Assembly (NCBI GenBank): GCA_013349325.1
Contig: DUZX01000013.1
Location: 1-64,000, forward strand
Length of the DNA: 64,000 nucleotides
From: Desulfuromonadales bacterium
Lineage (GTDB): Bacteria > Desulfobacterota > Desulfuromonadia > Geobacterales > Pseudopelobacteraceae
Direction: 5' to 3'
Part shown: positions 1 to 64,000 of the stretch, piece after piece
Layout: each line of letters starts with the position of its first letter
How positions within the stretch are numbered: position 1 is the first letter of the stretch
Position numbers and translations under genes: made by a program
The notes under the pieces: generated by a model
The model's database searches: none
Seen by the model: the letters and a program-made list of their open reading frames with translations, nothing else
Told to the model about the DNA's origin: nothing

Positions 1-88
1 CAGATGCAGCAAACAAACGCCGCATCCGCTCATCAAGAGCCCACTCAATATTTTGAAAACGCTCTTTGACTGCTGATTCAATATCCAT
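1..88 (-). CDS. ISAzo13-like transposase, N-terminus only (runs off left edge)
   Basis: Reading leftwards from an ATG at 88-86, the frame stays open to the window edge for 29 codons. The peptide contains the stretch ALDERMRRLFAAS, which resembles the start of ISAzo13/ISNCY-type DDE transposases, where a 'LDER..RLWAA.EA' pattern is typical. Only the N-terminus is present, so catalytic residues cannot be inspected. No convincing ribosome binding site is seen. It lies just beyond the truncated 3' end of the SWIM gene and in the same orientation, so 89-140 is probably the element's terminal non-coding end. The family call rests on this short stretch alone. Confidence 0.55.
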   Translation of the reverse strand, partial: MDIESAVKERFQNIEWALDERMRRLFAAS

Positions 89-140
89 GCACAACAACTA
101 ACACATTGAGTTAAAAAAGTCATATTATTATTTTACAGAC

Positions 141-806
141 TCAAAGCTGCATGGTCTCGGCCGCAAAGCCTTCTTCAAACAGACGATCCAGGCTGTCCAA
201 AGCATTGTTGATGCCGTCGGCAAAATCACCCATGTTGTAGTAATCAACAAATCCACTGGTATGAAACGCGCTGCGAAGCCCCTTGCGATAAGCGTTCAGA
301 TCAATGCCGACAGCTTTTTCTTTGGTTATTTTCAGTACCAGTTCTTCCCGCAGTCGCCCGTCAGTTGTCACTTGCACCATCAGCATGTCCAGAATGGTCT
401 TCGTATCCTGTGATTCCAGCCACGAACGGATATCATCATCAGAAATCTTTTTAGTGGTGGTCGATGCTGACGGTTCGCTGAATTCGGCTATTTCAATATC
501 GGCAGTTTTTTCCAGCCACGCCAATCCCAGCGCAACGCAATGTTTGCAGAAATCGCCGTCCTGTCCGACCGGGCAGGTACAGGTGTAGTCAAGTTTCGCT
601 TGCTCATTCTTGCCCTGTGTGACTTTAAGTCGCACGTCGTAGGTACGGGTACCGTGAACCTTGGCGGAGATGACGCCGCCTTTTTCGGAGACCGGCCCAA
701 CTGCCCCCTCGTCAAAATACTCTTCGCCTCGCATAAAGGAACGGAGGCCGGCAAGAGCACGCAGGTTTTTTGGCGTAATCAACTCTTTGATGTCATTTGT
801 TGCCAT
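141..806 (-). CDS. SWIM zinc-finger protein, probably C-terminally truncated
   Basis: This 221-residue protein carries a SWIM zinc finger at about residues 75-97 (CTCP..., then CKHC), the CxCx(n)CxH signature of a domain that binds DNA or protein and occurs in bacterial SNF2-associated proteins. The preceding region matches the usual start of the family (entry 'LRALAGLRSFMRGEEYFDEGAV'-like, about residues 15-34). The protein stops abruptly after EEGFAAETMQL, a segment that in the family I recognise normally continues into a longer C-terminal domain. An ISAzo13-like transposase begins about 50 bp beyond the stop, so I infer truncation by insertion. Function is unknown; it is not likely to be a complete protein. 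Confidence 0.7.
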   Translation of the reverse strand: MATNDIKELITPKNLRALAGLRSFMRGEEYFDEGAVGPVSEKGGVISAKVHGTRTYDVRLKVTQGKNEQAKLDYTCTCPVGQDGDFCKHCVALGLAWLEKTADIEIAEFSEPSASTTTKKISDDDIRSWLESQDTKTILDMLMVQVTTDGRLREELVLKITKEKAVGIDLNAYRKGLRSAFHTSGFVDYYNMGDFADGINNALDSLDRLFEEGFAAETMQL

Positions 807-829
807 GCTTTTCTCGATTCTTCAGGAAA

Positions 830-1276
830 TTAATGAGGGAAACCGATACGATCACCTTTGGCAACCACGGGGAGCTTGTCCTGTGCGCCCGCCAGAGATA
901 ACCGCAATCCTTCTTCACCGGCGAGCATCGGGCGTTTTGGCATTTCATCGAGAAGGCGTAAAAGCTTTCCTTCATCGAGCCAACGAACGAGATCGTGTTT
1001 ATCTTGGGTTTGTGGCATCTGCCCTGGCTCCAACAAAACGTGCAGGGTCTGGGCGATTAACTTACGCTTGTCTCCTTCAGGCAAAAGCCCTGCAAAAAAT
1101 GGACGGGTGGCACGATCATCAAACGCCTGTGATTGAAGAGGCAGTGATTGCGATAACGGGATCGAATTACTCGTATTAAGCCAGTCACTCTCATAGGAAA
1201 AGTTCAAGCGGCCATCAATCTGACTCAATGTTCCTATGTGTGTTCAGAACAGCCAGACACTCAGTTCACGAGTCAT
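830..1276 (-). pseudogene. hipA toxin kinase remnant
   Basis: The frame starts at ATG 1276-1274, four bases past the hipB stop, and reads MTRELSVWLF before hitting TGA at 1246-1244. The same frame then continues with HipA-like sequence (THIGTLSQIDGRLNFSYES; PFFAGLLPEGDKRKL; LSLAGAQDKLPVV). Three lesions are visible: the nonsense codon; an apparent in-frame loss between 'AQTLHV' and 'LLEPGQMP', where HipA proteins normally carry the FALL...GGECAGA segment; and complete loss of the C-terminal kinase domain after 'GDRIGFPH'. HipA normally phosphorylates glutamyl-tRNA synthetase; this remnant cannot. A restart at TTG 1228 could give a 132-residue fragment. Confidence 0.8.
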
Positions 1277-1279
1277 AAT

Positions 1280-1513
1280 CTAATCCTCCTGACCTTTTGC
1301 CAGGCCTTCAACACACAGACTCCCGCCCAGCGCATGAAGCACACGGAGAATGTTTTCCAGGCGGAGTGTTGGTTTGCCGGCTTCCAGTTCGACAATGAAA
1401 CGCACACCGACACCTGAAGCCAGAGCCAGTTGCGGCTGCGTTAAGCCGAGGCGTTTACGTGCGGTTCGTACTGCCAGGCCAAGTGAAATTGGAGTGTCTG
1501 TTTTTGTGATCAT
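1280..1513 (-). CDS. hipB: HipB-type XRE antitoxin/repressor
   Basis: This 77-residue protein is a helix-turn-helix regulator of the XRE/HipB kind: 'LGLAVRTARKRLGLTQPQLALASGVGVRFIVELEAGKPTLRL' split over residues 12-53 is the canonical five-helix fold. HipB neutralises HipA and represses their shared operon. I chose ATG 1513 because AGGGGA lies about eight bases upstream and the longer frame begins inside an operator repeat. The downstream hipA is a pseudogene, so this is now an antitoxin without a partner here. Three similar palindromic sites upstream are its likely operators. The gene itself looks intact. Confidence 0.85.
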   Translation of the reverse strand: MITKTDTPISLGLAVRTARKRLGLTQPQLALASGVGVRFIVELEAGKPTLRLENILRVLHALGGSLCVEGLAKGQED

Positions 1514-1515
1514 AA

Positions 1516-1633
1516 ATATTTCCCCTTCGGGAATTATTACTCCGATAATGACATAAATCAAGCGATATTTACTGATCGGGAAATAATCTGAGAGCTGGTT
1601 TGGGTACGATGAAATATTTACCGAACGGGAAAT
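1516..1633 (-). promoter_or_regulatory. hipB promoter with three operators at 49-bp spacing
   Basis: Three related 20-bp sites lie at 1516-1535, 1565-1584 and 1614-1633, each starting exactly 49 bp after the last. Site 3 is ATATTTACCGAACGGGAAAT; the core is an imperfect palindrome ATTTaCCG-N2-CGGgAAAT. On the minus strand a promoter can be read between sites 1 and 2: TTGATT at 1561-1556, 16-bp spacer, TAATAA at 1539-1534. Site 1 therefore overlaps the -10 and the leader, and site 2 abuts the -35, the layout expected of autorepression by HipB. Confidence 0.65.
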
Positions 1634-1805
1634 GTTCTCGTCGAATGCATGCAGCTATAAATCTGAGGTGGCCTCTCCTTTGGAACTGCGGAAAAAGGCC
1701 TTGGATACAGTTGTCGGCTCGTATCCGATGATTTCCTCAAGTGCTGACTTTTCACGCAAAAAGCGGGAAGAAATTGAGCATGAAGAACGGAAGCTTAATC
1801 CATGA
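1632..1805 (+). pseudogene. Antitoxin fragment upstream of PIN toxin
   Basis: A 57-codon frame ends in ATGA overlap with the PIN toxin start (TGA 1803-1805, ATG 1802-1804), the typical coupling of antitoxin and toxin. The C-terminal part (LRKKALDTVVGSYPMISSS... REEIEHEERKLNP) is charged and helical, as expected for a toxin-binding tail. The first ten or so residues are encoded by sequence overlapping the third hip operator and do not look like a DNA-binding domain, so I infer the N-terminus has been lost. No family could be assigned with certainty. Confidence 0.45.
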
Positions 1806-2002
1806 GATACGTTCTTGATGTCTGCGCTATTATCTCTCTCGTAAAAAATGAGGATGGTGAGCTGATTGTTCGGCAGGCACTTGAATCCGAGAATAATGTC
1901 AGCTTTATGGCATACGCCCTGGTGGAAATATCAACATTTTCGGCTATTGCAATGAGGGCACAAGCATTGCGCCCCTGCGAAAATGTTGATATGAAACGGT
2001 AA
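1802..2002 (+). pseudogene. VapC-type PIN toxin, truncated by an intergenic repeat
   Basis: The first 34 codons (MRYVLDVCAIISLVKNEDGE...) are the start of a PIN-domain ribonuclease: the beta strand ending in the first acidic ligand (D6) and the following helix are clear. From about 1906 the reading frame runs into a copy of the GTAGGGGCG repeat also present at 18129-18210, and the last 30 or so codons are repeat-encoded up to TAA at 2000-2002. The other acidic residues of the active site are missing, so the product should be inactive. The antitoxin fragment lies immediately upstream. Confidence 0.7.
1906..1979 (-). repeat. GTAGGGGCG-family repeat, copy 1 (partial)
   Basis: The segment from TATGGCATACGCCCTGG to GCGCCCCTGCG matches the reverse complement of the complete copy at 18129-18210 with only a few mismatches. 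The outer GTAGGGGCG end on the left side is missing, so this copy is slightly truncated or has decayed where it joins the PIN gene. Confidence 0.8.
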
Positions 2003-2022
2003 ATCGGCAATTTCCTTATCCC

Positions 2023-4008
2023 TTACAGCTTGAATCGACCTACCAGTTGTTCAAGATCGCTTGCCAGGCAGTTGAGTGCTGATGCCGCTTTGGCCGTATC
2101 ATGGCCTCCGCTTGCTGTTTCCTGGACAACATCCGTTATCTGGTTGATGTTGGATGAAATTTCACCGGTAACGGCAGTCTGCTCTTCAGCTGCAGTTGCT
2201 ATCTGGTGAACTTGCACAGTGACATCATTGATTGCATCTAAAATCTGCTGTAGAGCCTCACCAGATTTGCGGGAACTTTCCATGCCTCGCTCAACCTCTG
2301 TGACGCCATTTTCCATACTCGTTACTGCCCCGCTAGTTTCTTGCTGTATTCCCTTGATCATTGCTCCGATCTCTTTGGTCGCCCTCGTGGTACGTTCTGC
2401 CAGGGCTCTAACTTCATCGGCAACGACAGCAAAACCCCTGCCTTGCTCTCCCGCACGAGCGGCCTCAATTGCAGCATTAAGCGCTAAGAGATTGGTCTGG
2501 TCGGCGATGTCTTCTATTGTACCTACTATTGCGCCAATTTGATCTGAACGAGCTCCTAAACTTTCTACGGTATGAGCAGATTCCCTGACCCGTTCGGCAA
2601 TATTTTGCATGCCTACCAGAGTCTGCTGCACTACATGAGCGCCACCCTTTGCATTGTCTGTGGCACGGTTGGCAACTTCAGCAGCCAATGTACAATTGTG
2701 TGATATGTCGTTTGATGTTGCTGACATCTCTTCGCTGGCTGTCGCTACTGTGGTTGATTGACAGGCGACCTCTTCTGCGGCAGTTGCAATCTGTTCAGCA
2801 GTACTATGCAGTTGGGCTGCAGAAGTTGTTACCTGCTGTGTTGTGCTGGAAACCTGTGAAATAATGCTATGCATGTTCTCAACAAATTTGTTGAACCAGT
2901 GACATACCTCACCAAATTCGTCATGTCGATTTTCATCAAGACGGTGCGTAAGATCTCCCTCACCCTCTGCGATATCCTTCAAAACAGAAACCATATTTTT
3001 CAGCGGTCGCCTGATACTGACAAACAGCATAAAGCCGATTGCTAAGGCAGCCAGTGTCATGGTCAGCGCAATGACAATACTGATCCCTAATGATCGCTTA
3101 GCCGATGAATCCAGTTCATCAGCCCCTTCAATGAGGTGTTTGGAAAGATGATCTTCCACTTCTTTCATGGAGTTGATTTTTTCAGTAATCGTTGTGAACC
3201 ACGTTTCCGGTGCGATCCCAAATTCACCAGTTGAAGATTTAGCCAGAACTGCTGCACGCATCTCATCAACCTTGGCTGCAGCAGGTGTATTCAGTTTTTC
3301 CTTCGTATAGGTGAGTAGTTGCTGGTGAGCAAACTTTGAGAACATGGCAAAATGCTCATTCTGAGCGGCAATGACTCCTAGGAAGCGCCGATAGGTTTCG
3401 TCTTCAAAATGTCCGGCGCTGAGAACTGCATTTAATGTCGCTCGTTCACGGCCAGCCTGTTCTTTCAGGTTCAGAAAAGAGAAGTAAGTTACAGCGTCAG
3501 CTACAACATCAGCCTGATTACTTGTTGTGGCAATTGAAGAAATAATATCCACATAACTGCCGATAGCTTGCGTATAGAATGCAAATGATTCCTTGCCTTC
3601 CAGCTTAAGGCCGTCAGCATTATTTCTGATATCAGAGAGTCTTTCCAGCTTACTACCTGCTTGGCCAAGTGACGATTTAACGAGTTCCAGTCGAGTAGTA
3701 TTTGCGGTAACAAATTCATTCAGCTTTTTTACCTTGCTATTGGTTTCCTCCCGCTGTTTAGACAATTCTGTCTTGAATTTCTCACCCTTGGAAGCTAGGT
3801 ATCCGGCTGTCATGCCACGTTCTTTCTGAAGTTCGTGAATCAAGGAACTGGTCGCTACAGCGAGTGATGCCTGAATTTTCGATGATTCTGAATTTTTAGT
3901 GACGTCATATCGTGAGGCAACATCCTTTGCGGCAAAATAGAGCATGCCCACAATCGGCAACAGCAGCATGATCAACATTTTAGTACCGATTTTAAGGTTC
4001 TTAAGCAT
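2023..4008 (-). CDS. Methyl-accepting chemotaxis protein with NIT sensor domain
   Basis: This 661-residue chemoreceptor has a transmembrane segment at about residues 10-27, a periplasmic domain to about 300, a second transmembrane segment at about 303-328, a HAMP linker to about 380 and a cytoplasmic signalling domain. The periplasmic part has the NIT hallmark '[17 protein letters not shown]' followed by 'KQREETN', a domain proposed to sense nitrate or nitrite. The hairpin tip is intact ('[24 protein letters not shown]'), so it should contact CheA and CheW. No che genes adjoin it. The gene is complete and flanked on both sides by toxin-antitoxin debris. The ligand is inferred from the domain only. 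Confidence 0.9.
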
Positions 4009-4257
4009 GATTCAAGACTCCTTTGTCTTTTTACAATTATCCGGCATGATGTTGGCGTATAGTCTTCATTAAATTTGAATTTATACACCAGATCTTGGTG
4101 ATTTTAAAGTGGAATTTGAAGTGATCTATCGAAGGATATGAGTTGGAGTTTTTATTATACCGATGGGAATCTCTTGTTGCCCCTCAACGTTGAAATAGGC
4201 AATTTAAACCCGTATTTAACATCATCTAAAAATAACTATTGTGATATAAACAAGTAA

Positions 4258-4392
4258 CACACTGCCTTGAATGGCAGTGCTGATGCACTGGTTACCTTTA
4301 ACACCAAAGATTTTGCTGCCGCCGCCGACCGTTTTTCACTGAAACTGGTGACACCGGCTGAATGCATCAAAATGACAGGAGACATAGCATGA
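4258..4392 (+). pseudogene. PIN-domain toxin C-terminal remnant
   Basis: An open frame following TAA at 4255-4257 reads TALNGSADALVTFNTKDF... LKLVTPAECIKMTGDIA and ends in TGA at 4390-4392, overlapping the next gene's ATG. 'ALVTFNTKDF' followed by a strand and 'TPAE' is the C-terminal third of a COG1569/PIN_3-type toxin, including the acidic residue of the last active-site motif. The N-terminal two thirds are absent and no start codon precedes it. The ATGA overlap shows it once formed a toxin-antitoxin operon with the following gene. Confidence 0.7.
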
Positions 4393-4640
4393 GTCAATAC
4401 GCCCTCCGCATCCCCGATTCACTTGCCGGTTATGCAAAAGCACTGGCACGTGAAGACAACGTATCGCTGAATCAGTTTATCGTATTAGCACTGGCTGAAA
4501 AAGTATCTGCCTTAAAAACAGAAACCTTTTTCAGGGAGCGTGCTGAATGGGCTAATCCTGAGAAGGCATTGAACATTCTTGATTCGATAAGGAAACTTCA
4601 ACCAGTTCCTGGAGATGATCTTCCTTTGTCTGAACCATGA
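4389..4640 (+). CDS. Orphan antitoxin, ribbon-helix-helix-like (HicB/CopG type)
   Basis: This 83-residue protein begins MSQYALRIPDSLAGYAKALAREDNVSLNQFIVLALAEKVSAL, which is the strand-helix-helix pattern of ribbon-helix-helix DNA-binding antitoxins ('lRiPdsL...A...g.SlNqfi..AlaEk'). The C-terminal half is charged and would wrap its toxin. I chose ATG 4389 because AGGAGA lies seven bases upstream and it overlaps the stop of the PIN remnant. The cognate toxin is reduced to a C-terminal fragment, so the antitoxin is probably an orphan repressor. Confidence 0.75.
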   Translation: MSQYALRIPDSLAGYAKALAREDNVSLNQFIVLALAEKVSALKTETFFRERAEWANPEKALNILDSIRKLQPVPGDDLPLSEP

Positions 4641-4730
4641 TTGGTGGGATTTTATGATTTACAAGATTTTCCTTCCCCTCCGTCGTTCTGTCTTGAGATA
4701 GTCACAGGCCTTCACTCACCGCCGCATATT

Positions 4731-6746
4731 TCACTCCGCCGCCCGCACCTCGACCGTCACATCATACAGCGTACTCCCGCGACCGCCGTCAGTCAGGCGC
4801 TGCGAAGTCAGGGCGTTTACACCCCGTTCTCCGGCGATAAACTCACGCCACCAGACCCCTTCTGTTACCACCGTCCCGGCTGGAACCTGCTCCGAAATCC
4901 GCAGCGTAAACGTAACCTGTCCACGATCATTAGCGGCGATCACCGCCTGTTCATCAGCCAGGCCGCGCAGTTCGGCATCACTGCGGTTCATCAGCAAGTG
5001 CATGCATGCCTGCCGCGTGCGCAGATCATCGCGCTCATAGAAGCTTGAGTTTAGTGCGTAGGGGGTTGTCGCCGGCTGGAGCCGCAGCGGAAATCCGTCA
5101 GTGGCGGCGTGTGTCGGCAACGGGCGCGGTAATGGCTCGGCCTCGCGCTCATTTTTGATCTCGATCCGCCCGGAAGCGGTCAGCCAGATTCGCTTGGGAT
5201 CGGTCGGCAGATTTAACAGAACTGGCACTCCTTGTCGCAGCTGTTCGGTGGTGGATGCATCTCGCCAGGCAGTATCGTATGTGACCAACTGTTCGATCAG
5301 GTCAGAAGCGCTCTGCCGGAAAAAAGGGTGGTTCCACCCCATGCCGACAGCCAGCGATCGGAAAACATCCCAATTGCTCTTTGATTCACCGATTGGCGCA
5401 ATGACCGCATCGCAGCGCTGGGCATGGTAGCCACCATAGCAGCGGAACAGATCGGCCTGTTCCAGCGAACTGGTGGCGGGGAGCACGATATCGGCATAGC
5501 GGGCGGTGTCGGTCATGAAGCGCTCGTGTACGACAGTGAAGAGATCCTCCCGTTCCAGGCCGCGTATGACGGCATTCTGATCGGGGGCGATGGCGGCCGG
5601 GTTGGAGTGGTAGACGTAGAGTGACATCACGCGCGGTGCATCAAGTTCCGTCAGCGCATCCCCCAGCTGGTTCATGCTGACCAGCCGGGTAGGTTCCGTC
5701 ATGAAATCCTCACGGGTGACACGCTGCAGCGGAAACGCCGCACCGGTAGATGTGCCGATGAAAATGCCGCCCCCCGGCTTCGTCCAGGCGCCTATCACTG
5801 CCGGCAGGCAGCTGATCGTGCGCACCGTCATGGCCCCGTTACCGTAGCGGGTCAGGCCGCTTCCCAGGCGGATGAAGGGTGCCCGGGCAGCGGCATACTC
5901 ACATGCCATTCGTTCGATGATTTCAGGCGGCAACCCGCAGAGCGCCGACATCAGCTCCGGTGTACAGTCGGGTAGAATCTGTGCTGATAGCTCTTCAAAA
6001 CCGGATACGTTGGCGGCAATGAAGGCGTTGTCCAGCAGACCGTCCCGTTCGATCACATGCAGCATCCCCAGTGCCAGAGCGCCATCACCACCCGGAGTAA
6101 CGATAAAGGCTTCATCGACAGCCTCACAGGTGGGGGTGCGATAGGTGTCGATCGCCCAGACACGGGCACCGCGTCGGCGTGCCTCCTGAGCATCGCGCAT
6201 GGCGTGGATACTGGTTGCGGCGGCGTTGATGCCCCACAGAATCACCAGATCACTCTCGCCAATTTCGTTCGGTTGCATGGCCGGAGTATCGCCCATAATC
6301 GCCTTCCAGCCGGCATCCTTGGCCGGTGAGCAGATGGTGCGCTCCAGTCGTGATGCACCCAGCTTGTGAAAGAAGGGGTGGCCGCTGTTGCGCTGCACGA
6401 GTCCCATGGTGCCGGCGTAGGAATAGGGCAGGATGCATTCCGCCCCGTAGCGGGTAATCAGCTCCTGCCAGCGCGAGCAGATCAGCTTAATGGCGTCTTC
6501 CCAGGATATCGGCTCAAATTTTCCCTCCCCTTTTACTCCGCAGCGGATCAGCGGTGTCTTCAGGCGGCGTGGCGAGTGGACGGTCTGCTCATAATGCTTC
6601 ATCTTGCTGCAGAGCAGGCCGCGCGTAACCGGGTGAGCCGGGTCGCCGGCTACAGAGACGGCACACCCCTCCGCAACGGACACCAGCAGGCCGCAGGTGT
6701 CAGGACAATCGTAGGGGCAGACGGATCTGTGGCTGGTTGTAAGCAT
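4731..6746 (-). CDS. Molybdopterin oxidoreductase (DMSO reductase family)
   Basis: This 671-residue enzyme belongs to the bis-MGD molybdoenzymes. The N-terminus has a [4Fe-4S] motif with C10, C14, C18 and C46 (CPYDCPDTC...GLLC). C139 in 'TICSPAKDAGW' occupies the position of the molybdenum ligand in this superfamily. The C-terminal dinucleotide-binding domain is present ('LLMNRSDAELRGLADEQAVI...'). There is no Tat signal, so it should be cytoplasmic. No electron-transfer subunit adjoins it, and the substrate cannot be told from sequence; formate-dehydrogenase-like, polysulfide or other oxoanion chemistry are all possible. Cofactor genes moaA and fdhD-mobA lie 42 kb away. Confidence 0.85.
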   Translation of the reverse strand: MLTTSHRSVCPYDCPDTCGLLVSVAEGCAVSVAGDPAHPVTRGLLCSKMKHYEQTVHSPRRLKTPLIRCGVKGEGKFEPISWEDAIKLICSRWQELITRYGAECILPYSYAGTMGLVQRNSGHPFFHKLGASRLERTICSPAKDAGWKAIMGDTPAMQPNEIGESDLVILWGINAAATSIHAMRDAQEARRRGARVWAIDTYRTPTCEAVDEAFIVTPGGDGALALGMLHVIERDGLLDNAFIAANVSGFEELSAQILPDCTPELMSALCGLPPEIIERMACEYAAARAPFIRLGSGLTRYGNGAMTVRTISCLPAVIGAWTKPGGGIFIGTSTGAAFPLQRVTREDFMTEPTRLVSMNQLGDALTELDAPRVMSLYVYHSNPAAIAPDQNAVIRGLEREDLFTVVHERFMTDTARYADIVLPATSSLEQADLFRCYGGYHAQRCDAVIAPIGESKSNWDVFRSLAVGMGWNHPFFRQSASDLIEQLVTYDTAWRDASTTEQLRQGVPVLLNLPTDPKRIWLTASGRIEIKNEREAEPLPRPLPTHAATDGFPLRLQPATTPYALNSSFYERDDLRTRQACMHLLMNRSDAELRGLADEQAVIAANDRGQVTFTLRISEQVPAGTVVTEGVWWREFIAGERGVNALTSQRLTDGGRGSTLYDVTVEVRAAE

Positions 6747-6862
6747 GGTTCCTCCCTGTTTTTTTGCTCGTACCGGGCAAAGTGTTGAATTGAAACCCCG
6801 TATCTGTTATTTTTCAAAGCGCGCATATCCGCTCTATTTTTCGACGCAGGAAAGGCTCTCGT

Positions 6863-8146
6863 ATGGCGGTACTCTTCCAGGCTGAACTTGTTTTCATGCC
6901 GCTTCATGACATCCTGCAATGGATCGACATGAATCGGATGTCATGCGTTGTTGCAATCCGGCATGGCGAAGAAGAAGAGATGACCTTTTTTATGGAGTCG
7001 GGAAGGATTATCTACGCCACATCCCCCAAACCGGGCAGAAGACTGGGCGAATTTCTGGTCAGGTCCGGCGCGCTGACCGGACCGCAGTCTTTCACCTCAT
7101 TGAACGAAAGCCGTAAAGCGAACACTTCCTTCACCCGCTACCTGGTTGAGCATGAGATGATCACCAGCCAGGAGTTAACGACGGTTTTCGCCCAGTTGAT
7201 CGAAACACTGCTGATTGATGTGTTTTCCAACAAGAGCGGTTCTGTCCTGGTTACCAGCCCGCTACCCGATGCGGTTTTGGAAGGGCCGATCCAGATAGAG
7301 ACCGGCCGTGCAATATTTGATGCCGTACGGGTAATGGACGAGCGTGAGCGGGATACCCGCAAACGGGACGAAGCTATTGAAGCGGTCAGTCACCGTCTGT
7401 ACAGCGAAAACTTCCAGTTACCGGTCATGCCGGGTGTCATGACACAACTGGTAGCCCTGCTGGCGGATGAGAAAAGCAGTTTTCATGATATGGCCAAGCT
7501 GATTATGACCGATCAGGTGCTGATCTCCAATATCCTGAAAATAGCCAACTCATCATTTTATGGTGGTTCCGGCCAGGTGGATTCGCTGCAGTTTGCCATC
7601 GTGCGGCTGGGGATGCGCGAAATTGTCAATATCGTTACGGCGCTTCAGATCTGTTCGCTGAAATCAAAGGATGTCCCCCAGGAGCAGATGCAGGCCATTC
7701 TCGACTATTCTCTGAAAGTCGCATTTGTCGCCAGTGGACTGGCCCGCGAATGCCGCCTTGATTCGGAAGAGGCTTTTCTGGGTGGATTGCTGCTTGATCT
7801 GGGAAAAACGGTGATATTGAGTGTCGCCAAGGATTACCGCATCGAACAGGCCTTACTGGATGAGCTGCTGACAGCCCGGCACGCCGAAATAGGAGCCATG
7901 ATTGCCCAGAAATGGAATTATCCCGAAACTATCCAGAAGCTGATCCGCTATCATCACAACCACGGATTCGGTGGTATCAGCAATCAAATGATTGATCTGT
8001 TCCAGGTTGCCGACCAGGTTGTTCTGACAAACGCCGACGGAGAGCTGGATGCCGATCAGATGCTGTCACTCAACCTTTCATATGAAACGGTGCTGGATGC
8101 CTATTCCAGGGCCATGGATACCTTTGACCAGATCAAGTCACTTTAA
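6863..8146 (+). CDS. DUF4388-HDOD domain signalling protein
   Basis: This 427-residue protein has an N-terminal DUF4388 (PatA-like) domain at about residues 4-140 and an HDOD domain at about 185-380 ('LPVMPGVMTQLVALLADEKSS', 'ILKIANSSFYGG', 'VRLGMREIVNIV', 'GGLLLDLGKTVIL', then 'YHHN'). HDOD domains resemble HD hydrolases without necessarily keeping catalytic residues and usually act in signalling. A ribosome site GGAAAGG lies upstream of ATG 6863. It is divergent from the molybdoenzyme and converges on acnA, overlapping its stop by four bases. The partner and stimulus are unknown. Confidence 0.85.
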   Translation: MAVLFQAELVFMPLHDILQWIDMNRMSCVVAIRHGEEEEMTFFMESGRIIYATSPKPGRRLGEFLVRSGALTGPQSFTSLNESRKANTSFTRYLVEHEMITSQELTTVFAQLIETLLIDVFSNKSGSVLVTSPLPDAVLEGPIQIETGRAIFDAVRVMDERERDTRKRDEAIEAVSHRLYSENFQLPVMPGVMTQLVALLADEKSSFHDMAKLIMTDQVLISNILKIANSSFYGGSGQVDSLQFAIVRLGMREIVNIVTALQICSLKSKDVPQEQMQAILDYSLKVAFVASGLARECRLDSEEAFLGGLLLDLGKTVILSVAKDYRIEQALLDELLTARHAEIGAMIAQKWNYPETIQKLIRYHHNHGFGGISNQMIDLFQVADQVVLTNADGELDADQMLSLNLSYETVLDAYSRAMDTFDQIKSL

Positions 8147-10833
8147 ACCTGCCGGTGTCCCAGGTAGCCTTCCAGAACATACTGCAGGATGCCGCCGGAT
8201 GTGAAGTAGGCCACTTCATTGGCGGTGTCCAGGCGACAGTTGAGGGTGACTCTGACTTCCGAACCGTTCCGACGTGTTATCACCGCCTCCAGCTGCAGTC
8301 CTGCTTTAAGTTCAATTCCTGCCAGTTCCAGCTCAACCGTTTCACTACCGTCCAGCTCCAGCGTTTTTCTGCTTTCCCCTTCCGTAAATTGCAGCGGCAG
8401 AATGCCCATACCGATCAGATTGGAGCGGTGGATGCGCTCGAAGCTCTCGGCAATGACCACCCGCACGCCCAGCAGCAGCGGTCCCTTGGCCGCCCAGTCT
8501 CTGCTTGAGCCGGATCCGTACTCTTTGCCGGCGATAACCACCAGTGGCACTCCGCCTGAGCGATACAGTTCGGCCGCATCGAAAATAGTCATCTGGGCCC
8601 CATCGGGCTGATGCCGCGTAAAGCCCCCCTGGATCTCGGGGGTCATTTCATTTTTAATGCGGATGTTGGCAAAGGTGCCGCGCATCATGACTTCATGGTT
8701 GCCGCGCCGCGAACCGTAGGAGTTGAAGTCGGCGGGTTCGATCCCGTTCTGCTGCAGATAAAGCCCGGCCGGCGAGCGCGCCGAAATATTTCCGGCCGGT
8801 GAGATGTGATCGGTAGTAATCGAATCTCCGAAGAGCGCCAGAATTGACAGTTTTCCGCTCAGGCGACTCTGCGCGTCTGTCCGCTGTTCGCTCAAAAACG
8901 GCGGCTGCTTGACGTAGCTGGAAGCCGCTTCCCACTGATAGGTGGCCGAACTGCCGCTGGCCAGCACTTTCCACTCTGACGTGCCGTCAAACAGGTCACC
9001 GTAGCCGTGGCGGAACATGGCCGGGGAAATCTGCCCGACCAGCTGATTGATTTCGGCCTGACTCGGCCAGATGTCCGCCAGAAAGACCGGCTGACCATCA
9101 CTGCCGTTGCCGAGCGGTTCTGTGGTAAGATCGATCCTGGTTGTACCGGACAGGGCAAACGCCACGACCAGCGGTGGTGATGCCAGCCAGCTCAGCTGGG
9201 CCAACGGGTGAATACGTCCCTCAAAATTGCGGTTGCCGGAAAGAACGGCAGAAACAGAAAGATCTGCTGACGTGATGGCGTCTTCGATCTCCCGCTTCAA
9301 GGGGCCCGAGTTGCCGATACAGGTGGTGCAGCCGAAGCCGGCCAGATTGAAGCCGAGTGCAACCAGATACGGGTACAGTCCGGACTGCTGCAGATAGCCC
9401 ATAACAACTTTTGAGCCGGGTGCCAGCGAGGTTTTGACCCATGGCTGAGATTTCAATCCCGCCTCGACCGCTTTTTTAGCCAGCAGCGCCGCCGTCAGCA
9501 TGACCCCCGGATTGGAGGTGTTGGTGCAGGAGGTAATGGCCGCAATAACCACGTCCCCATCGCGCAAATCAATGTCAAGCCCCGCAATGCGCGACGTTCT
9601 ATGCTCTTCGAACTTGGGTACCGCTTTTGAAACCACCGCCGGCAGCTCCGGCAGCGACACACGATCCTGCGGTCGTTTGGGACCGGCCAGGCAGGGCACA
9701 ACCTGCGCCAGATCCATCGTCACTACCTTGGTAAAGAGCGGATCGGGGGAATCGGCAGCGCGCCACAAGCCCTGTTTTTTTGCATAGGCCTCAACCAGCG
9801 CCGTCACCTCTTCACGACCGGTGAATCGCAGATAGCTGATCGTTTCGGCATCAATCGGAAAATAACCGCAGGTAGCGCCGTATTCAGGCGCCATATTGGC
9901 GATCGTGGCGCGGTCTGCAATCGTCAGAGCATCGAGACCGGCACCGTAGAATTCGACGAATTTGCCGACGACGCCGGTTTTACGCAGCAGTTCGGTAACC
10001 GTCAAAACCAGATCGGTAGCGGTGACTCCCGGCTGCAGTTGGCCGTCAAGCCGAACGCCGACTACATCCGGAATAGTCATGGAGACCGGCTGCCCCAGGA
10101 GGGCCGCTTCCGCCTCAATACCCCCGACACCCCATCCCAGAACACCCAGACCGTTGATCATGGTGGTGTGGCTGTCGGTTCCCAGCAGGGTATCGGGGTA
10201 GACCACCGCCATGCCGCTTTCTGCGTCCGCCTGCCAGACGACCTGCGCCAGATATTCCAGATTGACCTGATGGCAGATGCCGGTTCCGGGGGGGACAACC
10301 CGGAAGTTGTTAAACGCGCTCTGACCCCATTTCAGAAACACGTAGCGTTCCCGGTTGCGTTCCATCTCGAACTCGACGTTGATCCGGAATGAGTCGGCCG
10401 AACCGTAGCTGTCAATCTGCACCGAATGATCGATTACCAGATCAACCGGGATCAGCGGATTGATCGACTGCGGATCGCCACCGGCTGCAGCCACCGCATC
10501 CCGCATGGCGGCCAGGTCGGCTACCGCCGGTACGCCGGTGAAATCCTGCATGAGGACACGGCCGGGACGAAAGGCGATCTCCCGGTCAGAACTGCGTTCA
10601 CGCGCCCAATCAGCCAGGGCCAGGATGTCATCCCGCGTAACCGTATCACCATCCTCGCTGCGCAGCAGATTCTCCAACAGTATCTTCAATGTACGCGGGA
10701 TACCTGCCAGCGGGCCAAAACCGGCCCGCTCGACGGCATCAAGAGCGTAGATGCGATAGTCTTTGCCGCTTACAGAGAGAGTTTCTGCAGAATCAAAAGT
10801 GCCGAGCAAGCTGTTTGTTACGGTAGCTTTCAT
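8143..10833 (-). CDS. acnA: Aconitate hydratase A
   Basis: This 896-residue aconitase interconverts citrate and isocitrate in the TCA cycle. Its length matches the AcnA/IRP1 class. The [4Fe-4S] ligands are visible as C436 ('SCTNTSNP') and C502/C505 ('GFGCTTCIGNSGPL'), equivalent to C435, C501 and C504 of E. coli AcnA. The swivelling C-terminal domain is intact ('FGDSITTDHISPAG', 'YGSGSSRDWAAKGP', 'NLIGMGILPL'). A diheme lipoprotein gene lies 24 bp upstream on the same strand, so the two may be cotranscribed. It overlaps the HDOD gene tail to tail by four bases. Confidence 0.97.
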   Translation of the reverse strand: MKATVTNSLLGTFDSAETLSVSGKDYRIYALDAVERAGFGPLAGIPRTLKILLENLLRSEDGDTVTRDDILALADWARERSSDREIAFRPGRVLMQDFTGVPAVADLAAMRDAVAAAGGDPQSINPLIPVDLVIDHSVQIDSYGSADSFRINVEFEMERNRERYVFLKWGQSAFNNFRVVPPGTGICHQVNLEYLAQVVWQADAESGMAVVYPDTLLGTDSHTTMINGLGVLGWGVGGIEAEAALLGQPVSMTIPDVVGVRLDGQLQPGVTATDLVLTVTELLRKTGVVGKFVEFYGAGLDALTIADRATIANMAPEYGATCGYFPIDAETISYLRFTGREEVTALVEAYAKKQGLWRAADSPDPLFTKVVTMDLAQVVPCLAGPKRPQDRVSLPELPAVVSKAVPKFEEHRTSRIAGLDIDLRDGDVVIAAITSCTNTSNPGVMLTAALLAKKAVEAGLKSQPWVKTSLAPGSKVVMGYLQQSGLYPYLVALGFNLAGFGCTTCIGNSGPLKREIEDAITSADLSVSAVLSGNRNFEGRIHPLAQLSWLASPPLVVAFALSGTTRIDLTTEPLGNGSDGQPVFLADIWPSQAEINQLVGQISPAMFRHGYGDLFDGTSEWKVLASGSSATYQWEAASSYVKQPPFLSEQRTDAQSRLSGKLSILALFGDSITTDHISPAGNISARSPAGLYLQQNGIEPADFNSYGSRRGNHEVMMRGTFANIRIKNEMTPEIQGGFTRHQPDGAQMTIFDAAELYRSGGVPLVVIAGKEYGSGSSRDWAAKGPLLLGVRVVIAESFERIHRSNLIGMGILPLQFTEGESRKTLELDGSETVELELAGIELKAGLQLEAVITRRNGSEVRVTLNCRLDTANEVAYFTSGGILQYVLEGYLGHRQV

Positions 10834-10857
10834 GGTTTGTGTCCCTTCTGGATGAGG

Positions 10858-11190
10858 TTAATGATGAAATCTCCCTTTGCGCTCCTTGTGGGCCGGGGTG
10901 GGGGTTTTGTGGCAGTCAAAACAGGCCATCTCTTCAACCTTCTTGGCATCCAGCGGTGACTTCTGCTGGCCTGTGAGCGGCTGATTATACTCGGGTGTCT
11001 GGAAGCTGAGCCGGCCGCGCTCATCACTCACATTTACCACCTGATAGGTCGCTTTCCAGTTGGTTGTGATCTCCAGGGTATGACACTGATCGCAGCCTCC
11101 CGGCGGCGGAATGCTCTTCCAGGCCGTGAACATGGCACAGCCGCTGATGGAAAAAACCAGGCAGGTGATTGCTAACAGGGCATAGTTCAT
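10858..11190 (-). CDS. Small diheme c-type cytochrome lipoprotein
   Basis: This 110-residue protein has a lipoprotein signal peptide ending in the lipobox ISGC (C18) and two heme c attachment motifs, CDQCH (C33, C36, H37) and CFDCH (C90, C93, H94). It should be lipid-anchored on the periplasmic or outer membrane side and carry two hemes. The spacing between the two motifs (about 55 residues) is wider than in compact multiheme cytochromes. It precedes acnA by 24 bp in the same direction. The redox partner is unknown, though small cytochromes of this kind are abundant in Geobacter. Confidence 0.85.
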   Translation of the reverse strand: MNYALLAITCLVFSISGCAMFTAWKSIPPPGGCDQCHTLEITTNWKATYQVVNVSDERGRLSFQTPEYNQPLTGQQKSPLDAKKVEEMACFDCHKTPTPAHKERKGRFHH

Positions 11191-11268
11191 AGTGTTGCTC
11201 CTTGTATGGTGTGCGCTACGGGTAAGGTGGTGAATAGTAGCACAGTTGCAGGAAAATACAACTTCTGC

Positions 11269-12087
11269 TCAAACGGCATCCAGTCTCAGAATCCGCCTGG
11301 TAACAGCCGAGGTGGCGACGCACAGTGAAGCACACGGGATTCCTCGCAGAGCCGCCACACAGGAGGCTGTTTCCGTGATAAAAGCCGGACGGTTGGGTTG
11401 ACCGCGATAGCGCTGCGGCGTCATATCCGGTGCGTCCGTTTCCAGCACCAGTTGCTCAAGTGGCAGCTCACGCGCCAGTACAACCGGCCTGACGGCGTTA
11501 GCCCAGGTTACCGTGCCGGAAATCGATATGGCAAAACCGAGCCGGATAAACTCACGAGCCATCTCCAGCGAACCGGAGAAGGCGTGCATGATGCCCCCCA
11601 CCCTGCAAGCCTGTTCTTCCTTCATGATGGTCAGCGTCCGCTTAAATGCCTTCCGGCAGTGAATCAGCAGCGGGAGATTCAGTTCTACTGCCAGCCGTAG
11701 CTGCCGACGAAAAGCCGATTCCTGAATCTCCAGCGATACCGTATAGGCCGGATCAAGGCCGATCTCTCCGATTGCCACACCCGACGGCGCAAAAAGAGCC
11801 AGCTGCTCGATGGTCACGTCCGTAACAAGGGCCGCGTGCATGGGGTGAATCCCGAAGGCCGGCATAATGCGGCCATCACCGGCCGCCAACTCTGCCATCC
11901 GCTGCCAGCCGTCCGGATGGACACCCGCTACGACAAAGCCGGTCACACCGGCAGAATCAGCCTCCTGCAGCAGTTCCGGCATATGTGAGACCAGCGGCTC
12001 CAGATCGAGATGACAGTGACTGTCAATGATGCCGACTCTCTCTATGGGTTGCAAATATGTCTGTTTGGGATACACTGTCACCCTCAT
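11269..12087 (-). CDS. tatD: TatD-family metal-dependent hydrolase
   Basis: The protein has the TatD metal-site motifs: DSHCHLD near the N-terminus, GEIGLDPAY, the His in 'LLIHCRKA', 'HAFSGSLEMA' and 'LETDAPDMTP'. TatD proteins are 3'-5' exonucleases or deoxyribonucleases with a TIM-barrel fold. The start is uncertain: ATG at 12087-12085 overlaps the ATG of the divergent glycosyltransferase by two bases, while a GTG at 12075 has a GAGGG ribosome-site match just upstream. Either leaves only a few residues before the first metal motif compared with typical family starts. No operon partner is seen. Confidence 0.9.
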   Translation of the reverse strand: MRVTVYPKQTYLQPIERVGIIDSHCHLDLEPLVSHMPELLQEADSAGVTGFVVAGVHPDGWQRMAELAAGDGRIMPAFGIHPMHAALVTDVTIEQLALFAPSGVAIGEIGLDPAYTVSLEIQESAFRRQLRLAVELNLPLLIHCRKAFKRTLTIMKEEQACRVGGIMHAFSGSLEMAREFIRLGFAISISGTVTWANAVRPVVLARELPLEQLVLETDAPDMTPQRYRGQPNRPAFITETASCVAALRGIPCASLCVATSAVTRRILRLDAV

Positions 12088-13147
12088 GCCTACCCTGACG
12101 CCGGACATATCAATCATCGTACCGATCCTGAATGAAGCCGATCAGCTGCCGGAACTGCTGGCGTCGCTGGCCCGGCAATGCGGAGTTACGCTGGAGCTGA
12201 TCATTTGCGATGGCGGCTCGCAGGACGGCTCAGCAGAGGTTATTGACGGGCTGTCGGAAACAGTCCCCTTTGCGGTGCTGTTCCTGAAGACCGGTCGTGG
12301 CCGGGGACATCAGATGAATGCCGGTGCAGCCGCAGCTGCTGCCGATCTGCTGCTGTTTCTGCACGCCGATTCACGCTTTACCATCTGTAGCGCCCTGAAG
12401 AGTGCCGTAAAACTCTATCGCAGTCAGACAGCCGAAGGTTCCGCCCGCTTTGCCGCCCGCTTCGGCCTGCAGTTCCGGCGCAGTGATGCATCGCCGTCAC
12501 TCCCCTTTTTCTTTTACGAAGCCAAGGCCCGCCTGCCGCGAGCGGAATGTATTCGCGGCGATCAGGGTTTTCTGCTGAACCGGGTGACACTGGCAGAATC
12601 GGGCGGTTTCGATGAATCGCTGCTGTTTCTGGAGGATCTGCGCCTGGCGCTCGATTTGGGTCGGCGCACAGAATGGCAGCTGGTTCCGGCCCTGCTCAGT
12701 ACCTCTGCCCGACGATTTGAATCCGAAGGGCTGCTGGAACGTCAAATCCTGAATGCCATCATCGTCAACAATGCCCTGGCGGGTTGGACTCAGTTTTTTC
12801 AGGAGTTGCCCGATCTCTATGTCCGGCATGATGCCGGTGGCAGATTGCAGCTGCGGCCGATTCTGGCCGGGATCAGCCGCATGATCGACGACAGCAGCAC
12901 AGAGTGGCGGCGTTCCTTTTGGCTGACCACCGGTCGCCATGTGGCCGGCAATATCTGGCAGCTCTTCTTCTGGCTGGATGTCCGCCGAGCTTTCCGTGCG
13001 GGCACTGAACCGGGAGAGGTACGTCCTGATTGGCTCCTTTTTTACGAACGACGATTAACTCTGCTGTTTGAGAGCCGCGCTGCGGCCTGGCTGGCGCACG
13101 TTCTGGTACGGCTCTGGCTGCGCCGGATGCTTACAAAAACCAGCTGA
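12086..13147 (+). CDS. Family 2 glycosyltransferase, rSAM/selenodomain-associated type
   Basis: This 353-residue GT-A glycosyltransferase begins 'DISIIVPILNEADQLPELL', has 'LIICDGGSQDGS' and the motif GRGRGHQMNAGAAAA followed by LLFLHADSRF, which is characteristic of the subfamily named rSAM/selenodomain-associated transferase 2. The C-terminal 120 residues extend beyond the minimal domain. The donor and acceptor are unknown. Its ATG overlaps that of tatD head to head and I see no clear ribosome binding site, so an alternative upstream start in the same frame is possible. Its 3' end overlaps the cardiolipin synthase gene by 17 bp, tail to tail. Confidence 0.85.
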   Translation: MPTLTPDISIIVPILNEADQLPELLASLARQCGVTLELIICDGGSQDGSAEVIDGLSETVPFAVLFLKTGRGRGHQMNAGAAAAAADLLLFLHADSRFTICSALKSAVKLYRSQTAEGSARFAARFGLQFRRSDASPSLPFFFYEAKARLPRAECIRGDQGFLLNRVTLAESGGFDESLLFLEDLRLALDLGRRTEWQLVPALLSTSARRFESEGLLERQILNAIIVNNALAGWTQFFQELPDLYVRHDAGGRLQLRPILAGISRMIDDSSTEWRRSFWLTTGRHVAGNIWQLFFWLDVRRAFRAGTEPGEVRPDWLLFYERRLTLLFESRAAAWLAHVLVRLWLRRMLTKTS

Positions 13148-14342
13148 AAAGGCCGACAATCCGCTCCATGATCCGGATCAGCGCTCCGCGCCGCTCATGA
13201 ACATCCAGCTCCACAGTGTGTGAACCTTCGATCTCCTCCAGCAGCAGCTCCCGGATCTGCCCGCCGAACTGCACATTGTCCACTACACAGTTGATCTCAA
13301 AGTTGCGATGAAAACTGCGCTGATCAAGGTTGGCCGAACCGATCACGGTTCGTTCGGCATCGATCAGCATCACCTTGGCGTGCAGAATCTCACGTTCCAG
13401 TTCAAATATTTTGACACCGCCCCGCAGTAGCGTCGCGTAGGAACTCCGACCGAGCAACAGCATCAGCGGTACATCACTACGGGCCGGCAGTAGCAGCCGC
13501 ACATGTACCCCCCGGCGGACCGCCCGCAGCAGGGAACGTATGATGCGCGGGCCGGGTACGAAGTAGGGGGTAGCGATCAGAATCTCTTCGGCTGCCGAAG
13601 CGATATTAACCTGGAAGGCGTCGCGGATGTAGGAGCGGCGCTGACGCGGGCCGCCGCTGATGATGTTGACCGCCGCATCACCGCTTTTGACGCCCTGCCT
13701 CTCCCACAGTCGTCCCGGTGACGCCTGTGGGAGAGGCAGGGCCCGTTCCATGTGCCAGCTTTCGTAGAAAATCGTCACCAGCTCACTGACCGCCTCACCG
13801 CAGATGCTGAAACCCAAATCGCGGAAATTCTGACTGTCGGCCAGACAGCCGGTATACTCGTCGGCAATGTTGAAACCACCCAGAAAGGCCAGCCGGCCAT
13901 CTACGATCGTCATCTTGCGATGGTCGCGCTTGTCGAACCAGTAGACACCGCGCTGGAACGAGGGTTTGTTGAACGGAAACAGCCGAACTCCCTGCTTGGA
14001 CAGATTTTTGAAGTAGGCGGCCGGGGTTTCCAGGCAGCCGATGTAATCGTAGATCAGCTTGACTTTGACACCGCGTTGCACGGCAGCGGCCAACTCCTCA
14101 GCCAGACCGCTGCCGATGCGGTCATTGTGAATCAGATAGTATTCCAGCAGCAGGGTATGCTTTGCAGAACGGATGGCGTCAAACAGCGCCTCGAAAAACT
14201 GCCTTCCTCCCTGAAATAGTTCGACGCTGTTGTGCCGGTGAGTGACCGGCAACTCCAGCGGTCGCAGTCGCTTGAGCAACCGGGTAAAGCGGGTTCGCCG
14301 TTTACTATGCTTGAGGTGATTAACCGGCATGTTATCAGGCAA
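13131..14342 (-). CDS. cls: Cardiolipin synthase / phospholipase D-like protein
   Basis: This 403-residue protein has two HKD motifs: H141-x-K143-x4-D148 ('DHRKMTIVDG') and H321-x-K323-x4-D328 ('LHAKVMLID'), each followed by the family's 'GGFN' and 'GSANLD' signatures. Such enzymes join phosphatidylglycerol molecules into cardiolipin at the membrane. There is no N-terminal transmembrane hairpin, so it resembles ClsB more than ClsA. Its ATG overlaps the end of the upstream FAH-family gene by eight bases, suggesting translational coupling. A perfect 18-bp inverted repeat lies within the coding region (see separate entry). Confidence 0.9.
   Translation of the reverse strand: MPDNMPVNHLKHSKRRTRFTRLLKRLRPLELPVTHRHNSVELFQGGRQFFEALFDAIRSAKHTLLLEYYLIHNDRIGSGLAEELAAAVQRGVKVKLIYDYIGCLETPAAYFKNLSKQGVRLFPFNKPSFQRGVYWFDKRDHRKMTIVDGRLAFLGGFNIADEYTGCLADSQNFRDLGFSICGEAVSELVTIFYESWHMERALPLPQASPGRLWERQGVKSGDAAVNIISGGPRQRRSYIRDAFQVNIASAAEEILIATPYFVPGPRIIRSLLRAVRRGVHVRLLLPARSDVPLMLLLGRSSYATLLRGGVKIFELEREILHAKVMLIDAERTVIGSANLDQRSFHRNFEINCVVDNVQFGGQIRELLLEEIEGSHTVELDVHERRGALIRIMERIVGLFSWFL
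13692..13742. repeat. Perfect 18-bp inverted repeat inside cls
   Basis: GCCCTGCCTCTCCCACAG (13692-13709) is followed by a 15-nt loop and its exact reverse complement (13725-13742). It encodes the region LPLPQASPGRLWERQGV between the two HKD motifs. The reading frame is not interrupted. Confidence 0.9.
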
Positions 14343-14991
14343 CAGATATGGTCAGGTGCCCAACCGAAGCAATATCGGCCTCCATGATATCTCCGGGCTG
14401 TACCCGCCCGACTCCTGCCGGGGTACCGGTCAGGATCACATCGCCCGGTTCAAGGGTGAAGATGGCGGAGATATGGGCGATAATCTCAGGAATGCGGTTA
14501 ATCATATCTGAAGTACAACCATCCTGGCGGAGCTCACCGTTGACGGCCAGCTTCAGGTTCAGCGTATGAGGATCAGCGACCGTTGCAGCCGGAACAAAAT
14601 CGGACAGCGGGCAGGCGGTGTCATACCCTTTGGCGATTTCCCACGGCAAACCGTTGGCTTTCAACTGGTTCTGTATGTCACGCAAGGTCATGTCAATGGC
14701 AACGCCATAGCCGACGACATGCTCCCTCGCCCTGTCCACACTCACGGAGCAGGCCGCAGATCCGATCAAAAGCGCCAGTTCAACTTCGTAGTGACATTCC
14801 TGTGAATAAGCCGGGATCACGGTCGTATCGCCGTCGCCAATTACCGACGAAGCCGGTTTCATGAACAGCACCGGAGCAGCCGGTGTCTCGTTGCCCAGCT
14901 CTTTGGCATGCTCGGCGTAATTGCGTGCCAGGCAGATGATTTTGCCGATGTTGAATTGCCGGTTGGTACCGATAATTTGTCTTGAAACCAT
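14335..14991 (-). CDS. Fumarylacetoacetate hydrolase-family protein
   Basis: This 218-residue protein is a minimal FAH-fold enzyme: 'KIICLARNYAEHAKELGNE', 'VLFMKPASSVIG', the metal-binding 'ECHYEVELALLIG' and 'GVAIDMTLRD', and 'DVILTGTPAGVGRVQPGD'. Members hydrolyse acylpyruvates or decarboxylate oxaloacetate; which reaction applies here cannot be told. ATG 14991 is preceded by GGAGGAGATC, so I prefer it over the longer frame. It overlaps the cls gene downstream by eight bases and diverges from the CpoB-like gene at 15133. Confidence 0.9.
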   Translation of the reverse strand: MVSRQIIGTNRQFNIGKIICLARNYAEHAKELGNETPAAPVLFMKPASSVIGDGDTTVIPAYSQECHYEVELALLIGSAACSVSVDRAREHVVGYGVAIDMTLRDIQNQLKANGLPWEIAKGYDTACPLSDFVPAATVADPHTLNLKLAVNGELRQDGCTSDMINRIPEIIAHISAIFTLEPGDVILTGTPAGVGRVQPGDIMEADIASVGHLTISVA

Positions 14992-15074
14992 GATCTCCTC
15001 CGTAGGGACGCTCTGTTTTCGGGATGTATAGCATACTTCACCGATGTTCATCAGATTAAATAACCACCTTTCGC

Positions 15075-15103
15075 TTGACAAAGTCGGCTATATCGCTTTA
15101 ATT
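15075..15103 (+). promoter_or_regulatory. Sigma-70 promoter for the CpoB-like gene
   Basis: TTGACA at 15075-15080 and TTAATT at 15098-15103 are separated by exactly 17 bp, about 30 bp upstream of the ATG at 15133, which has a GGGGG ribosome site. Confidence 0.6.
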
Positions 15104-15132
15104 ATGAAAAAGTTTCGTTAAATGGGGGTATT

Positions 15133-15861
15133 ATGCCATCCAGCATGCGAGTTGTTGTGGCACTTTTGACGCTGTTTTACCTGGGCGGATGTGCTGCCAG
15201 CGACCTGACGGTCAAGCGTCAATCTGAGGCTGAATCCAAGATAGAATATTTGATTCAGTCCGCCAAAAAGAATGAGCAGCGCTCGAATGATCTTGCCTCG
15301 CAGCTGCAGATTTACGAAGAACAGCTTCGCTCATCACTGCTGCAGTTGAAACAACTCCAGGAGTCAAACAGGGAACAGCGTGCCGTCCAGGAAGAGCTTG
15401 CAGCCCGTATGGCACTGCTGTCCCGACAGGGAGGAACTCCGCGGGTCGAGGTGGTGAATCCGGCGCCGTCGCAAAAGAGTTCTCGTGAGTCCGGTCCGCC
15501 GCCGGAGTATCTGAAAGCTTTCGGTATTTACAGCGCCAATAATTTTGCCGAGGCGATCACCGCTTTTACCGCCTTCATTACGCACAACCCACAGAGCGAT
15601 TACGCTGCCAATGCGCTCTACTGGATTGGCGAATGCCATTACACCCTGTCCGATCTTCCCAAGGCCAGAGACGCTTTTCTCAAGGTATCGGGCGCCTACC
15701 CTACGAGCCCCAAAGCTCCGGATGCCATGCTGAAACTCGGGTACACCTTGACGGCTCTCAAGGAAAAAGAAAAGGCCCGTGGTATTTTTGAGAGCTTGAT
15801 CACCGCATATCCGAGCAGTTCAGCGGCTGCCAAGGCCCGTGAGCGCTTGAGCGCCAACTGA
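15133..15861 (+). CDS. ybgF: CpoB/YbgF-like periplasmic TPR lipoprotein
   Basis: This 242-residue protein has a signal peptide with lipobox LGGC (C20), a coiled coil at about residues 30-100 rich in Gln, Glu and Leu, a Pro-rich linker, and three TPR units at about 125-240 ('KAFGIYSANNFAEAITAFTAFITHNPQSDYAANALYWIGECHY'). This is the layout of YbgF/CpoB, which links peptidoglycan synthesis to the Tol-Pal system, although the lipobox is unlike the free periplasmic E. coli protein. No tol or pal genes adjoin it. The LysM gene follows after 44 bp and is likely cotranscribed. Confidence 0.8.
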   Translation: MPSSMRVVVALLTLFYLGGCAASDLTVKRQSEAESKIEYLIQSAKKNEQRSNDLASQLQIYEEQLRSSLLQLKQLQESNREQRAVQEELAARMALLSRQGGTPRVEVVNPAPSQKSSRESGPPPEYLKAFGIYSANNFAEAITAFTAFITHNPQSDYAANALYWIGECHYTLSDLPKARDAFLKVSGAYPTSPKAPDAMLKLGYTLTALKEKEKARGIFESLITAYPSSSAAAKARERLSAN

Positions 15862-15905
15862 ACCTGCCTTCCCCGTTACGACCAGAAATACACGAGGTGT
15901 TCGCT

Positions 15906-16925
15906 ATGAAAACCAGGTTGTTAGTACTCATTTCTTTTGCAATCCTTATGATCCCCTGTGTTGTCACAGCCGCTGATCAGGAGGAGCCGACTATTTATGT
16001 CATCAAGCAGGGTGATACTCTCTGGGGAATTTCAGAACGCTTCATTAAAGATCCTAACTACTGGCCGAATATGTGGTCTAAAAACGGTCAGGTTACCAAT
16101 CCGCACTTCGTCTATCCGGGGCAAAAAGTACGTGTGTTCCCGGATCGTCTTGAATTGGTGAACCCGGTAAAGGCTTCCGCTGCCCCTGCGCAAAAAGGAT
16201 CAACTGAAAAGGAAGCTGACAAGCTTGCGGAAGTAGCTGCTGAGAAGAGCTATACCGTGTACGGTACGGAAGGTTTTCTGCTTGAGAAGGATGTCCAACC
16301 GGCTGGCTCCATTGTTGGCGTACAGCATGACCGGATTATCGCCGGCGACGATGACATTGTCTACACCGATATCGGTGCGCTGCATGGCGCCAAAAGCGGC
16401 GATTCGTTCTCCATCTTCCGCAGGGATGTTACCGTTACCCATCCGGTAACCAGCGAGGTTATGGGAGTTAAGGTCACACCCCTGGGAACCCTGCAGGTGA
16501 CCGATGTAGAAAAGAAAGCCTCCCGTGCGATTGTCACCAAGACAACCAAAGAGATCACACCCGGATCGTATCTGATGCCGTATCAGCAGAATCGCCGCCA
16601 TGAAATACCGCTCAAGACGACCAGCCGCGATCTGAAGGGGTATATCGTTGAAAGCTATAGCGGCACTTCGGTGATTGCCGCCGGCGATATCGTCTATATC
16701 GACCTGGGGAGCGCTCAAGGGGCAGAAGTCGGCAATATGCTCTACATTATGCGGGATGTGGTGCTTGACCAGCGCTATGTGGAAGGGCGCGTTGACAAGC
16801 TGCCCCAGGAACTGCTGGGGGCTCTGGTGATACTGGAAACCGGCAAAAAAGTGGCGACGGCTCTGATCGTAAAGAGTATCGACGCCATTTACAGAGGGGA
16901 CCGCATCGTCAGCCTGACAAAATAA
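15906..16925 (+). CDS. LysM-domain envelope protein
   Basis: This 339-residue protein has a signal peptide (cleavage near 'VTAA', about residue 22) and one LysM peptidoglycan-binding domain at about residues 30-78 ('YVIKQGDTLWGISERFIKDPNYWPNMWSKN', then 'PHFVYPGQKVRVFP'). The remaining 250 residues show beta-rich repeats with 'GDIVYIDLGSAQGAEVGN' and similar motifs and no recognised catalytic site. ATG 15906 is preceded by GAGG. It follows the CpoB-like gene and ends at a strong terminator, so the two probably form an envelope operon. Confidence 0.85.
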   Translation: MKTRLLVLISFAILMIPCVVTAADQEEPTIYVIKQGDTLWGISERFIKDPNYWPNMWSKNGQVTNPHFVYPGQKVRVFPDRLELVNPVKASAAPAQKGSTEKEADKLAEVAAEKSYTVYGTEGFLLEKDVQPAGSIVGVQHDRIIAGDDDIVYTDIGALHGAKSGDSFSIFRRDVTVTHPVTSEVMGVKVTPLGTLQVTDVEKKASRAIVTKTTKEITPGSYLMPYQQNRRHEIPLKTTSRDLKGYIVESYSGTSVIAAGDIVYIDLGSAQGAEVGNMLYIMRDVVLDQRYVEGRVDKLPQELLGALVILETGKKVATALIVKSIDAIYRGDRIVSLTK

Positions 16926-16945
16926 ACAACCTAAGCGCAGTACAT

Positions 16946-16971
16946 GACCGGCTTCGGGCCGGTCTTTTTTT
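16946..16971 (+). terminator. Rho-independent terminator after LysM gene
   Basis: GACCGGCTTCGGGCCGGTC forms a stable stem-loop followed by eight T residues, about 20 bp after the LysM stop codon. Confidence 0.9.
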
Positions 16972-16990
16972 GCCTGTAGGGCGGATTGTT

Positions 16991-18085
16991 ATGGAAGATT
17001 ATTACTGGATAGGTCTCAAAGCGGTTCCCGGAATCGGCGCGGTTGCTTTTCGGCGGTTGCTGGAGCGTTTTGACACGCCGGAAGCGGCTTTGGCGGCCAC
17101 TCCCGCTTCACTTTCCCCTGTCCGGGGAATTACGCCGGCCGTGATTGATGCCATCAAAGCCGGCGCCTGGAAGCGTTCTGCCGAAGAGGAGTGCCGCCGG
17201 CTCGAGTCCAGCCGTGCGCATCTGGTAAAATACACCTCGCCCGACTACCCGAAGTCGCTGTTTGAAATTCCTGATCCACCACCTTTTCTGTACGTCAAGG
17301 GAACGCTGCGTTCGCGGGAACTTGCCATCGCCATTGTGGGGTCGCGCCGGGCGACATCGTACGGGCTTTTGACGACCACCAAACTATCCGGGGCGCTGGC
17401 CGGGCGCGGCATCTGTATTGTGTCCGGTATGGCGCGCGGTGTCGATACGGCCGCCCATAAAGCGGCGCTTCATGCGGATGGTCGCAGCATCGGTGTGCTG
17501 GGGTGTGGCATCGACCAGGTCTACCCGCCTGAAAACCGGAAACTCTTTGAGGAGATGGCTGAGAAAGGGTGTCTTGTTTCGGAATTTCCGCTGGGAACGC
17601 AACCGCTGGCGGAGAACTTTCCCCGCCGCAACCGGATTATCAGCGGCATCGCACGCGGAGTGCTGGTGGTGGAGGCGGCTGAAAAGAGCGGTTCATTAAT
17701 TACTGCCCAGTATGCGCTCGAGCATGGGCGCGACGTGTATGCCGTACCGGGCAATATCTCCTTTGTCACGAGTCGCGGTTGTAACCGGCTGATCAAGCAG
17801 GGTGCCAAGCTGGTGGACTGCGTCGAAGATATTCTGGAAGATCTGCCGGGGGGCGAGTTGGCTGCGCTGGATACACCACTCCTGCAGCCATCGCCACACA
17901 GCTTCGCCCTCTCGCCGAAAGAGGCGGCCATCTATGAACTGCTGGCCCGCTCACCGCTGCATATCGACGACATCATTACCCAAACTGAATTGACAGCCGG
18001 TGAGGTTTCCTCTATGTTACTGCACCTCGAACTCAAGGGGGCAATAACGTCGCTGCCAGGAACGCACTACGCCGTGCTGAGTTAA
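16991..18085 (+). CDS. dprA: DNA-processing protein DprA
   Basis: This 364-residue protein loads RecA onto incoming single-stranded DNA in natural transformation. It has an N-terminal helix-hairpin-helix region ('LKAVPGIGAVAFRRLLERF'), the DprA Rossmann fold at about residues 105-290 ('IAIVGSRRATSYG', 'IVSGMARGVDTAAHKAAL', 'GVLGCGIDQVYPPENR', 'FPRRNRIISGIA') and a C-terminal winged helix ('PLHIDDIITQTELTAGEVSSMLLHLELKG'). ATG 16991 aligns with family starts. It has its own upstream terminator and precedes topA, a pairing common in many bacteria. Confidence 0.96.
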   Translation: MEDYYWIGLKAVPGIGAVAFRRLLERFDTPEAALAATPASLSPVRGITPAVIDAIKAGAWKRSAEEECRRLESSRAHLVKYTSPDYPKSLFEIPDPPPFLYVKGTLRSRELAIAIVGSRRATSYGLLTTTKLSGALAGRGICIVSGMARGVDTAAHKAALHADGRSIGVLGCGIDQVYPPENRKLFEEMAEKGCLVSEFPLGTQPLAENFPRRNRIISGIARGVLVVEAAEKSGSLITAQYALEHGRDVYAVPGNISFVTSRGCNRLIKQGAKLVDCVEDILEDLPGGELAALDTPLLQPSPHSFALSPKEAAIYELLARSPLHIDDIITQTELTAGEVSSMLLHLELKGAITSLPGTHYAVLS

Positions 18086-18128
18086 CGAAATGATGAAGAA
18101 ATTACAAAATTATCTATGTATGTTTTTC

Positions 18129-18210
18129 GTAGGGGCGCAATGCTTGCGCCCTCGCTGCAATAGCCAAAAATGTTGATATTTCCACCAGGGCGTATGCCAT
18201 ACGCCCCTAC
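18129..18210 (+). repeat. GTAGGGGCG-family repeat, copy 2 (complete, 82 bp)
   Basis: It starts GTAGGGGCG and ends CGCCCCTAC, giving 9-bp terminal inverted repeats. Each end also holds its own small hairpin (GGGGCGcaatgcttGCGCCC; GGGCGTatgccatACGCCC). It lies between dprA and topA. Copy 1 (1906-1979) is a close inverted match; copy 3 (29714-29799) shares the ends and architecture but has a divergent centre. Confidence 0.9.
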
Positions 18211-18287
18211 AAAGAAATGGTATTTTGACGTTTTCAAATACCTAATAATGGTTGTTATGAAATAATTTGTGTAAGGATATTTCCTAT

Positions 18288-20591
18288 ATGTCAAAAAACC
18301 TCGTCATCGTCGAATCCCCTGCCAAGGGGAAAACTATTGAGAAATTTCTGGGGCCTGACTTTAAAGTCCTGGCTTCGTTCGGCCATGTACGCGCCCTGCC
18401 CAGTAAGCAGGGTTCCGTGGATATCGAAAAGAGCTTTGAGCCCAAGTACCATGTCCTGCCCGAGAGCAAGAAACATCTCGATGCGATTAAAGATGCACTC
18501 AAGGGGGCGGATCGACTGCTCCTCGCGACTGACCCCGACCGTGAAGGAGAGGCGATCTCCTGGCATCTGTTGGCAGCGCTGGGTCTTGACAAAAAGAGTC
18601 CCGGCATCAAGATCCAGCGCGTCGAGTTTCATGAGATTACCAAAGAGGCCATTCTGTACGCCGTCCAGAACCCGCGCGATATCGCCACCGATCTGGTAAA
18701 TGCCCAGCAGGCCCGCTCGATTCTGGATTATCTGGTCGGCTTCAACCTGTCCCCCTTTCTCTGGAAGAAGATCCGTTACGGCCTTTCCGCCGGTCGGGTT
18801 CAGTCGGTGGCGCTGCGACTGGTCTGTGAGCGTGAGAAAGAGATTCTGGCCTTCAACGAACAGGAGTACTGGACCATTGCCACACGTCTGGGTGTAAACG
18901 CTGGACAGGAGTTCAAGGCCGGTCTGATGGACGTTGGCGGTAAAAAACTCGGCAAGTTCGATATTCCTGGTGAGGAGATAGCAACAGCCCTGAAAACGGC
19001 TCTGCAGTCAGGCAGCTACTCCGTCGCCAAGATCACCAAGACCGAGAAGAAGCGCAACCCGTCACCCCCCTTTACCACCTCGACATTGCAGCAGGAGGCT
19101 TCCCGTAAGCTCGGCTTCTCGGCCAAGAAGACCATGTCAACCGCGCAGAAGTTGTATGAAGGTATCGATATCGGCGAGGAGGGCACGGTCGGTCTGATCA
19201 CCTATATGCGTACCGACAGTGTCAATCTTTCAACGCTGGCCTTGAAAGATGCCCATGACGTTATCTCTGCCGCGTATGGACCCGAGTATGCTCTGGCCAA
19301 CCCCAGAATTTTCAAAACCAAATCCAAGAACGCCCAGGAAGCACATGAAGCTGTCAGGCCGACCTATATTGCCAAAACGCCGCTGGAGCTGAAAAAGCAT
19401 CTGACGCCGGATCTGTACAAACTTTACGAACTGATCTGGAAACGAACGGTCGCCTGCCAGATGGCCGAAGCGCTGTTGGATCAGACCTCGGTTGATATCA
19501 GTGCCGACCTGGCCACTGTGCCGACAAGCGGACCGTTTGCCGGGGCCAAAAAGGCCGGGCTGCGGGCGGCCGGCACGGTGATCCGCTTCCCCGGTTTCAT
19601 GAAGCTCTATATCGAGGGGCTTGATGATCAGGATGAAGAGAAGGAAGGGTTGTTGCCGGCCATGACCGAAGGTGCTCCGCTCAAGCTGCACGAAGTTCTG
19701 CCTGAGCAGCACTTTACGCAGCCGCCTCCGCGCTATACCGAGGCTACGCTGGTCAAGACGCTCGAAGAGTACGGCATCGGGCGTCCGTCAACCTTTGCTT
19801 CGATCATGAATACGCTGGTGGAACGCAAATACGCCCGTCTTGATAAGAAGCGCTTCTTTCCGGAAGATGTCGGCATGGTGGTCAGCGATCTGTTGACATC
19901 ACATTTTCAGACGTACGTCGATTACAATTTTACCGCCGGTCTGGAAGAGGAGCTGGATCAGGTTTCACGCGGTGAGAAAGAGTGGCAGCCGCTCTTGAAA
20001 GCGTTCTGGGAACCGTTTATTGCGCTCTTGAAACAGAAAGAAGGGGAGGTCAACAAGTCCGATCTGACCACCGAGGCCACCGACGAAAAGTGCCCGGAAT
20101 GCAGCAAACCGCTGGTCGTCAAGCTCGGCAAGCGCGGTAAATTTATCGCCTGCTCCGGTTTTCAGGAAGGGTGCAAATATACCCGCAACGTCGATCAGGA
20201 TGGTGAAATCGTAGAGCCGATTGTTTCAGAAGAAAAATGCGAGAAGTGCGGTTTGCCGATGCTGATCAAGGATGGCCGTTTCGGTAAATACCTGGCCTGT
20301 TCCGGCTATCCGGCCTGCAAGAATATTCAGCCGCTGGTCAAGCCGGTCAGCACGGGTGTCGTGTGTCCGGAGTGCAAGGAAGGGGAGCTGACCGAGAAAA
20401 AGTCGCGCTTCGGCAAGTTATTCTACTCCTGCAACAAATACCCGCAGTGCAAGTTCGCCCTCTGGGATCTGCCGGTGGAAAGCCCCTGCCCGAAATGCGG
20501 CTTCCCGCTGCTGGTCAAAAAGATCTACAAGCGCAAAGGTGAGTTTTTGAAATGCCCCAAAGAAGGTTGTGATTACAACAGCAGCGAGTGA
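18288..20591 (+). CDS. topA: DNA topoisomerase I
   Basis: This 767-residue type IA topoisomerase relaxes negative supercoils. The Toprim domain opens the protein ('LVIVESPAKGKTIEKFLG', 'LLLATDPDREGEAISWHL'). The active-site tyrosine is Y306 in 'TYMRTDSVNLS', near Y319 of E. coli. Four zinc-ribbon units occupy about residues 600-767: CPEC...CKY, CEKC...CKN, CPEC...CKF and CPKC...CDY, each with the 'GKFIACSGF'-type core. ATG 18288 is preceded by AAGGA. The upstream 200 bp contain a repeat but no clear promoter. Confidence 0.98.
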   Translation: MSKNLVIVESPAKGKTIEKFLGPDFKVLASFGHVRALPSKQGSVDIEKSFEPKYHVLPESKKHLDAIKDALKGADRLLLATDPDREGEAISWHLLAALGLDKKSPGIKIQRVEFHEITKEAILYAVQNPRDIATDLVNAQQARSILDYLVGFNLSPFLWKKIRYGLSAGRVQSVALRLVCEREKEILAFNEQEYWTIATRLGVNAGQEFKAGLMDVGGKKLGKFDIPGEEIATALKTALQSGSYSVAKITKTEKKRNPSPPFTTSTLQQEASRKLGFSAKKTMSTAQKLYEGIDIGEEGTVGLITYMRTDSVNLSTLALKDAHDVISAAYGPEYALANPRIFKTKSKNAQEAHEAVRPTYIAKTPLELKKHLTPDLYKLYELIWKRTVACQMAEALLDQTSVDISADLATVPTSGPFAGAKKAGLRAAGTVIRFPGFMKLYIEGLDDQDEEKEGLLPAMTEGAPLKLHEVLPEQHFTQPPPRYTEATLVKTLEEYGIGRPSTFASIMNTLVERKYARLDKKRFFPEDVGMVVSDLLTSHFQTYVDYNFTAGLEEELDQVSRGEKEWQPLLKAFWEPFIALLKQKEGEVNKSDLTTEATDEKCPECSKPLVVKLGKRGKFIACSGFQEGCKYTRNVDQDGEIVEPIVSEEKCEKCGLPMLIKDGRFGKYLACSGYPACKNIQPLVKPVSTGVVCPECKEGELTEKKSRFGKLFYSCNKYPQCKFALWDLPVESPCPKCGFPLLVKKIYKRKGEFLKCPKEGCDYNSSE

Positions 20592-20700
20592 TACATACAA
20601 TATCCAGCTTTCCAGAGGCACGGGTAAAGTGTGATGTCGGATACCGGTCCGGGATTAACTCTACTGCTCGTGCCTCACTGTTTTTACACAAGGAAAAACC

Positions 20701-22008
20701 ATGTCCGAGAAAAGCATTACCATCATCGGCGGCGGGTTGGCCGGCTGCGAGGCCGCCTGGCAGGCGGCGCAGCGCGGCGTATCTGTTGCTCTGCATGAAA
20801 TGAAACCGACGAAATATTCTCCGGCTCACGAGCTGCCCGGTCTGGCTGAGCTGGTCTGCTCCAATTCGCTGCGCGGCATCTCGCTTGATAACGCGGTCGG
20901 ACTGCTGAAAGAGGAACTGCGCCGGTGCGGATCATTGATCATGATGGCTGCCGAAGCCACGTCTGTTCCGGCAGGGGGAGCGCTGGCGGTCGATCGGCAG
21001 CTTTTTTCCGACTACGTTACCGCCAGAATCGAAGCTCATCCTCTGATCCGCATCGAGCGTGGCGAGGTCGATGCTGTTCCGGGCGACGGGATCGTGATTA
21101 TCGCCTCCGGTCCGCTTACCAGTGATGCCCTGGCGGCCTCGCTGGCAGAGCTGGCCGGAGACCGCCTGTACTTCTATGATGCCATCGCGCCGATTGTCGC
21201 GGCTGATTCGCTTGATATGAGCAAGGTCTTTGCCGCTTCGCGCTACGGCAAAGGGGATGGTGACGATTACCTGAACTGTCCGCTGGATGAGGCTGATTAC
21301 GTGGCTTTTATCGATGAACTGAATCGCGGCGAGAAGGTTCCGGCGCATGATTTTGAGAAGACGGTTCATTTTGAAGGCTGCATGCCGGTTGAAGAGCTGG
21401 CGGCCCGAGGCGTTGAAACACTGCGCTTCGGTCCGATGAAGCCGGTTGGTCTGCTTAATCCGCATACCGGGCATGAGGCGCATGCCGTCATCCAGCTGCG
21501 CGCCGAGAATCGGGAAAAGACGATGTACAACCTGGTCGGTTTTCAAACCAAGCTGACCTGGCCGGAACAGCGACGGGTCTTCAGGACGATTCCGGGGCTG
21601 GAGGTGGCCGAATTTGTGCGGCTTGGCTCGATGCACCGCAATACCTTTATCAATTCACCGGCACTGCTTGACGTGACCCAGCGTTTGAAAAGTGATAACC
21701 GTATTCTTTTTGCCGGCCAGATTACCGGGGTGGAGGGTTATGTCGAGTCAGGCGCCAGCGGGTTTTTAGCAGGCATTGCTGCAGCAGCTCTCATTCAGGA
21801 ACAGCCGATTCTACAACCGCCACCGGAAACAGCCTTGGGTGCCTTGATGAGGCATATTACCAATGCTGATGTGAAACATTTCCAGCCGATGAACGTCAAT
21901 TATGGACTTTTCCCGGAGCTTTCGGGGAAAATCAAAAAGAAGGAACGACGCCAGAAACTGGCCGAGCGGGCTTTAGATGCGTTGGAAGTGTGGAAGCAAG
22001 GCTTATGA
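20701..22008 (+). CDS. trmFO: Folate-dependent tRNA (uracil-5-)-methyltransferase TrmFO
   Basis: This 435-residue flavoprotein makes ribothymidine at position 54 of tRNA using methylenetetrahydrofolate and FADH2. It has the FAD motif '[18 protein letters not shown]', then 'HEMKP' and the hallmark 'LVCSNSLRG' with catalytic C53, plus the second conserved cysteine in '[15 protein letters not shown]'. The C-terminal '[22 protein letters not shown]' is typical. TrmFO is the alternative to TrmA found in Firmicutes and Deltaproteobacteria-like lineages. It lies 109 bp after topA; the gap holds GAGGCACG and CGTGCCTC arms about 50 bp apart of unclear meaning. Confidence 0.97.
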
Positions 22009-22009
22009 A

Positions 22010-22135
22010 ACACAGAGCAACGGGGCAACAGAAAAAGACAAAACCGGATATTTTTATTAAACTTGAAAACCGGCCCTCTGTTTGTTTACTATACATATTG
22101 TGAGCTTTCTCCTCTGTTGCTTAGTTGCTCTGTGA
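22010..22135. repeat. CACAGAGCAAC inverted-repeat element
   Basis: The left arm at 22011-22031 (CACAGAGCAACggggCAACAG) and the right arm at 22114-22134 (CTGTTGCttaGTTGCTCTGTG) are inverted copies flanking about 80 bp of AT-rich sequence, which itself holds a short AAACCGG/CCGG pair. It fills the trmFO to Fe-S gene gap. A related element lies at 36842-36916. Confidence 0.75.
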
Positions 22136-22153
22136 TCAATAAGGATTTTCAAA

Positions 22154-23428
22154 ATGACGAACGAAAACATTGATCCCCTTAAACGGGTTGAAGAACAATT
22201 GAAAAAATGTGTCAAGTGCGGTGCCTGCCGGCAGAATTGCCCTGCATTCACTGCCTTCCAGCGTGAACCGGCCGTGGCACGCGGCAAGGTGGCCCTGGCG
22301 CAGCATGTTCTCACGGACGATATCGAACTGGATGATGCCACCTATCAGGCTATGTCGCGTTGCCTGCTCTGCGGCAGCTGCGTTGATAAATGTCCCAACA
22401 GCGTGCCGACCGATGAAATCGTGATCGCCGCGCGTGAATCGCTGGCAAAAAAACGTGGTCTGACAACGTTTCACTCCGCAGTCGGCCAGGTGATCAAGAG
22501 CCGTAGCCGTATGAAAATGGGGGCCAAGATGGCGTCGGTACTGGGGCCGCTTTTTTTCAAGAAGGTACCGGAAACATCCGGCTTGCGACTGCGCTTTCCG
22601 ATGCCGTTTGTCGGCACCCAGCGCTTTATTCCCGAAATCGCCGCCTCCAGTTTCATGTCGCGGCATCCGGAAGTCATTCCGGGTGAGCCGGGCAAGCTGC
22701 GTATCGCCTTCTTTGTCGGTTGCATGACCAATTTTGTCTATACCGATGTCGGTGAGGCCGCCCTGGCGCTCTTTCGGCATCTGGGCTGCACGATAATCAT
22801 TCCCAAAGACCAGCAGTGCTGCGGTCTGCCCGGTATGTCGGGCGGTGATATCGGTACGGTGCGCGAGCTGGCCGAGCAAAACCTGATCGCCATGGAAAAG
22901 TACGAGGTCGATTACGTCATGAGTGCCTGCGCTACCTGCGGCGGCGCGCTGCACCGCCTGTATCCACTGGTGGTTGGCAAGCGGAATCCGGAGCTGCGCG
23001 AACGGCTGGATGCGCTGGCTAAAAAAACGGTTGATGCCGCTCAACTGCTGAAGCAGCTGGGACTCGATCCGACCGCAACCGGTGCCGGTGAAGACATTCG
23101 CATTACCTACCATGACCCCTGTCACCTGCGTACACGCGGAATTTCGAAACAGCCGCGTGAACTGCTGAATGGGGCTCCCGGTGTCGAGCTGGTCGAGATG
23201 GAAGGGGCTGATCGCTGCTGTGGTCTGGGAGGCACTTTTAATGTCTATCACTATGATTCTTCGATGACAATTAACGATGCCAAGAGCGAAGCCATCCTGG
23301 CAACCGGAGCCACGGCTGTTGCCACCGGATGCCCGGGCTGTATGATGCAGCTGGCGGATGGCCTCAAGCAGCATGGCTCGAATGTTGAAGTTTTACATAC
23401 CCTGCAGCTTCTGGCGCGCAACCTATAA
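22154..23428 (+). CDS. GlcF-like iron-sulfur oxidoreductase subunit
   Basis: This 424-residue protein has two [4Fe-4S] ferredoxin motifs (C19, C22, C25, C29; C70, C73, C76, C80) followed by two CCG domains, each ending in a cysteine-rich motif ('QQCCGLPGMSGG', 'DRCCGLGGTF', 'GCPGC'). It matches the iron-sulfur subunit of glycolate or lactate dehydrogenase (GlcF family), which passes electrons from a flavin subunit to the quinone pool. The flavin subunit is not adjacent, so the substrate is open. It sits just upstream of the propionyl-CoA locus. Confidence 0.87.
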   Translation: MTNENIDPLKRVEEQLKKCVKCGACRQNCPAFTAFQREPAVARGKVALAQHVLTDDIELDDATYQAMSRCLLCGSCVDKCPNSVPTDEIVIAARESLAKKRGLTTFHSAVGQVIKSRSRMKMGAKMASVLGPLFFKKVPETSGLRLRFPMPFVGTQRFIPEIAASSFMSRHPEVIPGEPGKLRIAFFVGCMTNFVYTDVGEAALALFRHLGCTIIIPKDQQCCGLPGMSGGDIGTVRELAEQNLIAMEKYEVDYVMSACATCGGALHRLYPLVVGKRNPELRERLDALAKKTVDAAQLLKQLGLDPTATGAGEDIRITYHDPCHLRTRGISKQPRELLNGAPGVELVEMEGADRCCGLGGTFNVYHYDSSMTINDAKSEAILATGATAVATGCPGCMMQLADGLKQHGSNVEVLHTLQLLARNL

Positions 23429-23499
23429 ACAAGGAATTTAATTTAGATAAATTACGTTTATTGAAAGTAATATTATTTGCTGGCGATAAATGAATTTTA

Positions 23500-23526
23500 T
23501 TGACAATGTAAGTCAAATTGTATACA
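23500..23526 (+). promoter_or_regulatory. Promoter and palindrome upstream of the XRE-cupin gene
   Basis: TTGAC-N7-GTCAA at 23500-23516 is a perfect inverted repeat that overlaps a -35 TTGACA (23500-23505); TATACA at 23521-23526 could be the -10, although the spacer is only 15 bp. Placement suggests autoregulation by the XRE-cupin protein encoded 47 bp downstream. Confidence 0.45.
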
Positions 23527-23572
23527 AACCCCGCACGGAAACCGAGTTATATTTACACGAGCAGGGGTTTGG

Positions 23573-24136
23573 ATGCGCGAATACAATATCGGCTCAAAAA
23601 TAAAGAAACTTCGTCTCGCTAAAAAGCTGACTCTTCAGGCTGTCGCCAAAGAGACCGGCTTTTCTCCCGCTCTTATATCCCAGATTGAAAACAATAACGT
23701 TTCACCTCCCATTGCTACCCTTTCCAGAATCGCCAAATTCTTCGATGTCAAAATAGGGCTGTTCTTCTCCGAAGATGAGGAAGAGTGCCGTTTTGAAGTC
23801 GTGCGTGCCAGCGAACGCAAGGCGATCCCGCGAGTCATCTCCAAAGCTGGCACCAGCCAGGGCTACTCATACGAATCACTTTCATTCCACAAACAAAACA
23901 AGAAGATGGAACCGTTTCTGCTCTCGATAACCGAGAAGGCAGCGGAAGAAAACACCTACAGCCACGATGGCGAAGAGTTTCTTTTTATCATGAAAGGGAC
24001 TGCCGATCTGCTGCTGGACGAAAAGCGGATTGTTCTCGAAGAAGGGGATTGCGTCTATTTTGACTCTGCTTTGAAACACCGCCTGCTATCCCATGATGGC
24101 AGTGAAGTCAAGGTGCTTGCCGTTGTAGCTCGCTGA
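23573..24136 (+). CDS. XRE-cupin transcriptional regulator
   Basis: This 187-residue regulator has an XRE helix-turn-helix at about residues 6-62 ('IGSKIKKLRLAKKLTLQAVAKETGFSPALISQIENN') and a cupin sensor domain at about 110-185 ('HDGEEFLFIMKGTADLLLDEKRIVLEEGDCVYFDSALKHRL'). Such proteins usually repress metabolic operons and release DNA on binding a small carboxylate or other ligand. It lies 43 bp upstream of the carboxyltransferase in the same direction, so I infer it controls the acyl-CoA carboxylase locus. The ligand is unknown; a CoA-related metabolite is a guess. Confidence 0.85.
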   Translation: MREYNIGSKIKKLRLAKKLTLQAVAKETGFSPALISQIENNNVSPPIATLSRIAKFFDVKIGLFFSEDEEECRFEVVRASERKAIPRVISKAGTSQGYSYESLSFHKQNKKMEPFLLSITEKAAEENTYSHDGEEFLFIMKGTADLLLDEKRIVLEEGDCVYFDSALKHRLLSHDGSEVKVLAVVAR

Positions 24137-24179
24137 ATTATTAATCGATGCGTAATATTTTACTGAAAGGAGGGTGAAG

Positions 24180-25904
24180 ATGTCTAAAACTGCAATTAAA
24201 CCATCGCTGAACAACCCGTTTGCGCCTGCCAAAACCGTCGAGTTTACCATTCCGGGGGAAATTCCCGGGAAAAAAGGTGGCTATGAAGAGGCGATGAAGG
24301 AGGGCTATGAGCTGATCCAGCGTCCGATCAAATCGGTTAAAATCGAACAGATCGAAAAACAGCATTTTAAAAAAAGAATGACGGTCTGGGAGCGTTTGCG
24401 CGTTCTCTCCAGCAAAGAGCCCAATGTGCTTTTCCAGAACTGGGGTAAGAACCTGGATGGCGCTTCGCTGGTAACGGCTGTTCTTAATATCGGTGGCCGT
24501 GATGTCGCTGTCTATGGGCATGATTTTACGGTTCGCGCCGGTTCGATTGACGCTACCAATGGCAGCAAACTTGCCAAACTGTTCAATATGGCCGCAACTC
24601 GTGGAATTCCGGTTATCGGTATGAATGACTCTGCCGGTGCCTTCGTTCCGGCCGGTGTCGGCGGCCTGGATGGATACGCTGAAGCGTTTACGGCGCTGCG
24701 CCGCATGAGCGGCATCGTGCCGTCGATCATGTGTATGTTCGGTTTTAATGCCGGCGGCGGTTCCTACCTGCCGCGTCAGGGCAGTTTTGTCATTCAGCCG
24801 AATGACACCTTCTTCGGTTTGACCGGTCCCGGTGTTGTTAAATCGGTACTCGGCGAAGATATCACCCCGGAAGAGCTGGGTGGACCGAAGGTTCACAGTA
24901 AAACCGGCGTGGCTGATATTACCGTTACCGATGAAGTCGCTGCGCTGCGTACGGCCGTTCGCCTCTTGTCGTATATTCCGGACAACAACAGTGTCGGAGC
25001 GCCCTTTCAGGAAACCAGTGACCCGCTGGACCGTAAAACCTGGGAGATAAACACGCTGCTCAAAAAAGCGTTCAACTCGCCGACCGGATTCAATACACCC
25101 TTTGATGTGTCGATCGTTATCCAGCAGATCTGCGACCATGGCGATTATTTTGAACTACAGCCGGAGCGCGCCCGCGAAGTTGTTACCGCATTTGGTCGTC
25201 TTGGCGGCCAGGTGGTCGGCTTTGTGGCCAACAACTCAGCGGTTTCTTCCGGCCAGATCGATTGTGATTCGGCGGTCAAGATCGCCCGCTTTGTGCGCTT
25301 CTGCAATATTTACAATATTCCGATCATCTTCATGGAAGATACCACCGGCTTCCTGCCGGGACGTGAACAGGAATCGCGCGGCATCGTCCAGGCCGGTCGC
25401 TCCATGCTTGATTCGATCGTCGATGTCCGTACACCGCGTATTCTCCTGATCCTGCGCAATGCCTATGGTGGTGCCTACGCATCCTACAACAACTACCCGA
25501 CCGGTGCCGACCTGGTACTGGCTCTCCCGACCACACGGCTGGCTGTTATGGGCCCGGCCGGCAAAGAGTTCGTTTACAAGGATGAATTGCGTAAGATACG
25601 AGCTGCTGTGGCGGAGATGATTAAAAAGGGCACCGAAGAGCGGATCAAATCCGGCTCTGATGGTGCTATTGCAAAGAGTGACGCCGAGAAAGAGGCCGCA
25701 GAATATCTGAAGCTTCAGGAAACTGCGTTGAACCAGCGCTACGAAAAAGAGCTGATGAATCCGAAAGAAGGCCTGGCACTTGGTTCGATCTCTTCGATCG
25801 TTATGCCGACCGACCTGCGCAAAGTGCTTGGTGAAAATATCGCCTTCCTGATGCGGCACTACAAACCGGGTCCGATGATGGGGCCGCAGCGCGAATTCCA
25901 TTAA
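24180..25904 (+). CDS. Acyl-CoA carboxylase carboxyltransferase subunit (propionyl-CoA type likely)
   Basis: This 574-residue protein transfers carboxyl from biotin to an acyl-CoA. Features include '[25 protein letters not shown]', '[24 protein letters not shown]', '[20 protein letters not shown]' and the C-terminal '[27 protein letters not shown]' split around '[15 protein letters not shown]'. ATG 24180 follows GGAGGGTGAAG; a GTG two codons earlier is less likely. With mutase and epimerase downstream, propionyl-CoA to methylmalonyl-CoA is the natural reaction, but pyruvate-linked transcarboxylation or another acyl-CoA cannot be excluded. It is followed by an intergenic repeat and the biotin carboxylase gene. 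Confidence 0.9.
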
Positions 25905-25921
25905 TGACGGATTTTAAATAT

Positions 25922-26030
25922 CCACCACAGAGTCACTGAGAGCACGGAGAAAACAATAAGGCTCAACAGATACGGATATTTGCTGTAACCATTTTTTCGC
26001 CTTTTTCTGTGTACCCTGTGCCTCTGTGGT
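25922..26030. repeat. CACAGAG-family inverted repeat, solo copy
   Basis: The left arm 25922-25953 (CCACCACAGAGTCACTGAG, then AGCACGGAGAAAA) and the right arm 26002-26030 (ending CTGTGCCTCTGTGGT) are inverted relatives around a 48-bp core with no gene. The left arm closely matches the end of the GxxExxY cassette at 31538. It lies within the carboxylase operon. Confidence 0.8.
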
Positions 26031-26078
26031 AAGAATTTATAGAGATTTTCATTTAATAGAGGAATTGGAGATAGAAAC

Positions 26079-28958
26079 ATGACCGACTTCTACCGTAACA
26101 ACCCCTTGATTCATCGCGATCGTCGTCTTGGCGCGTCCACTTCCGAGTGGGTACGTTCTTTTGCCTGCGAAGACCTGAAACCGCTGATCGTCTGCCGTGG
26201 TCCAATCCGTAAGGAAGCCATGGATGTCTTTACCGAAATGGGGATCAGCCATTTTGGAATTCTGCTCTCGGAAAAAGATTCGATCGTCTACCCCAACGCA
26301 TTGGCGCCCGAATTGCGCCAGCTGACAGATTCCAGTCGCGTTCATCGCGTGCCCGATTACAGCGGCGCCAGCAAGGAAGAGCGCGTCGAGCGCATCAACC
26401 AGATTATTCAGATTGCCAAAGATAATAATTACGATTCTGTTTTTGCCGGTTACGGATTTATGGCTGAAGATGAAGAGTTTGTGGCTGCCATTGAGGAGGC
26501 CGGACTCTCCTTTATTGGCCCCAATTCCCTTACTCAGGCGAATGCCGGTAAAAAAGACGAAGCTAAACGTACGGCACTTTCAGTCGGCGTCAGCGTAACC
26601 CCCGGTATCAATAACGTTACCGCCCGCACGCTGGTTAAAAAGTATGGCACCCGCGACAAACTGCTGGCACTGGTCAAGACCCACGGACTGGATCTTCCGG
26701 CAGAGCTGCTGAATGACAAAAAACTCTCGCTTGAAGACCTTGCTGATCAGATCCTGTACACGTCCTACGACAAGGGGCTGGATCTCTATACGATCGAAGA
26801 GCTTTCTGATCAGGTAAAAATGGAAGTGGAAGCGATGTTCAAAGAGTACCCTGCCAGCCGTATCCGTCTCAAGGCGATCGGTGGCGGTGGCGGTAAAGGT
26901 CAGCGTATTCTCGGCGCATCACTGCTGGGGATCAAGAAACCTTCAGAAAAACAGATTCAAGAGGCCTCCGCCGATACCGCCACGCTGGTACGCGAAGTTC
27001 TGAATGAAGTCAAGGCCAACGGCGTCGGCGACAACAAGAACGTCCTGGTCGAGCTGAATATCGAGCAGACCCGTCACAACGAGATTCAGCTGGTCGGTAA
27101 CGGCGAATGGTGCGTCTCGCTGGGTGGACGTGACTGTTCGCTGCAGATGCACGAACAGAAACTGCTGGAAATTTCTGTTACCCAGGAATCACTGGTGCTT
27201 GCAATTGATAAAGCGAAGAAAGCCGGTCGCAAAGCTGAAGTCAAGGCGCTGGAAAATGATCTGAATGTTCTCAAGCGGATGGAAGACGATTCGACCAAAT
27301 TCGGTGTGGCTGTCGGCCTCGACTCTGCTTCCACCTTCGAGTGCATCGTGGATCGCGACCGCTACTATTTCATGGAGGTCAACACCCGTATCCAGGTTGA
27401 GCACCGCGTATCCGAACTCTGCTACGCGCTTAAATTCACTAATCCCAAAGATAAAAAAGATTTCTTTATTGTTGAGTCGCTGGTTGAAATGATGGGGCTC
27501 CTGGCGCGCCACAAAAAACGGCTCCCCAAGCCGGAGCGGATTCCACGCTACAGTGCCGCTGCCGAAGCACGTTTGAATGCTACCGACTGTTCTCTTTCAC
27601 CGCACGCCGGCGGTATGATCCGTTTCTGGTCAGCGCCGATCGAAGGAGAAATTCGCGACGATCAGGGTATCTGCATGGTCAACCCTGATACCGGCATGTT
27701 CATGCGCTATAAAGTTGCCGGCGCGTACGATTCCAACATCGCTCTGCTGCTGACCAAGGGCGAGGATCGACTGGCCAGCTATCAGCATCTCTCCAAAGTT
27801 CTGGGAAAAACCATCCTGCGTGGTACGGACCTGGCGACCAACCTTGAGTTCCACTACGGACTGGTAAACTGGTTCCTCGGCCAGAACGTAATGGCCAAGC
27901 CGACCACCCGTTTTGTCGTACCTTACCTGACATTGATGGGGTTATTGAAAGAGGAAACCAGCAAGCTGGATACGGTCTTCGCCTTCTTCCAGATGAAAAA
28001 GGCCTACGCCAAAAAAATGGCTGAACAGTTTCCGGAAGATCCGAAGGTGGGCAAGGAGATGTCCGCCATTCTTGACCGCAAGGGGACTCTGGTTACCCGT
28101 CCGATGGACAAGCTGATTGAAGATCCGCATCTGCTCTCCGGCTGGCTGTCTCTCAACCGGGCAAACTTCAGTATACAGAAAGGAAACGTTGTCTGGCATG
28201 GCAATCCTTTCATCATTCTGGCTGATACCTACGAATACCTCAATATGTCCTGGAACCCCCAGGCTCCTGCGGCCGAAGTTATCTGGGAGCATGATAATGA
28301 GCTGCTACAGAAGGGTATCCGCTTTTACAGCACCCTGTCGGAGCGCTTCAAACTGGGTATGCATGAATTCGACAAGCTGTCTGCCCTGGTTGCCAAAGAT
28401 AAACCGCAAGCCGGTTTCAGTGCTGAAGAGTGGGAACAGATTCGTCAGGCGCACACCGGCTTTGAAGCGGGACTTGAACTGCTCGGCATGTTGTTCAGCG
28501 TGGCTGAAAAAATCAAATTCTGGGATTTCAAGATCGAAGACGATCTCGAGGTTACCATTCCTGAGTACCTGCATGATACAGAGCTGCAGGCCCGTATGAA
28601 AAAAATACTGGTTCCGCCGCCCTCCACCAAGGCGGATGAAATCGTCGCCATCTGCGGCGGTATGTACTACGGTCAGGAAGCACCCGGTCTGCCGATGTTT
28701 GTCAGCGAAGGTATGCATTTTGAAAAGGGACAGGCGCTCTACATCATCGAAGTTATGAAAATGTTTAACACTGTCCGGGCTGTTTTCTCCGGTACAATTG
28801 ACAAGATCATCATGCAGGGTGTTGACGGTTCCATCGTTCAGAAAGGGCAGCCGCTCTTCAAGATCACGCCGGATGAAAAATTTGTAGATATTGATCCTAA
28901 AGAGCTGGAACGGGAAAAACGGGAGCGCACCTCAGAGTATCTGCGCCAGGTTCTGTAA
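26079..28958 (+). CDS. Long biotin carboxylase with C-terminal biotinyl domain
   Basis: This 959-residue protein carboxylates its own biotin. The N-terminal region is a biotin carboxylase with ATP-grasp loop 'KAIGGGGGKGQRIL' near residue 266 and 'EVNTRIQVEHRVSE' near 433. Compared with a standard 450-residue carboxylase there is extra sequence at about 180-260 (before the glycine loop) and a roughly 350-residue segment of unknown fold between the carboxylase and the biotin domain. Biotin attaches at K894 in 'EVMKMFN'. It pairs with the carboxyltransferase upstream. It lacks a carboxyltransferase domain of its own, so it is not a pyruvate carboxylase. Confidence 0.9.
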   Translation: MTDFYRNNPLIHRDRRLGASTSEWVRSFACEDLKPLIVCRGPIRKEAMDVFTEMGISHFGILLSEKDSIVYPNALAPELRQLTDSSRVHRVPDYSGASKEERVERINQIIQIAKDNNYDSVFAGYGFMAEDEEFVAAIEEAGLSFIGPNSLTQANAGKKDEAKRTALSVGVSVTPGINNVTARTLVKKYGTRDKLLALVKTHGLDLPAELLNDKKLSLEDLADQILYTSYDKGLDLYTIEELSDQVKMEVEAMFKEYPASRIRLKAIGGGGGKGQRILGASLLGIKKPSEKQIQEASADTATLVREVLNEVKANGVGDNKNVLVELNIEQTRHNEIQLVGNGEWCVSLGGRDCSLQMHEQKLLEISVTQESLVLAIDKAKKAGRKAEVKALENDLNVLKRMEDDSTKFGVAVGLDSASTFECIVDRDRYYFMEVNTRIQVEHRVSELCYALKFTNPKDKKDFFIVESLVEMMGLLARHKKRLPKPERIPRYSAAAEARLNATDCSLSPHAGGMIRFWSAPIEGEIRDDQGICMVNPDTGMFMRYKVAGAYDSNIALLLTKGEDRLASYQHLSKVLGKTILRGTDLATNLEFHYGLVNWFLGQNVMAKPTTRFVVPYLTLMGLLKEETSKLDTVFAFFQMKKAYAKKMAEQFPEDPKVGKEMSAILDRKGTLVTRPMDKLIEDPHLLSGWLSLNRANFSIQKGNVVWHGNPFIILADTYEYLNMSWNPQAPAAEVIWEHDNELLQKGIRFYSTLSERFKLGMHEFDKLSALVAKDKPQAGFSAEEWEQIRQAHTGFEAGLELLGMLFSVAEKIKFWDFKIEDDLEVTIPEYLHDTELQARMKKILVPPPSTKADEIVAICGGMYYGQEAPGLPMFVSEGMHFEKGQALYIIEVMKMFNTVRAVFSGTIDKIIMQGVDGSIVQKGQPLFKITPDEKFVDIDPKELEREKRERTSEYLRQVL

Positions 28959-28975
28959 AAAACGAGGAGGTTACT

Positions 28976-29611
28976 GTGAGAAAAGGCAAGCTTATTGTTA
29001 TAGAAGGTATCAACGGTTCCGGTCAGCAGGTGAAAGCGGGTATAGTTGCGATACATAAGGCCCTGACTGAAAGTGGACATGAAGTTATCGAGTGTGCCAA
29101 CCCGGATTCCGGGCGTGCCAAAGAGCTGGGCATCGAAAATGTATTCAATTGGCCGTTCGGTTCAGATGCACGGGCAGATTTTTTTCTCGAATGTGCGGTG
29201 CGTACGCAGATTTTTAAAAATATTGTCAGGCCCGCCTTGGATCAGGAAAAGATCGTACTGTGCAAACAATCCGGAATTTCGTCGCTGGCAAACGCCTGGG
29301 TTAGCGGTGCTACGCGTCAGTTTGACGTGATGCGGCATCTGGAAAAAATATCGCGCGGATTTCTGTTTGAAGAAGAAATCTATCCGGATTTAACCATCTT
29401 CATGGATTTCCCGCCTGAAGAAGCTTTCGAGCGGATCGAGGATGTCCTTCAGATTCATCATGATGGCGGTTTGGAATATTATCAGCGCATGCAGGAGTTT
29501 TATCTCAAAGAAATCAAGCGCTGGCATGGACTCAGGGTGGATGCCTCCGCTCTCAGGCCACAGGAAGAAATCGCCGCCGAGATGTTGGCAGCGGTAAAAG
29601 CAATTCTGTAA
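28976..29611 (+). CDS. Thymidylate-kinase-like protein lacking catalytic residues
   Basis: This 211-residue protein has the thymidylate kinase fold ('KLIVIEGINGSGQQVKAG', 'PDLTIFMDFPPEEAFERIEDV', 'YYQRMQEFYLKE'). The P-loop reads GINGSGQQV where active enzymes have GxDGSGKST, so the lysine and the following Ser/Thr are replaced (Q17, Q18). The catalytic DR(Y/F) motif is also gone ('VLCKQSGISSLANAW'). I infer a pseudoenzyme or a protein with another activity. It begins at GTG 28976 after GAGGAGG, 17 bp from the biotin carboxylase stop, so it is firmly in that operon. A conventional tmk must exist elsewhere. Confidence 0.8.
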   Translation: MRKGKLIVIEGINGSGQQVKAGIVAIHKALTESGHEVIECANPDSGRAKELGIENVFNWPFGSDARADFFLECAVRTQIFKNIVRPALDQEKIVLCKQSGISSLANAWVSGATRQFDVMRHLEKISRGFLFEEEIYPDLTIFMDFPPEEAFERIEDVLQIHHDGGLEYYQRMQEFYLKEIKRWHGLRVDASALRPQEEIAAEMLAAVKAIL

Positions 29612-29634
29612 AATATATTTTGTTCTTTTCCAAT

Positions 29635-29668
29635 CCCCCTTTTATTGCAAAGGGGGACTTTTTTTATA
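29635..29668 (+). terminator. Rho-independent terminator of the carboxylase operon
   Basis: CCCCCTTTtattgcAAAGGGGG (29635-29656) is followed by a short T tract, about 25 bp after the thymidylate-kinase-like gene. It separates the carboxylase operon from the mutase gene. Confidence 0.8.
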
Positions 29669-29713
29669 CATTCATATAATCGCAACAATGGATACAGAAA
29701 AAACAAATTCGAT

Positions 29714-29799
29714 GTAGGGGCGATGCCGTTGGCTCGCCCCAGCCGCAATAGCAAAAGTATTGCATGTTGCATCGGGGCGACCCGCCGGGTGCGCCCTAC
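29714..29799 (+). repeat. GTAGGGGCG-family repeat, copy 3 (86 bp)
   Basis: It begins GTAGGGGCG and ends GCGCCCTAC, with internal CGCCCC and GGGGCG hairpin arms and the shared CCGCAATAGC-like centre. It is more diverged from copies 1 and 2 than they are from each other. Confidence 0.8.
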
Positions 29800-29864
29800 A
29801 AAAAAATCTATGCCGTATGCACTATTGTTAATTATCAAACCGCTAGATCAACGGAGAAAACACC

Positions 29865-31517
29865 ATGAGTATTCAAGAAAAAAAACAGAAATGGAATGAA
29901 AAGGTTGCCAAGAGCCTTGCCAAGTCGCCGGAGCGTATGGACCCCTTTCTGACTTCATCCACTATCGAATTTGAGCGCTGTTTTACCCCCGATTTCGAGT
30001 ATCCCGGTTATGACGAAACGCTGGGACTGCCTGGTGAATACCCCTATACCAGAGGTGTTCAACCGACCATGTATCGCGGCCGCTTCTGGACCATGCGTCA
30101 GTACGCCGGTTTCGGCACCGCCAAAGAGTCCAACGAGCGTTATAAATATCTGCTTTCAGCCGGTCAGACCGGACTCTCAATCGCCTTCGACCTGCCGACC
30201 CAGATGGGGTATGACTCCGATGCCGGTATGAGTCTCGGCGAAGTCGGCAAAGTCGGTGTCGCCATCGACTCACTGGCCGACATGGAGATCCTTTTCGACG
30301 GCATCCCGCTCGATAAAGTCTCCACCTCAATGACGATCAACTCAACCGCTGCCATCCTGCTCTGCATGTACATCGCCGTTGCAGAAAAACAGGGCGTTTC
30401 GGCCGACAAGATTTCCGGCACGATTCAGAATGATATCCTCAAAGAGTACATGGCCCGTGGCACCTACATCTACCCGCCCAAAGAATCAATGCGCATCATT
30501 ACCGACATCTTCGCCTACTGCAAAGACCATGTACCCAAGTGGAACACGATCTCGATTTCCGGCTACCACATCCGCGAAGCCGGATCCAGCGCCGTGCAGG
30601 AAGTCGCCTTCACGCTGGCCGACGGCATTGCCTACGTCGATGCCGCCATCAAGGCCGGGCTTGAGGTCGACGAATTTGCGCCGCGTCTGGCGTTCTTCTT
30701 CAATTCCCACAACAATCTCTTTGAAGAGGTTGCAAAATTCCGTGCTGCCCGTCGCATCTGGGCCAGGATCATGAAAGAGCGCTTCGGCGCCAAGGATCCC
30801 AAGTCCCAGATGCTGCGCTTCCACACCCAGACGGCCGGCTGCACATTGACTGCCCAGCAGCCGGACAACAACATCATGCGCGTCACTATTCAGGCCCTGG
30901 CGGCCGTACTGGGCGGCACACAGTCGCTGCACACCAACTCGCGCGACGAAGCGCTGGCGCTGCCGACGGAGGATTCAGTCCGTATCGCCCTGCGTACTCA
31001 GCAGGTTATCGCCTACGAATCGGGCGCCGCCGACAGCGTCGATCCGCTGGCCGGTTCTTTCCTGATCGAGTCGCTGACCGACCAGATCGAAAAAGCCGCT
31101 CTGGAATATATCGAAAAGATTGATTCTTTGGGAGGCGCAGTCGAAGCCATCTCGCGCGGTTTCCAGCAGAAGGAGATCCAGGATTCTGCCTATGCCTATC
31201 AGAAGGATATCGAAAAGGATCAGCTGATCATCGTCGGCGTCAACAAATTCACCGTCGAGGAGCCGCCTCCGGCCGGTCTGCTGAAAGTCAAGGAGGAAGT
31301 GGAGATTTCACAGAAAGCGTCACTGGCAGCAATGAAAGCCGGCCGTAACGAGCAAGCGGTTCAGGAAGCACTGGCACTGCTGCTGACAGCAGCCAAGAGC
31401 ACGGACAACCTGATGCCGCACATCCTGAAAGCGGTCAAAGCCTACGCCACGCTGGGCGAGATAGCCGACGTGTTCAGAGGGGTATTCGGCAAGCACACGG
31501 AGACCGTGGTTCTTTGA
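29865..31517 (+). CDS. mcmA: Methylmalonyl-CoA mutase large (catalytic) subunit
   Basis: This 550-residue protein is the catalytic TIM-barrel part of a B12-dependent acyl-CoA mutase, interconverting methylmalonyl-CoA and succinyl-CoA. Y70 ('TMYRGRFW'), R198 ('[11 protein letters not shown]') and H235 ('ISGYH') match the residues that in methylmalonyl-CoA mutase (Y89, R207, H244 in Propionibacterium) select the carboxylated substrate, whereas isobutyryl-CoA mutases have Phe and Gln at the first two. The B12-binding domain is absent, so a separate small subunit is needed; it is not in this window. GGAGAAAA precedes ATG 29865. The epimerase follows, beyond an inserted GxxExxY cassette. Confidence 0.93.
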
Positions 31518-31537
31518 TTACAGTTAAGGCCAACTTC

Positions 31538-31976
31538 TCACCACGGAGTCACAGAGGACACTGAGAAATCATGTATCCAAATGGTGAACTGACAGGATTG
31601 ATTATTGAAGCAGCTATTGAGGTTCATAGACATTTGGGGCCCGGTTTAATCGAGTCTGTTTATGAAACCTGTTTTTCGTACGAGCTTCATGAGCGGAACC
31701 TCAATCATGAACGGCAAAAAGAAATCGCTTTGATCTACAAAGGTATTTCTCTTGACAGCACCTGTCGGCTCGATTTGGTTGTCGAAGGAAAAGTAATTGT
31801 CGAGTTGAAGAGTGTTGAACAGCTTCATCCACTGCATGAAGCTCAAATACTAACCTACCTTAAACTGACGGGGATAAAAACAGGTCTGCTGATAAATTTT
31901 AATAGCCGACTTTTAAAAGATGGTATCAGGCGATTTGTTTTATGATTCCCCTGTGTCCTCTGTGACTCAGTGGTGA
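31538..31976. mobile_element. GxxExxY cassette bounded by 24-bp inverted repeats
   Basis: The left end (31538-31561, TCACCACGGAGTCACAGAGG...) and the right end (31953-31976, reverse complement TCACCACTGAGTCACAGAGG...) agree at 23 of 24 positions. Between them is a single gene, 31571-31945, filling almost the whole interval. The cassette separates mcmA from the epimerase gene. The same end sequence appears without a gene at 25922-26030. Mobility is inferred, not shown; I do not see target-site duplications with confidence. Confidence 0.6.
31571..31945 (+). CDS. GxxExxY protein (PD-(D/E)XK nuclease-like)
   Basis: This 124-residue protein has the motif G25-L-I-E28-S-V-Y31 that names the GxxExxY family. 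A PD-(D/E)XK-type active site can be read: D68, then E78-L-K80 ('CRLDLVVEGKVIVELKSV'), then Q92-xxx-Y96 ('AQILTYL'). The family is assigned to that nuclease superfamily, but its biological role is not established as far as I know. Its start codon lies 9 bp inside the left inverted repeat and its stop 7 bp before the right one. It has nothing obvious to do with the surrounding methylmalonyl-CoA genes. Confidence 0.88.
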   Translation: MYPNGELTGLIIEAAIEVHRHLGPGLIESVYETCFSYELHERNLNHERQKEIALIYKGISLDSTCRLDLVVEGKVIVELKSVEQLHPLHEAQILTYLKLTGIKTGLLINFNSRLLKDGIRRFVL

Positions 31977-31996
31977 GGTTCTGAAAGGTAAATTTA

Positions 31997-32401
31997 ATGC
32001 TAGAGAAAATCAATCACATCGGAATTGCTGTCACATCGCTCGAAGCTACGCTCCCTTTTTATCGTGATAACCTCTCCATGCCGTTTGCCGGTATTGAGGA
32101 GGTGTCGGAGCAGATGGTGCGGGTCGCCATGCTGCAGGTTGGCGAGTCCAAGATCGAACTGCTGGAGCCGACGTCACCTGACAGCCCGGTTGCCAAGTTT
32201 ATCGAAAAGAACGGCCCCGGCATCCATCACATCGCCTACGAAGTGGCGGATATCGAGGCTGCCATCGCCAAGCTTACTGCTGATGGTGTGCGTATGATCG
32301 ACGCTCAGCCGCGCGCCGGTGCACACGGCACCCGCATCGCTTTTCTGCACCCCAAGGCAAGTAACGGGGTTTTGACGGAATTGTGCCAGTGTGGCCACTG
32401 A
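31997..32401 (+). CDS. mce: Methylmalonyl-CoA epimerase
   Basis: This 134-residue vicinal-oxygen-chelate protein interconverts the R and S forms of methylmalonyl-CoA, linking the carboxylase product to the mutase. Family motifs are 'INHIGIAVTSLE' (metal ligand H7), 'KIELLEP', 'GIHHIAYEV' (His 77/78), 'AGAHGTRIAFLHPK' and 'GVLTELCQ' (E128). Length is normal for the family. It follows the GxxExxY cassette by about 20 bp; before that insertion it would have adjoined mcmA. The downstream 470 bp are non-coding up to the porin. Confidence 0.95.
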   Translation: MLEKINHIGIAVTSLEATLPFYRDNLSMPFAGIEEVSEQMVRVAMLQVGESKIELLEPTSPDSPVAKFIEKNGPGIHHIAYEVADIEAAIAKLTADGVRMIDAQPRAGAHGTRIAFLHPKASNGVLTELCQCGH

Positions 32402-32487
32402 TTGTGTATACAGGTAGTGTATACAGGCATTACGGCCAGAATGATCCGTAGTTCCGGTTGGTTACAAAAATCAATTATCTTTTTTTC

Positions 32488-32522
32488 TTGACATCGTTTG
32501 ATTTGTGCTCTATTTTGCACAA
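32488..32522 (+). promoter_or_regulatory. Porin promoter with overlapping palindromic operator
   Basis: TTGACA (32488-32493), 17-bp spacer and TATTTT (32511-32516) make a good sigma-70 promoter. The palindrome TTGTGCTCTATTTTGCACAA (32503-32522; 6-bp arms, 8-bp spacer) covers the -10, so a repressor bound there should block transcription. The regulator is not identified. Confidence 0.65.
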
Positions 32523-32871
32523 CCAAATAGAACAGAAATACTGAAACATACGATCCTTCTAGTAGCTAACCGACTGATATTACGGTTAATCAGCACAAGC
32601 TGAGCCGCACAACCGGGAGCGAAATGCACTGTGAACGTTTCAGCAGCACACAAATTACGTCGTAGTCGTAGCTATACCCTTGGGTAGTCCGGTTTGTATG
32701 GGCTGTTCAGGGGTATTCGTGTTTCAACTGCATTAAGTTTGAAGTTTTAAACAGGTGTCATCGCAAATCCAACATGAAAGGTGGTGAAGAGCGCACACAA
32801 TTAAAATCTGACAGGCACGTTAACCGCAGTAGCAGCACGTATCTTATAAAAATTGAGGGAGGCACACACAC
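32523..32871 (+). other. Long untranslated leader of the porin gene
   Basis: If the promoter at 32488 is used, the porin message has a leader of about 345 nt. No open frame with a ribosome site was found. Several stems are possible (for example GCTGA near 32600 with TCAGC about 40 nt later), but no known riboswitch class could be matched by eye. The last 40 bases hold the porin ribosome site GAGGGAGG. Confidence 0.5.
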
Positions 32872-34257
32872 ATGAATTTGAAAAAAACCGTAGCAATCGC
32901 AGCAGCAGCAGGGGCACTGGCAGCAATCTCCGTACCGGCCATGGCATTTGAGAACGAGTTTCACGGGATTTTTAACTTTAAGACATATCTGTCAAATTTT
33001 GATAATGCTGGAGCAGGTTTTTTCGATCCGAACGCTACGAAGTCTGACAACAGAGCCAGCAATTATTTTGAACAGCGTACGCGTCTACAGTACACCGCCA
33101 AGGCCAGTGACGATCTGAAACTGGTTACGCAGTTTGAGCTTGATTCTACCTTTGGTGGAAATGGAGCTACAGGCTATAGAGGGATTCCGGGCGCCACAAC
33201 TGCTGCACAGGGAATTCAGAGCAGTAATAATGCCGGTAACCTGGATGCCGACAGCATCACGCTTGAAACCAAGCACGTGTATCTTGATTTCAAAGCTGGG
33301 CCGACTACGGTTAAAATTGGTATTCAGCCGTACAAAGATGCATTCAAGGGCATTTACCTTGATGCAGACATTTCAGCTCTGGCTACCTCAACAAAATTGG
33401 GCGGCTTAACTGTAGGTGCTGCGTTCTCACGAGTAAATATTGCTAACGATAAATCGGTAAATAAGCAAATTAACGTAATCTACAACGAATTTAACCGCGA
33501 TCTGTTCTTGTTGGACACATCGTACGCTTTGAGCAAAGATATTAAAGTCGGCGGCTCCTACTACCTTGACGTTGATTATACTACTCCAAATGGTGAAACC
33601 ACCATTCATACGCTTGGTTTGAATGCAGATGCTAAAATGGGACCACTGAACGTTAGTGGTTTTGCTGCCATGCAGCTTGGTAACAAGAAAGCAGCTGGTG
33701 GTAATAATTCATACCATGGCTATGCACTCAATGCCGCAGCTAAACTTGCTGTTGGCCCAGGTACTGCCAAAACAGCAATTCTCTTCACCTCCGGTGATGA
33801 TGGCAATGACAAGAGTATCAACTCATGGCAGACTCCGCTGAGCACCTACAGCGAATCCGGAATGATGATTCTGAACAGAAATGTTGCCGATGACGGACTG
33901 ACAACTGATGTTGCCCTTGCTCACACCACAAACAATAAAGATCGCGGCCAGATCCTCTATACACTTGGCTATGATGCTAAAATTGGTGCAAAAGCTTATG
34001 CCAACGCTAATGCAGGTATGCTGTGGGTTGCCAAGTCAACAAATGCTACCTACAACCCCAAGAAAAATGGTGGTGATCTGATGGCTGCTGAACTCAATCT
34101 TGAAGGTGGCTACAAACTGTATGATAACCTGACCGCAAAAGCACAGGTTGCATATGCAGTACTGGGTGGCTATTACAAAGACGGCGCTAAAAACGACGCT
34201 ACTAAAGATCCAGAAAACCCCTACACGGTTCGTCTTGGCCTGAGCTACGCATTCTAA
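32872..34257 (+). CDS. Outer-membrane porin
   Basis: This 461-residue protein has a signal peptide (MNLKKTVAIA... SVPAMA, cleavage after residue 25) and alternating amphipathic strands typical of a beta-barrel, ending in the outer-membrane signature aromatic residue ('VRLGLSYAF'). Residues 26-60 ('FENEFHGIFNFKTYLSNFDNAG') and 'NYFEQRTRLQYTAKASDDLKLVTQFELDSTFGG' match porin-like proteins known from Geobacter. The substrate is unknown. Position next to the propionate genes is not evidence of a shared role, since it has its own regulated promoter, a long leader and a terminator. Confidence 0.85.
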   Translation: MNLKKTVAIAAAAGALAAISVPAMAFENEFHGIFNFKTYLSNFDNAGAGFFDPNATKSDNRASNYFEQRTRLQYTAKASDDLKLVTQFELDSTFGGNGATGYRGIPGATTAAQGIQSSNNAGNLDADSITLETKHVYLDFKAGPTTVKIGIQPYKDAFKGIYLDADISALATSTKLGGLTVGAAFSRVNIANDKSVNKQINVIYNEFNRDLFLLDTSYALSKDIKVGGSYYLDVDYTTPNGETTIHTLGLNADAKMGPLNVSGFAAMQLGNKKAAGGNNSYHGYALNAAAKLAVGPGTAKTAILFTSGDDGNDKSINSWQTPLSTYSESGMMILNRNVADDGLTTDVALAHTTNNKDRGQILYTLGYDAKIGAKAYANANAGMLWVAKSTNATYNPKKNGGDLMAAELNLEGGYKLYDNLTAKAQVAYAVLGGYYKDGAKNDATKDPENPYTVRLGLSYAF

Positions 34258-34282
34258 ACTAAGTAACACCTGAAGTCCTGAA

Positions 34283-34309
34283 GGGCGGGAGCAATCCCGC
34301 CCTTTTTTT
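34283..34309 (+). terminator. Rho-independent terminator after porin
   Basis: GGGCGGGAGCAATCCCGCCC is followed by seven T residues, 26 bp after the porin stop. Confidence 0.95.
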
Positions 34310-34319
34310 ATTGCACTGC

Positions 34320-34336
34320 GTAACGACTTAGGTTAC
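34320..34336 (+). promoter_or_regulatory. Candidate HigA operator
   Basis: GTAAC-N7-GTTAC, a perfect 5-bp inverted repeat, lies nine bases upstream of the higB start codon. Placement suggests autoregulation by HigA; no promoter hexamers were confirmed. Confidence 0.35.
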
Positions 34337-34344
34337 AAACAGAC

Positions 34345-34623
34345 ATGATTATGAGCTTCCGACACAAAGGCTTGGCCTCTTTTTTTAGTACGGGCAGCAA
34401 GTCAGGTATCCAGGCGCACCACGAAAAAAAGTTGCGTCTTATACTTGGTCGGCTTGCTGTTGCACGAGAATTACGTGATATGAATTTGCCCGGATTAAGG
34501 ATGCATCCGCTTTCGGGTGATTTGAATGGATACATTGCGCTCGACGTATCCGGCAATTGGAGGATTGTTTTCCGCTTTGAGGGCAATGACGTTGCTGATG
34601 TTGATTATCTCGATTATCACTGA
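34345..34623 (+). CDS. higB: HigB-type ribosome-dependent mRNA endonuclease toxin
   Basis: This 92-residue RelE-superfamily toxin matches the HigB subgroup: 'MIMSFRHKGLASFFSTGSKSGIQAHHEKKLRLILGRLAVA' and 'MNLPGLRMHPLSGDLNGYIALDVSGNWRIVFRFEGNDVADVDYLDYH'. HigB cleaves mRNA on translating ribosomes. The first ATG (34345) aligns with the common family start. The antitoxin follows after 18 bp; toxin-first order is the standard arrangement for higBA. Both genes look intact, so this may be the one functional classical module in the patch. Confidence 0.93.
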   Translation: MIMSFRHKGLASFFSTGSKSGIQAHHEKKLRLILGRLAVARELRDMNLPGLRMHPLSGDLNGYIALDVSGNWRIVFRFEGNDVADVDYLDYH

Positions 34624-34641
34624 AACAAAAGGAGCAGGAGT

Positions 34642-34929
34642 ATGATGTTCAATCCACCACATCCGGGTGAAATAATTCGTGAACTTTGTCTTGAACCACT
34701 CGGAATATCCGTTCAACGTGCCGCGCTTGCACTTGGCGTTAGCCGAAAAACACTTTCTGAACTTCTGAATGGTCATTCACGCATCACGACTGAAATGGCG
34801 TTACGGCTGTCAATTGCATTTGACACAACACCCGAAAGCTGGCTTTCACAGCAAATGCAGTATGACCTCTGGTGTTCGCGAGAAAAAACCGGCACCTTAA
34901 AAGTTCAGCGACTCGCGCTTGCTGCGTAG
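34642..34929 (+). CDS. higA: HigA-type antitoxin
   Basis: This 95-residue XRE-family antitoxin begins '[59 protein letters not shown]', the characteristic HigA/VapI start with the helix-turn-helix at about residues 24-62, followed by '[16 protein letters not shown]'. It binds HigB and represses the operon. Either of the first two ATG codons could be used; GGAGCAGGAG lies upstream. Confidence 0.94.
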
Positions 34930-34991
34930 CAGGGCTCTAAAACAGTCCATAAATAACCAGCTTTGCCCGTTTCAGGTCCATGCCTGTTAAT

Positions 34992-35014
34992 AAAAAAGCC
35001 GTCTTAACAAGACG
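34992..35014 (-). terminator. Small hairpin with T tract on minus strand
   Basis: Read leftwards, CGTCTTgttAAGACG is followed by gc and six T residues. It would stop transcription entering higBA from the right; no minus-strand gene here needs it. Confidence 0.35.
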
Positions 35015-35057
35015 ACTGTCGCAAAACATAAAGGCGGTTTTATAAAACAACAATGAT

Positions 35058-35085
35058 GTTGACAACTGTCAACCTGTGGTATAAT
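35058..35085 (+). promoter_or_regulatory. Promoter with perfect palindrome, MqsR-like operon
   Basis: GTTGACAACTGTCAAC (35058-35073) is a perfect palindrome with 7-bp arms and a 2-bp centre; it covers a -35 TTGACA (35059-35064). TATAAT lies at 35080-35085 (15-bp spacer). The ATG at 35097 is only 11 bp past the -10, so the transcript would be almost leaderless unless a later start is used. Confidence 0.65.
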
Positions 35086-35096
35086 AAGGACAGCCA

Positions 35097-35474
35097 ATGC
35101 AGCCACCAGCAACCTTAAAAAAACCGTTTAATCCTCTCAAAATGGTACGTGCTCGCATCAACAGCAATGATTTCAGGATTCAACAGGATGCGCTTGAGGA
35201 TGCTCACAACGATTTCAACTGGACAGGCGTCGAAATCAAAAAAGCCATTTTGAAGTTGAATGACAGATATTATTTCGATAACAAGCTGAAGAATCATTAC
35301 TACAACACCAAGCCCCATGAAATCTATCCGGCAGAGAATACGTTCATCGACTACTACCGAGCACACAACCTGCTTGATGGTGAAAGCGTCTATACGCACT
35401 TTTACATTCGAGAGCACCGAACAACTGTCATAATCAATAGTTTTAAGGAATTACATCATGTCCCGGAAGACTAA
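35097..35474 (+). CDS. MqsR-like toxin
   Basis: This 125-residue protein resembles MqsR, a RelE-fold mRNA interferase: 'LKMVRARINSNDFRIQQDALEDAHNDFNWTGVEIKKAILKL' matches the MqsR start (V-K-x-L-V-x-x-G-x-V/R...T-x-x-A-x-x-D), and the end 'DGESVYTHFYIREHRTTVIINSFKE' matches its final strands ('vYiK..v....lvISFK'). Catalytic residues cannot be assigned with certainty. The zinc-ribbon gene overlaps its 3' end by 17 bp, as expected for a toxin-antitoxin pair. The start could also be ATG 35142, since the promoter lies very close to 35097. Confidence 0.7.
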   Translation: MQPPATLKKPFNPLKMVRARINSNDFRIQQDALEDAHNDFNWTGVEIKKAILKLNDRYYFDNKLKNHYYNTKPHEIYPAENTFIDYYRAHNLLDGESVYTHFYIREHRTTVIINSFKELHHVPED

Positions 35475-36093
35475 CTGCGAATACTGCGACGGCACGATAA
35501 CAACGGTGAAAACGATTCTGTTTTTCAAGAGTAAGGCGCTCGGAACTGTTCGAATCCCTGATATCGAGCAGCATAAATGCTCAAAATGCGACAATACTTC
35601 TCTCTCACTGGATGAAGCAAACAAGGTTTCTCAATTTGTCCGGGACAAAGAGCAGCACATTATCGATAATCTGCCTGCCAGTGATTTTATCTCCCTCAAC
35701 CAGGCGGCAGACCTGCTCGGAATCAGTAAACAGGCATTCAGCAAGCATCCGCGTGTAAAGCGGGGCTTCATTTACTCCATAACCATTGATAACAAGAAAT
35801 TCTTTTACAAACGTTCTGTTGAGGCATTCAGGGATACAAAGGATGGCAGGGTGTCTTTAAGCTGGCCGTCAATCATCAACCAGATTGAAGTAAGCGTAAA
35901 ACCAGAGCCACCACGGGAAGTTTCTTACAGCCATCTCCAGCAGCAGATTCTTGTCAATAGGGCGTCCAACTTCGTCTACGCGCAACAGAAAAACAATCCG
36001 CTGCACATTGACACCAATGCAGACGATCTCTTTATTCCGGCGACGATGTACGATCAGCAGTCTTGTTATCCCCGATACACAACAACTCGTTAA
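35458..36093 (+). CDS. Zinc-ribbon/HTH antitoxin with long C-terminal extension
   Basis: This 211-residue protein starts with a YgiT/MqsA-type zinc ribbon (C7, C10, C40, C43: 'CEYC', 'CSKC'), which in MqsA binds the toxin. A MerR/excisionase-like helix-turn-helix follows at about residues 75-125 ('ISLNQAADLLGISKQAFSKHPRVKRGFIYSITIDNKKFFYKRSVEAF'), unlike the XRE domain of E. coli MqsA. About 80 further residues, rich in Gln and Asn, have no counterpart in MqsA. By position it is the antitoxin and repressor of the MqsR-like toxin. The extension could bind the third protein of the operon, as in toxin-antitoxin-chaperone systems. Confidence 0.7.
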   Translation: MSRKTNCEYCDGTITTVKTILFFKSKALGTVRIPDIEQHKCSKCDNTSLSLDEANKVSQFVRDKEQHIIDNLPASDFISLNQAADLLGISKQAFSKHPRVKRGFIYSITIDNKKFFYKRSVEAFRDTKDGRVSLSWPSIINQIEVSVKPEPPREVSYSHLQQQILVNRASNFVYAQQKNNPLHIDTNADDLFIPATMYDQQSCYPRYTTTR

Positions 36094-36120
36094 CCACTTC
36101 ACTATCTTTAGGGGGAATAT

Positions 36121-36414
36121 ATGTCGGAAGAACAGAATCAACAAGTACCAAAGATGCTGCACTTATCAAACACCCCGACCGCTTTTACCGATGGCATCAA
36201 TATAGCGTGCAGGATAGACGGGTGTGTTTTGCTACAATTTATTTCAGACACCCCATCCGTTGCCATTGAAAATTTCCGAACCATCATGAACAGGGATAAT
36301 GCCATCCAGTTGATTGACAATCTGGCAAAGTCGCTGAACTATTATCCTATGCCGGATGCAACTCCACCTGCCGAACCATCTCCTGCTAAAAAGAAGGGTA
36401 GCGCAAAAGCCTGA
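36121..36414 (+). CDS. Small DUF3467-like protein, third gene of MqsR-like operon
   Basis: This 97-residue protein follows the antitoxin after 27 bp with a strong ribosome site AGGGGGA. The central part ('FTDGINIACRIDGCVLLQFISDTP' then 'NFRTIMNRDNAIQLIDNLAKSLNYYP') has strand-strand-helix character and resembles DUF3467-type proteins, in which such a core precedes a helix ending near the C-terminus. The last 20 residues are Pro, Ala and Lys rich. No catalytic motif is seen. It could be a chaperone-like or antitoxin-stabilising component; this is inference from operon position. Confidence 0.6.
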   Translation: MSEEQNQQVPKMLHLSNTPTAFTDGINIACRIDGCVLLQFISDTPSVAIENFRTIMNRDNAIQLIDNLAKSLNYYPMPDATPPAEPSPAKKKGSAKA

Positions 36415-36481
36415 GAGCAGGCCAGATTTTACTGAATCTTTAGTGTATATGATGTCCACGTGACGGTAGTGGAGGTTCGTA

Positions 36482-36802
36482 ATGGCAACCATAGCAGGGA
36501 CACACATCAAACCGGAAATAATTGAGTCTTTTTGCAACCACTGGAATATACGAGAATTATCGCTGATCGGATCTGTATTACGCGACGATTTTAACGATGC
36601 CAGTGATGTCGATGTAATGGTCTCGTTTCAGAACGATTCGAGATGGTCACTTCTTGACCATGTTGCCATGCGCGATGAGCTCGTCGCAATCTTTGGTCGA
36701 AATGTTGATCTGGTTACCCGTAAAGGAGTTGAACGTAGTAGAAACGCGCTGCGACGCTCTTCGATACTTGAATCGGTCAAGGTCTTTTATGCTGCTACGT
36801 GA
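36482..36802 (+). CDS. MntA-like minimal nucleotidyltransferase antitoxin
   Basis: This 106-residue protein has the polymerase-beta-fold motif G30-S31-x10-D42-x-D44 ('LIGSVLRDDFNDASDVDVMVSF') of MNT proteins, plus 'VDLVTRKGVERS' further on. MntA antitoxins transfer AMP to a tyrosine of the HEPN toxin HepT and so silence it. A HepT start overlaps its 3' end but is truncated after about 18 codons, so this is an orphan. GGAGG precedes ATG 36482. Confidence 0.87.
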   Translation: MATIAGTHIKPEIIESFCNHWNIRELSLIGSVLRDDFNDASDVDVMVSFQNDSRWSLLDHVAMRDELVAIFGRNVDLVTRKGVERSRNALRRSSILESVKVFYAAT

Positions 36803-36869
36803 TATGGCTTCCCTACGTAGTTTCCTAAGCACGGCCGTTCTTGAACCACAGAGCAAATGTGATCTTTAA
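36789..36869 (+). pseudogene. HepT (HEPN) toxin remnant
   Basis: ATG at 36789, inside the end of the MNT gene, opens MLLRDMASLRSFLSTAV, which fits the first helix of HepT proteins ('...RD..yL.dmL.a...'). After 'STAV' the frame enters a CACAGAGCAA repeat and stops at TGA 36867-36869. The RX4-6H catalytic motif of HEPN RNases is therefore missing. Confidence 0.55.
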
Positions 36870-36916
36870 CCTGTATTCTTCTTTGTTTTCGATCAGTTGC
36901 TCAGTTGTTTTGTGTT
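36842..36916. repeat. CACAGAGCAA inverted-repeat element, copy 2
   Basis: The left arm GAACCACAGAGCAA (36843-36856) and right arm GTTGCTCAGTTGTTTTGTG (36896-36914) are inverted relatives of the element at 22010-22135. It sits exactly where the HepT reading frame is lost. Confidence 0.65.
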
Positions 36917-36934
36917 TCAAATGATTTTTCCCGG

Positions 36935-38614
36935 TTAAAACATCAACTCTTTCTCCACGATTTCAATCGCCTGGCGCGGCAGATACACCTTGTTCAGCTT
37001 TTCTGCCAATACTACGACGCCTTCCAGCTCGATCGACTTTCCATGTACCAACACAATATTCTTGGAAATTGGCAAGCGGGCCTGTGAACCACCCTTTTTA
37101 ACAACCAGCACAGGATTAGTTGCATCATTTTTATCGATGACGGTAGAAAATCCGGCTGCCTGAAATGCCGATGACGCCTCAACGAATAGGCGGCTGTTGA
37201 TTTCCGCGAAGGTAAACCCCAGCTTTTTCGCAACATACCTGCCGATATCGATATTTTCCCACAAGCCGCTGATACGCCCAGGGCCGAATGAGAACAGAAA
37301 GGGATCGCCGCCGGTGTGCCCGTTGGTGGTCCAGCCGATTCGGGCGCGCTGTGAGAGTATGGCAACTATGACATTCTGTTGTGCCACTCCAAACGGCGCC
37401 AGCTGGATGGAGGCGATTTCAGAACTGCTCAGATCCGTAATTCCCCATTGTTGTGCAAAGATCTCCTTGATAGTGGCTTGGGAGGCGTCTTTTCCGAGAA
37501 GCCGGCCAACACCTTCACCACTCAGCCTGGCCTTTCGCAGCGGTCCAACGACAAAATCATCGTCAGTTGTCGAATAGTTAGGATCCGAACGTACGCCGAT
37601 GGAGAGGCCGCCGGTTGTGTGATCTGAAACACAGATCAGCAGCGTGTTGCCATCTCTTTTGGCGAAATCAAGTGCGACCTTGACGGCCCTGTCATAGGAC
37701 AAAAGCTCACTCACCACAGCGGCCGGATCGTTGGCGTGGGCGCCCCAGTCGACTTTTGAACCTTCAACAAACAGGAAAAAGCCCTTTTCACTCCCTTGTA
37801 CGCTTTTGGATAACGTATCCAGAGCCGTAGCGGTCATTTCAGCCAGTGACGGTTCGCCGGGAGCAAAGGTGGTGCGGTCGATATCGTAGGCCATGGCATC
37901 TTTTGCAAACATGCCGAAGATCTTGCGCCCCGAAGCAGCCAGCATCTGATCACGGTTTGTTACGTATGTGTAGCCCCGCGACGTGATCACCTCGACCAGA
38001 TTTTCTTTATCCGTGCGCACGCCGGTGCCGGTCCCGGTGGGTAACAGATACTGCTCGCCGCCGGCCAGCAGCACATCGATATTCTGGTAGACCTGCTGTT
38101 CACCAATTTCAGTATAATCACTGCGGTCGTGAGTATGGGCCGTGAAGTCAGCCGGTGTGGCGTGTTGCAGATTGGATGTCGCGACGACACCCGTGGCACG
38201 CCCCGTTAGCCGGGCACCTTCCAGTACGGTTGCCAGCGGCACGTACTGCCTGGCGGCATCAAACTCTACCCCGGCAATGGTCACATGCCAGGGAGAGACG
38301 GAAATACCCTTGTCACTCCCCTTCTGTCCGGTCGCATAACTGGTGGATCCGGGTGCCGAGTCGGTGATAATCGAGTCGGCACCGTAGGTACGGATGGCGC
38401 CGCTCAGGATTTCGTCGGAAGCGAGCCGCTCGCCTTTAACCCAACGTGCCAGCGGCCAGGCCTCGTTGGTCGTACCGTCACTCAGCATGAAAATCACATT
38501 TTTTACCTGACCAGCATCACCGTTTCCTGTTGCCAACCGCGCCGGGCCGGATGCACAGGCTGATAACGTCAGGCAGGCACTGATCAGAAACGTGATGTAA
38601 GTGGCTAGCTTCAT
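36935..38614 (-). CDS. PhoA-family alkaline phosphatase, lipoprotein
   Basis: This 559-residue enzyme has a lipobox (LSAC, C20), so it should be membrane-anchored outside the cytoplasm. The alkaline phosphatase core is visible: 'NVIFMLSDG' with metal ligand D46, the nucleophile S86 in 'TDSAPGSTSYATG', 'VEGSKVDWGAHANDP' and 'SDHTTGG'. The sequence after the nucleophile differs from E. coli PhoA (DSAAS/TATA), and a C-terminal region of about 130 residues extends beyond the catalytic core. It is translationally coupled to the upstream flavin-barrel gene (4-bp overlap). No pho box was identified. Confidence 0.88.
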   Translation of the reverse strand: MKLATYITFLISACLTLSACASGPARLATGNGDAGQVKNVIFMLSDGTTNEAWPLARWVKGERLASDEILSGAIRTYGADSIITDSAPGSTSYATGQKGSDKGISVSPWHVTIAGVEFDAARQYVPLATVLEGARLTGRATGVVATSNLQHATPADFTAHTHDRSDYTEIGEQQVYQNIDVLLAGGEQYLLPTGTGTGVRTDKENLVEVITSRGYTYVTNRDQMLAASGRKIFGMFAKDAMAYDIDRTTFAPGEPSLAEMTATALDTLSKSVQGSEKGFFLFVEGSKVDWGAHANDPAAVVSELLSYDRAVKVALDFAKRDGNTLLICVSDHTTGGLSIGVRSDPNYSTTDDDFVVGPLRKARLSGEGVGRLLGKDASQATIKEIFAQQWGITDLSSSEIASIQLAPFGVAQQNVIVAILSQRARIGWTTNGHTGGDPFLFSFGPGRISGLWENIDIGRYVAKKLGFTFAEINSRLFVEASSAFQAAGFSTVIDKNDATNPVLVVKKGGSQARLPISKNIVLVHGKSIELEGVVVLAEKLNKVYLPRQAIEIVEKELMF

Positions 38615-39066
38615 ATGTGTTTCCCGTGAAATTCGCAGACATTCTGAAAGCGGGTAACCAGATAGATGCTGGCAACCTGAACCTGCAGCAGGGCGGTATC
38701 GGGTGAGTTGGCGAATTCTGTTAAACCGGGGTGCTTGTCAAGGAAGTGAGCCAGTGCGGACTCTCTGGCCTTGTCATGCAACTCTGCGGCGACACCGAGA
38801 ACTGTGGCGGCAGCTGCCTGGCTGAAGTCGTCAGATGTGTTGTGGCGATTATCGATCAGCAGCGATACATGACGGTTGGCTTCCAGATACGACCATTTAC
38901 GCGTGCTGCGTGCTGTTACGAAATAAAAGGTATGCAGGTCGGGAGTTGTGGCAAACGCAACTAGACTGGTGTAGGGGGCCTTTCCGGCATTGGTTGCCAG
39001 AACAGCCAACTGCTGACCGCTGCACAGCTCGTCAAGAATAATTCTGTTTTCTGCTGTTTCATTCAT
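38611..39066 (-). CDS. Pyridoxamine 5'-phosphate oxidase-like flavin protein
   Basis: This 151-residue protein has the split-barrel FMN-binding fold: 'GQQLAVLATNAGKAPYTSLVAFATTPDLHTFYFVTARSTRKWSYLEANRHVSLLIDN' is the typical opening with the 'T...kw..l..np.Vsl.id' pattern. Members bind FMN, F420 or heme; the substrate is unknown. It is the first gene of a two-gene unit with the phosphatase. GGAGGAGCGG lies just upstream of ATG 39066. Confidence 0.85.
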   Translation of the reverse strand: MNETAENRIILDELCSGQQLAVLATNAGKAPYTSLVAFATTPDLHTFYFVTARSTRKWSYLEANRHVSLLIDNRHNTSDDFSQAAAATVLGVAAELHDKARESALAHFLDKHPGLTEFANSPDTALLQVQVASIYLVTRFQNVCEFHGKHI

Positions 39067-39193
39067 CGTATCCGCTCCTCCGTAGGTCCATTTTATATGA
39101 GCCTGTAGTTAGTACCATGACCACTATCGGTGGTAAACAGTAAGATTATGAGAGATGAGAGTAAAAAAACGTTTCCATGAAAAATTTATGGGC

Positions 39194-39199
39194 TATAAT
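39194..39199 (+). promoter_or_regulatory. Candidate -10 of the receiver operon
   Basis: TATAAT occurs 44 bp upstream of the receiver gene start. A weak -35 (TTTCCA, 39172-39177) lies 16 bp before it. Confidence 0.4.
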
Positions 39200-39242
39200 C
39201 GCGTCCGCATGACTGACCGGGAACAAACAGGGGGAGCAACTC

Positions 39243-39614
39243 ATGAGTAAGAAAGTAATTCTTGCCGTTGATGACGAGCCGAATATTCTGATGTCCATCG
39301 AGTTTATCCTTGATATGGAGGGGTATGATGTTCACACGGCATGCGATGGCGATGAGGCTTTGGAAATGGCCGACCGCGTCAAACCAGACCTGATTTTACT
39401 GGATGTCAATATGCCGCGCAAAGACGGCTACGAGGTCTGCCGCATTTTGCGCCTGCGGCAGAATATGGCACACACGCGTGTCATCATGCTGACCGCCAAG
39501 GGACAGACGCTTGAAAAGAAGAAAGGGTTGGAAGTCGGTGCCGATGAATACGTAACCAAGCCGTTCAGCGCAGACGAGCTGCTTCAGACGATTAGAACCT
39601 GCCTGGCTTTATGA
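39243..39614 (+). CDS. Stand-alone CheY-like response regulator
   Basis: This 123-residue protein is only a receiver domain: acidic pocket D10-D11, phosphoacceptor D54 ('LILLDVNMPRKDG'), Thr in 'IMLTAKG' and Lys in 'TKPFSADEL'. It has no output domain, so it must act by protein contact. It overlaps the start of the sensor-exonuclease gene by 4 bp, and an intact histidine kinase lies in the same operon, so phosphorylation by that kinase is likely. In Vibrio the related CrbSR pair controls acetate use, but CrbR has a DNA-binding domain that is lacking here. Confidence 0.9.
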   Translation: MSKKVILAVDDEPNILMSIEFILDMEGYDVHTACDGDEALEMADRVKPDLILLDVNMPRKDGYEVCRILRLRQNMAHTRVIMLTAKGQTLEKKKGLEVGADEYVTKPFSADELLQTIRTCLAL

Positions 39615-41782
39615 CAGCCGGCACGGAAAACAGACCTGTCCGTAAAAAGAGGAGACTGCGCCGCAGGATGATTGCGTCAACGCTCAGCCTGGCGCTCTTG
39701 CCGCTGCTGATAGCCATGACCGGGCTCTTTTTTGTTATCAGTGAATATGTCGCTGAATTCCAGCGACTGCAGCCGACATCCCCGCTGCACGATCAATTCA
39801 TATCGGCGGTCATTCAGATTACATTTCTGCTGGCACTGTCCGGAGTGATTATCACAATTCTGGTCTGGCGCATGGCAGACCATTTCCTCAAACCGATCCT
39901 GCAGATCCGGCGGGGCGCTGAGATTGTCTCCCGTATCAATCTTGATCATCGCATAGAGATAAATACCGGTGATGAACTTGAAGATCTTGCCCTGGAATTC
40001 AACCTCATGGCCGGGAATCTGGGCAAGGCCTATAACGTGCTTGAAGAGAGGGTAACCGAGGCGACACGTACCGTTCAAGAGGAGCGAAATCGTCTGGCGA
40101 CTGTACTTCGTACCATGGTCGATGGCGTGATCGTTGCCAACGAAGCGGTCGAGACGATCCTGATGAATCCTCGGGCACGGGTTATTCTGGGCCTGGGGTA
40201 TACCTCCGGGATCGGGACCCCTCTGGCACGGATCTTCCCTGGCGATCGTCTTAACTTTCACATTAAAAGGGTGCGTCAACGTTGGGAACAACGCCGGGAG
40301 TCGGTGGAAGAGGTGATCTTTCCGCTTCAGGATGGCAAGCTGCTCAGAGGGTCACTTTCGGTGATACCGGGACCGGAAACGGAACTATCCGGTTTTCTGC
40401 TGGTTTTCCGCGATCTGAACAGTAGTGGCGATGAAGAGCGGACGTTTGAAGAGACGTTGAGGGAAATGCCACAGCTCTTGCGGGGGCCGCTGGCAGCATC
40501 CCGCTCATTGGTCGAGACGTTGCGGCGGCATCGCGAGATGCCGGCGGAAAAACAGATCGCATTTTTGACTGCGGTTGATGAAGAGATGAACCGTCTGAAC
40601 ATCCGGGTAACGGCCATTGATGAGGCTGCCACTGCCGCACGCGGTTCGCGCTGGCCCTCCATAGTGTCAGATGCCCGCAACCTGATCAGGGAAGCACTGC
40701 TGCTGGTTCCGGGGGTTCCAATCGCCTTCGAGGACGATGAGACCCCGATCCCGCCGGTACTGGTTGAGCCGTTTTCCTGGGTTGCCTCGCTCTGCTGTGT
40801 GCTTGAATGGCTGATGAGGTCGAGCACGGAGCGTCATACATTGAATATTGAACTGCAGATTGAGGATGGTACCGTTGTCACCACCTTTCAGATTAAGGGC
40901 TCCTTTAACGGTGACCCGGCAGAGCTGGAATCACGGATGATCTCTCCGGTCGGTGAACAGCCGGTTGCTCTGGGTGATGCAGTGCGCAGAAACCGTGGTG
41001 AACTCTGGACCAGGACAACCGAGGATGGTATGGAGGTGCGCCTGGCCCTGATGCAGGCCAGCGCCGCTTCTGAGGGTGGGCAGGCCGACAGATTGCTGGA
41101 TGGTGAACCGGAATTTTATGATTTCGATCTCTTTCTGCCGAGGCCGGTTGTAGAACGGGTGGATCAGCTGCAGGCCGATCTGGCCGATCTGGAATATGTC
41201 GTCTTCGACACCGAGACCACCGGAATGCGCCTGTCTGACGGTGATAAGGTCGTCAGCATCAGTGCCGTCCGCATTCGACGCGGGCGCATCCAGAACGCCG
41301 ATATCTTCCACACGCTGGTCAATCCCGGCCGGCCGATTCCTGCCGAATCGATCGTCTTTCACCATATTGAAGATCATATGGTTGTCGATGCGCCCACCAT
41401 CAGCCAGGTCTATCCGCAGTTTGTCGAATTTGTAGGTGACTCTGTTCTGGTTGCCCATAATGCGGCTTTTGATAAAAAATGTCTGGAGCTGGCGGCTGCC
41501 GAATCAGGACTGCCGCTGGTCAACAACCCGATTCTCGACACTCTGCTGCTCTCCTTCGGTATTCATGAGGGGACCGAAGGGCACAGTCTCGATGCTATCG
41601 CCGAGCGTATGGGCGTCGTTATCGAAGGTCGGCACACATCGCTGGGGGACGCACGGGCCACGGCGCAGGTGTTTCTGGGGCTGATCTCGCTATTGCCGGG
41701 GCGGGGTGTGCACACGCTGGCCGAGGCAAAAGCGTTCTGCGACCGGCACCTGCTGCTGCGCTGGCAGTCGTCGCGGTTCTGA
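39611..41782 (+). CDS. Membrane sensor (HAMP, degenerate kinase core) fused to DEDDh 3'-5' exonuclease
   Basis: This 723-residue protein has two transmembrane segments (about residues 24-48 and 68-92), a HAMP domain (about 93-147), a PAS-like region (about 160-275) and a segment resembling a histidine kinase in which the phosphorylated His is replaced ('MPQLLRGPLAASRSLVETL') and the ATP-binding boxes are not recognisable. Residues 527-690 are a DnaQ-type exonuclease: 'FDTETTG' (about 532), 'HNAAFD' (about 614) and the final 'HTSLGDARAT' (about 674-683), all DEDDh residues present. A nuclease tied to a membrane sensor is unusual; related exonucleases occur unfused in acetate-switch loci. Confidence 0.85.
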   Translation: MTAGTENRPVRKKRRLRRRMIASTLSLALLPLLIAMTGLFFVISEYVAEFQRLQPTSPLHDQFISAVIQITFLLALSGVIITILVWRMADHFLKPILQIRRGAEIVSRINLDHRIEINTGDELEDLALEFNLMAGNLGKAYNVLEERVTEATRTVQEERNRLATVLRTMVDGVIVANEAVETILMNPRARVILGLGYTSGIGTPLARIFPGDRLNFHIKRVRQRWEQRRESVEEVIFPLQDGKLLRGSLSVIPGPETELSGFLLVFRDLNSSGDEERTFEETLREMPQLLRGPLAASRSLVETLRRHREMPAEKQIAFLTAVDEEMNRLNIRVTAIDEAATAARGSRWPSIVSDARNLIREALLLVPGVPIAFEDDETPIPPVLVEPFSWVASLCCVLEWLMRSSTERHTLNIELQIEDGTVVTTFQIKGSFNGDPAELESRMISPVGEQPVALGDAVRRNRGELWTRTTEDGMEVRLALMQASAASEGGQADRLLDGEPEFYDFDLFLPRPVVERVDQLQADLADLEYVVFDTETTGMRLSDGDKVVSISAVRIRRGRIQNADIFHTLVNPGRPIPAESIVFHHIEDHMVVDAPTISQVYPQFVEFVGDSVLVAHNAAFDKKCLELAAAESGLPLVNNPILDTLLLSFGIHEGTEGHSLDAIAERMGVVIEGRHTSLGDARATAQVFLGLISLLPGRGVHTLAEAKAFCDRHLLLRWQSSRF

Positions 41783-41861
41783 TTCCACTCGGCATTCACG
41801 TTGCTGGAATAATGTATTGTCTTGATGCACAGTGGCATGATTCTTCGGAGGGGAGGTCGGG

Positions 41862-42053
41862 ATGGATAAGATATCGCGTCGGCTGGCGGCGCTGTTTGTC
41901 ATAGGCATCGCGGCACTGTATCCGCCCCTGCTGGGGGCGTTTAACCGGCCGGGGAGTTTTCTCGGTATTCCGATTCTGCCACTCTATCTCTTCACCGCCT
42001 GGGGTGCGCTGGTTGCCATTGGCTGGCTGCTGGGCAGAGGAGATGAGTCGTGA
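41862..42053 (+). CDS. Small two-helix membrane protein before SLC5 kinase
   Basis: This 63-residue protein has two hydrophobic helices (about residues 9-27 and 35-57: 'LAALFVIGIAALYPPLLGAF', 'LPLYLFTAWGALVAIGWLLG'). It overlaps the transporter-kinase start by 4 bp (ATGAGTCGTGA region). Small two-helix partners of this kind (DUF4212/DUF3311-like) accompany sodium:solute symporters. I infer it is a subunit or folding partner of the SLC5 module. GGAGGGGAGG lies upstream. Confidence 0.75.
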   Translation: MDKISRRLAALFVIGIAALYPPLLGAFNRPGSFLGIPILPLYLFTAWGALVAIGWLLGRGDES

Positions 42054-45000
42054 ACGAAACCTTCTGGGTCGCCCTGCTGGGAATAGCCTACCTGCTGCTT
42101 CTGTTTGCAATCGCCTATGTGACGGACAAGGTCCGTGAGAGCGGTCGCAGCCTGGTTGACAACCCGTGGGTCTATACCGTATCTCTGGCGGTCTACTGTA
42201 CCTCCTGGACGTTTTACGGCAGCGTGGGACAGGCCGCTTCCACCGGACTCGGATTTTTGCCGATCTATCTGGGACCGACACTGATTTTCCTGCTGGGGCC
42301 ATCCCTGTTGCAGCGACTGGTATCGTTCTGCAGGACCGAGGGGGTCACCAGTCTGCCGGATCTGCTTGAGGTCCTCTACGGCAAGGGCTGGGCTCTGGGC
42401 GCACTGGCCACCACGATCATGGTGATCGGAATCACTCCGTATATCGGGCTGCAGCTGAAAGCGGTCGGCTACACTTTTGATCTGCTTACCGGAAGAAACG
42501 CAGCACCCGGCATACTGGTTGATGCTTCCTTCTGGGCGACTTTGGCCCTGGCAACCTTTGCCGGGTTGTTTGGCGCGCGCAGCCTGGTCGCCTCGGAACG
42601 GCATGAAGGTATGGTCGCGGCGATTGTCTTTGAAGGGGCGGTCAAGCTGGGTGTCTTTCTGGTCCTCGGCCTGTATATTACCTACGGCATCGGTGGGGGA
42701 TTCGGTGCCGTTTTTGAAAAGGCGCTTGCTGATCCGAGCCTGTCACAACTGTTCCTTTTGGGGGAAGGCTCGGGATTGGCCATGCCGACCTGGGTCTCTC
42801 TGAGTATCCTCTCTGCTTCAGCCGTCATTCTGCTGCCGCGCCAGTTTCATATGCTGGTTGTCGAAAACGTTCAACTGCGTCACCTGCATAACGCCTCCTG
42901 GGCTTTCCCGGCCTATCTGCTGCTGATCAATATTCTGGTGCTTCCGGTTGCTCTGGTCGGACGCCTCTACGGTGGCGATCTGATCCCGGATTTCTACATG
43001 ATCTCCCTGCCGCTAACGCGCGGGCATACCGGCCTGGCGTTTCTGGCTTTTCTGGGTGGTTTTTCCGCAGCGACCAGCATGGTGATTGTTGAAGCCGTGG
43101 CGCTGTCAACGATGATTCTGCATCATCCCGGACTGGCACTGTTGGGTGGACTCTTCCCCGGCTTCCGCGATGCGGAGCACCGCGACGTCTCGGTTGAGCT
43201 GCTCTACACCAAGCGGGCCGTACTTTTCGGCGTCGTCCTCTTGGGGTACGCTTTCAAGCGTACAATCGGCGATTCGCATACCCTGGTTGCAACAGGACTG
43301 CTCTCCTTTTCCGCAATGATACAGTTTGTTCCGGCGGTACTTTTCGGTCTCTGCTGGCAGGGGAGAACCAGAACAGGCGCGCTGGCCGGGCTGGCGGCCG
43401 GGTTCGGTATCTGGATTTACACCCTGTTACTGCCAAGTTTCGTCGATTCCGGCTGGATGAACGAATCGTTCCTGTCGCAGGGGCCCTGGGGTATCGAGCT
43501 ACTGCGACCGCGGGCCCTTTTCGGCCTGCAGGGGTATGACACCTGGACACATGCCGTGATCTGGAGCCTGGTGTTTAACGTAGGCGTCTATTTCACCTTC
43601 AGTCTGCTGACGACACAGCATGCAGAAGGGGGTCAGCGTTCCGACCTGCCGGCCGCCTGGGCGACCAGAACCGAGCTGGAAGGATTGCTGACCCGCTTTG
43701 TGGGGGCCCGTCTGGCCCAGGACGTCCTGGGAGCGCTGCCGGAACGCGCCTCGCCCCAGCTGCTGCTGGAGGCGACGGAACGCTGTCTGGCCAGCGCCTT
43801 GGGAACGCCATCGGCCAACATGATTATCAATAGCGCGCTGGCCTGGCCTCGTGAGCATGCCGTCGAAATTCTGGATGTTTTTGGCGGTGTTTCTCAAACA
43901 CTTGTGGATAGCCGCAATGCGCTGGAACGGCGGTTGCGGGAGTTGATGGTTCTGCACGAGGCTTCCCATGCCCTCTCCCGGAGCCTCGATATCGAGACGC
44001 TCCTGCAGGAGGTGCTACAGCTGATTCGCCGTGAGTTCGGCTTCGAGCATCTTGGAGTTCGTTTGATGGACGAGGATGGCATCCTACGGATACACAGCCA
44101 CGTCGGGCTCAGCGGCGAATACGTGGCAACATCTGCCATGCCGCCGTCACGGGAGACCTATTTCGGCAGCTGTTTTCTGGATGCCAGGCCGGTCGTCGTC
44201 GGGGATACCCGTGAGATAGATAAGCCGCTGCTGGTTTCCAAGCTTGTATTGGCGGTGCCGGTCAGCGCCTTTATTCATGCGCCGATGATTTATGAGGGGC
44301 GCGTGATCGGTGTTCTGACCGCCTATACGACACGTGGCCCCATGCATTTTACCGACGAATTTGTCGAGCTGTTCGCGGCCCTGGCCAATCAACTTGCCAT
44401 GGCAGCCGTCAACGCCCAGCTCTACGCGGAGGTTCAGGCCTACAGCCACGCCATGGAGGAGAAGGTAGCCCGGCGCACGGCCGAACTGGAAAAGGCCAAT
44501 GTCCGTCTGCTGGAGCTGGATCGTCTCAAAAGTGACTTTCTTTCCACCGTGAGTCATGAACTGCGCACCCCGCTGACTTCGATCCGTTCTTTTTCCGAAA
44601 TCCTGCTGCGCTACGATGTTGATGACTCTGAAAAGCGCAAGAAATTTCTCGGCATCATCCACAATGAGGCTGAGCGTCTGACCCGCATGATCAACGACCT
44701 GCTGGATCTCTCAAAGATCGAAGCCGGACGGCTGGAACTGTTTCCGGTTACGTTGGAGCTGGAAGATGTCTTTTCACGAGCGATCGGCACTGCTCAGCCG
44801 CTCTGCGCCGAAAAATCAATCCAGGTTACCAGTGAAGTCGAAGCCGGTCTCTCGCCGGTGTTTGCCGATGCCGACCGGTTGCATCAGGTGTTGACCAACC
44901 TGATTGCCAACTCGGTCAAGTTTTCTCCGCCGGGGGGGGCGATCCATCTGTGCGGATGCGAGAAAGATGGCTGCGCGCTGATCAGTGTTGCAGACCAGGG

Positions 45001-45214
45001 CCCCGGGATTCCTCCCGACCGTCTGGAGAAGATCTTCGAACGTTTTCAACAGCTGCGTGTTCCTCAGAAGGCTCAACCGCTCGGTACCGGACTGGGGCTG
45101 ACTATCTCCCGCGAAATCGTGGAGAGCATGGGGGGGCGCATCTGGGTCGAGAGTGAATTGGGAGTAGGAGCAGTGTTCTACTTCACGGTACCTTTTTTCA
45201 CGGAACCGCACTGA
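42050..45214 (+). CDS. SLC5-type transporter-histidine kinase with GAF domain (CbrA/CrbS-like)
   Basis: This 1054-residue protein begins with a sodium:solute symporter-like domain of about 13 helices (residues 1-495; 'VYTVSLAVYCTSWTFYGSVGQAA' is typical of CbrA-like proteins). A linker and GAF domain follow (about 630-785), then a dimerisation domain with H836 ('STVSHELRTPLTSI') and an intact ATPase domain: 'LTNLIANSVKFSPPGG', 'VADQGPGIPP', 'GTGLGLTIS'. It should sense or transport a solute and phosphorylate a receiver, most simply the one at 39243. CbrA senses histidine and CrbS responds to acetate; the solute here is unknown. Confidence 0.92.
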   Translation: MNETFWVALLGIAYLLLLFAIAYVTDKVRESGRSLVDNPWVYTVSLAVYCTSWTFYGSVGQAASTGLGFLPIYLGPTLIFLLGPSLLQRLVSFCRTEGVTSLPDLLEVLYGKGWALGALATTIMVIGITPYIGLQLKAVGYTFDLLTGRNAAPGILVDASFWATLALATFAGLFGARSLVASERHEGMVAAIVFEGAVKLGVFLVLGLYITYGIGGGFGAVFEKALADPSLSQLFLLGEGSGLAMPTWVSLSILSASAVILLPRQFHMLVVENVQLRHLHNASWAFPAYLLLINILVLPVALVGRLYGGDLIPDFYMISLPLTRGHTGLAFLAFLGGFSAATSMVIVEAVALSTMILHHPGLALLGGLFPGFRDAEHRDVSVELLYTKRAVLFGVVLLGYAFKRTIGDSHTLVATGLLSFSAMIQFVPAVLFGLCWQGRTRTGALAGLAAGFGIWIYTLLLPSFVDSGWMNESFLSQGPWGIELLRPRALFGLQGYDTWTHAVIWSLVFNVGVYFTFSLLTTQHAEGGQRSDLPAAWATRTELEGLLTRFVGARLAQDVLGALPERASPQLLLEATERCLASALGTPSANMIINSALAWPREHAVEILDVFGGVSQTLVDSRNALERRLRELMVLHEASHALSRSLDIETLLQEVLQLIRREFGFEHLGVRLMDEDGILRIHSHVGLSGEYVATSAMPPSRETYFGSCFLDARPVVVGDTREIDKPLLVSKLVLAVPVSAFIHAPMIYEGRVIGVLTAYTTRGPMHFTDEFVELFAALANQLAMAAVNAQLYAEVQAYSHAMEEKVARRTAELEKANVRLLELDRLKSDFLSTVSHELRTPLTSIRSFSEILLRYDVDDSEKRKKFLGIIHNEAERLTRMINDLLDLSKIEAGRLELFPVTLELEDVFSRAIGTAQPLCAEKSIQVTSEVEAGLSPVFADADRLHQVLTNLIANSVKFSPPGGAIHLCGCEKDGCALISVADQGPGIPPDRLEKIFERFQQLRVPQKAQPLGTGLGLTISREIVESMGGRIWVESELGVGAVFYFTVPFFTEPH

Positions 45215-45233
45215 GTTACAGACAGGACTTGCC

Positions 45234-46307
45234 ATGTCGAGCTTGAAAAGCAGCAACGAAAAAGCTCTCACGCTCTATCAGGATATTGGTGCCGCCCGGA
45301 GTATCGACGATCTCAAGGTCATCAGCCGGGGAGTACTCGATGCTGCTGCTGATGCCATCCGTTCTGATACCACCACGCAGGGTGTTGTGCAGCTTATATC
45401 CCGGCTTAACAACGCAATTACCATGCAGCTGATTTTGATTCTGGAGAACAGAGAGGGAGTTCGACTTCCTGACGGGGCCACGCTGCTGGCGCTCGGCAGC
45501 GAGGGGCGCGGCGAGCAGACCCTGCGAACCGATCAGGACAGCGCCATTGTGTACAGCGACGACTTTCCAACGGAAAATCTCAGTTATATTGAAGGTTTTG
45601 CAATTCGGCTTGTTGAAGCTCTTGAGGAGATCGGTGTGCCACGCTGCCCGGGCAATATCATGGTCAGCAATCCTGTATGGCGTCACAGTCTGACGGAGTG
45701 GAAGCGGCTTGTGAACCGCTGGATCAGTACTCCCACCCCTGAAAACATGCTGAATTTCGGTATATTTCAGGATCTGCTCCCCCTGCATGGCTCACGTTCT
45801 CTGGGAGTTGAACTGCGGGAATACATCAGAGTTACGGTACATAATTCATCGCATTTTTTTCCTAACATGGCCTGCCATGCGGTGCGTTTTCCGACCGGCC
45901 TCGGCATGTTCGGACGTATTCGCGTCGAACGTCGCGGCGAGAACAGAGGGAAGATAGACATAAAAAAAGCCGGTATCTTTGCCATTACGGTTGGTGTGAG
46001 TCTTCTGGCGCTTGAAATCGGCTGTAACAGTGGAACCACTTGGGATAAGCTGGCATTCCTCGAAAAACGGAAAATACTGATGCCGGGCGACCTGGCTATC
46101 ATCGAAGCAGCGTTCGACTGTCTGGTGCATCTGCGGTTACAGCTGCAGCTCCAGGAACTGCTGGCGGGCGGCACACCGACAAACCATCTTGACCCGCTCG
46201 ATATGAGCAACAGCGATCGCAAGAAATTCCGGCAGGCTCTCAAGGGGGTCAATACGTTTCTGCACATCTTCAATAACCACTATAAACTGCATGCTATTTC
46301 GATGTAG
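45234..46307 (+). CDS. DUF294 GlnD-like nucleotidyltransferase
   Basis: This 357-residue protein has the DUF294 nucleotidyltransferase motif 'LALGSEGRGEQTLRTDQDSAIVY' split as G88-S89 and D100-x-D102, followed by the DUF294 C-terminal domain ('ALKGVNTFLHIFNNHYKLHAI' end). Most family members carry N-terminal cyclic-nucleotide and CBS domains; this one has only a short helical start, so it is a reduced form. It follows the transporter-kinase after 19 bp. Association with SLC5 transporters, DnaQ exonucleases and this protein type recurs in acetate-use loci, which supports a shared system. The target is unknown. Confidence 0.85.
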   Translation: MSSLKSSNEKALTLYQDIGAARSIDDLKVISRGVLDAAADAIRSDTTTQGVVQLISRLNNAITMQLILILENREGVRLPDGATLLALGSEGRGEQTLRTDQDSAIVYSDDFPTENLSYIEGFAIRLVEALEEIGVPRCPGNIMVSNPVWRHSLTEWKRLVNRWISTPTPENMLNFGIFQDLLPLHGSRSLGVELREYIRVTVHNSSHFFPNMACHAVRFPTGLGMFGRIRVERRGENRGKIDIKKAGIFAITVGVSLLALEIGCNSGTTWDKLAFLEKRKILMPGDLAIIEAAFDCLVHLRLQLQLQELLAGGTPTNHLDPLDMSNSDRKKFRQALKGVNTFLHIFNNHYKLHAISM

Positions 46308-46316
46308 CGGAATGTT

Positions 46317-46532
46317 TTATTCAGGTATCCATGCAAAACGCTGCACTTCCACTCCATGTACGGTGACAGTCTCCAGAAACATGCCGAGCGGTCTGATCCA
46401 GAGCGAACAATCACCGTACAACTTCCTATAGACTACCAGCTCTTCCTCCGTCTCGCTGTGGCGAGCGATGCCGATAACTTCGTACTCATTTCCCTTATAG
46501 TGCCGGTAGCGACCGGATTGAACAGCTGACAT
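46317..46532 (-). CDS. DUF1653 protein
   Basis: This 71-residue protein matches DUF1653: 'GRYRHYKGNEYEVIGIARHSETEEELVVYRKLYGDCSLWIRPLGMFLETV' is the family's characteristic sequence. Function is unknown. It stands alone on the minus strand between the DUF294 gene and the NFU gene. GGAGC lies upstream of its ATG at 46532. Confidence 0.9.
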   Translation of the reverse strand: MSAVQSGRYRHYKGNEYEVIGIARHSETEEELVVYRKLYGDCSLWIRPLGMFLETVTVHGVEVQRFAWIPE

Positions 46533-46548
46533 GGTACTGCTCCTTACG

Positions 46549-46587
46549 AAAAAACGCTCCGCTCAGCACGAGCCGAGGGAGCGTTTT
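46549..46587 (-). terminator. Terminator after NFU gene
   Basis: On the minus strand AAAACGCTCC and GGAGCGTTTTTT form a 10-bp stem with a GC-rich loop and a T tract, about 25 bp after the NFU stop. Confidence 0.85.
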
Positions 46588-46611
46588 ACCGTGTGATTTT
46601 TGAGAGATGAA

Positions 46612-46833
46612 TCAGACCCCGATAACTTCCTTGACGCCCGGAATCTGGGCCTTTATGGCTTTTTCAATCCCCATTTTAAGAGTCATGGTGGACATCGGAC
46701 AGCTGCCGCAGGCGCCCTTCAGGCGTACCTTGACAATACCGTCTTCGGTTACTTCAACCAATTCAACATCACCGCCATCAGCCTTCAGGCCGGGACGGAC
46801 CTGCTCAAGAACCCTCAGTACTTCTTCTTTCAT
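46612..46833 (-). CDS. NFU-type iron-sulfur scaffold protein
   Basis: This 73-residue protein is a minimal NifU C-terminal domain: '[57 protein letters not shown]', with the CxxC (C42, C45) that holds a [4Fe-4S] cluster for transfer to target proteins. Such short forms act as carriers. It follows the aspartase gene by 37 bp on the same strand and ends at a terminator. Confidence 0.93.
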
Positions 46834-46870
46834 CTTTTACTCTCCTTTGTATGTAGTGATGCTCACGTTC

Positions 46871-48265
46871 TTACTTTGGTAAGCCCGGTTTTGTCAAATG
46901 TTCCGGCTGCATGATGGTATCCAGCTCTTCTGCCGACATCAGCTTTTGCTCCAGCACGATCTCACGGATACTTTTTCCGCTGGCTACAGATTCTTTGGCG
47001 ATGGCGGCCGAGGCGTTGTAGCCGATGTAGGGGGCCAGTACCGTCACCAGACCGAGTGATTCTTCAAGATAGCGGCGGCAACGTGTTTCGTTTGCCGTAA
47101 TCCCGCTTATACAGGAATCGGTGAATTTCTGCACGCAATTCCTGAGTAATCCCAGTGAAAAGGTCAGGTTCCAGGAAATCAGCGGCATCATGACATTCAA
47201 CTCCAGCTGCCCGGCCTGGGCAGCCTGCATTATGGCCTGATCGCAGCCGATGATCTGAAAACAGACCATGTTGGTCATCTCGGCCATAGAGGGGTTGATC
47301 TTGCCCGGCATGATCGATGAGCCGGGTTGAATGGCCGGCAGACGGATTTCATCCAGACCGGTGCGCGGACCGGAAGCCAAGAGGCGCAGGTCATTGGCGA
47401 TACGCCCCAGATTGACCGCTGTGCGTCGCAGTGCTGATGAAAGCGCCAGGAAAGGATCCATATTCTGCATCGCCTCGAACAGATCTGTACTGGCGGTCAG
47501 CGGGAAACCGGTAGCTTGTGTCAGCTCTTCAATCATGGCAGAAATATAGGCCGGTTCAGCGTTCAGGCCGGTTCCGACGGCGGTGCCGCCAATGCCCAGT
47601 TCCAGAAGCGCCGGAATGCACCCCTCAAGTCCTTCGCGATTGATGCGGATGGCGGCTGCGTAGGCGCCGAACTCCTGCCCCAGCCGGATCGGAACGGCAT
47701 CCTGCAGGTGGGTGCGCCCTGACTTGAGGATATGGTCGAACTCGTGTGCCTTGGCAGTCAGTGCCAGCTCCAGCTCTTGCAGAGCTTCCAGCAGTGGATC
47801 GAGCATCTCCAGCGCAGCCAGACGGATGGCGGTCGGGATAACATCGTTGGTCGATTGGGCCATGTTGACATGATCGTTGGGGTGCAGCGTTGAAAAGTCG
47901 CCCCGCTCCCGCCCCAAAAGTTCCAGAGCGCGGTTGGCCAGCACCTCGTTGACGTTCATGTTGTGCGACGTTCCGGCTCCTGCCTGAAAGGGGTCAACCA
48001 CGAACTGGTCGGCCAGTGCTCCGGCCAGCACCTCATCGGCCGCCGCAATGATGGCGTTTCCGGTCTCGGCGGATAATCTGCCGGTGGAGCAGTTGGCAGT
48101 GGCGGCAGCCTTTTTGATGATTACCGTAGCCCAGACAAAACCTGGATGCGGTTTCAGACCGGAAATCGGAAAATTCTGCAATGCCCGCGCAGTCTGGGCT
48201 CCGTAGTAAGCCCCGGCCGGCACGGTCATTTCTCCCATGGAATCTTTTTCAATGCGTGTGGTCAT
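46871..48265 (-). CDS. aspA: Aspartate ammonia-lyase (fumarase/aspartase superfamily)
   Basis: This 464-residue protein is a fumarase/aspartase superfamily lyase. The signature loop 'GSSIMPGKINPSMAEMTNMVCFQIIGCD' and 'SGRTHLQDAVPIRLGQEF' favour aspartase (MPGKVNPVxPEVxNQVxFxVIGND) over fumarase C, but some positions are intermediate. Aspartase deaminates aspartate to fumarate and feeds the TCA cycle. ATG 48265 fits the family start 'RIEKDSMGEM'. A class II fumarase remains the main alternative. Confidence 0.8.
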   Translation of the reverse strand: MTTRIEKDSMGEMTVPAGAYYGAQTARALQNFPISGLKPHPGFVWATVIIKKAAATANCSTGRLSAETGNAIIAAADEVLAGALADQFVVDPFQAGAGTSHNMNVNEVLANRALELLGRERGDFSTLHPNDHVNMAQSTNDVIPTAIRLAALEMLDPLLEALQELELALTAKAHEFDHILKSGRTHLQDAVPIRLGQEFGAYAAAIRINREGLEGCIPALLELGIGGTAVGTGLNAEPAYISAMIEELTQATGFPLTASTDLFEAMQNMDPFLALSSALRRTAVNLGRIANDLRLLASGPRTGLDEIRLPAIQPGSSIMPGKINPSMAEMTNMVCFQIIGCDQAIMQAAQAGQLELNVMMPLISWNLTFSLGLLRNCVQKFTDSCISGITANETRCRRYLEESLGLVTVLAPYIGYNASAAIAKESVASGKSIREIVLEQKLMSAEELDTIMQPEHLTKPGLPK

Positions 48266-48368
48266 ATCACATCTCTTCTCTGAAAATACGGATTTGTCAA
48301 GCACGCTACTATATATGGACAGAAGCACACTTGTAAAGTTTGAATAACGAAGAATTGAAACGAGAAAC

Positions 48369-48434
48369 TTGACAAACGCTTTCCACTCGTTAATCCTGCC
48401 GGGAACTGTACGTATGAAGGAGGAAAATCCTCCT
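48369..48434 (+). promoter_or_regulatory. Leader region of the molybdenum-cofactor operon
   Basis: TTGACA at 48369-48374 may be a -35; no good -10 follows at 17 bp (nearest TTAATC at 48390, 15 bp away). A 7-bp hairpin AGGAGGA-AAA-TCCTCCT at 48418-48434 buries a Shine-Dalgarno-like sequence 35 bp before the start codon. It does not match a Moco riboswitch by eye. Confidence 0.3.
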
Positions 48435-48468
48435 GCGACAGTAACGCTCTCACAGTCAGGACACGTGT

Positions 48469-49824
48469 ATGCTTCGCTATGATAAAGGCGTAACTACGGA
48501 AATCCCGGATGAGTTTCCGGCCGAGTTTCCGATCAAATTGTCGGTTAACGGTCGCGAAATAGCTACTCTGGTGGCTTCACCGCATGAACTGCGCTTTCTG
48601 GTGGCCGGTTTTCTTCGTACTCAGGGTTTTGTGCGGGAAATCGGCGATTTTCTGGTTATGGGGGTCTGTGATGAATCCGGCGAGGCCAATGTCCGCATCC
48701 GGGGAGAACTTCCGGAACGCTTGACTCCGGTTTTGACCTCCGGCTGCGGCACCGGAATCACGTTTACCTTCAATGCGGGGCCGCCAAAACCCGCGTCGCC
48801 AGAGGTCACGTTTTCGGCGGAGTCTATTTTTGCCGGCATGCGCGAAATGTCGAAACTTTCGGAACGGTATGGCCGGCATGGCGGTATCCATTCTGCCGCG
48901 ATCAGTGACGGCTCGCGCATTCTGCTGCACGCCGAAGATCTGGGGCGTCATAACACCATCGACCGCTTGGCGGGACAGGCACTTTTCTCCGGCGTAGATC
49001 CGGCCGGATCTCTCATGCTGACTTCCGGTCGCGTATCTTCCGAAATGGCGGCCAAGGCCGCTTCGCTTGGCGTGGCGCTGATCGCCTCGCGCACCTCTCC
49101 TACCGACATGGCGGTGCGAATCTGTCGTGAAGCGGGTATCGGGCTGGTCGGGTATGTACGTGGTGATAGTTTCCGGCTGGCGGCCTGTCCGGAGCGGGTA
49201 CGAATCAGTCTGCAACCCCGGATTACCGGCGTCATTCTGGCCGGTGGTGAGTCTCGTCGCATGGGGAGCAACAAGGCACTGCTGACGATTAACGGTGAAC
49301 GGATGGTGGAGAGCGCTTACCGGCGCATGGCTGGGCTGTTTGACGAAATTCTGCTGATTACCAACACACCCGAGCGCTACGATTTCATCCCCTGTCGCAA
49401 GGTTGGTGACCTGTACCCCGGCATGGGGCCGTTGGCAGGAATCCATGCCGCACTCACCAGTTGTGCCACCGAACGAGTCTTTGTAATCGCCTGTGACATG
49501 CCGAACCTCAAGCCGCAGGTTGTCCGCATGTTGTGCTCACTGCCGGGTGACGTAGTCGTGGCCGGGACGCCAGGTGGATTGGAACCGCTGCACGCCGTAT
49601 ATTCCAAAAGCTGTCTGCCGTTAATGGAAGTGATGCTGAAAGCCGGTGAGCGCAGCATACTCACGCTCCTCGACCGCGCCGACATCAATCTGATACCGCA
49701 GGCACGGATCGCAGAGCTTGACCCCGATTTTTCATCATTCCGCAATATCAATACTCCTGAAGAGTACCGTCAGCTGATACTGAGCGGTACACACACGTAT
49801 GAACAAGCCGATGCAGCTGACTGA
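48469..49824 (+). CDS. FdhD-MobA fusion: formate dehydrogenase sulfurtransferase plus molybdenum cofactor guanylyltransferase
   Basis: This 451-residue protein joins two cofactor enzymes. Residues 1-245 are FdhD, which passes sulfur to the molybdenum cofactor of formate dehydrogenases ('ATLVASPHELRFLVAGFLRTQGF', 'GGIHSAAISDGSRILLHAEDLGRHNTIDRLAG', 'LMLTSGRVSSEMAAKAA'). Its conserved cysteine is C93 in 'TSGCGTG'; the second Cys of the E. coli CxxC motif is absent. Residues 253-451 are MobA, which attaches GMP to molybdopterin ('GVILAGGESRRMGSNKALL', 'FVIACDMPNL', 'EPLHAVYSK'). moaA overlaps its 3' end by 26 bp and a MOSC gene follows. Confidence 0.92.
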   Translation: MLRYDKGVTTEIPDEFPAEFPIKLSVNGREIATLVASPHELRFLVAGFLRTQGFVREIGDFLVMGVCDESGEANVRIRGELPERLTPVLTSGCGTGITFTFNAGPPKPASPEVTFSAESIFAGMREMSKLSERYGRHGGIHSAAISDGSRILLHAEDLGRHNTIDRLAGQALFSGVDPAGSLMLTSGRVSSEMAAKAASLGVALIASRTSPTDMAVRICREAGIGLVGYVRGDSFRLAACPERVRISLQPRITGVILAGGESRRMGSNKALLTINGERMVESAYRRMAGLFDEILLITNTPERYDFIPCRKVGDLYPGMGPLAGIHAALTSCATERVFVIACDMPNLKPQVVRMLCSLPGDVVVAGTPGGLEPLHAVYSKSCLPLMEVMLKAGERSILTLLDRADINLIPQARIAELDPDFSSFRNINTPEEYRQLILSGTHTYEQADAAD

Positions 49825-50791
49825 TTCCCATGGAAGAAAAATAAATTATCTGCGCCTGTCGGTGACTGATCGCTGTAACATGCGTTGTGTCTACTGCATG
49901 CCGCCTGAGGGTATTGCCAAAATCCGGCATGACGCGGTGCTTTCCTACGAAGAGCTGCTGTTGATTGCCGAGGCCTCGGTCTCGTTGGGTATCGAAAAAA
50001 TCAGAATCACCGGCGGGGAACCGCTGGTGCGCGTCGGGATTGTCGGTTTTCTGGAAAAATTGAGTCGGATTTCCGGCTTGCGTCACCTGGCATTGACCAC
50101 CAACGGATTGTTGCTGGACCACCTGGCCGATGATCTGCATCAGGCCGGAGTCCAGCGTTTGAATGTCAGTCTTGATTCACTCAAGCCGGATACCTTTCGG
50201 GAGATTACCCGGGGCGGTGATCTTGCCAGAGTACTGGCCGGTCTGGATGCCGCCGAACGGGCCGGGTTTCCGCCCCCCAAGATTAACTGCGTCATCATGC
50301 GCGGTATCAACGATGACGAAATTCTTGATTTCGCCGAACTGACCCGCCGACGTGGTAGTGCAGTGCGTTTTATTGAATATATGCCGACATTGAAAGTGGA
50401 TGGGTGGCAGCGCTACTGTATCAGCGGTGACGAAATCCTGGAGCGTATCGCTGCGAGATATGCACTTGAGCCACTCGATAAAGGGCGTTACGCCGGACCG
50501 TCATGCGATTTCCGCATCACGGGATCTTCCGGCAGCATCGGCATCATTACCGCCGTCTCGGGGCACTTCTGCAATCAGTGCAACCGCATTCGGGTGACGT
50601 CTACCGGTCAGGCCAAGGGGTGTCTCTTTTCGGATCAGAAGACGGATCTGCTGCCATATTTACGACCACCGGACCGGGAGCGTCTGGCCGAAGTTCTACG
50701 GGATATTGTTTCCGGCAAGCCGGAGCGCCACGATATCTCCAGCCAGGGGTATAAACACAATAATTTTACGATGTCGCAGGTGGGAGGATAA
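49799..50791 (+). CDS. moaA: GTP 3',8-cyclase MoaA
   Basis: This 330-residue radical SAM enzyme makes the first intermediate of molybdopterin from GTP. The N-terminal cluster is C26-x3-C30-x2-C33 ('DRCNMRCVYCMPP') and the C-terminal one is C258, C261, C275 ('GHFCNQCNRIRVTSTGQAKGC'). The protein ends in Gly-Gly ('MSQVGG'), the tail conserved in MoaA and needed for GTP turnover. It overlaps the FdhD-MobA gene by 26 bp and precedes a MOSC gene by 4 bp. Confidence 0.97.
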   Translation: MNKPMQLTDSHGRKINYLRLSVTDRCNMRCVYCMPPEGIAKIRHDAVLSYEELLLIAEASVSLGIEKIRITGGEPLVRVGIVGFLEKLSRISGLRHLALTTNGLLLDHLADDLHQAGVQRLNVSLDSLKPDTFREITRGGDLARVLAGLDAAERAGFPPPKINCVIMRGINDDEILDFAELTRRRGSAVRFIEYMPTLKVDGWQRYCISGDEILERIAARYALEPLDKGRYAGPSCDFRITGSSGSIGIITAVSGHFCNQCNRIRVTSTGQAKGCLFSDQKTDLLPYLRPPDRERLAEVLRDIVSGKPERHDISSQGYKHNNFTMSQVGG

Positions 50792-50795
50792 CCAT

Positions 50796-51236
50796 ATGGC
50801 TCAGGTCGAGGCGGTCTGTATCAGTGAAAAAAAAGGTGAGCGCAAAACGCCGGTCGCATCGGTACTGCTGCGCGAACAGCATGGAATTGTCGGCGACGCC
50901 CACGCCGGTGACTGGCACCGACAGGTGAGCCTGCTGGCACAGGAGAGCATTGACAAGATGGTCGCGATGGGACTGGATGTGAGCGCCGGTGACTTTGCCG
51001 AAAACATAACAACCAGCGGTATTGATCTGGTCTCACTGCCGATCGGCAGCCGGTTGCAGATCGGAAAAGCTTTACTGGAAGTAACCCAGATCGGTAAAGA
51101 GTGCCACACCCGCTGCGCCATTTTTTACCAGGCTGGCGACTGCGTCATGCCCAAAGAGGGCATCTTTGTCAAGGTTCTGAGTGGCGGTGAGATCAGGCCG
51201 GGAGATGAGATACGGACGGTTAAAGTAATGCCTTAA
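50796..51236 (+). CDS. MOSC domain protein
   Basis: This 146-residue protein is a single MOSC domain, found in molybdenum cofactor sulfurases and often beside moa genes. Visible motifs are 'HGIVGDAHAGDWHRQVSLLAQESI', 'GDFAENITTSGIDL', 'GSRLQIGKALLEVTQIGKECHTRCAIF' with the conserved cysteine, and 'GIFVKVLSGGEIRPGDEI'. GGGAGGA lies upstream of ATG 50796. It is the last gene of the cofactor operon. Confidence 0.93.
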   Translation: MAQVEAVCISEKKGERKTPVASVLLREQHGIVGDAHAGDWHRQVSLLAQESIDKMVAMGLDVSAGDFAENITTSGIDLVSLPIGSRLQIGKALLEVTQIGKECHTRCAIFYQAGDCVMPKEGIFVKVLSGGEIRPGDEIRTVKVMP

Positions 51237-51312
51237 ATTCTTTACATTTACGGAATCGAAGCTGCAACATTCTTTGTGTACCCGTTCTATTGGGATTTTA
51301 TTCTGTAACTTG

Positions 51313-51341
51313 TTGACGGTTCGCACGTCCATCAGTATGAT
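51313..51341 (+). promoter_or_regulatory. Sigma-70 promoter of the polysaccharide export operon
   Basis: TTGACG (51313-51318), 17-bp spacer, TATGAT (51336-51341), about 50 bp upstream of the SLBB-protein start. Confidence 0.65.
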
Positions 51342-51389
51342 GACTCCCTTTTATCAGTATAAGCAACGTTCAGAATGTGAAGGGGTTTT

Positions 51390-54278
51390 ATGATGCAGAT
51401 AATTATTCGCGTTTTTGTTCTTATGTCAGCACTTGCAATGATCGCCGTTGCTAGCGCCTCTGCAGTGCGTGCAGCGGAGAGTGATGCTCTCTATCCAAAG
51501 TCTACGAAGAGTAGCGGAACCACCACTTTGTCGAAAGACGAGTTGATGATAAAGGTACTTGAAGAACGTGAGCTCCAGAATGAGTTGCAAAACCCTGCTG
51601 AGAGCCCTTCTGAACTTGAAATGCTAACCGGAGAGCCTCTCGCGGAGAAAGACACTCTTAAAGAGAATGAATCTCTCAAGGGCGCCACACCACTCAGTCG
51701 ACAGAAGCAAAAAAAGAGCGGCTTGGTTCTAAAGAGCGAACCTGGTGACGGTCTTGTTCGACTAAGCTGGAAGCCGTTTGGGTGGATGAGCCGTAGTGAC
51801 GACCGGCAACTTCGGTTTACCATCCGTTACGGAATCGAATCAGAGAAACTGACCAAAAATATTGCGGTCGGCCCTGGCACGGAGTATATCCTGAGGGAGT
51901 TAAAGAACTATCAGCCCTATTATATTCAGGTGATAGCCCTTGATCGCGAACAAAAGGAAATGCTGAAATCGGATGAAATGCGGATTACGCCGCTGCCGGC
52001 TGATGAACAGGGATCACGAATCGAGCGGACGTTTTCACGCAAGAGCACAACTCTGTTCGACAAAACAGAACCCGTTTCTATGATTCGTGAGCTAAAGCAG
52101 TTTGGCTATGATTTTTTCAAAAACAGCCTTCAGCTGACAAGTGCCATTGATGCCATGCCGGTCAGTGCTCACTATATTCTGGGCCCTGGAGATGTTGTCA
52201 ATCTGACCGTCTGGGGAGCGGTTAATCTCCGTCAGGAGTTAACCGTCGGTCGCAATGGCGAACTCCTGATTCCCAAAGTTGGTTCGGTGCGAGTCTGGGG
52301 TTTACCGTTTGAGCAGGCAAAAAAAGATGTGAATACGGCTATGAGCCGCTATTTTCGTAACTATGAAATGAGCCTGACGCTGGGTAAATTACGGTCCATT
52401 CAGGTGTATGTTGTGGGAGAAGTAGAAGCACCCGGTAACTATCCGGTCAGCTCTCTGGCAACTGTTATTAACGCTCTGGCCGCAGCCGGTGGTCCGTCAC
52501 ACAACGGTTCGCTCCGGAATGTAAAGGTTACTCGTGGCAATCAAACCCTGGCAATGGTCGACCTGTACGATATGCTGCTGTCAGGAGACCGTAGTAAAGA
52601 TCTGCAGTTGGAAAATGGAGATACTATTTTTGTGCCGGTCATCGGAGCGGTGGTGGCGGTCGCAGGTGAGGTGCGACGACCGGCTATCTATGAGTTGAAC
52701 GGAAAGACTACGCTGCCCGAACTGCTCAAGATGGCGGGAGGGGTGGCTGCCAGCGGTTCGTTGGGGCGCATTCAAATTGAACGTCTGGAAAACAACAATA
52801 GCCGTATTGCGCTCGATTATTACTCAAAAGGGGGCGATCTGCAGGCCGAACTGGGGGCCGTCACGTTGCAGGATCGTGATATGCTCAAAGTGTTTCCGAT
52901 ACAGACAGCAACCCGACAGATTGTATCGTTACAGGGAAATGTCCAGCAACTGGGGGATTATCAATTTCGTCCCGGCATGCGCCTTACAGACCTGATTCCC
53001 TCTACTCAGGCTCTCCTGCCGGAATCATATCTTGACTCAGTTGAGATCAGCCGTATGACGCCGCCCGATTACCAGCGCCATCTGATTACCGTCAGTCTCA
53101 GACGGGCGCTGGCCGGTAACCCGGTGGATAATCTCCTGCTACAGGAGCAGGATGCGGTCAAGGTGTTTTCGCGGTGGGAAATGGAGGAAAAACCTCGGGT
53201 GGCTGTCAACGGCGCAGTGGTAAATCCTGGCAGGTACGATTTTTTCCCAGGTATGGCGGTGCGTGATCTGGTAACAGCTGCCGGAAGCGTCAAACGCAAT
53301 GCTTTTTTTGACCAGGCTGAACTGAGCCGGGTTGTCATAAGCGGTGACAGAGCACAGGCCACCAGGCTACAGCTGAATCTCGGCAAGGCTCTGGCAGGTG
53401 ATAGTGAGCACAACCTGCCGTTGCAGAGTGATGACGTCCTGATTGTGCGTGGCGTTTCTGACTGGCAGGATGCAACCGATAAATTTGTGACTCTGAAGGG
53501 TGAAGTGCGTTTTCCCGGTGTTTATTCGCTGGCACGCGGGGAACGACTGAGCTCGGTGATTACTCGGGCGGGCGGTTTTACGGAAAAGGCCTATCTACGC
53601 GGGGGCAAGTTTACACGGAGATCCGTGCAACAGTCACAGCAGAAGCGCATGGAAGAGATCACGGTCAAATCTGAAAAAGATATCCAGCAGAAACAGGCGG
53701 CTTTAGCGTCCCTCTCTGCATCCAAAGAAGAGCTGGAGGCAACCAAGTCGGCTCTGGAGGGATTGTTAAAGGGAGTGGAGCGCATGAAGTCGCTCAAGGC
53801 GGAAGGGCGAGTTGTGCTGCGTCTGTCAGCTGTTAATGATCTTAAAAAAGGGAACTATGACCTGGAGTTGGAGGGTGGAGACCAACTGGAAGTTCCGCCG
53901 CGCCCCGGTGTCGTAAGCGTACTGGGTCAGGTGTATAACCCGACCTCGTTTATATTTCTCGCCGATAAGGACGTTGATCACTACCTCCAGAAATCGGGTG
54001 GGGGTGTCAACGATGCCGAGCTGTCAGAGATGTATGTGATCCGGGCAGACGGTACGGTCTTCAGTCGACAGCAGTCATCGTTCGGGATTCAATGGAGTGA
54101 AGAAGGGGGGCATTGGAGCTTTGGCAGTTTCCTCTCATCTCCGCTGGAAGCGGGTGATACGCTGGTGGTGCCGCAAAAACTGGAACGAACTGCCTGGATG
54201 CGTGATATCAAGGACTTCACCCAGATCCTTGCCAATGTTGCGCTAACCGCCGGTACTGTTATGATTGGCCTCAAATAG
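51390..54278 (+). CDS. SLBB-domain polysaccharide export protein with FN3-like N-terminus
   Basis: This 962-residue protein has a signal peptide (cleavage near residue 30). Residues about 105-205 form a fibronectin-III-like domain ('GLVRLSWKPFGW...FTIRYGIES...YQPYYIQVIALD'), which Wza-type exporters lack. A polysaccharide export domain follows near 255-340 ('YILGPGDVVNLTVWG'), then several SLBB repeats ('VYVVGEVEAPGNYPVSSLATVINALAAAGG', 'VAVAGEVRRPAIYEL', 'VAVNGAVVNPGRYDF', 'VTLKGEVRFPGVYSL') and a short coiled coil at about 755-800. It likely forms the outer channel for an exopolysaccharide. The Wzz-like gene follows after 8 bp. Confidence 0.9.
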   Translation: MMQIIIRVFVLMSALAMIAVASASAVRAAESDALYPKSTKSSGTTTLSKDELMIKVLEERELQNELQNPAESPSELEMLTGEPLAEKDTLKENESLKGATPLSRQKQKKSGLVLKSEPGDGLVRLSWKPFGWMSRSDDRQLRFTIRYGIESEKLTKNIAVGPGTEYILRELKNYQPYYIQVIALDREQKEMLKSDEMRITPLPADEQGSRIERTFSRKSTTLFDKTEPVSMIRELKQFGYDFFKNSLQLTSAIDAMPVSAHYILGPGDVVNLTVWGAVNLRQELTVGRNGELLIPKVGSVRVWGLPFEQAKKDVNTAMSRYFRNYEMSLTLGKLRSIQVYVVGEVEAPGNYPVSSLATVINALAAAGGPSHNGSLRNVKVTRGNQTLAMVDLYDMLLSGDRSKDLQLENGDTIFVPVIGAVVAVAGEVRRPAIYELNGKTTLPELLKMAGGVAASGSLGRIQIERLENNNSRIALDYYSKGGDLQAELGAVTLQDRDMLKVFPIQTATRQIVSLQGNVQQLGDYQFRPGMRLTDLIPSTQALLPESYLDSVEISRMTPPDYQRHLITVSLRRALAGNPVDNLLLQEQDAVKVFSRWEMEEKPRVAVNGAVVNPGRYDFFPGMAVRDLVTAAGSVKRNAFFDQAELSRVVISGDRAQATRLQLNLGKALAGDSEHNLPLQSDDVLIVRGVSDWQDATDKFVTLKGEVRFPGVYSLARGERLSSVITRAGGFTEKAYLRGGKFTRRSVQQSQQKRMEEITVKSEKDIQQKQAALASLSASKEELEATKSALEGLLKGVERMKSLKAEGRVVLRLSAVNDLKKGNYDLELEGGDQLEVPPRPGVVSVLGQVYNPTSFIFLADKDVDHYLQKSGGGVNDAELSEMYVIRADGTVFSRQQSSFGIQWSEEGGHWSFGSFLSSPLEAGDTLVVPQKLERTAWMRDIKDFTQILANVALTAGTVMIGLK

Positions 54279-54286
54279 GGGGGGAT

Positions 54287-55510
54287 ATGAGTGAAACTAA
54301 TGATAATCGCCCTCTCGTTGAGGATGAGGAAGAGATAAATTTACTGGAGTTGTTGCGCGTATTTGTCTTCAACCTGCCGCTGATTGCCAAAATTACCGGA
54401 GCGGTTGCCCTGCTATCCGTTATGTATGCTCTGACCATGCAGAATGTCTATACCGCCAAAGCAACATTGCTGCCGCCACAAAAGGATTCCGGTGGCGGCG
54501 CGGCGGCTCTCTTGGCATCCATGGGAGGTGGATTGGCCGGTATTGCTGGTGGTCTGGGTGGCGGGAGTGCTGATCTCTATCTGGGAATTCTGAAAAGCCG
54601 CACGGTCGCTGATTCCGTAATCAAACGGCTTGATCTGCACAACGAGTTAAAATCAAAAAATACTGACGATACCCGTAAAAAGCTGGAGGGATTAGTCAAG
54701 TTTCAAGCGGGTAAAGATGGCATCATTACAATCAGCGCCGATGCAAAAGATCCCCTCAAGGCAGCCCTCCTGGCCAACACCTTTGTTGATGAACTGCAGA
54801 AGAAGAGTGTCAAGCTTAACCTGACCAAGGCCGGAACGGAGCGCAGCTTCCTGGAGAAGCGTCTGACGGTGGTTAAGCAGGATCTGAAAGCAGCTGAAGA
54901 GTCGATGAAGGCTTTTCAGGAAAAATATAAAACCATTAAAGCTGATAGCCAGGCGGCGGTCGCGATAGAAGGTATAGCCAAGCTCAGGGCAGAGTTAATA
55001 ACCAAAGAGGTGCAGCTGGCGGCGCTGCGGAATTCGATGACCGATGAGAGTACGGAAGTACAAACTCTGCTGGCCGGTATTAAAAAACTACGCGCTCAGT
55101 TGGGCTCGATGAGTGGTGCAGGTGAATCGGGTGGAGTGATACCTTCTGTTGGTAATGCCCCTTCGATCGGTATTCAGTACGTTCGTCACCTCCGTGAATT
55201 CAAGACGCAAGAGGCGCTGTTCGAACAACTGACCAAACAGTTTGAATTGGCTAAAATAAATGAGGCCCGTGATTCTTCGTCACTACAGGTTCTGGACGAA
55301 GCTGTGGCCCCACTTCGTAAAAGCAAGCCCAAGAGAGCGTTGATCGTGATCCTTGCCACGGTGACCGCCTTTTTTTGCTCCCTATTCATTGTTTTCATCA
55401 AGGAGTATTTGAGTAAGCTTTCGCCGGAAGACGGTGCCATAGCGGCCGACATGAAAACCATGTTGACCAGTATGCTGCGCCTGCGTCGGACGGTTAAGCT
55501 TCGTGAATAA
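54287..55510 (+). CDS. Wzz/GumC-like chain-length determinant protein
   Basis: This 407-residue inner-membrane protein has a transmembrane helix at about residues 33-53 and another at 360-382 ('ALIVILATVTAFFCSLFIVFIKEYL'), flanking a long periplasmic region that is mostly coiled coil (about 180-320). Residues 63-95 are a glycine-rich stretch. It belongs to the Wzz superfamily, which sets polysaccharide chain length and links synthesis to export; no tyrosine kinase domain is fused. It overlaps the VanZ-like gene by 8 bp. Confidence 0.9.
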   Translation: MSETNDNRPLVEDEEEINLLELLRVFVFNLPLIAKITGAVALLSVMYALTMQNVYTAKATLLPPQKDSGGGAAALLASMGGGLAGIAGGLGGGSADLYLGILKSRTVADSVIKRLDLHNELKSKNTDDTRKKLEGLVKFQAGKDGIITISADAKDPLKAALLANTFVDELQKKSVKLNLTKAGTERSFLEKRLTVVKQDLKAAEESMKAFQEKYKTIKADSQAAVAIEGIAKLRAELITKEVQLAALRNSMTDESTEVQTLLAGIKKLRAQLGSMSGAGESGGVIPSVGNAPSIGIQYVRHLREFKTQEALFEQLTKQFELAKINEARDSSSLQVLDEAVAPLRKSKPKRALIVILATVTAFFCSLFIVFIKEYLSKLSPEDGAIAADMKTMLTSMLRLRRTVKLRE

Positions 55511-55883
55511 GCGCCTTGCCAACAGTACGATCTGGCTTCTGCTCTGCGTGGTAGTGACAATGGCGATTCTCTGGCTATCATTGATGCCGGGCGCATCGGC
55601 GCCCAGCGGATTAGGGTGGGACAAACTCAACCATGCAGCGGCGATTGCGGCCGTAACCTTTCTGGCCTACTTTGCCCGGTACCCTGCACCCCGAGCAGGT
55701 TTGGATGCTTTTTTGTATGGCGTATCTCTTGGCGCTTTGATTGAAATACTCCAGGGAACATTAACGACCACACGCAGCGCAGAATGGGGTGATCTGCTGG
55801 CCGATCTGATCGGTGCCGGTTCTGTTCTGGGAGTCATCTTCATATTCAGTCTGTATAGGAAACAAACATGCAAAATTTTATAG
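55503..55883 (+). CDS. VanZ-like membrane protein
   Basis: This 126-residue protein has four transmembrane helices and the VanZ-type motifs 'WDKLNHAAAIAAVTFLAYFA' and 'GALIEILQGTLTTTRSAEWGDLLADLIGAGSV'. VanZ was named in teicoplanin resistance, but related proteins are common beside exopolysaccharide genes with unknown role. It overlaps both the Wzz-like and the PAP2 genes, so it belongs to the export operon. Confidence 0.88.
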   Translation: MNKRLANSTIWLLLCVVVTMAILWLSLMPGASAPSGLGWDKLNHAAAIAAVTFLAYFARYPAPRAGLDAFLYGVSLGALIEILQGTLTTTRSAEWGDLLADLIGAGSVLGVIFIFSLYRKQTCKIL

Positions 55884-56689
55884 CGGTACTGTTGGTAACC
55901 TGTGTGCTGGTAACCTCCTCGACCGGTGTGGCAACCGCCGCTGAGTCGGCGCCTTTATCGGTGTCTCATGAGTTCAGACAGGTCGGGGCGCATCTTGCGG
56001 CGGAGACGGCGGATTTTGCGAAAACACCATTTCAGATCGAAAATGGCAACCTGCTCGTAACGCTGGGTGTGGTGAGTGCCGTTGGTCTGAGTTATGTTTT
56101 TGATACTGATATCAGGGACAAGGTACAACGCAATCGCTCCCATAGCGTGGACAAGGCAGCCGATATTGCTGCTGGAGTGGGGAACCCCTACCTGCATCTG
56201 GGCTTGGCGGCACTGGTTTACGGTGGCGGAATCGCAGCCGATTCAGCACGTTGGAAGAGTACCGGTGAGATGCTGGGGGAGGCGTTGATTCTGGCAGACG
56301 GCGCCACACTGATCCTCAAAGAGGCGACCGGGCGCGGTCGGCCGACGGTTACCGATCACAAGGGGGATTTTCATCCCTTCGGTTTTAAAAACAATTACGA
56401 CAGCTTCCCCTCCATGCATACCGCCAGCTCTTTTGCGGTTGCCTCGATTATGGCTCGCACCTCCGGAAGTCTGCCGGCGTCCGTGCTCTCCTACAGCGCC
56501 GCAGTCCTGGTCGGCTTATCCCGCCTGAACCAGGATAAACACTGGGCCAGTGATGTCGTTCTGGCAGCAGCGCTCGGAGAACTGGCAGGGCGGGTCGTCA
56601 CCTGGCAGCATGCCCGCCACAGTTCAGTGGCTCTCGTACCTACTGCACTTGAAGGTGGCGGGGGAGTGGCTCTGGCAGGGCACTTTTAA
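55868..56689 (+). CDS. PAP2-family phosphatase
   Basis: This 273-residue protein has a signal peptide and the PAP2 phosphatase motifs: 'KEATGRGRPTV' (KX6RP), 'FPSMHTASSFAVASI' (PSGH-like with Met for Gly) and 'SRLNQDKHWASDVVLAAALG' (SRX5HX3D). It would remove phosphate from a lipid carrier such as undecaprenyl diphosphate. It overlaps the VanZ-like gene by 16 bp and ends the operon. Confidence 0.9.
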   Translation: MQNFIAVLLVTCVLVTSSTGVATAAESAPLSVSHEFRQVGAHLAAETADFAKTPFQIENGNLLVTLGVVSAVGLSYVFDTDIRDKVQRNRSHSVDKAADIAAGVGNPYLHLGLAALVYGGGIAADSARWKSTGEMLGEALILADGATLILKEATGRGRPTVTDHKGDFHPFGFKNNYDSFPSMHTASSFAVASIMARTSGSLPASVLSYSAAVLVGLSRLNQDKHWASDVVLAAALGELAGRVVTWQHARHSSVALVPTALEGGGGVALAGHF

Positions 56690-56724
56690 GAAACCTGCCG
56701 CCTATCCCGTCCCGATTTCCATCC

Positions 56725-56753
56725 TTGCCATACCCGTTACAAAAAGGCATAAT
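56725..56753 (+). promoter_or_regulatory. Sigma-70 promoter of cysS
   Basis: TTGCCA (56725-56730), 17-bp spacer, CATAAT (56748-56753), about 30 bp upstream of the cysS start. Confidence 0.55.
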
Positions 56754-56784
56754 GCCCCACATTTTATGATGGGAGTTTCGTTCA

Positions 56785-58266
56785 ATGCCATTGCGAGTCT
56801 ACAATACCCTTACCGGTGAAAAAGAGATATTTGTTCCACTAACTCCCGGAAAAGCAGGCATGTACGTCTGCGGAGTGACGGTCTACGACTATTGCCATAT
56901 CGGACATGCCCGTGCGGGCGTTGTCTTCGATATCATCTACCGCTATCTGAAATACGTCGGCTACGATGTCACCTACGTTCGTAACTACACTGATATCGAT
57001 GATAAAATCATCAAACGGGCCAATCAGGAAGGGACTGATTACCGTACGATTGCGGACCGCTACATCCAGGCTTTCGATGAAGACATGGCGCGCCTGGGTC
57101 TGGCCAAGCCGACCGTAGAGCCGAAAGCTACCGATCATATTGATGGTATTATTGCCATAATCGAAACTTTAGTCGAAAAAGGGCACGCTTACACCTCAGA
57201 GGGTGATGTTTATTACGCCGTTGATACCTTTCCCGGGTACCTGAAGCTTTCCGGCCGGGCCATGGAAGAGATGCAGGCCGGCGCTCGTGTCGAAGTTGGC
57301 GACAGGAAACGTAATCCGATGGACTTTGCCCTCTGGAAAGGTTCCAAGCCGGGTGAACCGTACTGGTCGTCTCCCTGGGGAGAGGGGCGCCCCGGCTGGC
57401 ATATCGAGTGCTCTGCCATGAGTATGAAGTTCCTGGGAAAGACGTTTGATTTTCATGGCGGCGGCAAGGATCTGGTCTTCCCGCACCACGAGAACGAAAT
57501 TGCCCAGTCGGAAGCTGCTAACGGTTGCCAGTTTGTCCGTTATTGGCTGCACAACGGCTTTGTGAATATCAACGCCGAAAAAATGAGTAAATCGCTGGGT
57601 AACTTTTTTACCATTCGCGATGTACTTCAAAAATACGATCCGGAGACATTGCGCTTCTTCATCCTTTCTGCGCATTACCGCTCGCCGATCGATTTTTCCG
57701 ACCAGAATCTGGATGAATCCCAGGCCGCTCTGGAGCGGATCTATTCCTGTCTGGCAGCCATTGACGAGCTGTTGCAAAGTAACGCTGTGTCATCTGAAAT
57801 GGCGGTTGTTGAGCATCTCTCACCGGTTGGCCAGGAACTGCAGGAAAAACTTACTCAGTTGATACCCCGCTTTGTTGATGCCATGGATGATGACTTCAAC
57901 AGCGCCCAGGCGCTGGGCGTCGTCTTTGAAACGGTACGCTCCACGAACCGGTTTTTGGCGGAAACGACGGAGATGACACCCATCGCCCTGTCGCTGATTG
58001 CGCGTGTGCGCCACCTCTGTAATGAGATCGGTTCCGTATTGGGGCTGTTTAACTCAAAGCCGTCGGTCTGGCTTGATGGCATCAAACGGGCCAAGGCCGA
58101 CCAGCTTGACATGACACCCGAGCAGATTGAGCGATTGATCGTCGAACGGGCTGAAGCTCGTGCATCCCGGAATTTTAAACGGAGTGATGAGATTCGTGAC
58201 CTGCTGTTGACTCATGGAATTCAACTGCTTGATTCCGTGCAGGGTACCACCTGGAATGTGAAGTAG
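56785..58266 (+). CDS. cysS: Cysteinyl-tRNA synthetase
   Basis: This 493-residue class I synthetase charges tRNA(Cys). The HIGH motif is residues 38-41 ('YCHIGHAR'), zinc ligand C29 precedes it and the KMSKS motif is residues 266-270. '[14 protein letters not shown]' and '[22 protein letters not shown]' complete the zinc site and the active site. The anticodon-binding C-terminus is complete. Confidence 0.98.
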
Positions 58267-58300
58267 CTCTACTACCGACACTAATCTGACGAGGTTCAGC

Positions 58301-59926
58301 GTGGAATGGGAATGTTGCTGGAACAGGGATGCTATTTCAGTTGGAGAGTGTCCGAATATCCAGGCGGGCGAAGATGATCTGCTCACTTCCAAACGCCGCC
58401 GAATACTTGAAAAATGTTCTGACTGCAGTAACTTCAAGCACGACCTGATCCGAATCGAGAACGAATCAGATCCTGTTGCCACGCTTGTCTCCCTCTTTCA
58501 TGGTGAGTCTCAACGTCAAAAAATACAGATCCAGTCATTAGCCAGCTTTCTTGATAACAAAACCCTTCAAATCCGCTTTTTACATGAACTCGGCTATGTT
58601 CTGCAGAACTCTGTTGACCTGGAAGAGGTCCTTTCGGTTGCCTTGACCGCCATCACGGCCGGCAAAGGTTTCGGCATGAACCGCGCTTTTCTGTTGCTGA
58701 AAGACCGCGAAGCCGGGCAATTGAAGGGGCATATGGCCATCGGCCCGCGAAATTTCGAAGAGGCCGTTCATACCTGGGACGAAATTATCCAGAATGACAT
58801 GGATCTTAAAACGCTGGCCCAGAACTTCCGTCAGAATAAACTCTCCGCCGAACGGGCCAAATTTCACGATATCCTCGAACAGTTGACTTTTTCAACAGCC
58901 AATAAAGATCATGTCATTATCAAGGCGCTGGACAGCAAGCGCCCGGTCCTGATCGAGGATGCCTTCCACCATCCGGATGTGCCTTCCGAGTTTGCCCGCC
59001 TGTTGGGGGTGGATACCTTTCTGCTGATGCCGCTGGTCTCCCGCAGTCGCCGTGTCGGCATGATCATTGCCGATAATTGTATTACCCACCGCCATATTAC
59101 CGAGGAAGATATGCATTCCCTGGAAAGCTTCAGCTTTCCGGTGGCGTTTGCTATTGAACGGGCCTCACTGTACGACAAACTGCAGGTTGAGTTGGACCGC
59201 GTTACTGAGGCGGGTAAAAAGTTGAAGGAACAGCAGGAGCTGATCGTCAGAATGGAGAAGATGGCCCTGGTCGGACGGATCACTTCCAGCATTGCACATT
59301 CCGTCAGAAACCCGCTGATGATCATTGGCGGCTTTGCCCGCTCATTGCTTAAAAACTGTAATACTGCCGACCCACAGCGAGAATTCATGGAGTCAATCGT
59401 CGCCGAAACCCGCCATCTTGAGAGTGTGCTGGATGAAATCCTCAATTATGCCGATTCGCTGTATCCAACGCGTGATTTCTGGGATGTCGGCCAACTGATC
59501 GATACGGCGCTGCGTGACGCTTCCGACCAGTTGACATCGCTTGGTTATGCCACCGTATGTACATCAGATGACAATCTACCGCCGGTATATATTGATTTAA
59601 AACAGATTTCGTACTGCCTGAGGACCATGCTGCAGAGCGATATCGATGGTATCGGTGAGGATAAAACTATCGTTATCACCGCGTACCGTAGCGGAGATAG
59701 TGTTGTACTCCGCGTGGAAGACCGTAGCCGCAGGATATCGCAAGAAGATCTGGATCGTCTGCTGATACCCTTTTCAGAAACACGCGACCTGGGGGCCGGA
59801 TTGGGTCTGGCGCTCTGCAAGGCTATGCTTGAGAAACAGGGGGTTCCGTTTGAGGCGTTGGCGGACCCGCTCAAAGGAACCGTTTATACAATCGTACTAC
59901 CCACCCATAAGGAGGAACAGCCATGA
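58301..59926 (+). CDS. Sensor histidine kinase with Cys-rich N-terminus and GAF domain
   Basis: This 541-residue protein starts at GTG 58301 (GAGG upstream). The N-terminus has a two-CW-like cysteine motif (C5, C6, C17, then C39 and C42: 'ECCWNRD', 'GECPN', 'KCSDCSNFKHDL'), which may bind metal or sense redox state. A GAF domain spans about 105-285. The phosphoacceptor H333 is intact ('SSIAHSVRNPLMIIGGFARSL'). In the ATPase domain the N box ('LRTMLQSDIDG') lacks the usual Asn and the G1 box ('VEDRSRRIS') lacks the DxGxG glycines, while G2 ('GAGLGLAL') is kept. No transmembrane segment is seen. It overlaps the receiver gene by 4 bp. Confidence 0.88.
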   Translation: MEWECCWNRDAISVGECPNIQAGEDDLLTSKRRRILEKCSDCSNFKHDLIRIENESDPVATLVSLFHGESQRQKIQIQSLASFLDNKTLQIRFLHELGYVLQNSVDLEEVLSVALTAITAGKGFGMNRAFLLLKDREAGQLKGHMAIGPRNFEEAVHTWDEIIQNDMDLKTLAQNFRQNKLSAERAKFHDILEQLTFSTANKDHVIIKALDSKRPVLIEDAFHHPDVPSEFARLLGVDTFLLMPLVSRSRRVGMIIADNCITHRHITEEDMHSLESFSFPVAFAIERASLYDKLQVELDRVTEAGKKLKEQQELIVRMEKMALVGRITSSIAHSVRNPLMIIGGFARSLLKNCNTADPQREFMESIVAETRHLESVLDEILNYADSLYPTRDFWDVGQLIDTALRDASDQLTSLGYATVCTSDDNLPPVYIDLKQISYCLRTMLQSDIDGIGEDKTIVITAYRSGDSVVLRVEDRSRRISQEDLDRLLIPFSETRDLGAGLGLALCKAMLEKQGVPFEALADPLKGTVYTIVLPTHKEEQP

Positions 59927-60297
59927 GTAGATTATTGGTTGTAGATGACGAAGCCAACATCCGACTGCTGTATTCAGAAGAGCTGATTGACGAGGGGTAT
60001 GAGGTGGTGACAGCCGGGACGATCACTGAAGCGACTGAAAAGCTGCAGGCCGGTGTTTTCGATCTGGCAATATTGGATATCAAACTCAAAAACGAAAGCG
60101 GCATCGAATTTCTGCAGCAGCTGGTCAAAGAGCGCCATGACATGCCGGTCATCCTCTGTTCAGCCTTTTCCTGCTACAAGGATGATTTTTCTGCCTGGCT
60201 GGCGGATGGCTATGTCGTAAAGTCCGGTGATCTGACCGAATTGAAACAGGAAATCGCGCGGGTACTGGCCAAGAAGGCAGCGAAGGCAAGCAAGTAA
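59923..60297 (+). CDS. Stand-alone response regulator receiver
   Basis: This 124-residue receiver domain has acidic residues D8-D9, phosphoacceptor D52 ('LAILDIKLKNESG') and 'LCSAFS' in place of the usual Thr/Ser strand. Near the end 'DGYVVKSGDLTELKQEI' holds the conserved Lys but in an altered loop. There is no output domain. It is translationally coupled to the kinase upstream. Confidence 0.92.
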   Translation: MSRLLVVDDEANIRLLYSEELIDEGYEVVTAGTITEATEKLQAGVFDLAILDIKLKNESGIEFLQQLVKERHDMPVILCSAFSCYKDDFSAWLADGYVVKSGDLTELKQEIARVLAKKAAKASK

Positions 60298-60300
60298 GTA

Positions 60301-60392
60301 AGAATTCTGAAGTCAGGAGACAGAAGTCAGGTGAAACAGTCAATCCTGTCTTCTGACTTCCGACTTCTGAATCCTGAATTCTCACAACAAAG
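60301..60392. repeat. GAAGTCAG-type inverted repeat
   Basis: AGAATTCTGAAGTCAGGAGACAGAAGTCAGG on the left pairs with CCTGTCTTCTGACTTCCGACTTCTGAATCCTGAATTCT on the right (31 and 38 bp arms, shown by their ends here: AGAATTC...CAGG and CCTG...GAATTCT). It lies between the receiver gene and the guanylyltransferase and could form a long imperfect hairpin. Confidence 0.8.
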
Positions 60393-60402
60393 GAGTATTT
60401 CC

Positions 60403-62907
60403 ATGAAAGCTGTCATCATGGCGGGTGGTTTTGGTACCCGCATTCAGCCACTGACCGGCAGCATGCCGAAGCCGATGATCCCGCTTTTCAACCGTCCGAT
60501 CATGCTGCATATCGTCGAGCTACTGAAAAAATACGACATTACCGAGCTGGTCATGCTGCTTTATCATCAGCCCTTTTATATCAAGAATTTTTTTCGCGAC
60601 GGCTCCGATTTCGGCGTCAAGATTACCTACGTTACGCCGCTGACCGATATGGGAACTGCCGGGGCGGTTAAAGCTGCCGAAAAATATCTGGATGGGCGTT
60701 TTCTGGTTATCAGTGGCGACCTGCTGACGGATTTTAACCTCAGAAAAATCCTCGATTTTCACGCCGACAGCAAGGCTAAAGCCACCATTACCCTGACATC
60801 GGTCAAGGATCCGCTGCAATTCGGCGTCGTCATCACCGACAAGGCCAAGCGCATTACCCAATTTCTGGAAAAGCCGGGCTGGGGCGAGGTCATCTCCGAT
60901 ACGATCAACACCGGTATCTATGTGCTCGAACCGGAAATCCTCAAGTATATTCCGGCCGGGGAAAACTTCGACTTCTCGCAGGATCTCTTTCCGTTGATGC
61001 TCAAGAAGAAGGATGCCCTGTTCGGCTATACGGCCAAGGGATACTGGCGCGATATCGGCAATACCGATTCCTACCGCGAAGCCTATCACGATATCTTCAA
61101 GGCGCGTATCAATCTGCGTATTGACGAGCCGAAGCAGGATTTTGTCGGTAAGGACCTGCGCATCGGAGCCGATGTCAAATTAGGACAGCCCTCTGGCCTG
61201 GAAGGGACAGTTGTCATCGGCGACAACAGCCAACTGTTGGGAGATGTGCGCATCAAGGATTCGGTCATCGGGCGCAACTGCACGATCGAAGCCGGTGTCA
61301 AACTCAACCGTTGTATCATCTGGGATAACTCCTACGTTAAAAAAGGGGCCAAGATCACTGATAGTGTCATCTGCTCCAACGTGCGGGTCGGACCGGGGGT
61401 GGTTATCGAAGAGGGTGTCATCGTGGCAGACGAAACTTCCATCGGCGATGAAGCGACCATTAAGGCGGATGTAAAGATCTGGCCCAAAAAGACGATTGAG
61501 GCCGGTGCCACCGTTACGACTAACATGATCTGGGGCGAAAAATGGAAAAAGGCGCTCTTTGAAGGTGCTATCATCAAGGGGCTTTCCAATGTCGAATTGA
61601 CCCCCGAATTCTGTGCTAAACTGGGGTGCGCCTATGGTACCTCGCTCCCCAAAGGGAGTTTCGTACTGGCCGGACGTGATTCCAACCCTTCATCCCGAAT
61701 GCTCAAGCGCTGCTTCGTGGGCGGATTACTCTCGGCCGGCGTCAACGTGCGAGACATGAAGATGACCTCGCTGCCGCTTCTGCGCTACAAGCTAAAAACC
61801 TTTGGTGAAGTCGGCGGTGTCCATTTTCGCCAGGCGCAGGATGATCCGGCCCTGCTGGAGATTGTCTTCATGGATGGCGACGGTCTCGATATTTCCAGTA
61901 ACATGGGGAAGAATATCGAGCGGACCTTCTTCAAAGAAAATTTCCGCCGTGCCCATCACACTGAACCGGGCGTGATTACCGATATCAACAATGTCGGTGA
62001 TTTCTACCGGGAAGGCTTTCTGCGGACTTTGGACCGCGAGGCGCTCAAAAAAGCCGCCAGTACGGTGGTTGTTGATTTCAATTTTTCACCGGCCAGCCAG
62101 ATCCTGCCTCAGTTGCTGAATGTGCTCGGGTTCTCGGTAATTGCACTGAACGCCTACGTTGATGAAGGATATGGTGTGCAGGTCAAAGAGAAAAACGAGG
62201 CGCTGAAGCAGCTGGCGACAATCGTCTCGTCACTGGGCGCCCAGTCCGGTTTCTGGCTTGACCCGACCGGGGAGGGGATTGCACTGGTTGACGAGTCTGG
62301 CCGGATTTATAGCGGTGTTGAGCTGCTTTCGGTTGTTGTGGCTTTGCTGTTGAAAGCCGGGCAGAAGGGTACCATCGCCATACCGGTACAGGCGCCGGCT
62401 ACCATCGAACAGATGGCGGCCCTGAAACGCTGCGATGTGATCCGTACCAAGAGCTCAGACCGGGCCATGCTGGAAGCGGCCACCTCATCAGAAGTTATCC
62501 TGACCGGCTCGATTGACGGTCGCTTTGCCTTCCCCCGTTTTCAAAGTTCGTTTGATGGATTGTTCACCATCGCCAAACTGATGGAGCTGGCGGCCATTAG
62601 CAATACCCTGCTTTCACAGGTGCTTCCGGCCGTACCGGCCAGCTCGTTCCTACAGACCAACCTTCCCTGTCCCTGGGAGATGAAGGGGGGCATCATGCGC
62701 AAGATGAGCGAAGACAGTCTTGAGCACGATGCCAGCTTTATTGACGGTATCAAGGTTACCTTTGGAGACGACTGGGTCCTGATTCTGCCGGACCAGTACC
62801 TGCCGGTGGTGCATATCGTGGCCGAGGCCAAAGACCCAAAAACGGCCCAGAAGCTGCTGAGCGAATATCAGAAAAAAGTTGTGGCCTGGAAAAAGGAGAT
62901 GGTGTAA
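60403..62907 (+). CDS. Mannose-1-phosphate guanylyltransferase fused to degenerate phosphomannomutase domain
   Basis: This 834-residue protein starts with a nucleotidyltransferase ('MAGGFGTRIQPLTGSMPKPMIPL', 'GDLLTDFNL', 'GYWRDIGNTDSY', about residues 1-235), continues with a left-handed hexapeptide helix (about 250-370) and ends in a phosphohexomutase-like region. In that region the phosphoserine loop TASHNP is replaced by 'FRQAQDDPALLE' (about residue 474) and the metal loop DGDGDR by 'DPTGEGIALVDESG' (about 619). So the first domain should make a nucleotide sugar, while the last is probably non-catalytic, perhaps regulatory. AGGAG precedes ATG 60403; the GH57 gene follows after 3 bp. Confidence 0.85.
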   Translation: MKAVIMAGGFGTRIQPLTGSMPKPMIPLFNRPIMLHIVELLKKYDITELVMLLYHQPFYIKNFFRDGSDFGVKITYVTPLTDMGTAGAVKAAEKYLDGRFLVISGDLLTDFNLRKILDFHADSKAKATITLTSVKDPLQFGVVITDKAKRITQFLEKPGWGEVISDTINTGIYVLEPEILKYIPAGENFDFSQDLFPLMLKKKDALFGYTAKGYWRDIGNTDSYREAYHDIFKARINLRIDEPKQDFVGKDLRIGADVKLGQPSGLEGTVVIGDNSQLLGDVRIKDSVIGRNCTIEAGVKLNRCIIWDNSYVKKGAKITDSVICSNVRVGPGVVIEEGVIVADETSIGDEATIKADVKIWPKKTIEAGATVTTNMIWGEKWKKALFEGAIIKGLSNVELTPEFCAKLGCAYGTSLPKGSFVLAGRDSNPSSRMLKRCFVGGLLSAGVNVRDMKMTSLPLLRYKLKTFGEVGGVHFRQAQDDPALLEIVFMDGDGLDISSNMGKNIERTFFKENFRRAHHTEPGVITDINNVGDFYREGFLRTLDREALKKAASTVVVDFNFSPASQILPQLLNVLGFSVIALNAYVDEGYGVQVKEKNEALKQLATIVSSLGAQSGFWLDPTGEGIALVDESGRIYSGVELLSVVVALLLKAGQKGTIAIPVQAPATIEQMAALKRCDVIRTKSSDRAMLEAATSSEVILTGSIDGRFAFPRFQSSFDGLFTIAKLMELAAISNTLLSQVLPAVPASSFLQTNLPCPWEMKGGIMRKMSEDSLEHDASFIDGIKVTFGDDWVLILPDQYLPVVHIVAEAKDPKTAQKLLSEYQKKVVAWKKEMV

Positions 62908-62910
62908 CGC

Positions 62911-64000
62911 ATGCCATCTACCCCTCTCGATGTGGTCATCGTATGGCACATGCATCAGCCGTACTACAAAGATCCGCTCAAAAATGAATACATCCTCCCC
63001 TGGACCTACCTGCATGGCATCAAGGATTATTTTGACATGCCGGCTATTGTCGAGGACACCCCCGGCGCGCGGGCGGTTTTCAATCTGGTGCCCTCCCTGA
63101 TCGAGCAACTGCTCGAATATGCCTCCGGTACGGCGGTCGATCCCTTCTTGATAAAGGCAATGACGGCTCCGGTCGATCTTTCTCTGGACGACAAGCTCTT
63201 TTTGTTGGAGAATTTTTTCTCGGCCAACCGGCAGCATATGATCGAACCTTCGCGGCGCTATCTTGAGCTGCTCTATATGGCCGGAGAAGGGAAAGCGGGC
63301 AGTGCCCGTGATCGCGTCAAACATTTCTCCGATCAGGATCTGCTTGATCTGCAGGTCTGGTTTTTTCTGGCCTGGACCGGTGAGGCGGCCCGCCTGCGAT
63401 ATCCGGCTTTCGGTGAGCTGGTTGCCAAGGGTGAAAACTACACTGCCACCGATAAGGAACTGCTCTTTAGCACTCAGCAGACCCTGCTGCAGGCCATCAT
63501 TCCGCTCTACAAGCGTCTGCATGAACAGGGGCGTATCGAATTGTCCGTCACCCCCTATTATCACCCGATCCTGCCGCTGTTGTGTGAAAGCCGCACCGCC
63601 CTGACCGCCATGCCGAGGGTCACACTGCCGCAGACCAACTTCCGGCACCCCGAGGACGCCCGCGCTCAGATAAAGAGGGGGATCAATTATTTCCGCGAAA
63701 TATTCGGCTTCACCCCGACCGGCATGTGGCCGTCAGAGGGGTCGGTCAGCAACGAAGCGCTGGAGATTATCACCGAATGCGGCATCGGCTGGATCGCCAC
63801 AGATGAGGAGATCCTGGCACAGAGCATGGATGGCGGGCTGGGGAGTCATAAGGAACGGCTCTATCGTCCCTGGCGCATCGCAAACAGTCATGGGGAGCTG
63901 GGCGCTTTCTTTCGTGATCACCAGCTTTCCGATCTGATCGGTTTTACCTATTCGCAATGGGATGCCGGACGGGCCGTGAGCGACCTCTGTAGCCGTCTGA
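62911..64000 (+). CDS. Glycoside hydrolase family 57 protein (partial, runs off right edge)
   Basis: From ATG 62911 the frame is open for 363 codons to the window edge. The start 'LDVVIVWHMHQPYYKDPLKNEYILPWTYLHGIKDYFDMPAIV' is the typical GH57 opening with the HMHQPYY motif. The nucleophile Glu is in 'TGMWPSEGSVSNEAL' (about residue 276), and 'GFTYSQWDAGRAVSDL' follows. GH57 enzymes act on alpha-glucans or as branching or debranching enzymes; the exact type cannot be told. It is coupled to the guanylyltransferase fusion, suggesting joint work in glucan or polysaccharide metabolism. Confidence 0.93.
   Translation, partial: MPSTPLDVVIVWHMHQPYYKDPLKNEYILPWTYLHGIKDYFDMPAIVEDTPGARAVFNLVPSLIEQLLEYASGTAVDPFLIKAMTAPVDLSLDDKLFLLENFFSANRQHMIEPSRRYLELLYMAGEGKAGSARDRVKHFSDQDLLDLQVWFFLAWTGEAARLRYPAFGELVAKGENYTATDKELLFSTQQTLLQAIIPLYKRLHEQGRIELSVTPYYHPILPLLCESRTALTAMPRVTLPQTNFRHPEDARAQIKRGINYFREIFGFTPTGMWPSEGSVSNEALEIITECGIGWIATDEEILAQSMDGGLGSHKERLYRPWRIANSHGELGAFFRDHQLSDLIGFTYSQWDAGRAVSDLCSRL

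Follow-up and report, generated by a model that had tools for sequence, protein, structure and literature searches.

Most GxxExxY genes are inherited as one unit with the inverted repeats, here called arms, that stand on either side of them. Related units sit at unrelated chromosomal sites, and a site that is filled in one genome is empty in relatives. We are nearly certain that gene and arms form a single unit with lineage-specific arms, and we think it quite likely that this unit is or was mobile. The argument is built around a 64,000 nucleotide stretch of a Desulfuromonadales genome, called the window here. Its relevant features are these.

22002-22032 / 22113-22143, no strand: gene-less inverted pair of the GAGCAAC-unit class, 81% complementary
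25915-25952 / 26002-26039, no strand: gene-less inverted pair of the CACAGAG-T class, as at the 31571 gene, 71% complementary
29865-31517, + strand: methylmalonyl-CoA mutase gene (mcmA), left neighbour (PF01642, 770 bits)
31537-31572, + strand: left arm, CTCACCACGGAGTCACAGAGGACACTGAG..., three tandem units (inverted-repeat search, genome motif count)
31571-31945, + strand: GxxExxY gene, 124 aa, predicted PD-(D/E)XK nuclease fold (TIGR04256, PF13366)
31942-31977, - strand: right arm, the left arm copied in inverted orientation
31997-32401, + strand: glyoxalase-fold gene, probable methylmalonyl-CoA epimerase (mce), right neighbour (PF13669, 94.3 bits)

A preliminary description of this DNA had the gene splitting mcmA from mce, and the PF01642 match on the left and a glyoxalase-fold gene consistent with mce on the right agree with that. 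It also had the gene framed by 24-bp repeats agreeing at 23 positions. On rereading, the cores (CTCACCACGGAGTCACAGAGGACAC and CTCACCACTGAGTCACAGAGGACAC) differ by one mismatch; the left core stops 9 nt ahead of the ATG and the right core begins 7 nt past the stop. The full arm pair is 36 nt long and 89% complementary, and across all 64 kb it ranks first among the 15 inverted pairs of at least 20 nt that lie within 600 bp. Read inwards, the arm is CACGGAG-T-CACAGAG-GA-CACTGAG, which is three tandem units. The left arm extends to the start codon, and its inner unit, directly 5' of the ATG, may be the ribosome-binding site of the gene.

The motif CACNRAGNCACNGAG occurs 4 times in the window with at most one mismatch, against 0.53 expected, and none of 100 shuffles reaches 4. 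A longer form of it occurs 33 times in the genome (3.58 Mb in 72 contigs) and its reversed control once. The gene-less repeat that the preliminary description had placed at 25922-26030 is real. The pair at 25915-26039 lies in the gap between ORFs 24174-25904 and 26079-28958, which by eye are putative carboxylase genes. The gene-less pair at 22002-22143 is an addition to that description. Two further GxxExxY genes in this genome adjoin other arms, of the CACGCGGAG type (L003) and the GGATTTCTCAGGATTACCCAGGATT type (L002). The GAGCAAC arm class is found at none of the three genes, despite the 22002-22143 pair. Elsewhere in the window, a 23-nt inverted repeat at 13692-13742 (96% complementary, 5 nt between its arms) is perhaps a terminator. 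Two small adjacent ORFs at 34345-34929 look by eye like a possible HigB/HigA-type toxin-antitoxin pair.

The GxxExxY protein and its family

The window protein is a full member of TIGR04256 (153.7 bits, E 2.3e-45, against a curated cut-off of 35 bits) and of PF13366 (PDDEXK_3, 150 bits). At E up to 1, Pfam gives only PDDEXK_3 above its cut-off and Cas_Cas4 below it; the HUH/Y1 tyrosine transposase domain was not found in that search. The D68/E78/K80/Q92 set pointed out earlier is present in full and is conserved. D68 and K80 are invariant and E78 nearly so in alignments of 25 and 43 rows, and Q92 is invariant in the first alignment and nearly so in the second. The dN/dS ratio is 0.03-0.18 in 11 of 13 GxxExxY pairs, the other two being not computable and several dS values being saturated.

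The AlphaFold2 model of the protein has pLDDT 94.7 and pTM 0.86. The best match in a fold search is SSO0001 (4ic1; Z 9.9, 98 aligned, 3.4 A), and further neighbours are 3ijm (Z 7.8), BglII (7.4) and Hjc (6.8). Many PD-(D/E)XK nucleases score at Z 5.6-7.8, a range possibly reflecting a common arrangement. The best Foldseek E for the model is 9e-3, and sequence searches at E up to 10 returned no relative of solved structure. Judged by its model, the protein has the PD-(D/E)XK (restriction-endonuclease-like) fold. It is nuclease-like, and the fold does not tell its substrate. We rejected a Cas4 identity on scores of 12.7 bits for TIGR00372 (cut-off 65) and 17.7 for PF01930 (cut-off 22.7). A defence system was rejected as well, as PADLOC matched the window protein to Cas4 models alone at 12-18 bits.

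GxxExxY matches occur in 49 of the 60 genomes sampled from the window's taxonomic family, with a column sum of 135 matches, and in 70 of 198 genomes sampled from the phylum. Two phylum genomes (G255 and G191) have 8-10 matches each, fragments included, which suggests turnover. A phage origin was considered, and one peptide pattern gave only three relatives in viral contigs. Plasmid records contribute 8 relatives in 72,556. The TIGR04256 and PF13366 model descriptions name neither a repeat partner nor a specific function.

Arm dialects and chromosomal sites

We scored arms by locally aligning the 400 bp upstream of each gene with the reverse complement of the 400 bp downstream, and a score of at least 16 counted as arms. 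In the taxonomic family 83 of the 135 matches were tested, the window copy included; these are the higher-scoring ones, with fragments and many lower-scoring matches left out. Arms flank 70 of these 83 genes against 8 of 610 control windows displaced by 1.4-3.2 kb, and 55 of 83 against 2 of 610 at a score of at least 20. In a comparison with the remaining ORFs of 80 codons or more at these loci, the counts are 68/80 for GxxExxY and 7/331 for the rest. The preliminary description had proposed comparing repeats at GxxExxY genes with those elsewhere, and arms turn out to be far commoner here than in either kind of control, displaced windows or the remaining ORFs.

The same holds beyond the family. 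A broad set of 80 loci with titles from many phyla, chosen by similarity to the window's subfamily, had 78 usable members. Arms are found at 65 of them (34 of 500 shifted windows), at 51 with a score of at least 20 (3 of 500), and at 20 of 286 other ORFs. The phylum set, with one locus per genome and with L340 kept though its frame check failed, has arms at 26 of 29 loci against 5 of 54 controls. No arm pair at the score used was found at 13 of the 83 family genes, or at the one archaeal-titled locus of the broad set (L186, score 11). The best internal lag is 7-10 nt in 60 of 70 and in 54 of 64 arms (39% when shuffled), and lags of 8 and 9 nt are the most frequent. Each arm repeats its unit about three times in tandem, every 8-9 nt or so. 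Chance or compositional repeats as the source of the arms are ruled out by the shuffled, reversed, shifted and other-ORF controls. At two loci (L140 and L141) the gene seems to have a whole inverted pair, not a single arm, on either side. At another (L109, G004:C3:165508-176251) three consecutive GxxExxY copies each have CACGAAA arms, and two of these copies are identical in protein over the matched part.

The unit sequence varies by nuclease lineage (CACAGAG, GAGCAAC, CGCAACG, CACGAAA and others). CACAGAG, the repeat type that the preliminary description proposed to look for at GxxExxY genes of other genomes, is one dialect of many, and the arm it belongs to is three tandem units. A universal motif is rejected. 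We compared dialects among 67 genes with arms scoring at least 16 and no internal stop. Between genomes, arm similarity follows protein identity with a Pearson coefficient of 0.61 (maximum 0.12 in 1,500 permutations) and a Spearman coefficient of 0.38 (maximum 0.14 in 500). Arms are shared by 87-88% of pairs at least 70% identical and by 0.5-3.6% of pairs below 50%. On the protein tree, which has few columns and many open forks, the arm motif tracks the clades by eye. Chromosomal position does not account for this. Among pairs at least 70% identical with no common neighbour gene, 38 of 46 share arms, though the pairs are not independent. These divide into 25 of 29 at 70-80% identity and 13 of 17 above 80%. 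Below 50% identity only 31 of 1,512 such pairs share arms. Since close nucleases share arms at unrelated sites, the arms travel with the gene.

The mcmA-mce junction offers a test at one fixed site. Matches to mce are present in 30 of 31 genomes of the genus, and 29 junctions are readable. A GxxExxY gene, broken in three cases, occupies twelve of these, and inverted arms can be seen on both flanks; in one genome (G058) the left and right arms are of different dialects and score 15. The other 17 junctions are 24-197 bp long without a GxxExxY gene. No arm was found in them, just three isolated unit-like heptamers. The preliminary description had suggested looking for empty sites in close relatives, and relatives here carry either nuclease-matched arms or no element. 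Neither of the two outcomes named there as refuting the idea was borne out. Sixteen loci with both mcmA and GxxExxY, from the genus and two other genera, were used for a site correlation. Arms correlate with the nuclease (r 0.67) and not with mcmA (0.08), and the nuclease does not follow mcmA either (0.13). The partial correlations are 0.67 for arms with nuclease (p 2e-4) and 0.00 for arms with mcmA (p 0.48). Since the arms match the nuclease and not mcmA, different nuclease types with their own arms have taken up this junction, either through insertion more than once or through transfer among species. Instead of being new insertions, the mcmA-mce copies could be old ones that homologous recombination has exchanged. 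Together with the unrelated-site pairs, the partial correlations refute the idea that it is the chromosomal site, and not the gene, to which arms are tied. GxxExxY adjoins mce in other genera too, and at four loci of one genus (g2) the upstream neighbour is different or unrecognised. At one mcmA-mce locus (L170, G062) the left arm unit CACGGAGA is expanded to a long tandem array around an N run.

When copies at different sites are compared by eye, similarity fades near the arms. This is clearest for the CACGAAA and CACAAAG groups, and boundaries are less clear where arms are nested or displaced. Orientation is more constrained than the arms would suggest. Neighbours within 600 bp were taken from simple ORF calls. 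When the two neighbours share a direction, the gene has it too in 52 of 52 cases in the taxonomic family (L063-L142), in 40 of 40 without the mce-site loci, and in 35 of 43 in the broad set (L176-L255). Since the arms are symmetric, this calls for selection for co-transcription, strand-specific insertion or shared descent.

Gene-less pairs and their outer ends

Arms are dispersed through these genomes without a gene between them. In counts of arm patterns over the 60 genomes the reversed controls are at or near zero, with one exception (7 for the CACGAAA pattern in G025). The CACAGAG-T arms peak in G024 (73), G053 (61) and G000 (31), all of which carry the cognate gene. We related dispersed arms to gene presence in four classes after subtracting gene-adjacent arms. 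Classes were assigned by hand from fetched loci, by arms or protein clade, with G058 placed by one arm. Dispersed arms are commoner with the cognate gene in three classes: p 6e-4 (4 vs 56 genomes), 1e-4 (7 vs 53) and 1.4e-4 (8 vs 52), where G040 and G059 are counted as lacking a cognate gene for the CGCAACG arms that adjoin unfetched GxxExxY genes in them. For the CACGAAA class the link of gene to arm number has p 0.22 (4 vs 56 genomes). GAGCAAC arms number 38, 38 and 26 in G000, G055 and G057, without an intact cognate gene among the fetched loci.

The gene-less pairs are roughly 90-150 bp long with conserved ends. By eye, most of the 20 regions from G024 (the interior is different in three) and about 13 of the 20 from G000 align as dispersed elements whose interiors are conserved and whose flanks are unrelated. 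Pairs of three arm classes in these two genomes have similar outer ends, CCTRAAAACGGCA...-like (L256-L287, L309, L310; partly by eye). Some have AT-rich 5-bp target duplications such as TTTAT, TTGAT and ATTAA. In two families, CCT...AGG ends with a perfect 5-bp duplication are found at 8 of 32 gene-less regions against 69 of 3,000 swapped pairs. Among the CACGAAA pairs of G024 one such case was found by script and one by eye. In the CGCAACG class the outer sequence is different and weaker by eye. Such ends and duplications suggest a DDE transposase. We rejected CCT...AGG as the termini of the gene-bearing element, since a scan limited to these ends and a 5-bp duplication found them with a perfect duplication at 0 of 70 loci that carry the gene. 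The chief difficulty lies in these two layers, the arms and the ends outside them. Given that outer ends with duplications were found in gene-less families and not at those 70 loci, another enzyme may be involved.

A nuclease with its own repeats

We argue that the best account is an arm-bounded nuclease element with gene-less derivatives, one that follows a RAYT/REPIN-like logic with unrelated chemistry. We hold this to be probably right. The element would be minimal, about 440 bp, with one GxxExxY nuclease gene between two inverted arms. The nuclease would read the tandem units of its own arms and then nick or cut there. Host repair or replication would copy the arm-bounded segment to new intergenic sites, either with the gene or as a gene-less derivative. 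The new sites would often lie within rows of genes, so that the element is transcribed with its hosts. We favour, with real room for error, the inference that the nuclease moves the arms by acting on them. Several points count against the element: the p of 0.22 for CACGAAA, the GAGCAAC arms in genomes without a fetched intact cognate gene, the 13 of 83 genes and the archaeal-titled locus with no arm pair at the score used, the mixed arms of G058, the CCT...AGG ends and 5-bp duplications of gene-less families, the chance that the mcmA-mce copies are old, and the 52/52 orientation, for which symmetric arms do not account by themselves.

The nearest known system is the RAYT. RAYT genes adjoin REPs. 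In RAYT/REP/REPIN systems, as here, a gene has its own inverted repeats, and these are also dispersed as gene-less inverted pairs. The chemistry differs, since here the fold is that of a PD-(D/E)XK nuclease and the arms consist of units repeated in tandem about every 8-9 nt. In one study RAYTs are tyrosine transposases, single-copy and vertically inherited, and REPIN repeats are more numerous where the RAYT gene is present (PMC8049555). The GxxExxY gene and its arms are instead found at unrelated sites, with differing types at mcmA-mce. The earlier reading of a nuclease-repeat partnership like that of RAYT stands in part. Support for the partnership is strong, and the gene-less pairs fit the likeness in being scattered and, for three of four classes, commoner with the gene. 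The likeness gives out where gene and arms sit at different sites, and where the gene-less families have CCT...AGG ends and duplications that gene-bearing loci lack. The gene-less pairs resemble MITEs in that their ends are conserved and that certain members of two families have 5-bp target duplications. Unlike MITEs, their inner ends are cognate to a nuclease lineage and not to a known transposase. Cas4/RecB-type and other PD-(D/E)XK nucleases, Hjc and restriction enzymes share the fold (the Cas4 sequence matches being weak), and what sets the GxxExxY protein apart from Cas4, Hjc and restriction enzymes is that it stands alone at 124 aa. The partnership had been called undescribed, and no work tying GxxExxY to such repeats was found in open-licence full text. 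PMC8934634 mentions a GxxExxY-domain gene next to a reverse transcriptase, and PMC2996986 reports many multicopy intergenic sequences in G. bemidjiensis.

The arms themselves have been seen before. In 2009 paired tandem-repeat sites in Geobacter metallireducens were described as possible sites of the global regulators IHF/HU (PMC2700814). Class 1 in that account is four tandem units of GTTGCTYN and class 2 is three of TCTCCGTS[Y], as opposite-strand pairs at variable distance, and such sites are said there not to be identified in G. sulfurreducens. Reverse-complemented, these units match the GAGCAAC and CACGGAG arms. The difference is that the sites were read as regulatory, and the relevant passages mention no GxxExxY gene. 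Such sites lend some weight to taking the arms as ordinary intergenic repeats that happen to adjoin a gene family with a preference for those regions. We find this hardly credible. Other ORFs in the same loci are flanked in just 7 of 331 and 20 of 286 cases, and the dialect tracks the nuclease within one fixed site. The ordinary-repeat reading is already contradicted by the dialect correlation, the mcmA-mce junction, the other-ORF counts and the unrelated-site pairs.

One could instead suppose that the arms act in RNA, pairing in a polycistronic mRNA so that the looped gene is processed by RNase III or by the nuclease itself and its message is isolated from the host operon, with mobility incidental. 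Host orientation (52/52, 40/40 and 35/43) and a left arm that reaches the start codon would fit. We consider this quite improbable, since dispersed gene-less pairs with conserved interiors and unrelated flanks need DNA mobility, and processing does not require lineage-specific tandem units. Homing is another route. Here the nuclease would cut an uninterrupted target such as the mcmA-mce junction and be copied in by homologous repair, and the arms would be secondary, for protection, expression or repair. Different nuclease types at one junction upstream of mce, the weak tie of nuclease to mcmA (r 0.13), the failure to find the scanned type of target duplication where the gene is present, and restriction enzymes and junction resolvases among the fold neighbours all suit it. 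However, many nucleases of other lineages have no common neighbour gene, and homing leaves the dispersed gene-less pairs and the co-variation of arms and nuclease unexplained. We regard it as rather unlikely. A further scenario makes the nuclease a passenger. The arms would be transposon-derived miniature elements moved by a DDE transposase that reads CCT...AGG, and the nuclease, captured early, would regulate or ride. We judge this unlikely. It draws on the CCTRAAAACGGCA...-like ends of gene-less pairs in three arm classes of G024 and G000, some with 5-bp duplications, but those ends with a perfect duplication are at none of the 70 gene-bearing loci, and the CGCAACG class departs from them by eye. 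The link of arms to nuclease spans many phyla and the dialect tracks lineage, and a shared transposase would predict neither. The 49 end-like places listed in the window's 72-contig draft genome include, by eye, no pair enclosing a transposase-sized gap.

Returning to the arm-bounded element, the results point to a lone nuclease paired with its own repeats as an unrecognised kind of mobile DNA. The fullest form of the claim is a widespread autonomous bacterial element whose sole gene is a stand-alone PD-(D/E)XK nuclease and which lacks transposase, integrase and reverse transcriptase, with a tandem-unit code of its own in each lineage that changes along with the protein, and with gene-less pairs as its non-autonomous offspring. 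We put this at an even chance. If it is true, it would explain the paired tandem-repeat sites of Geobacter that were once taken for IHF/HU sites. Should the nuclease move its arms, DNA mobility would gain a further enzymatic basis, a nuclease of some 120 residues that needs no transposase. The little-studied GxxExxY family gains a function hypothesis, which would account for a class of abundant intergenic repeats. The family would also offer a protein-DNA code made by nature, in which dozens of small relatives are each paired with a short target of their own, of use in studies of specificity and possibly for programmable binding.
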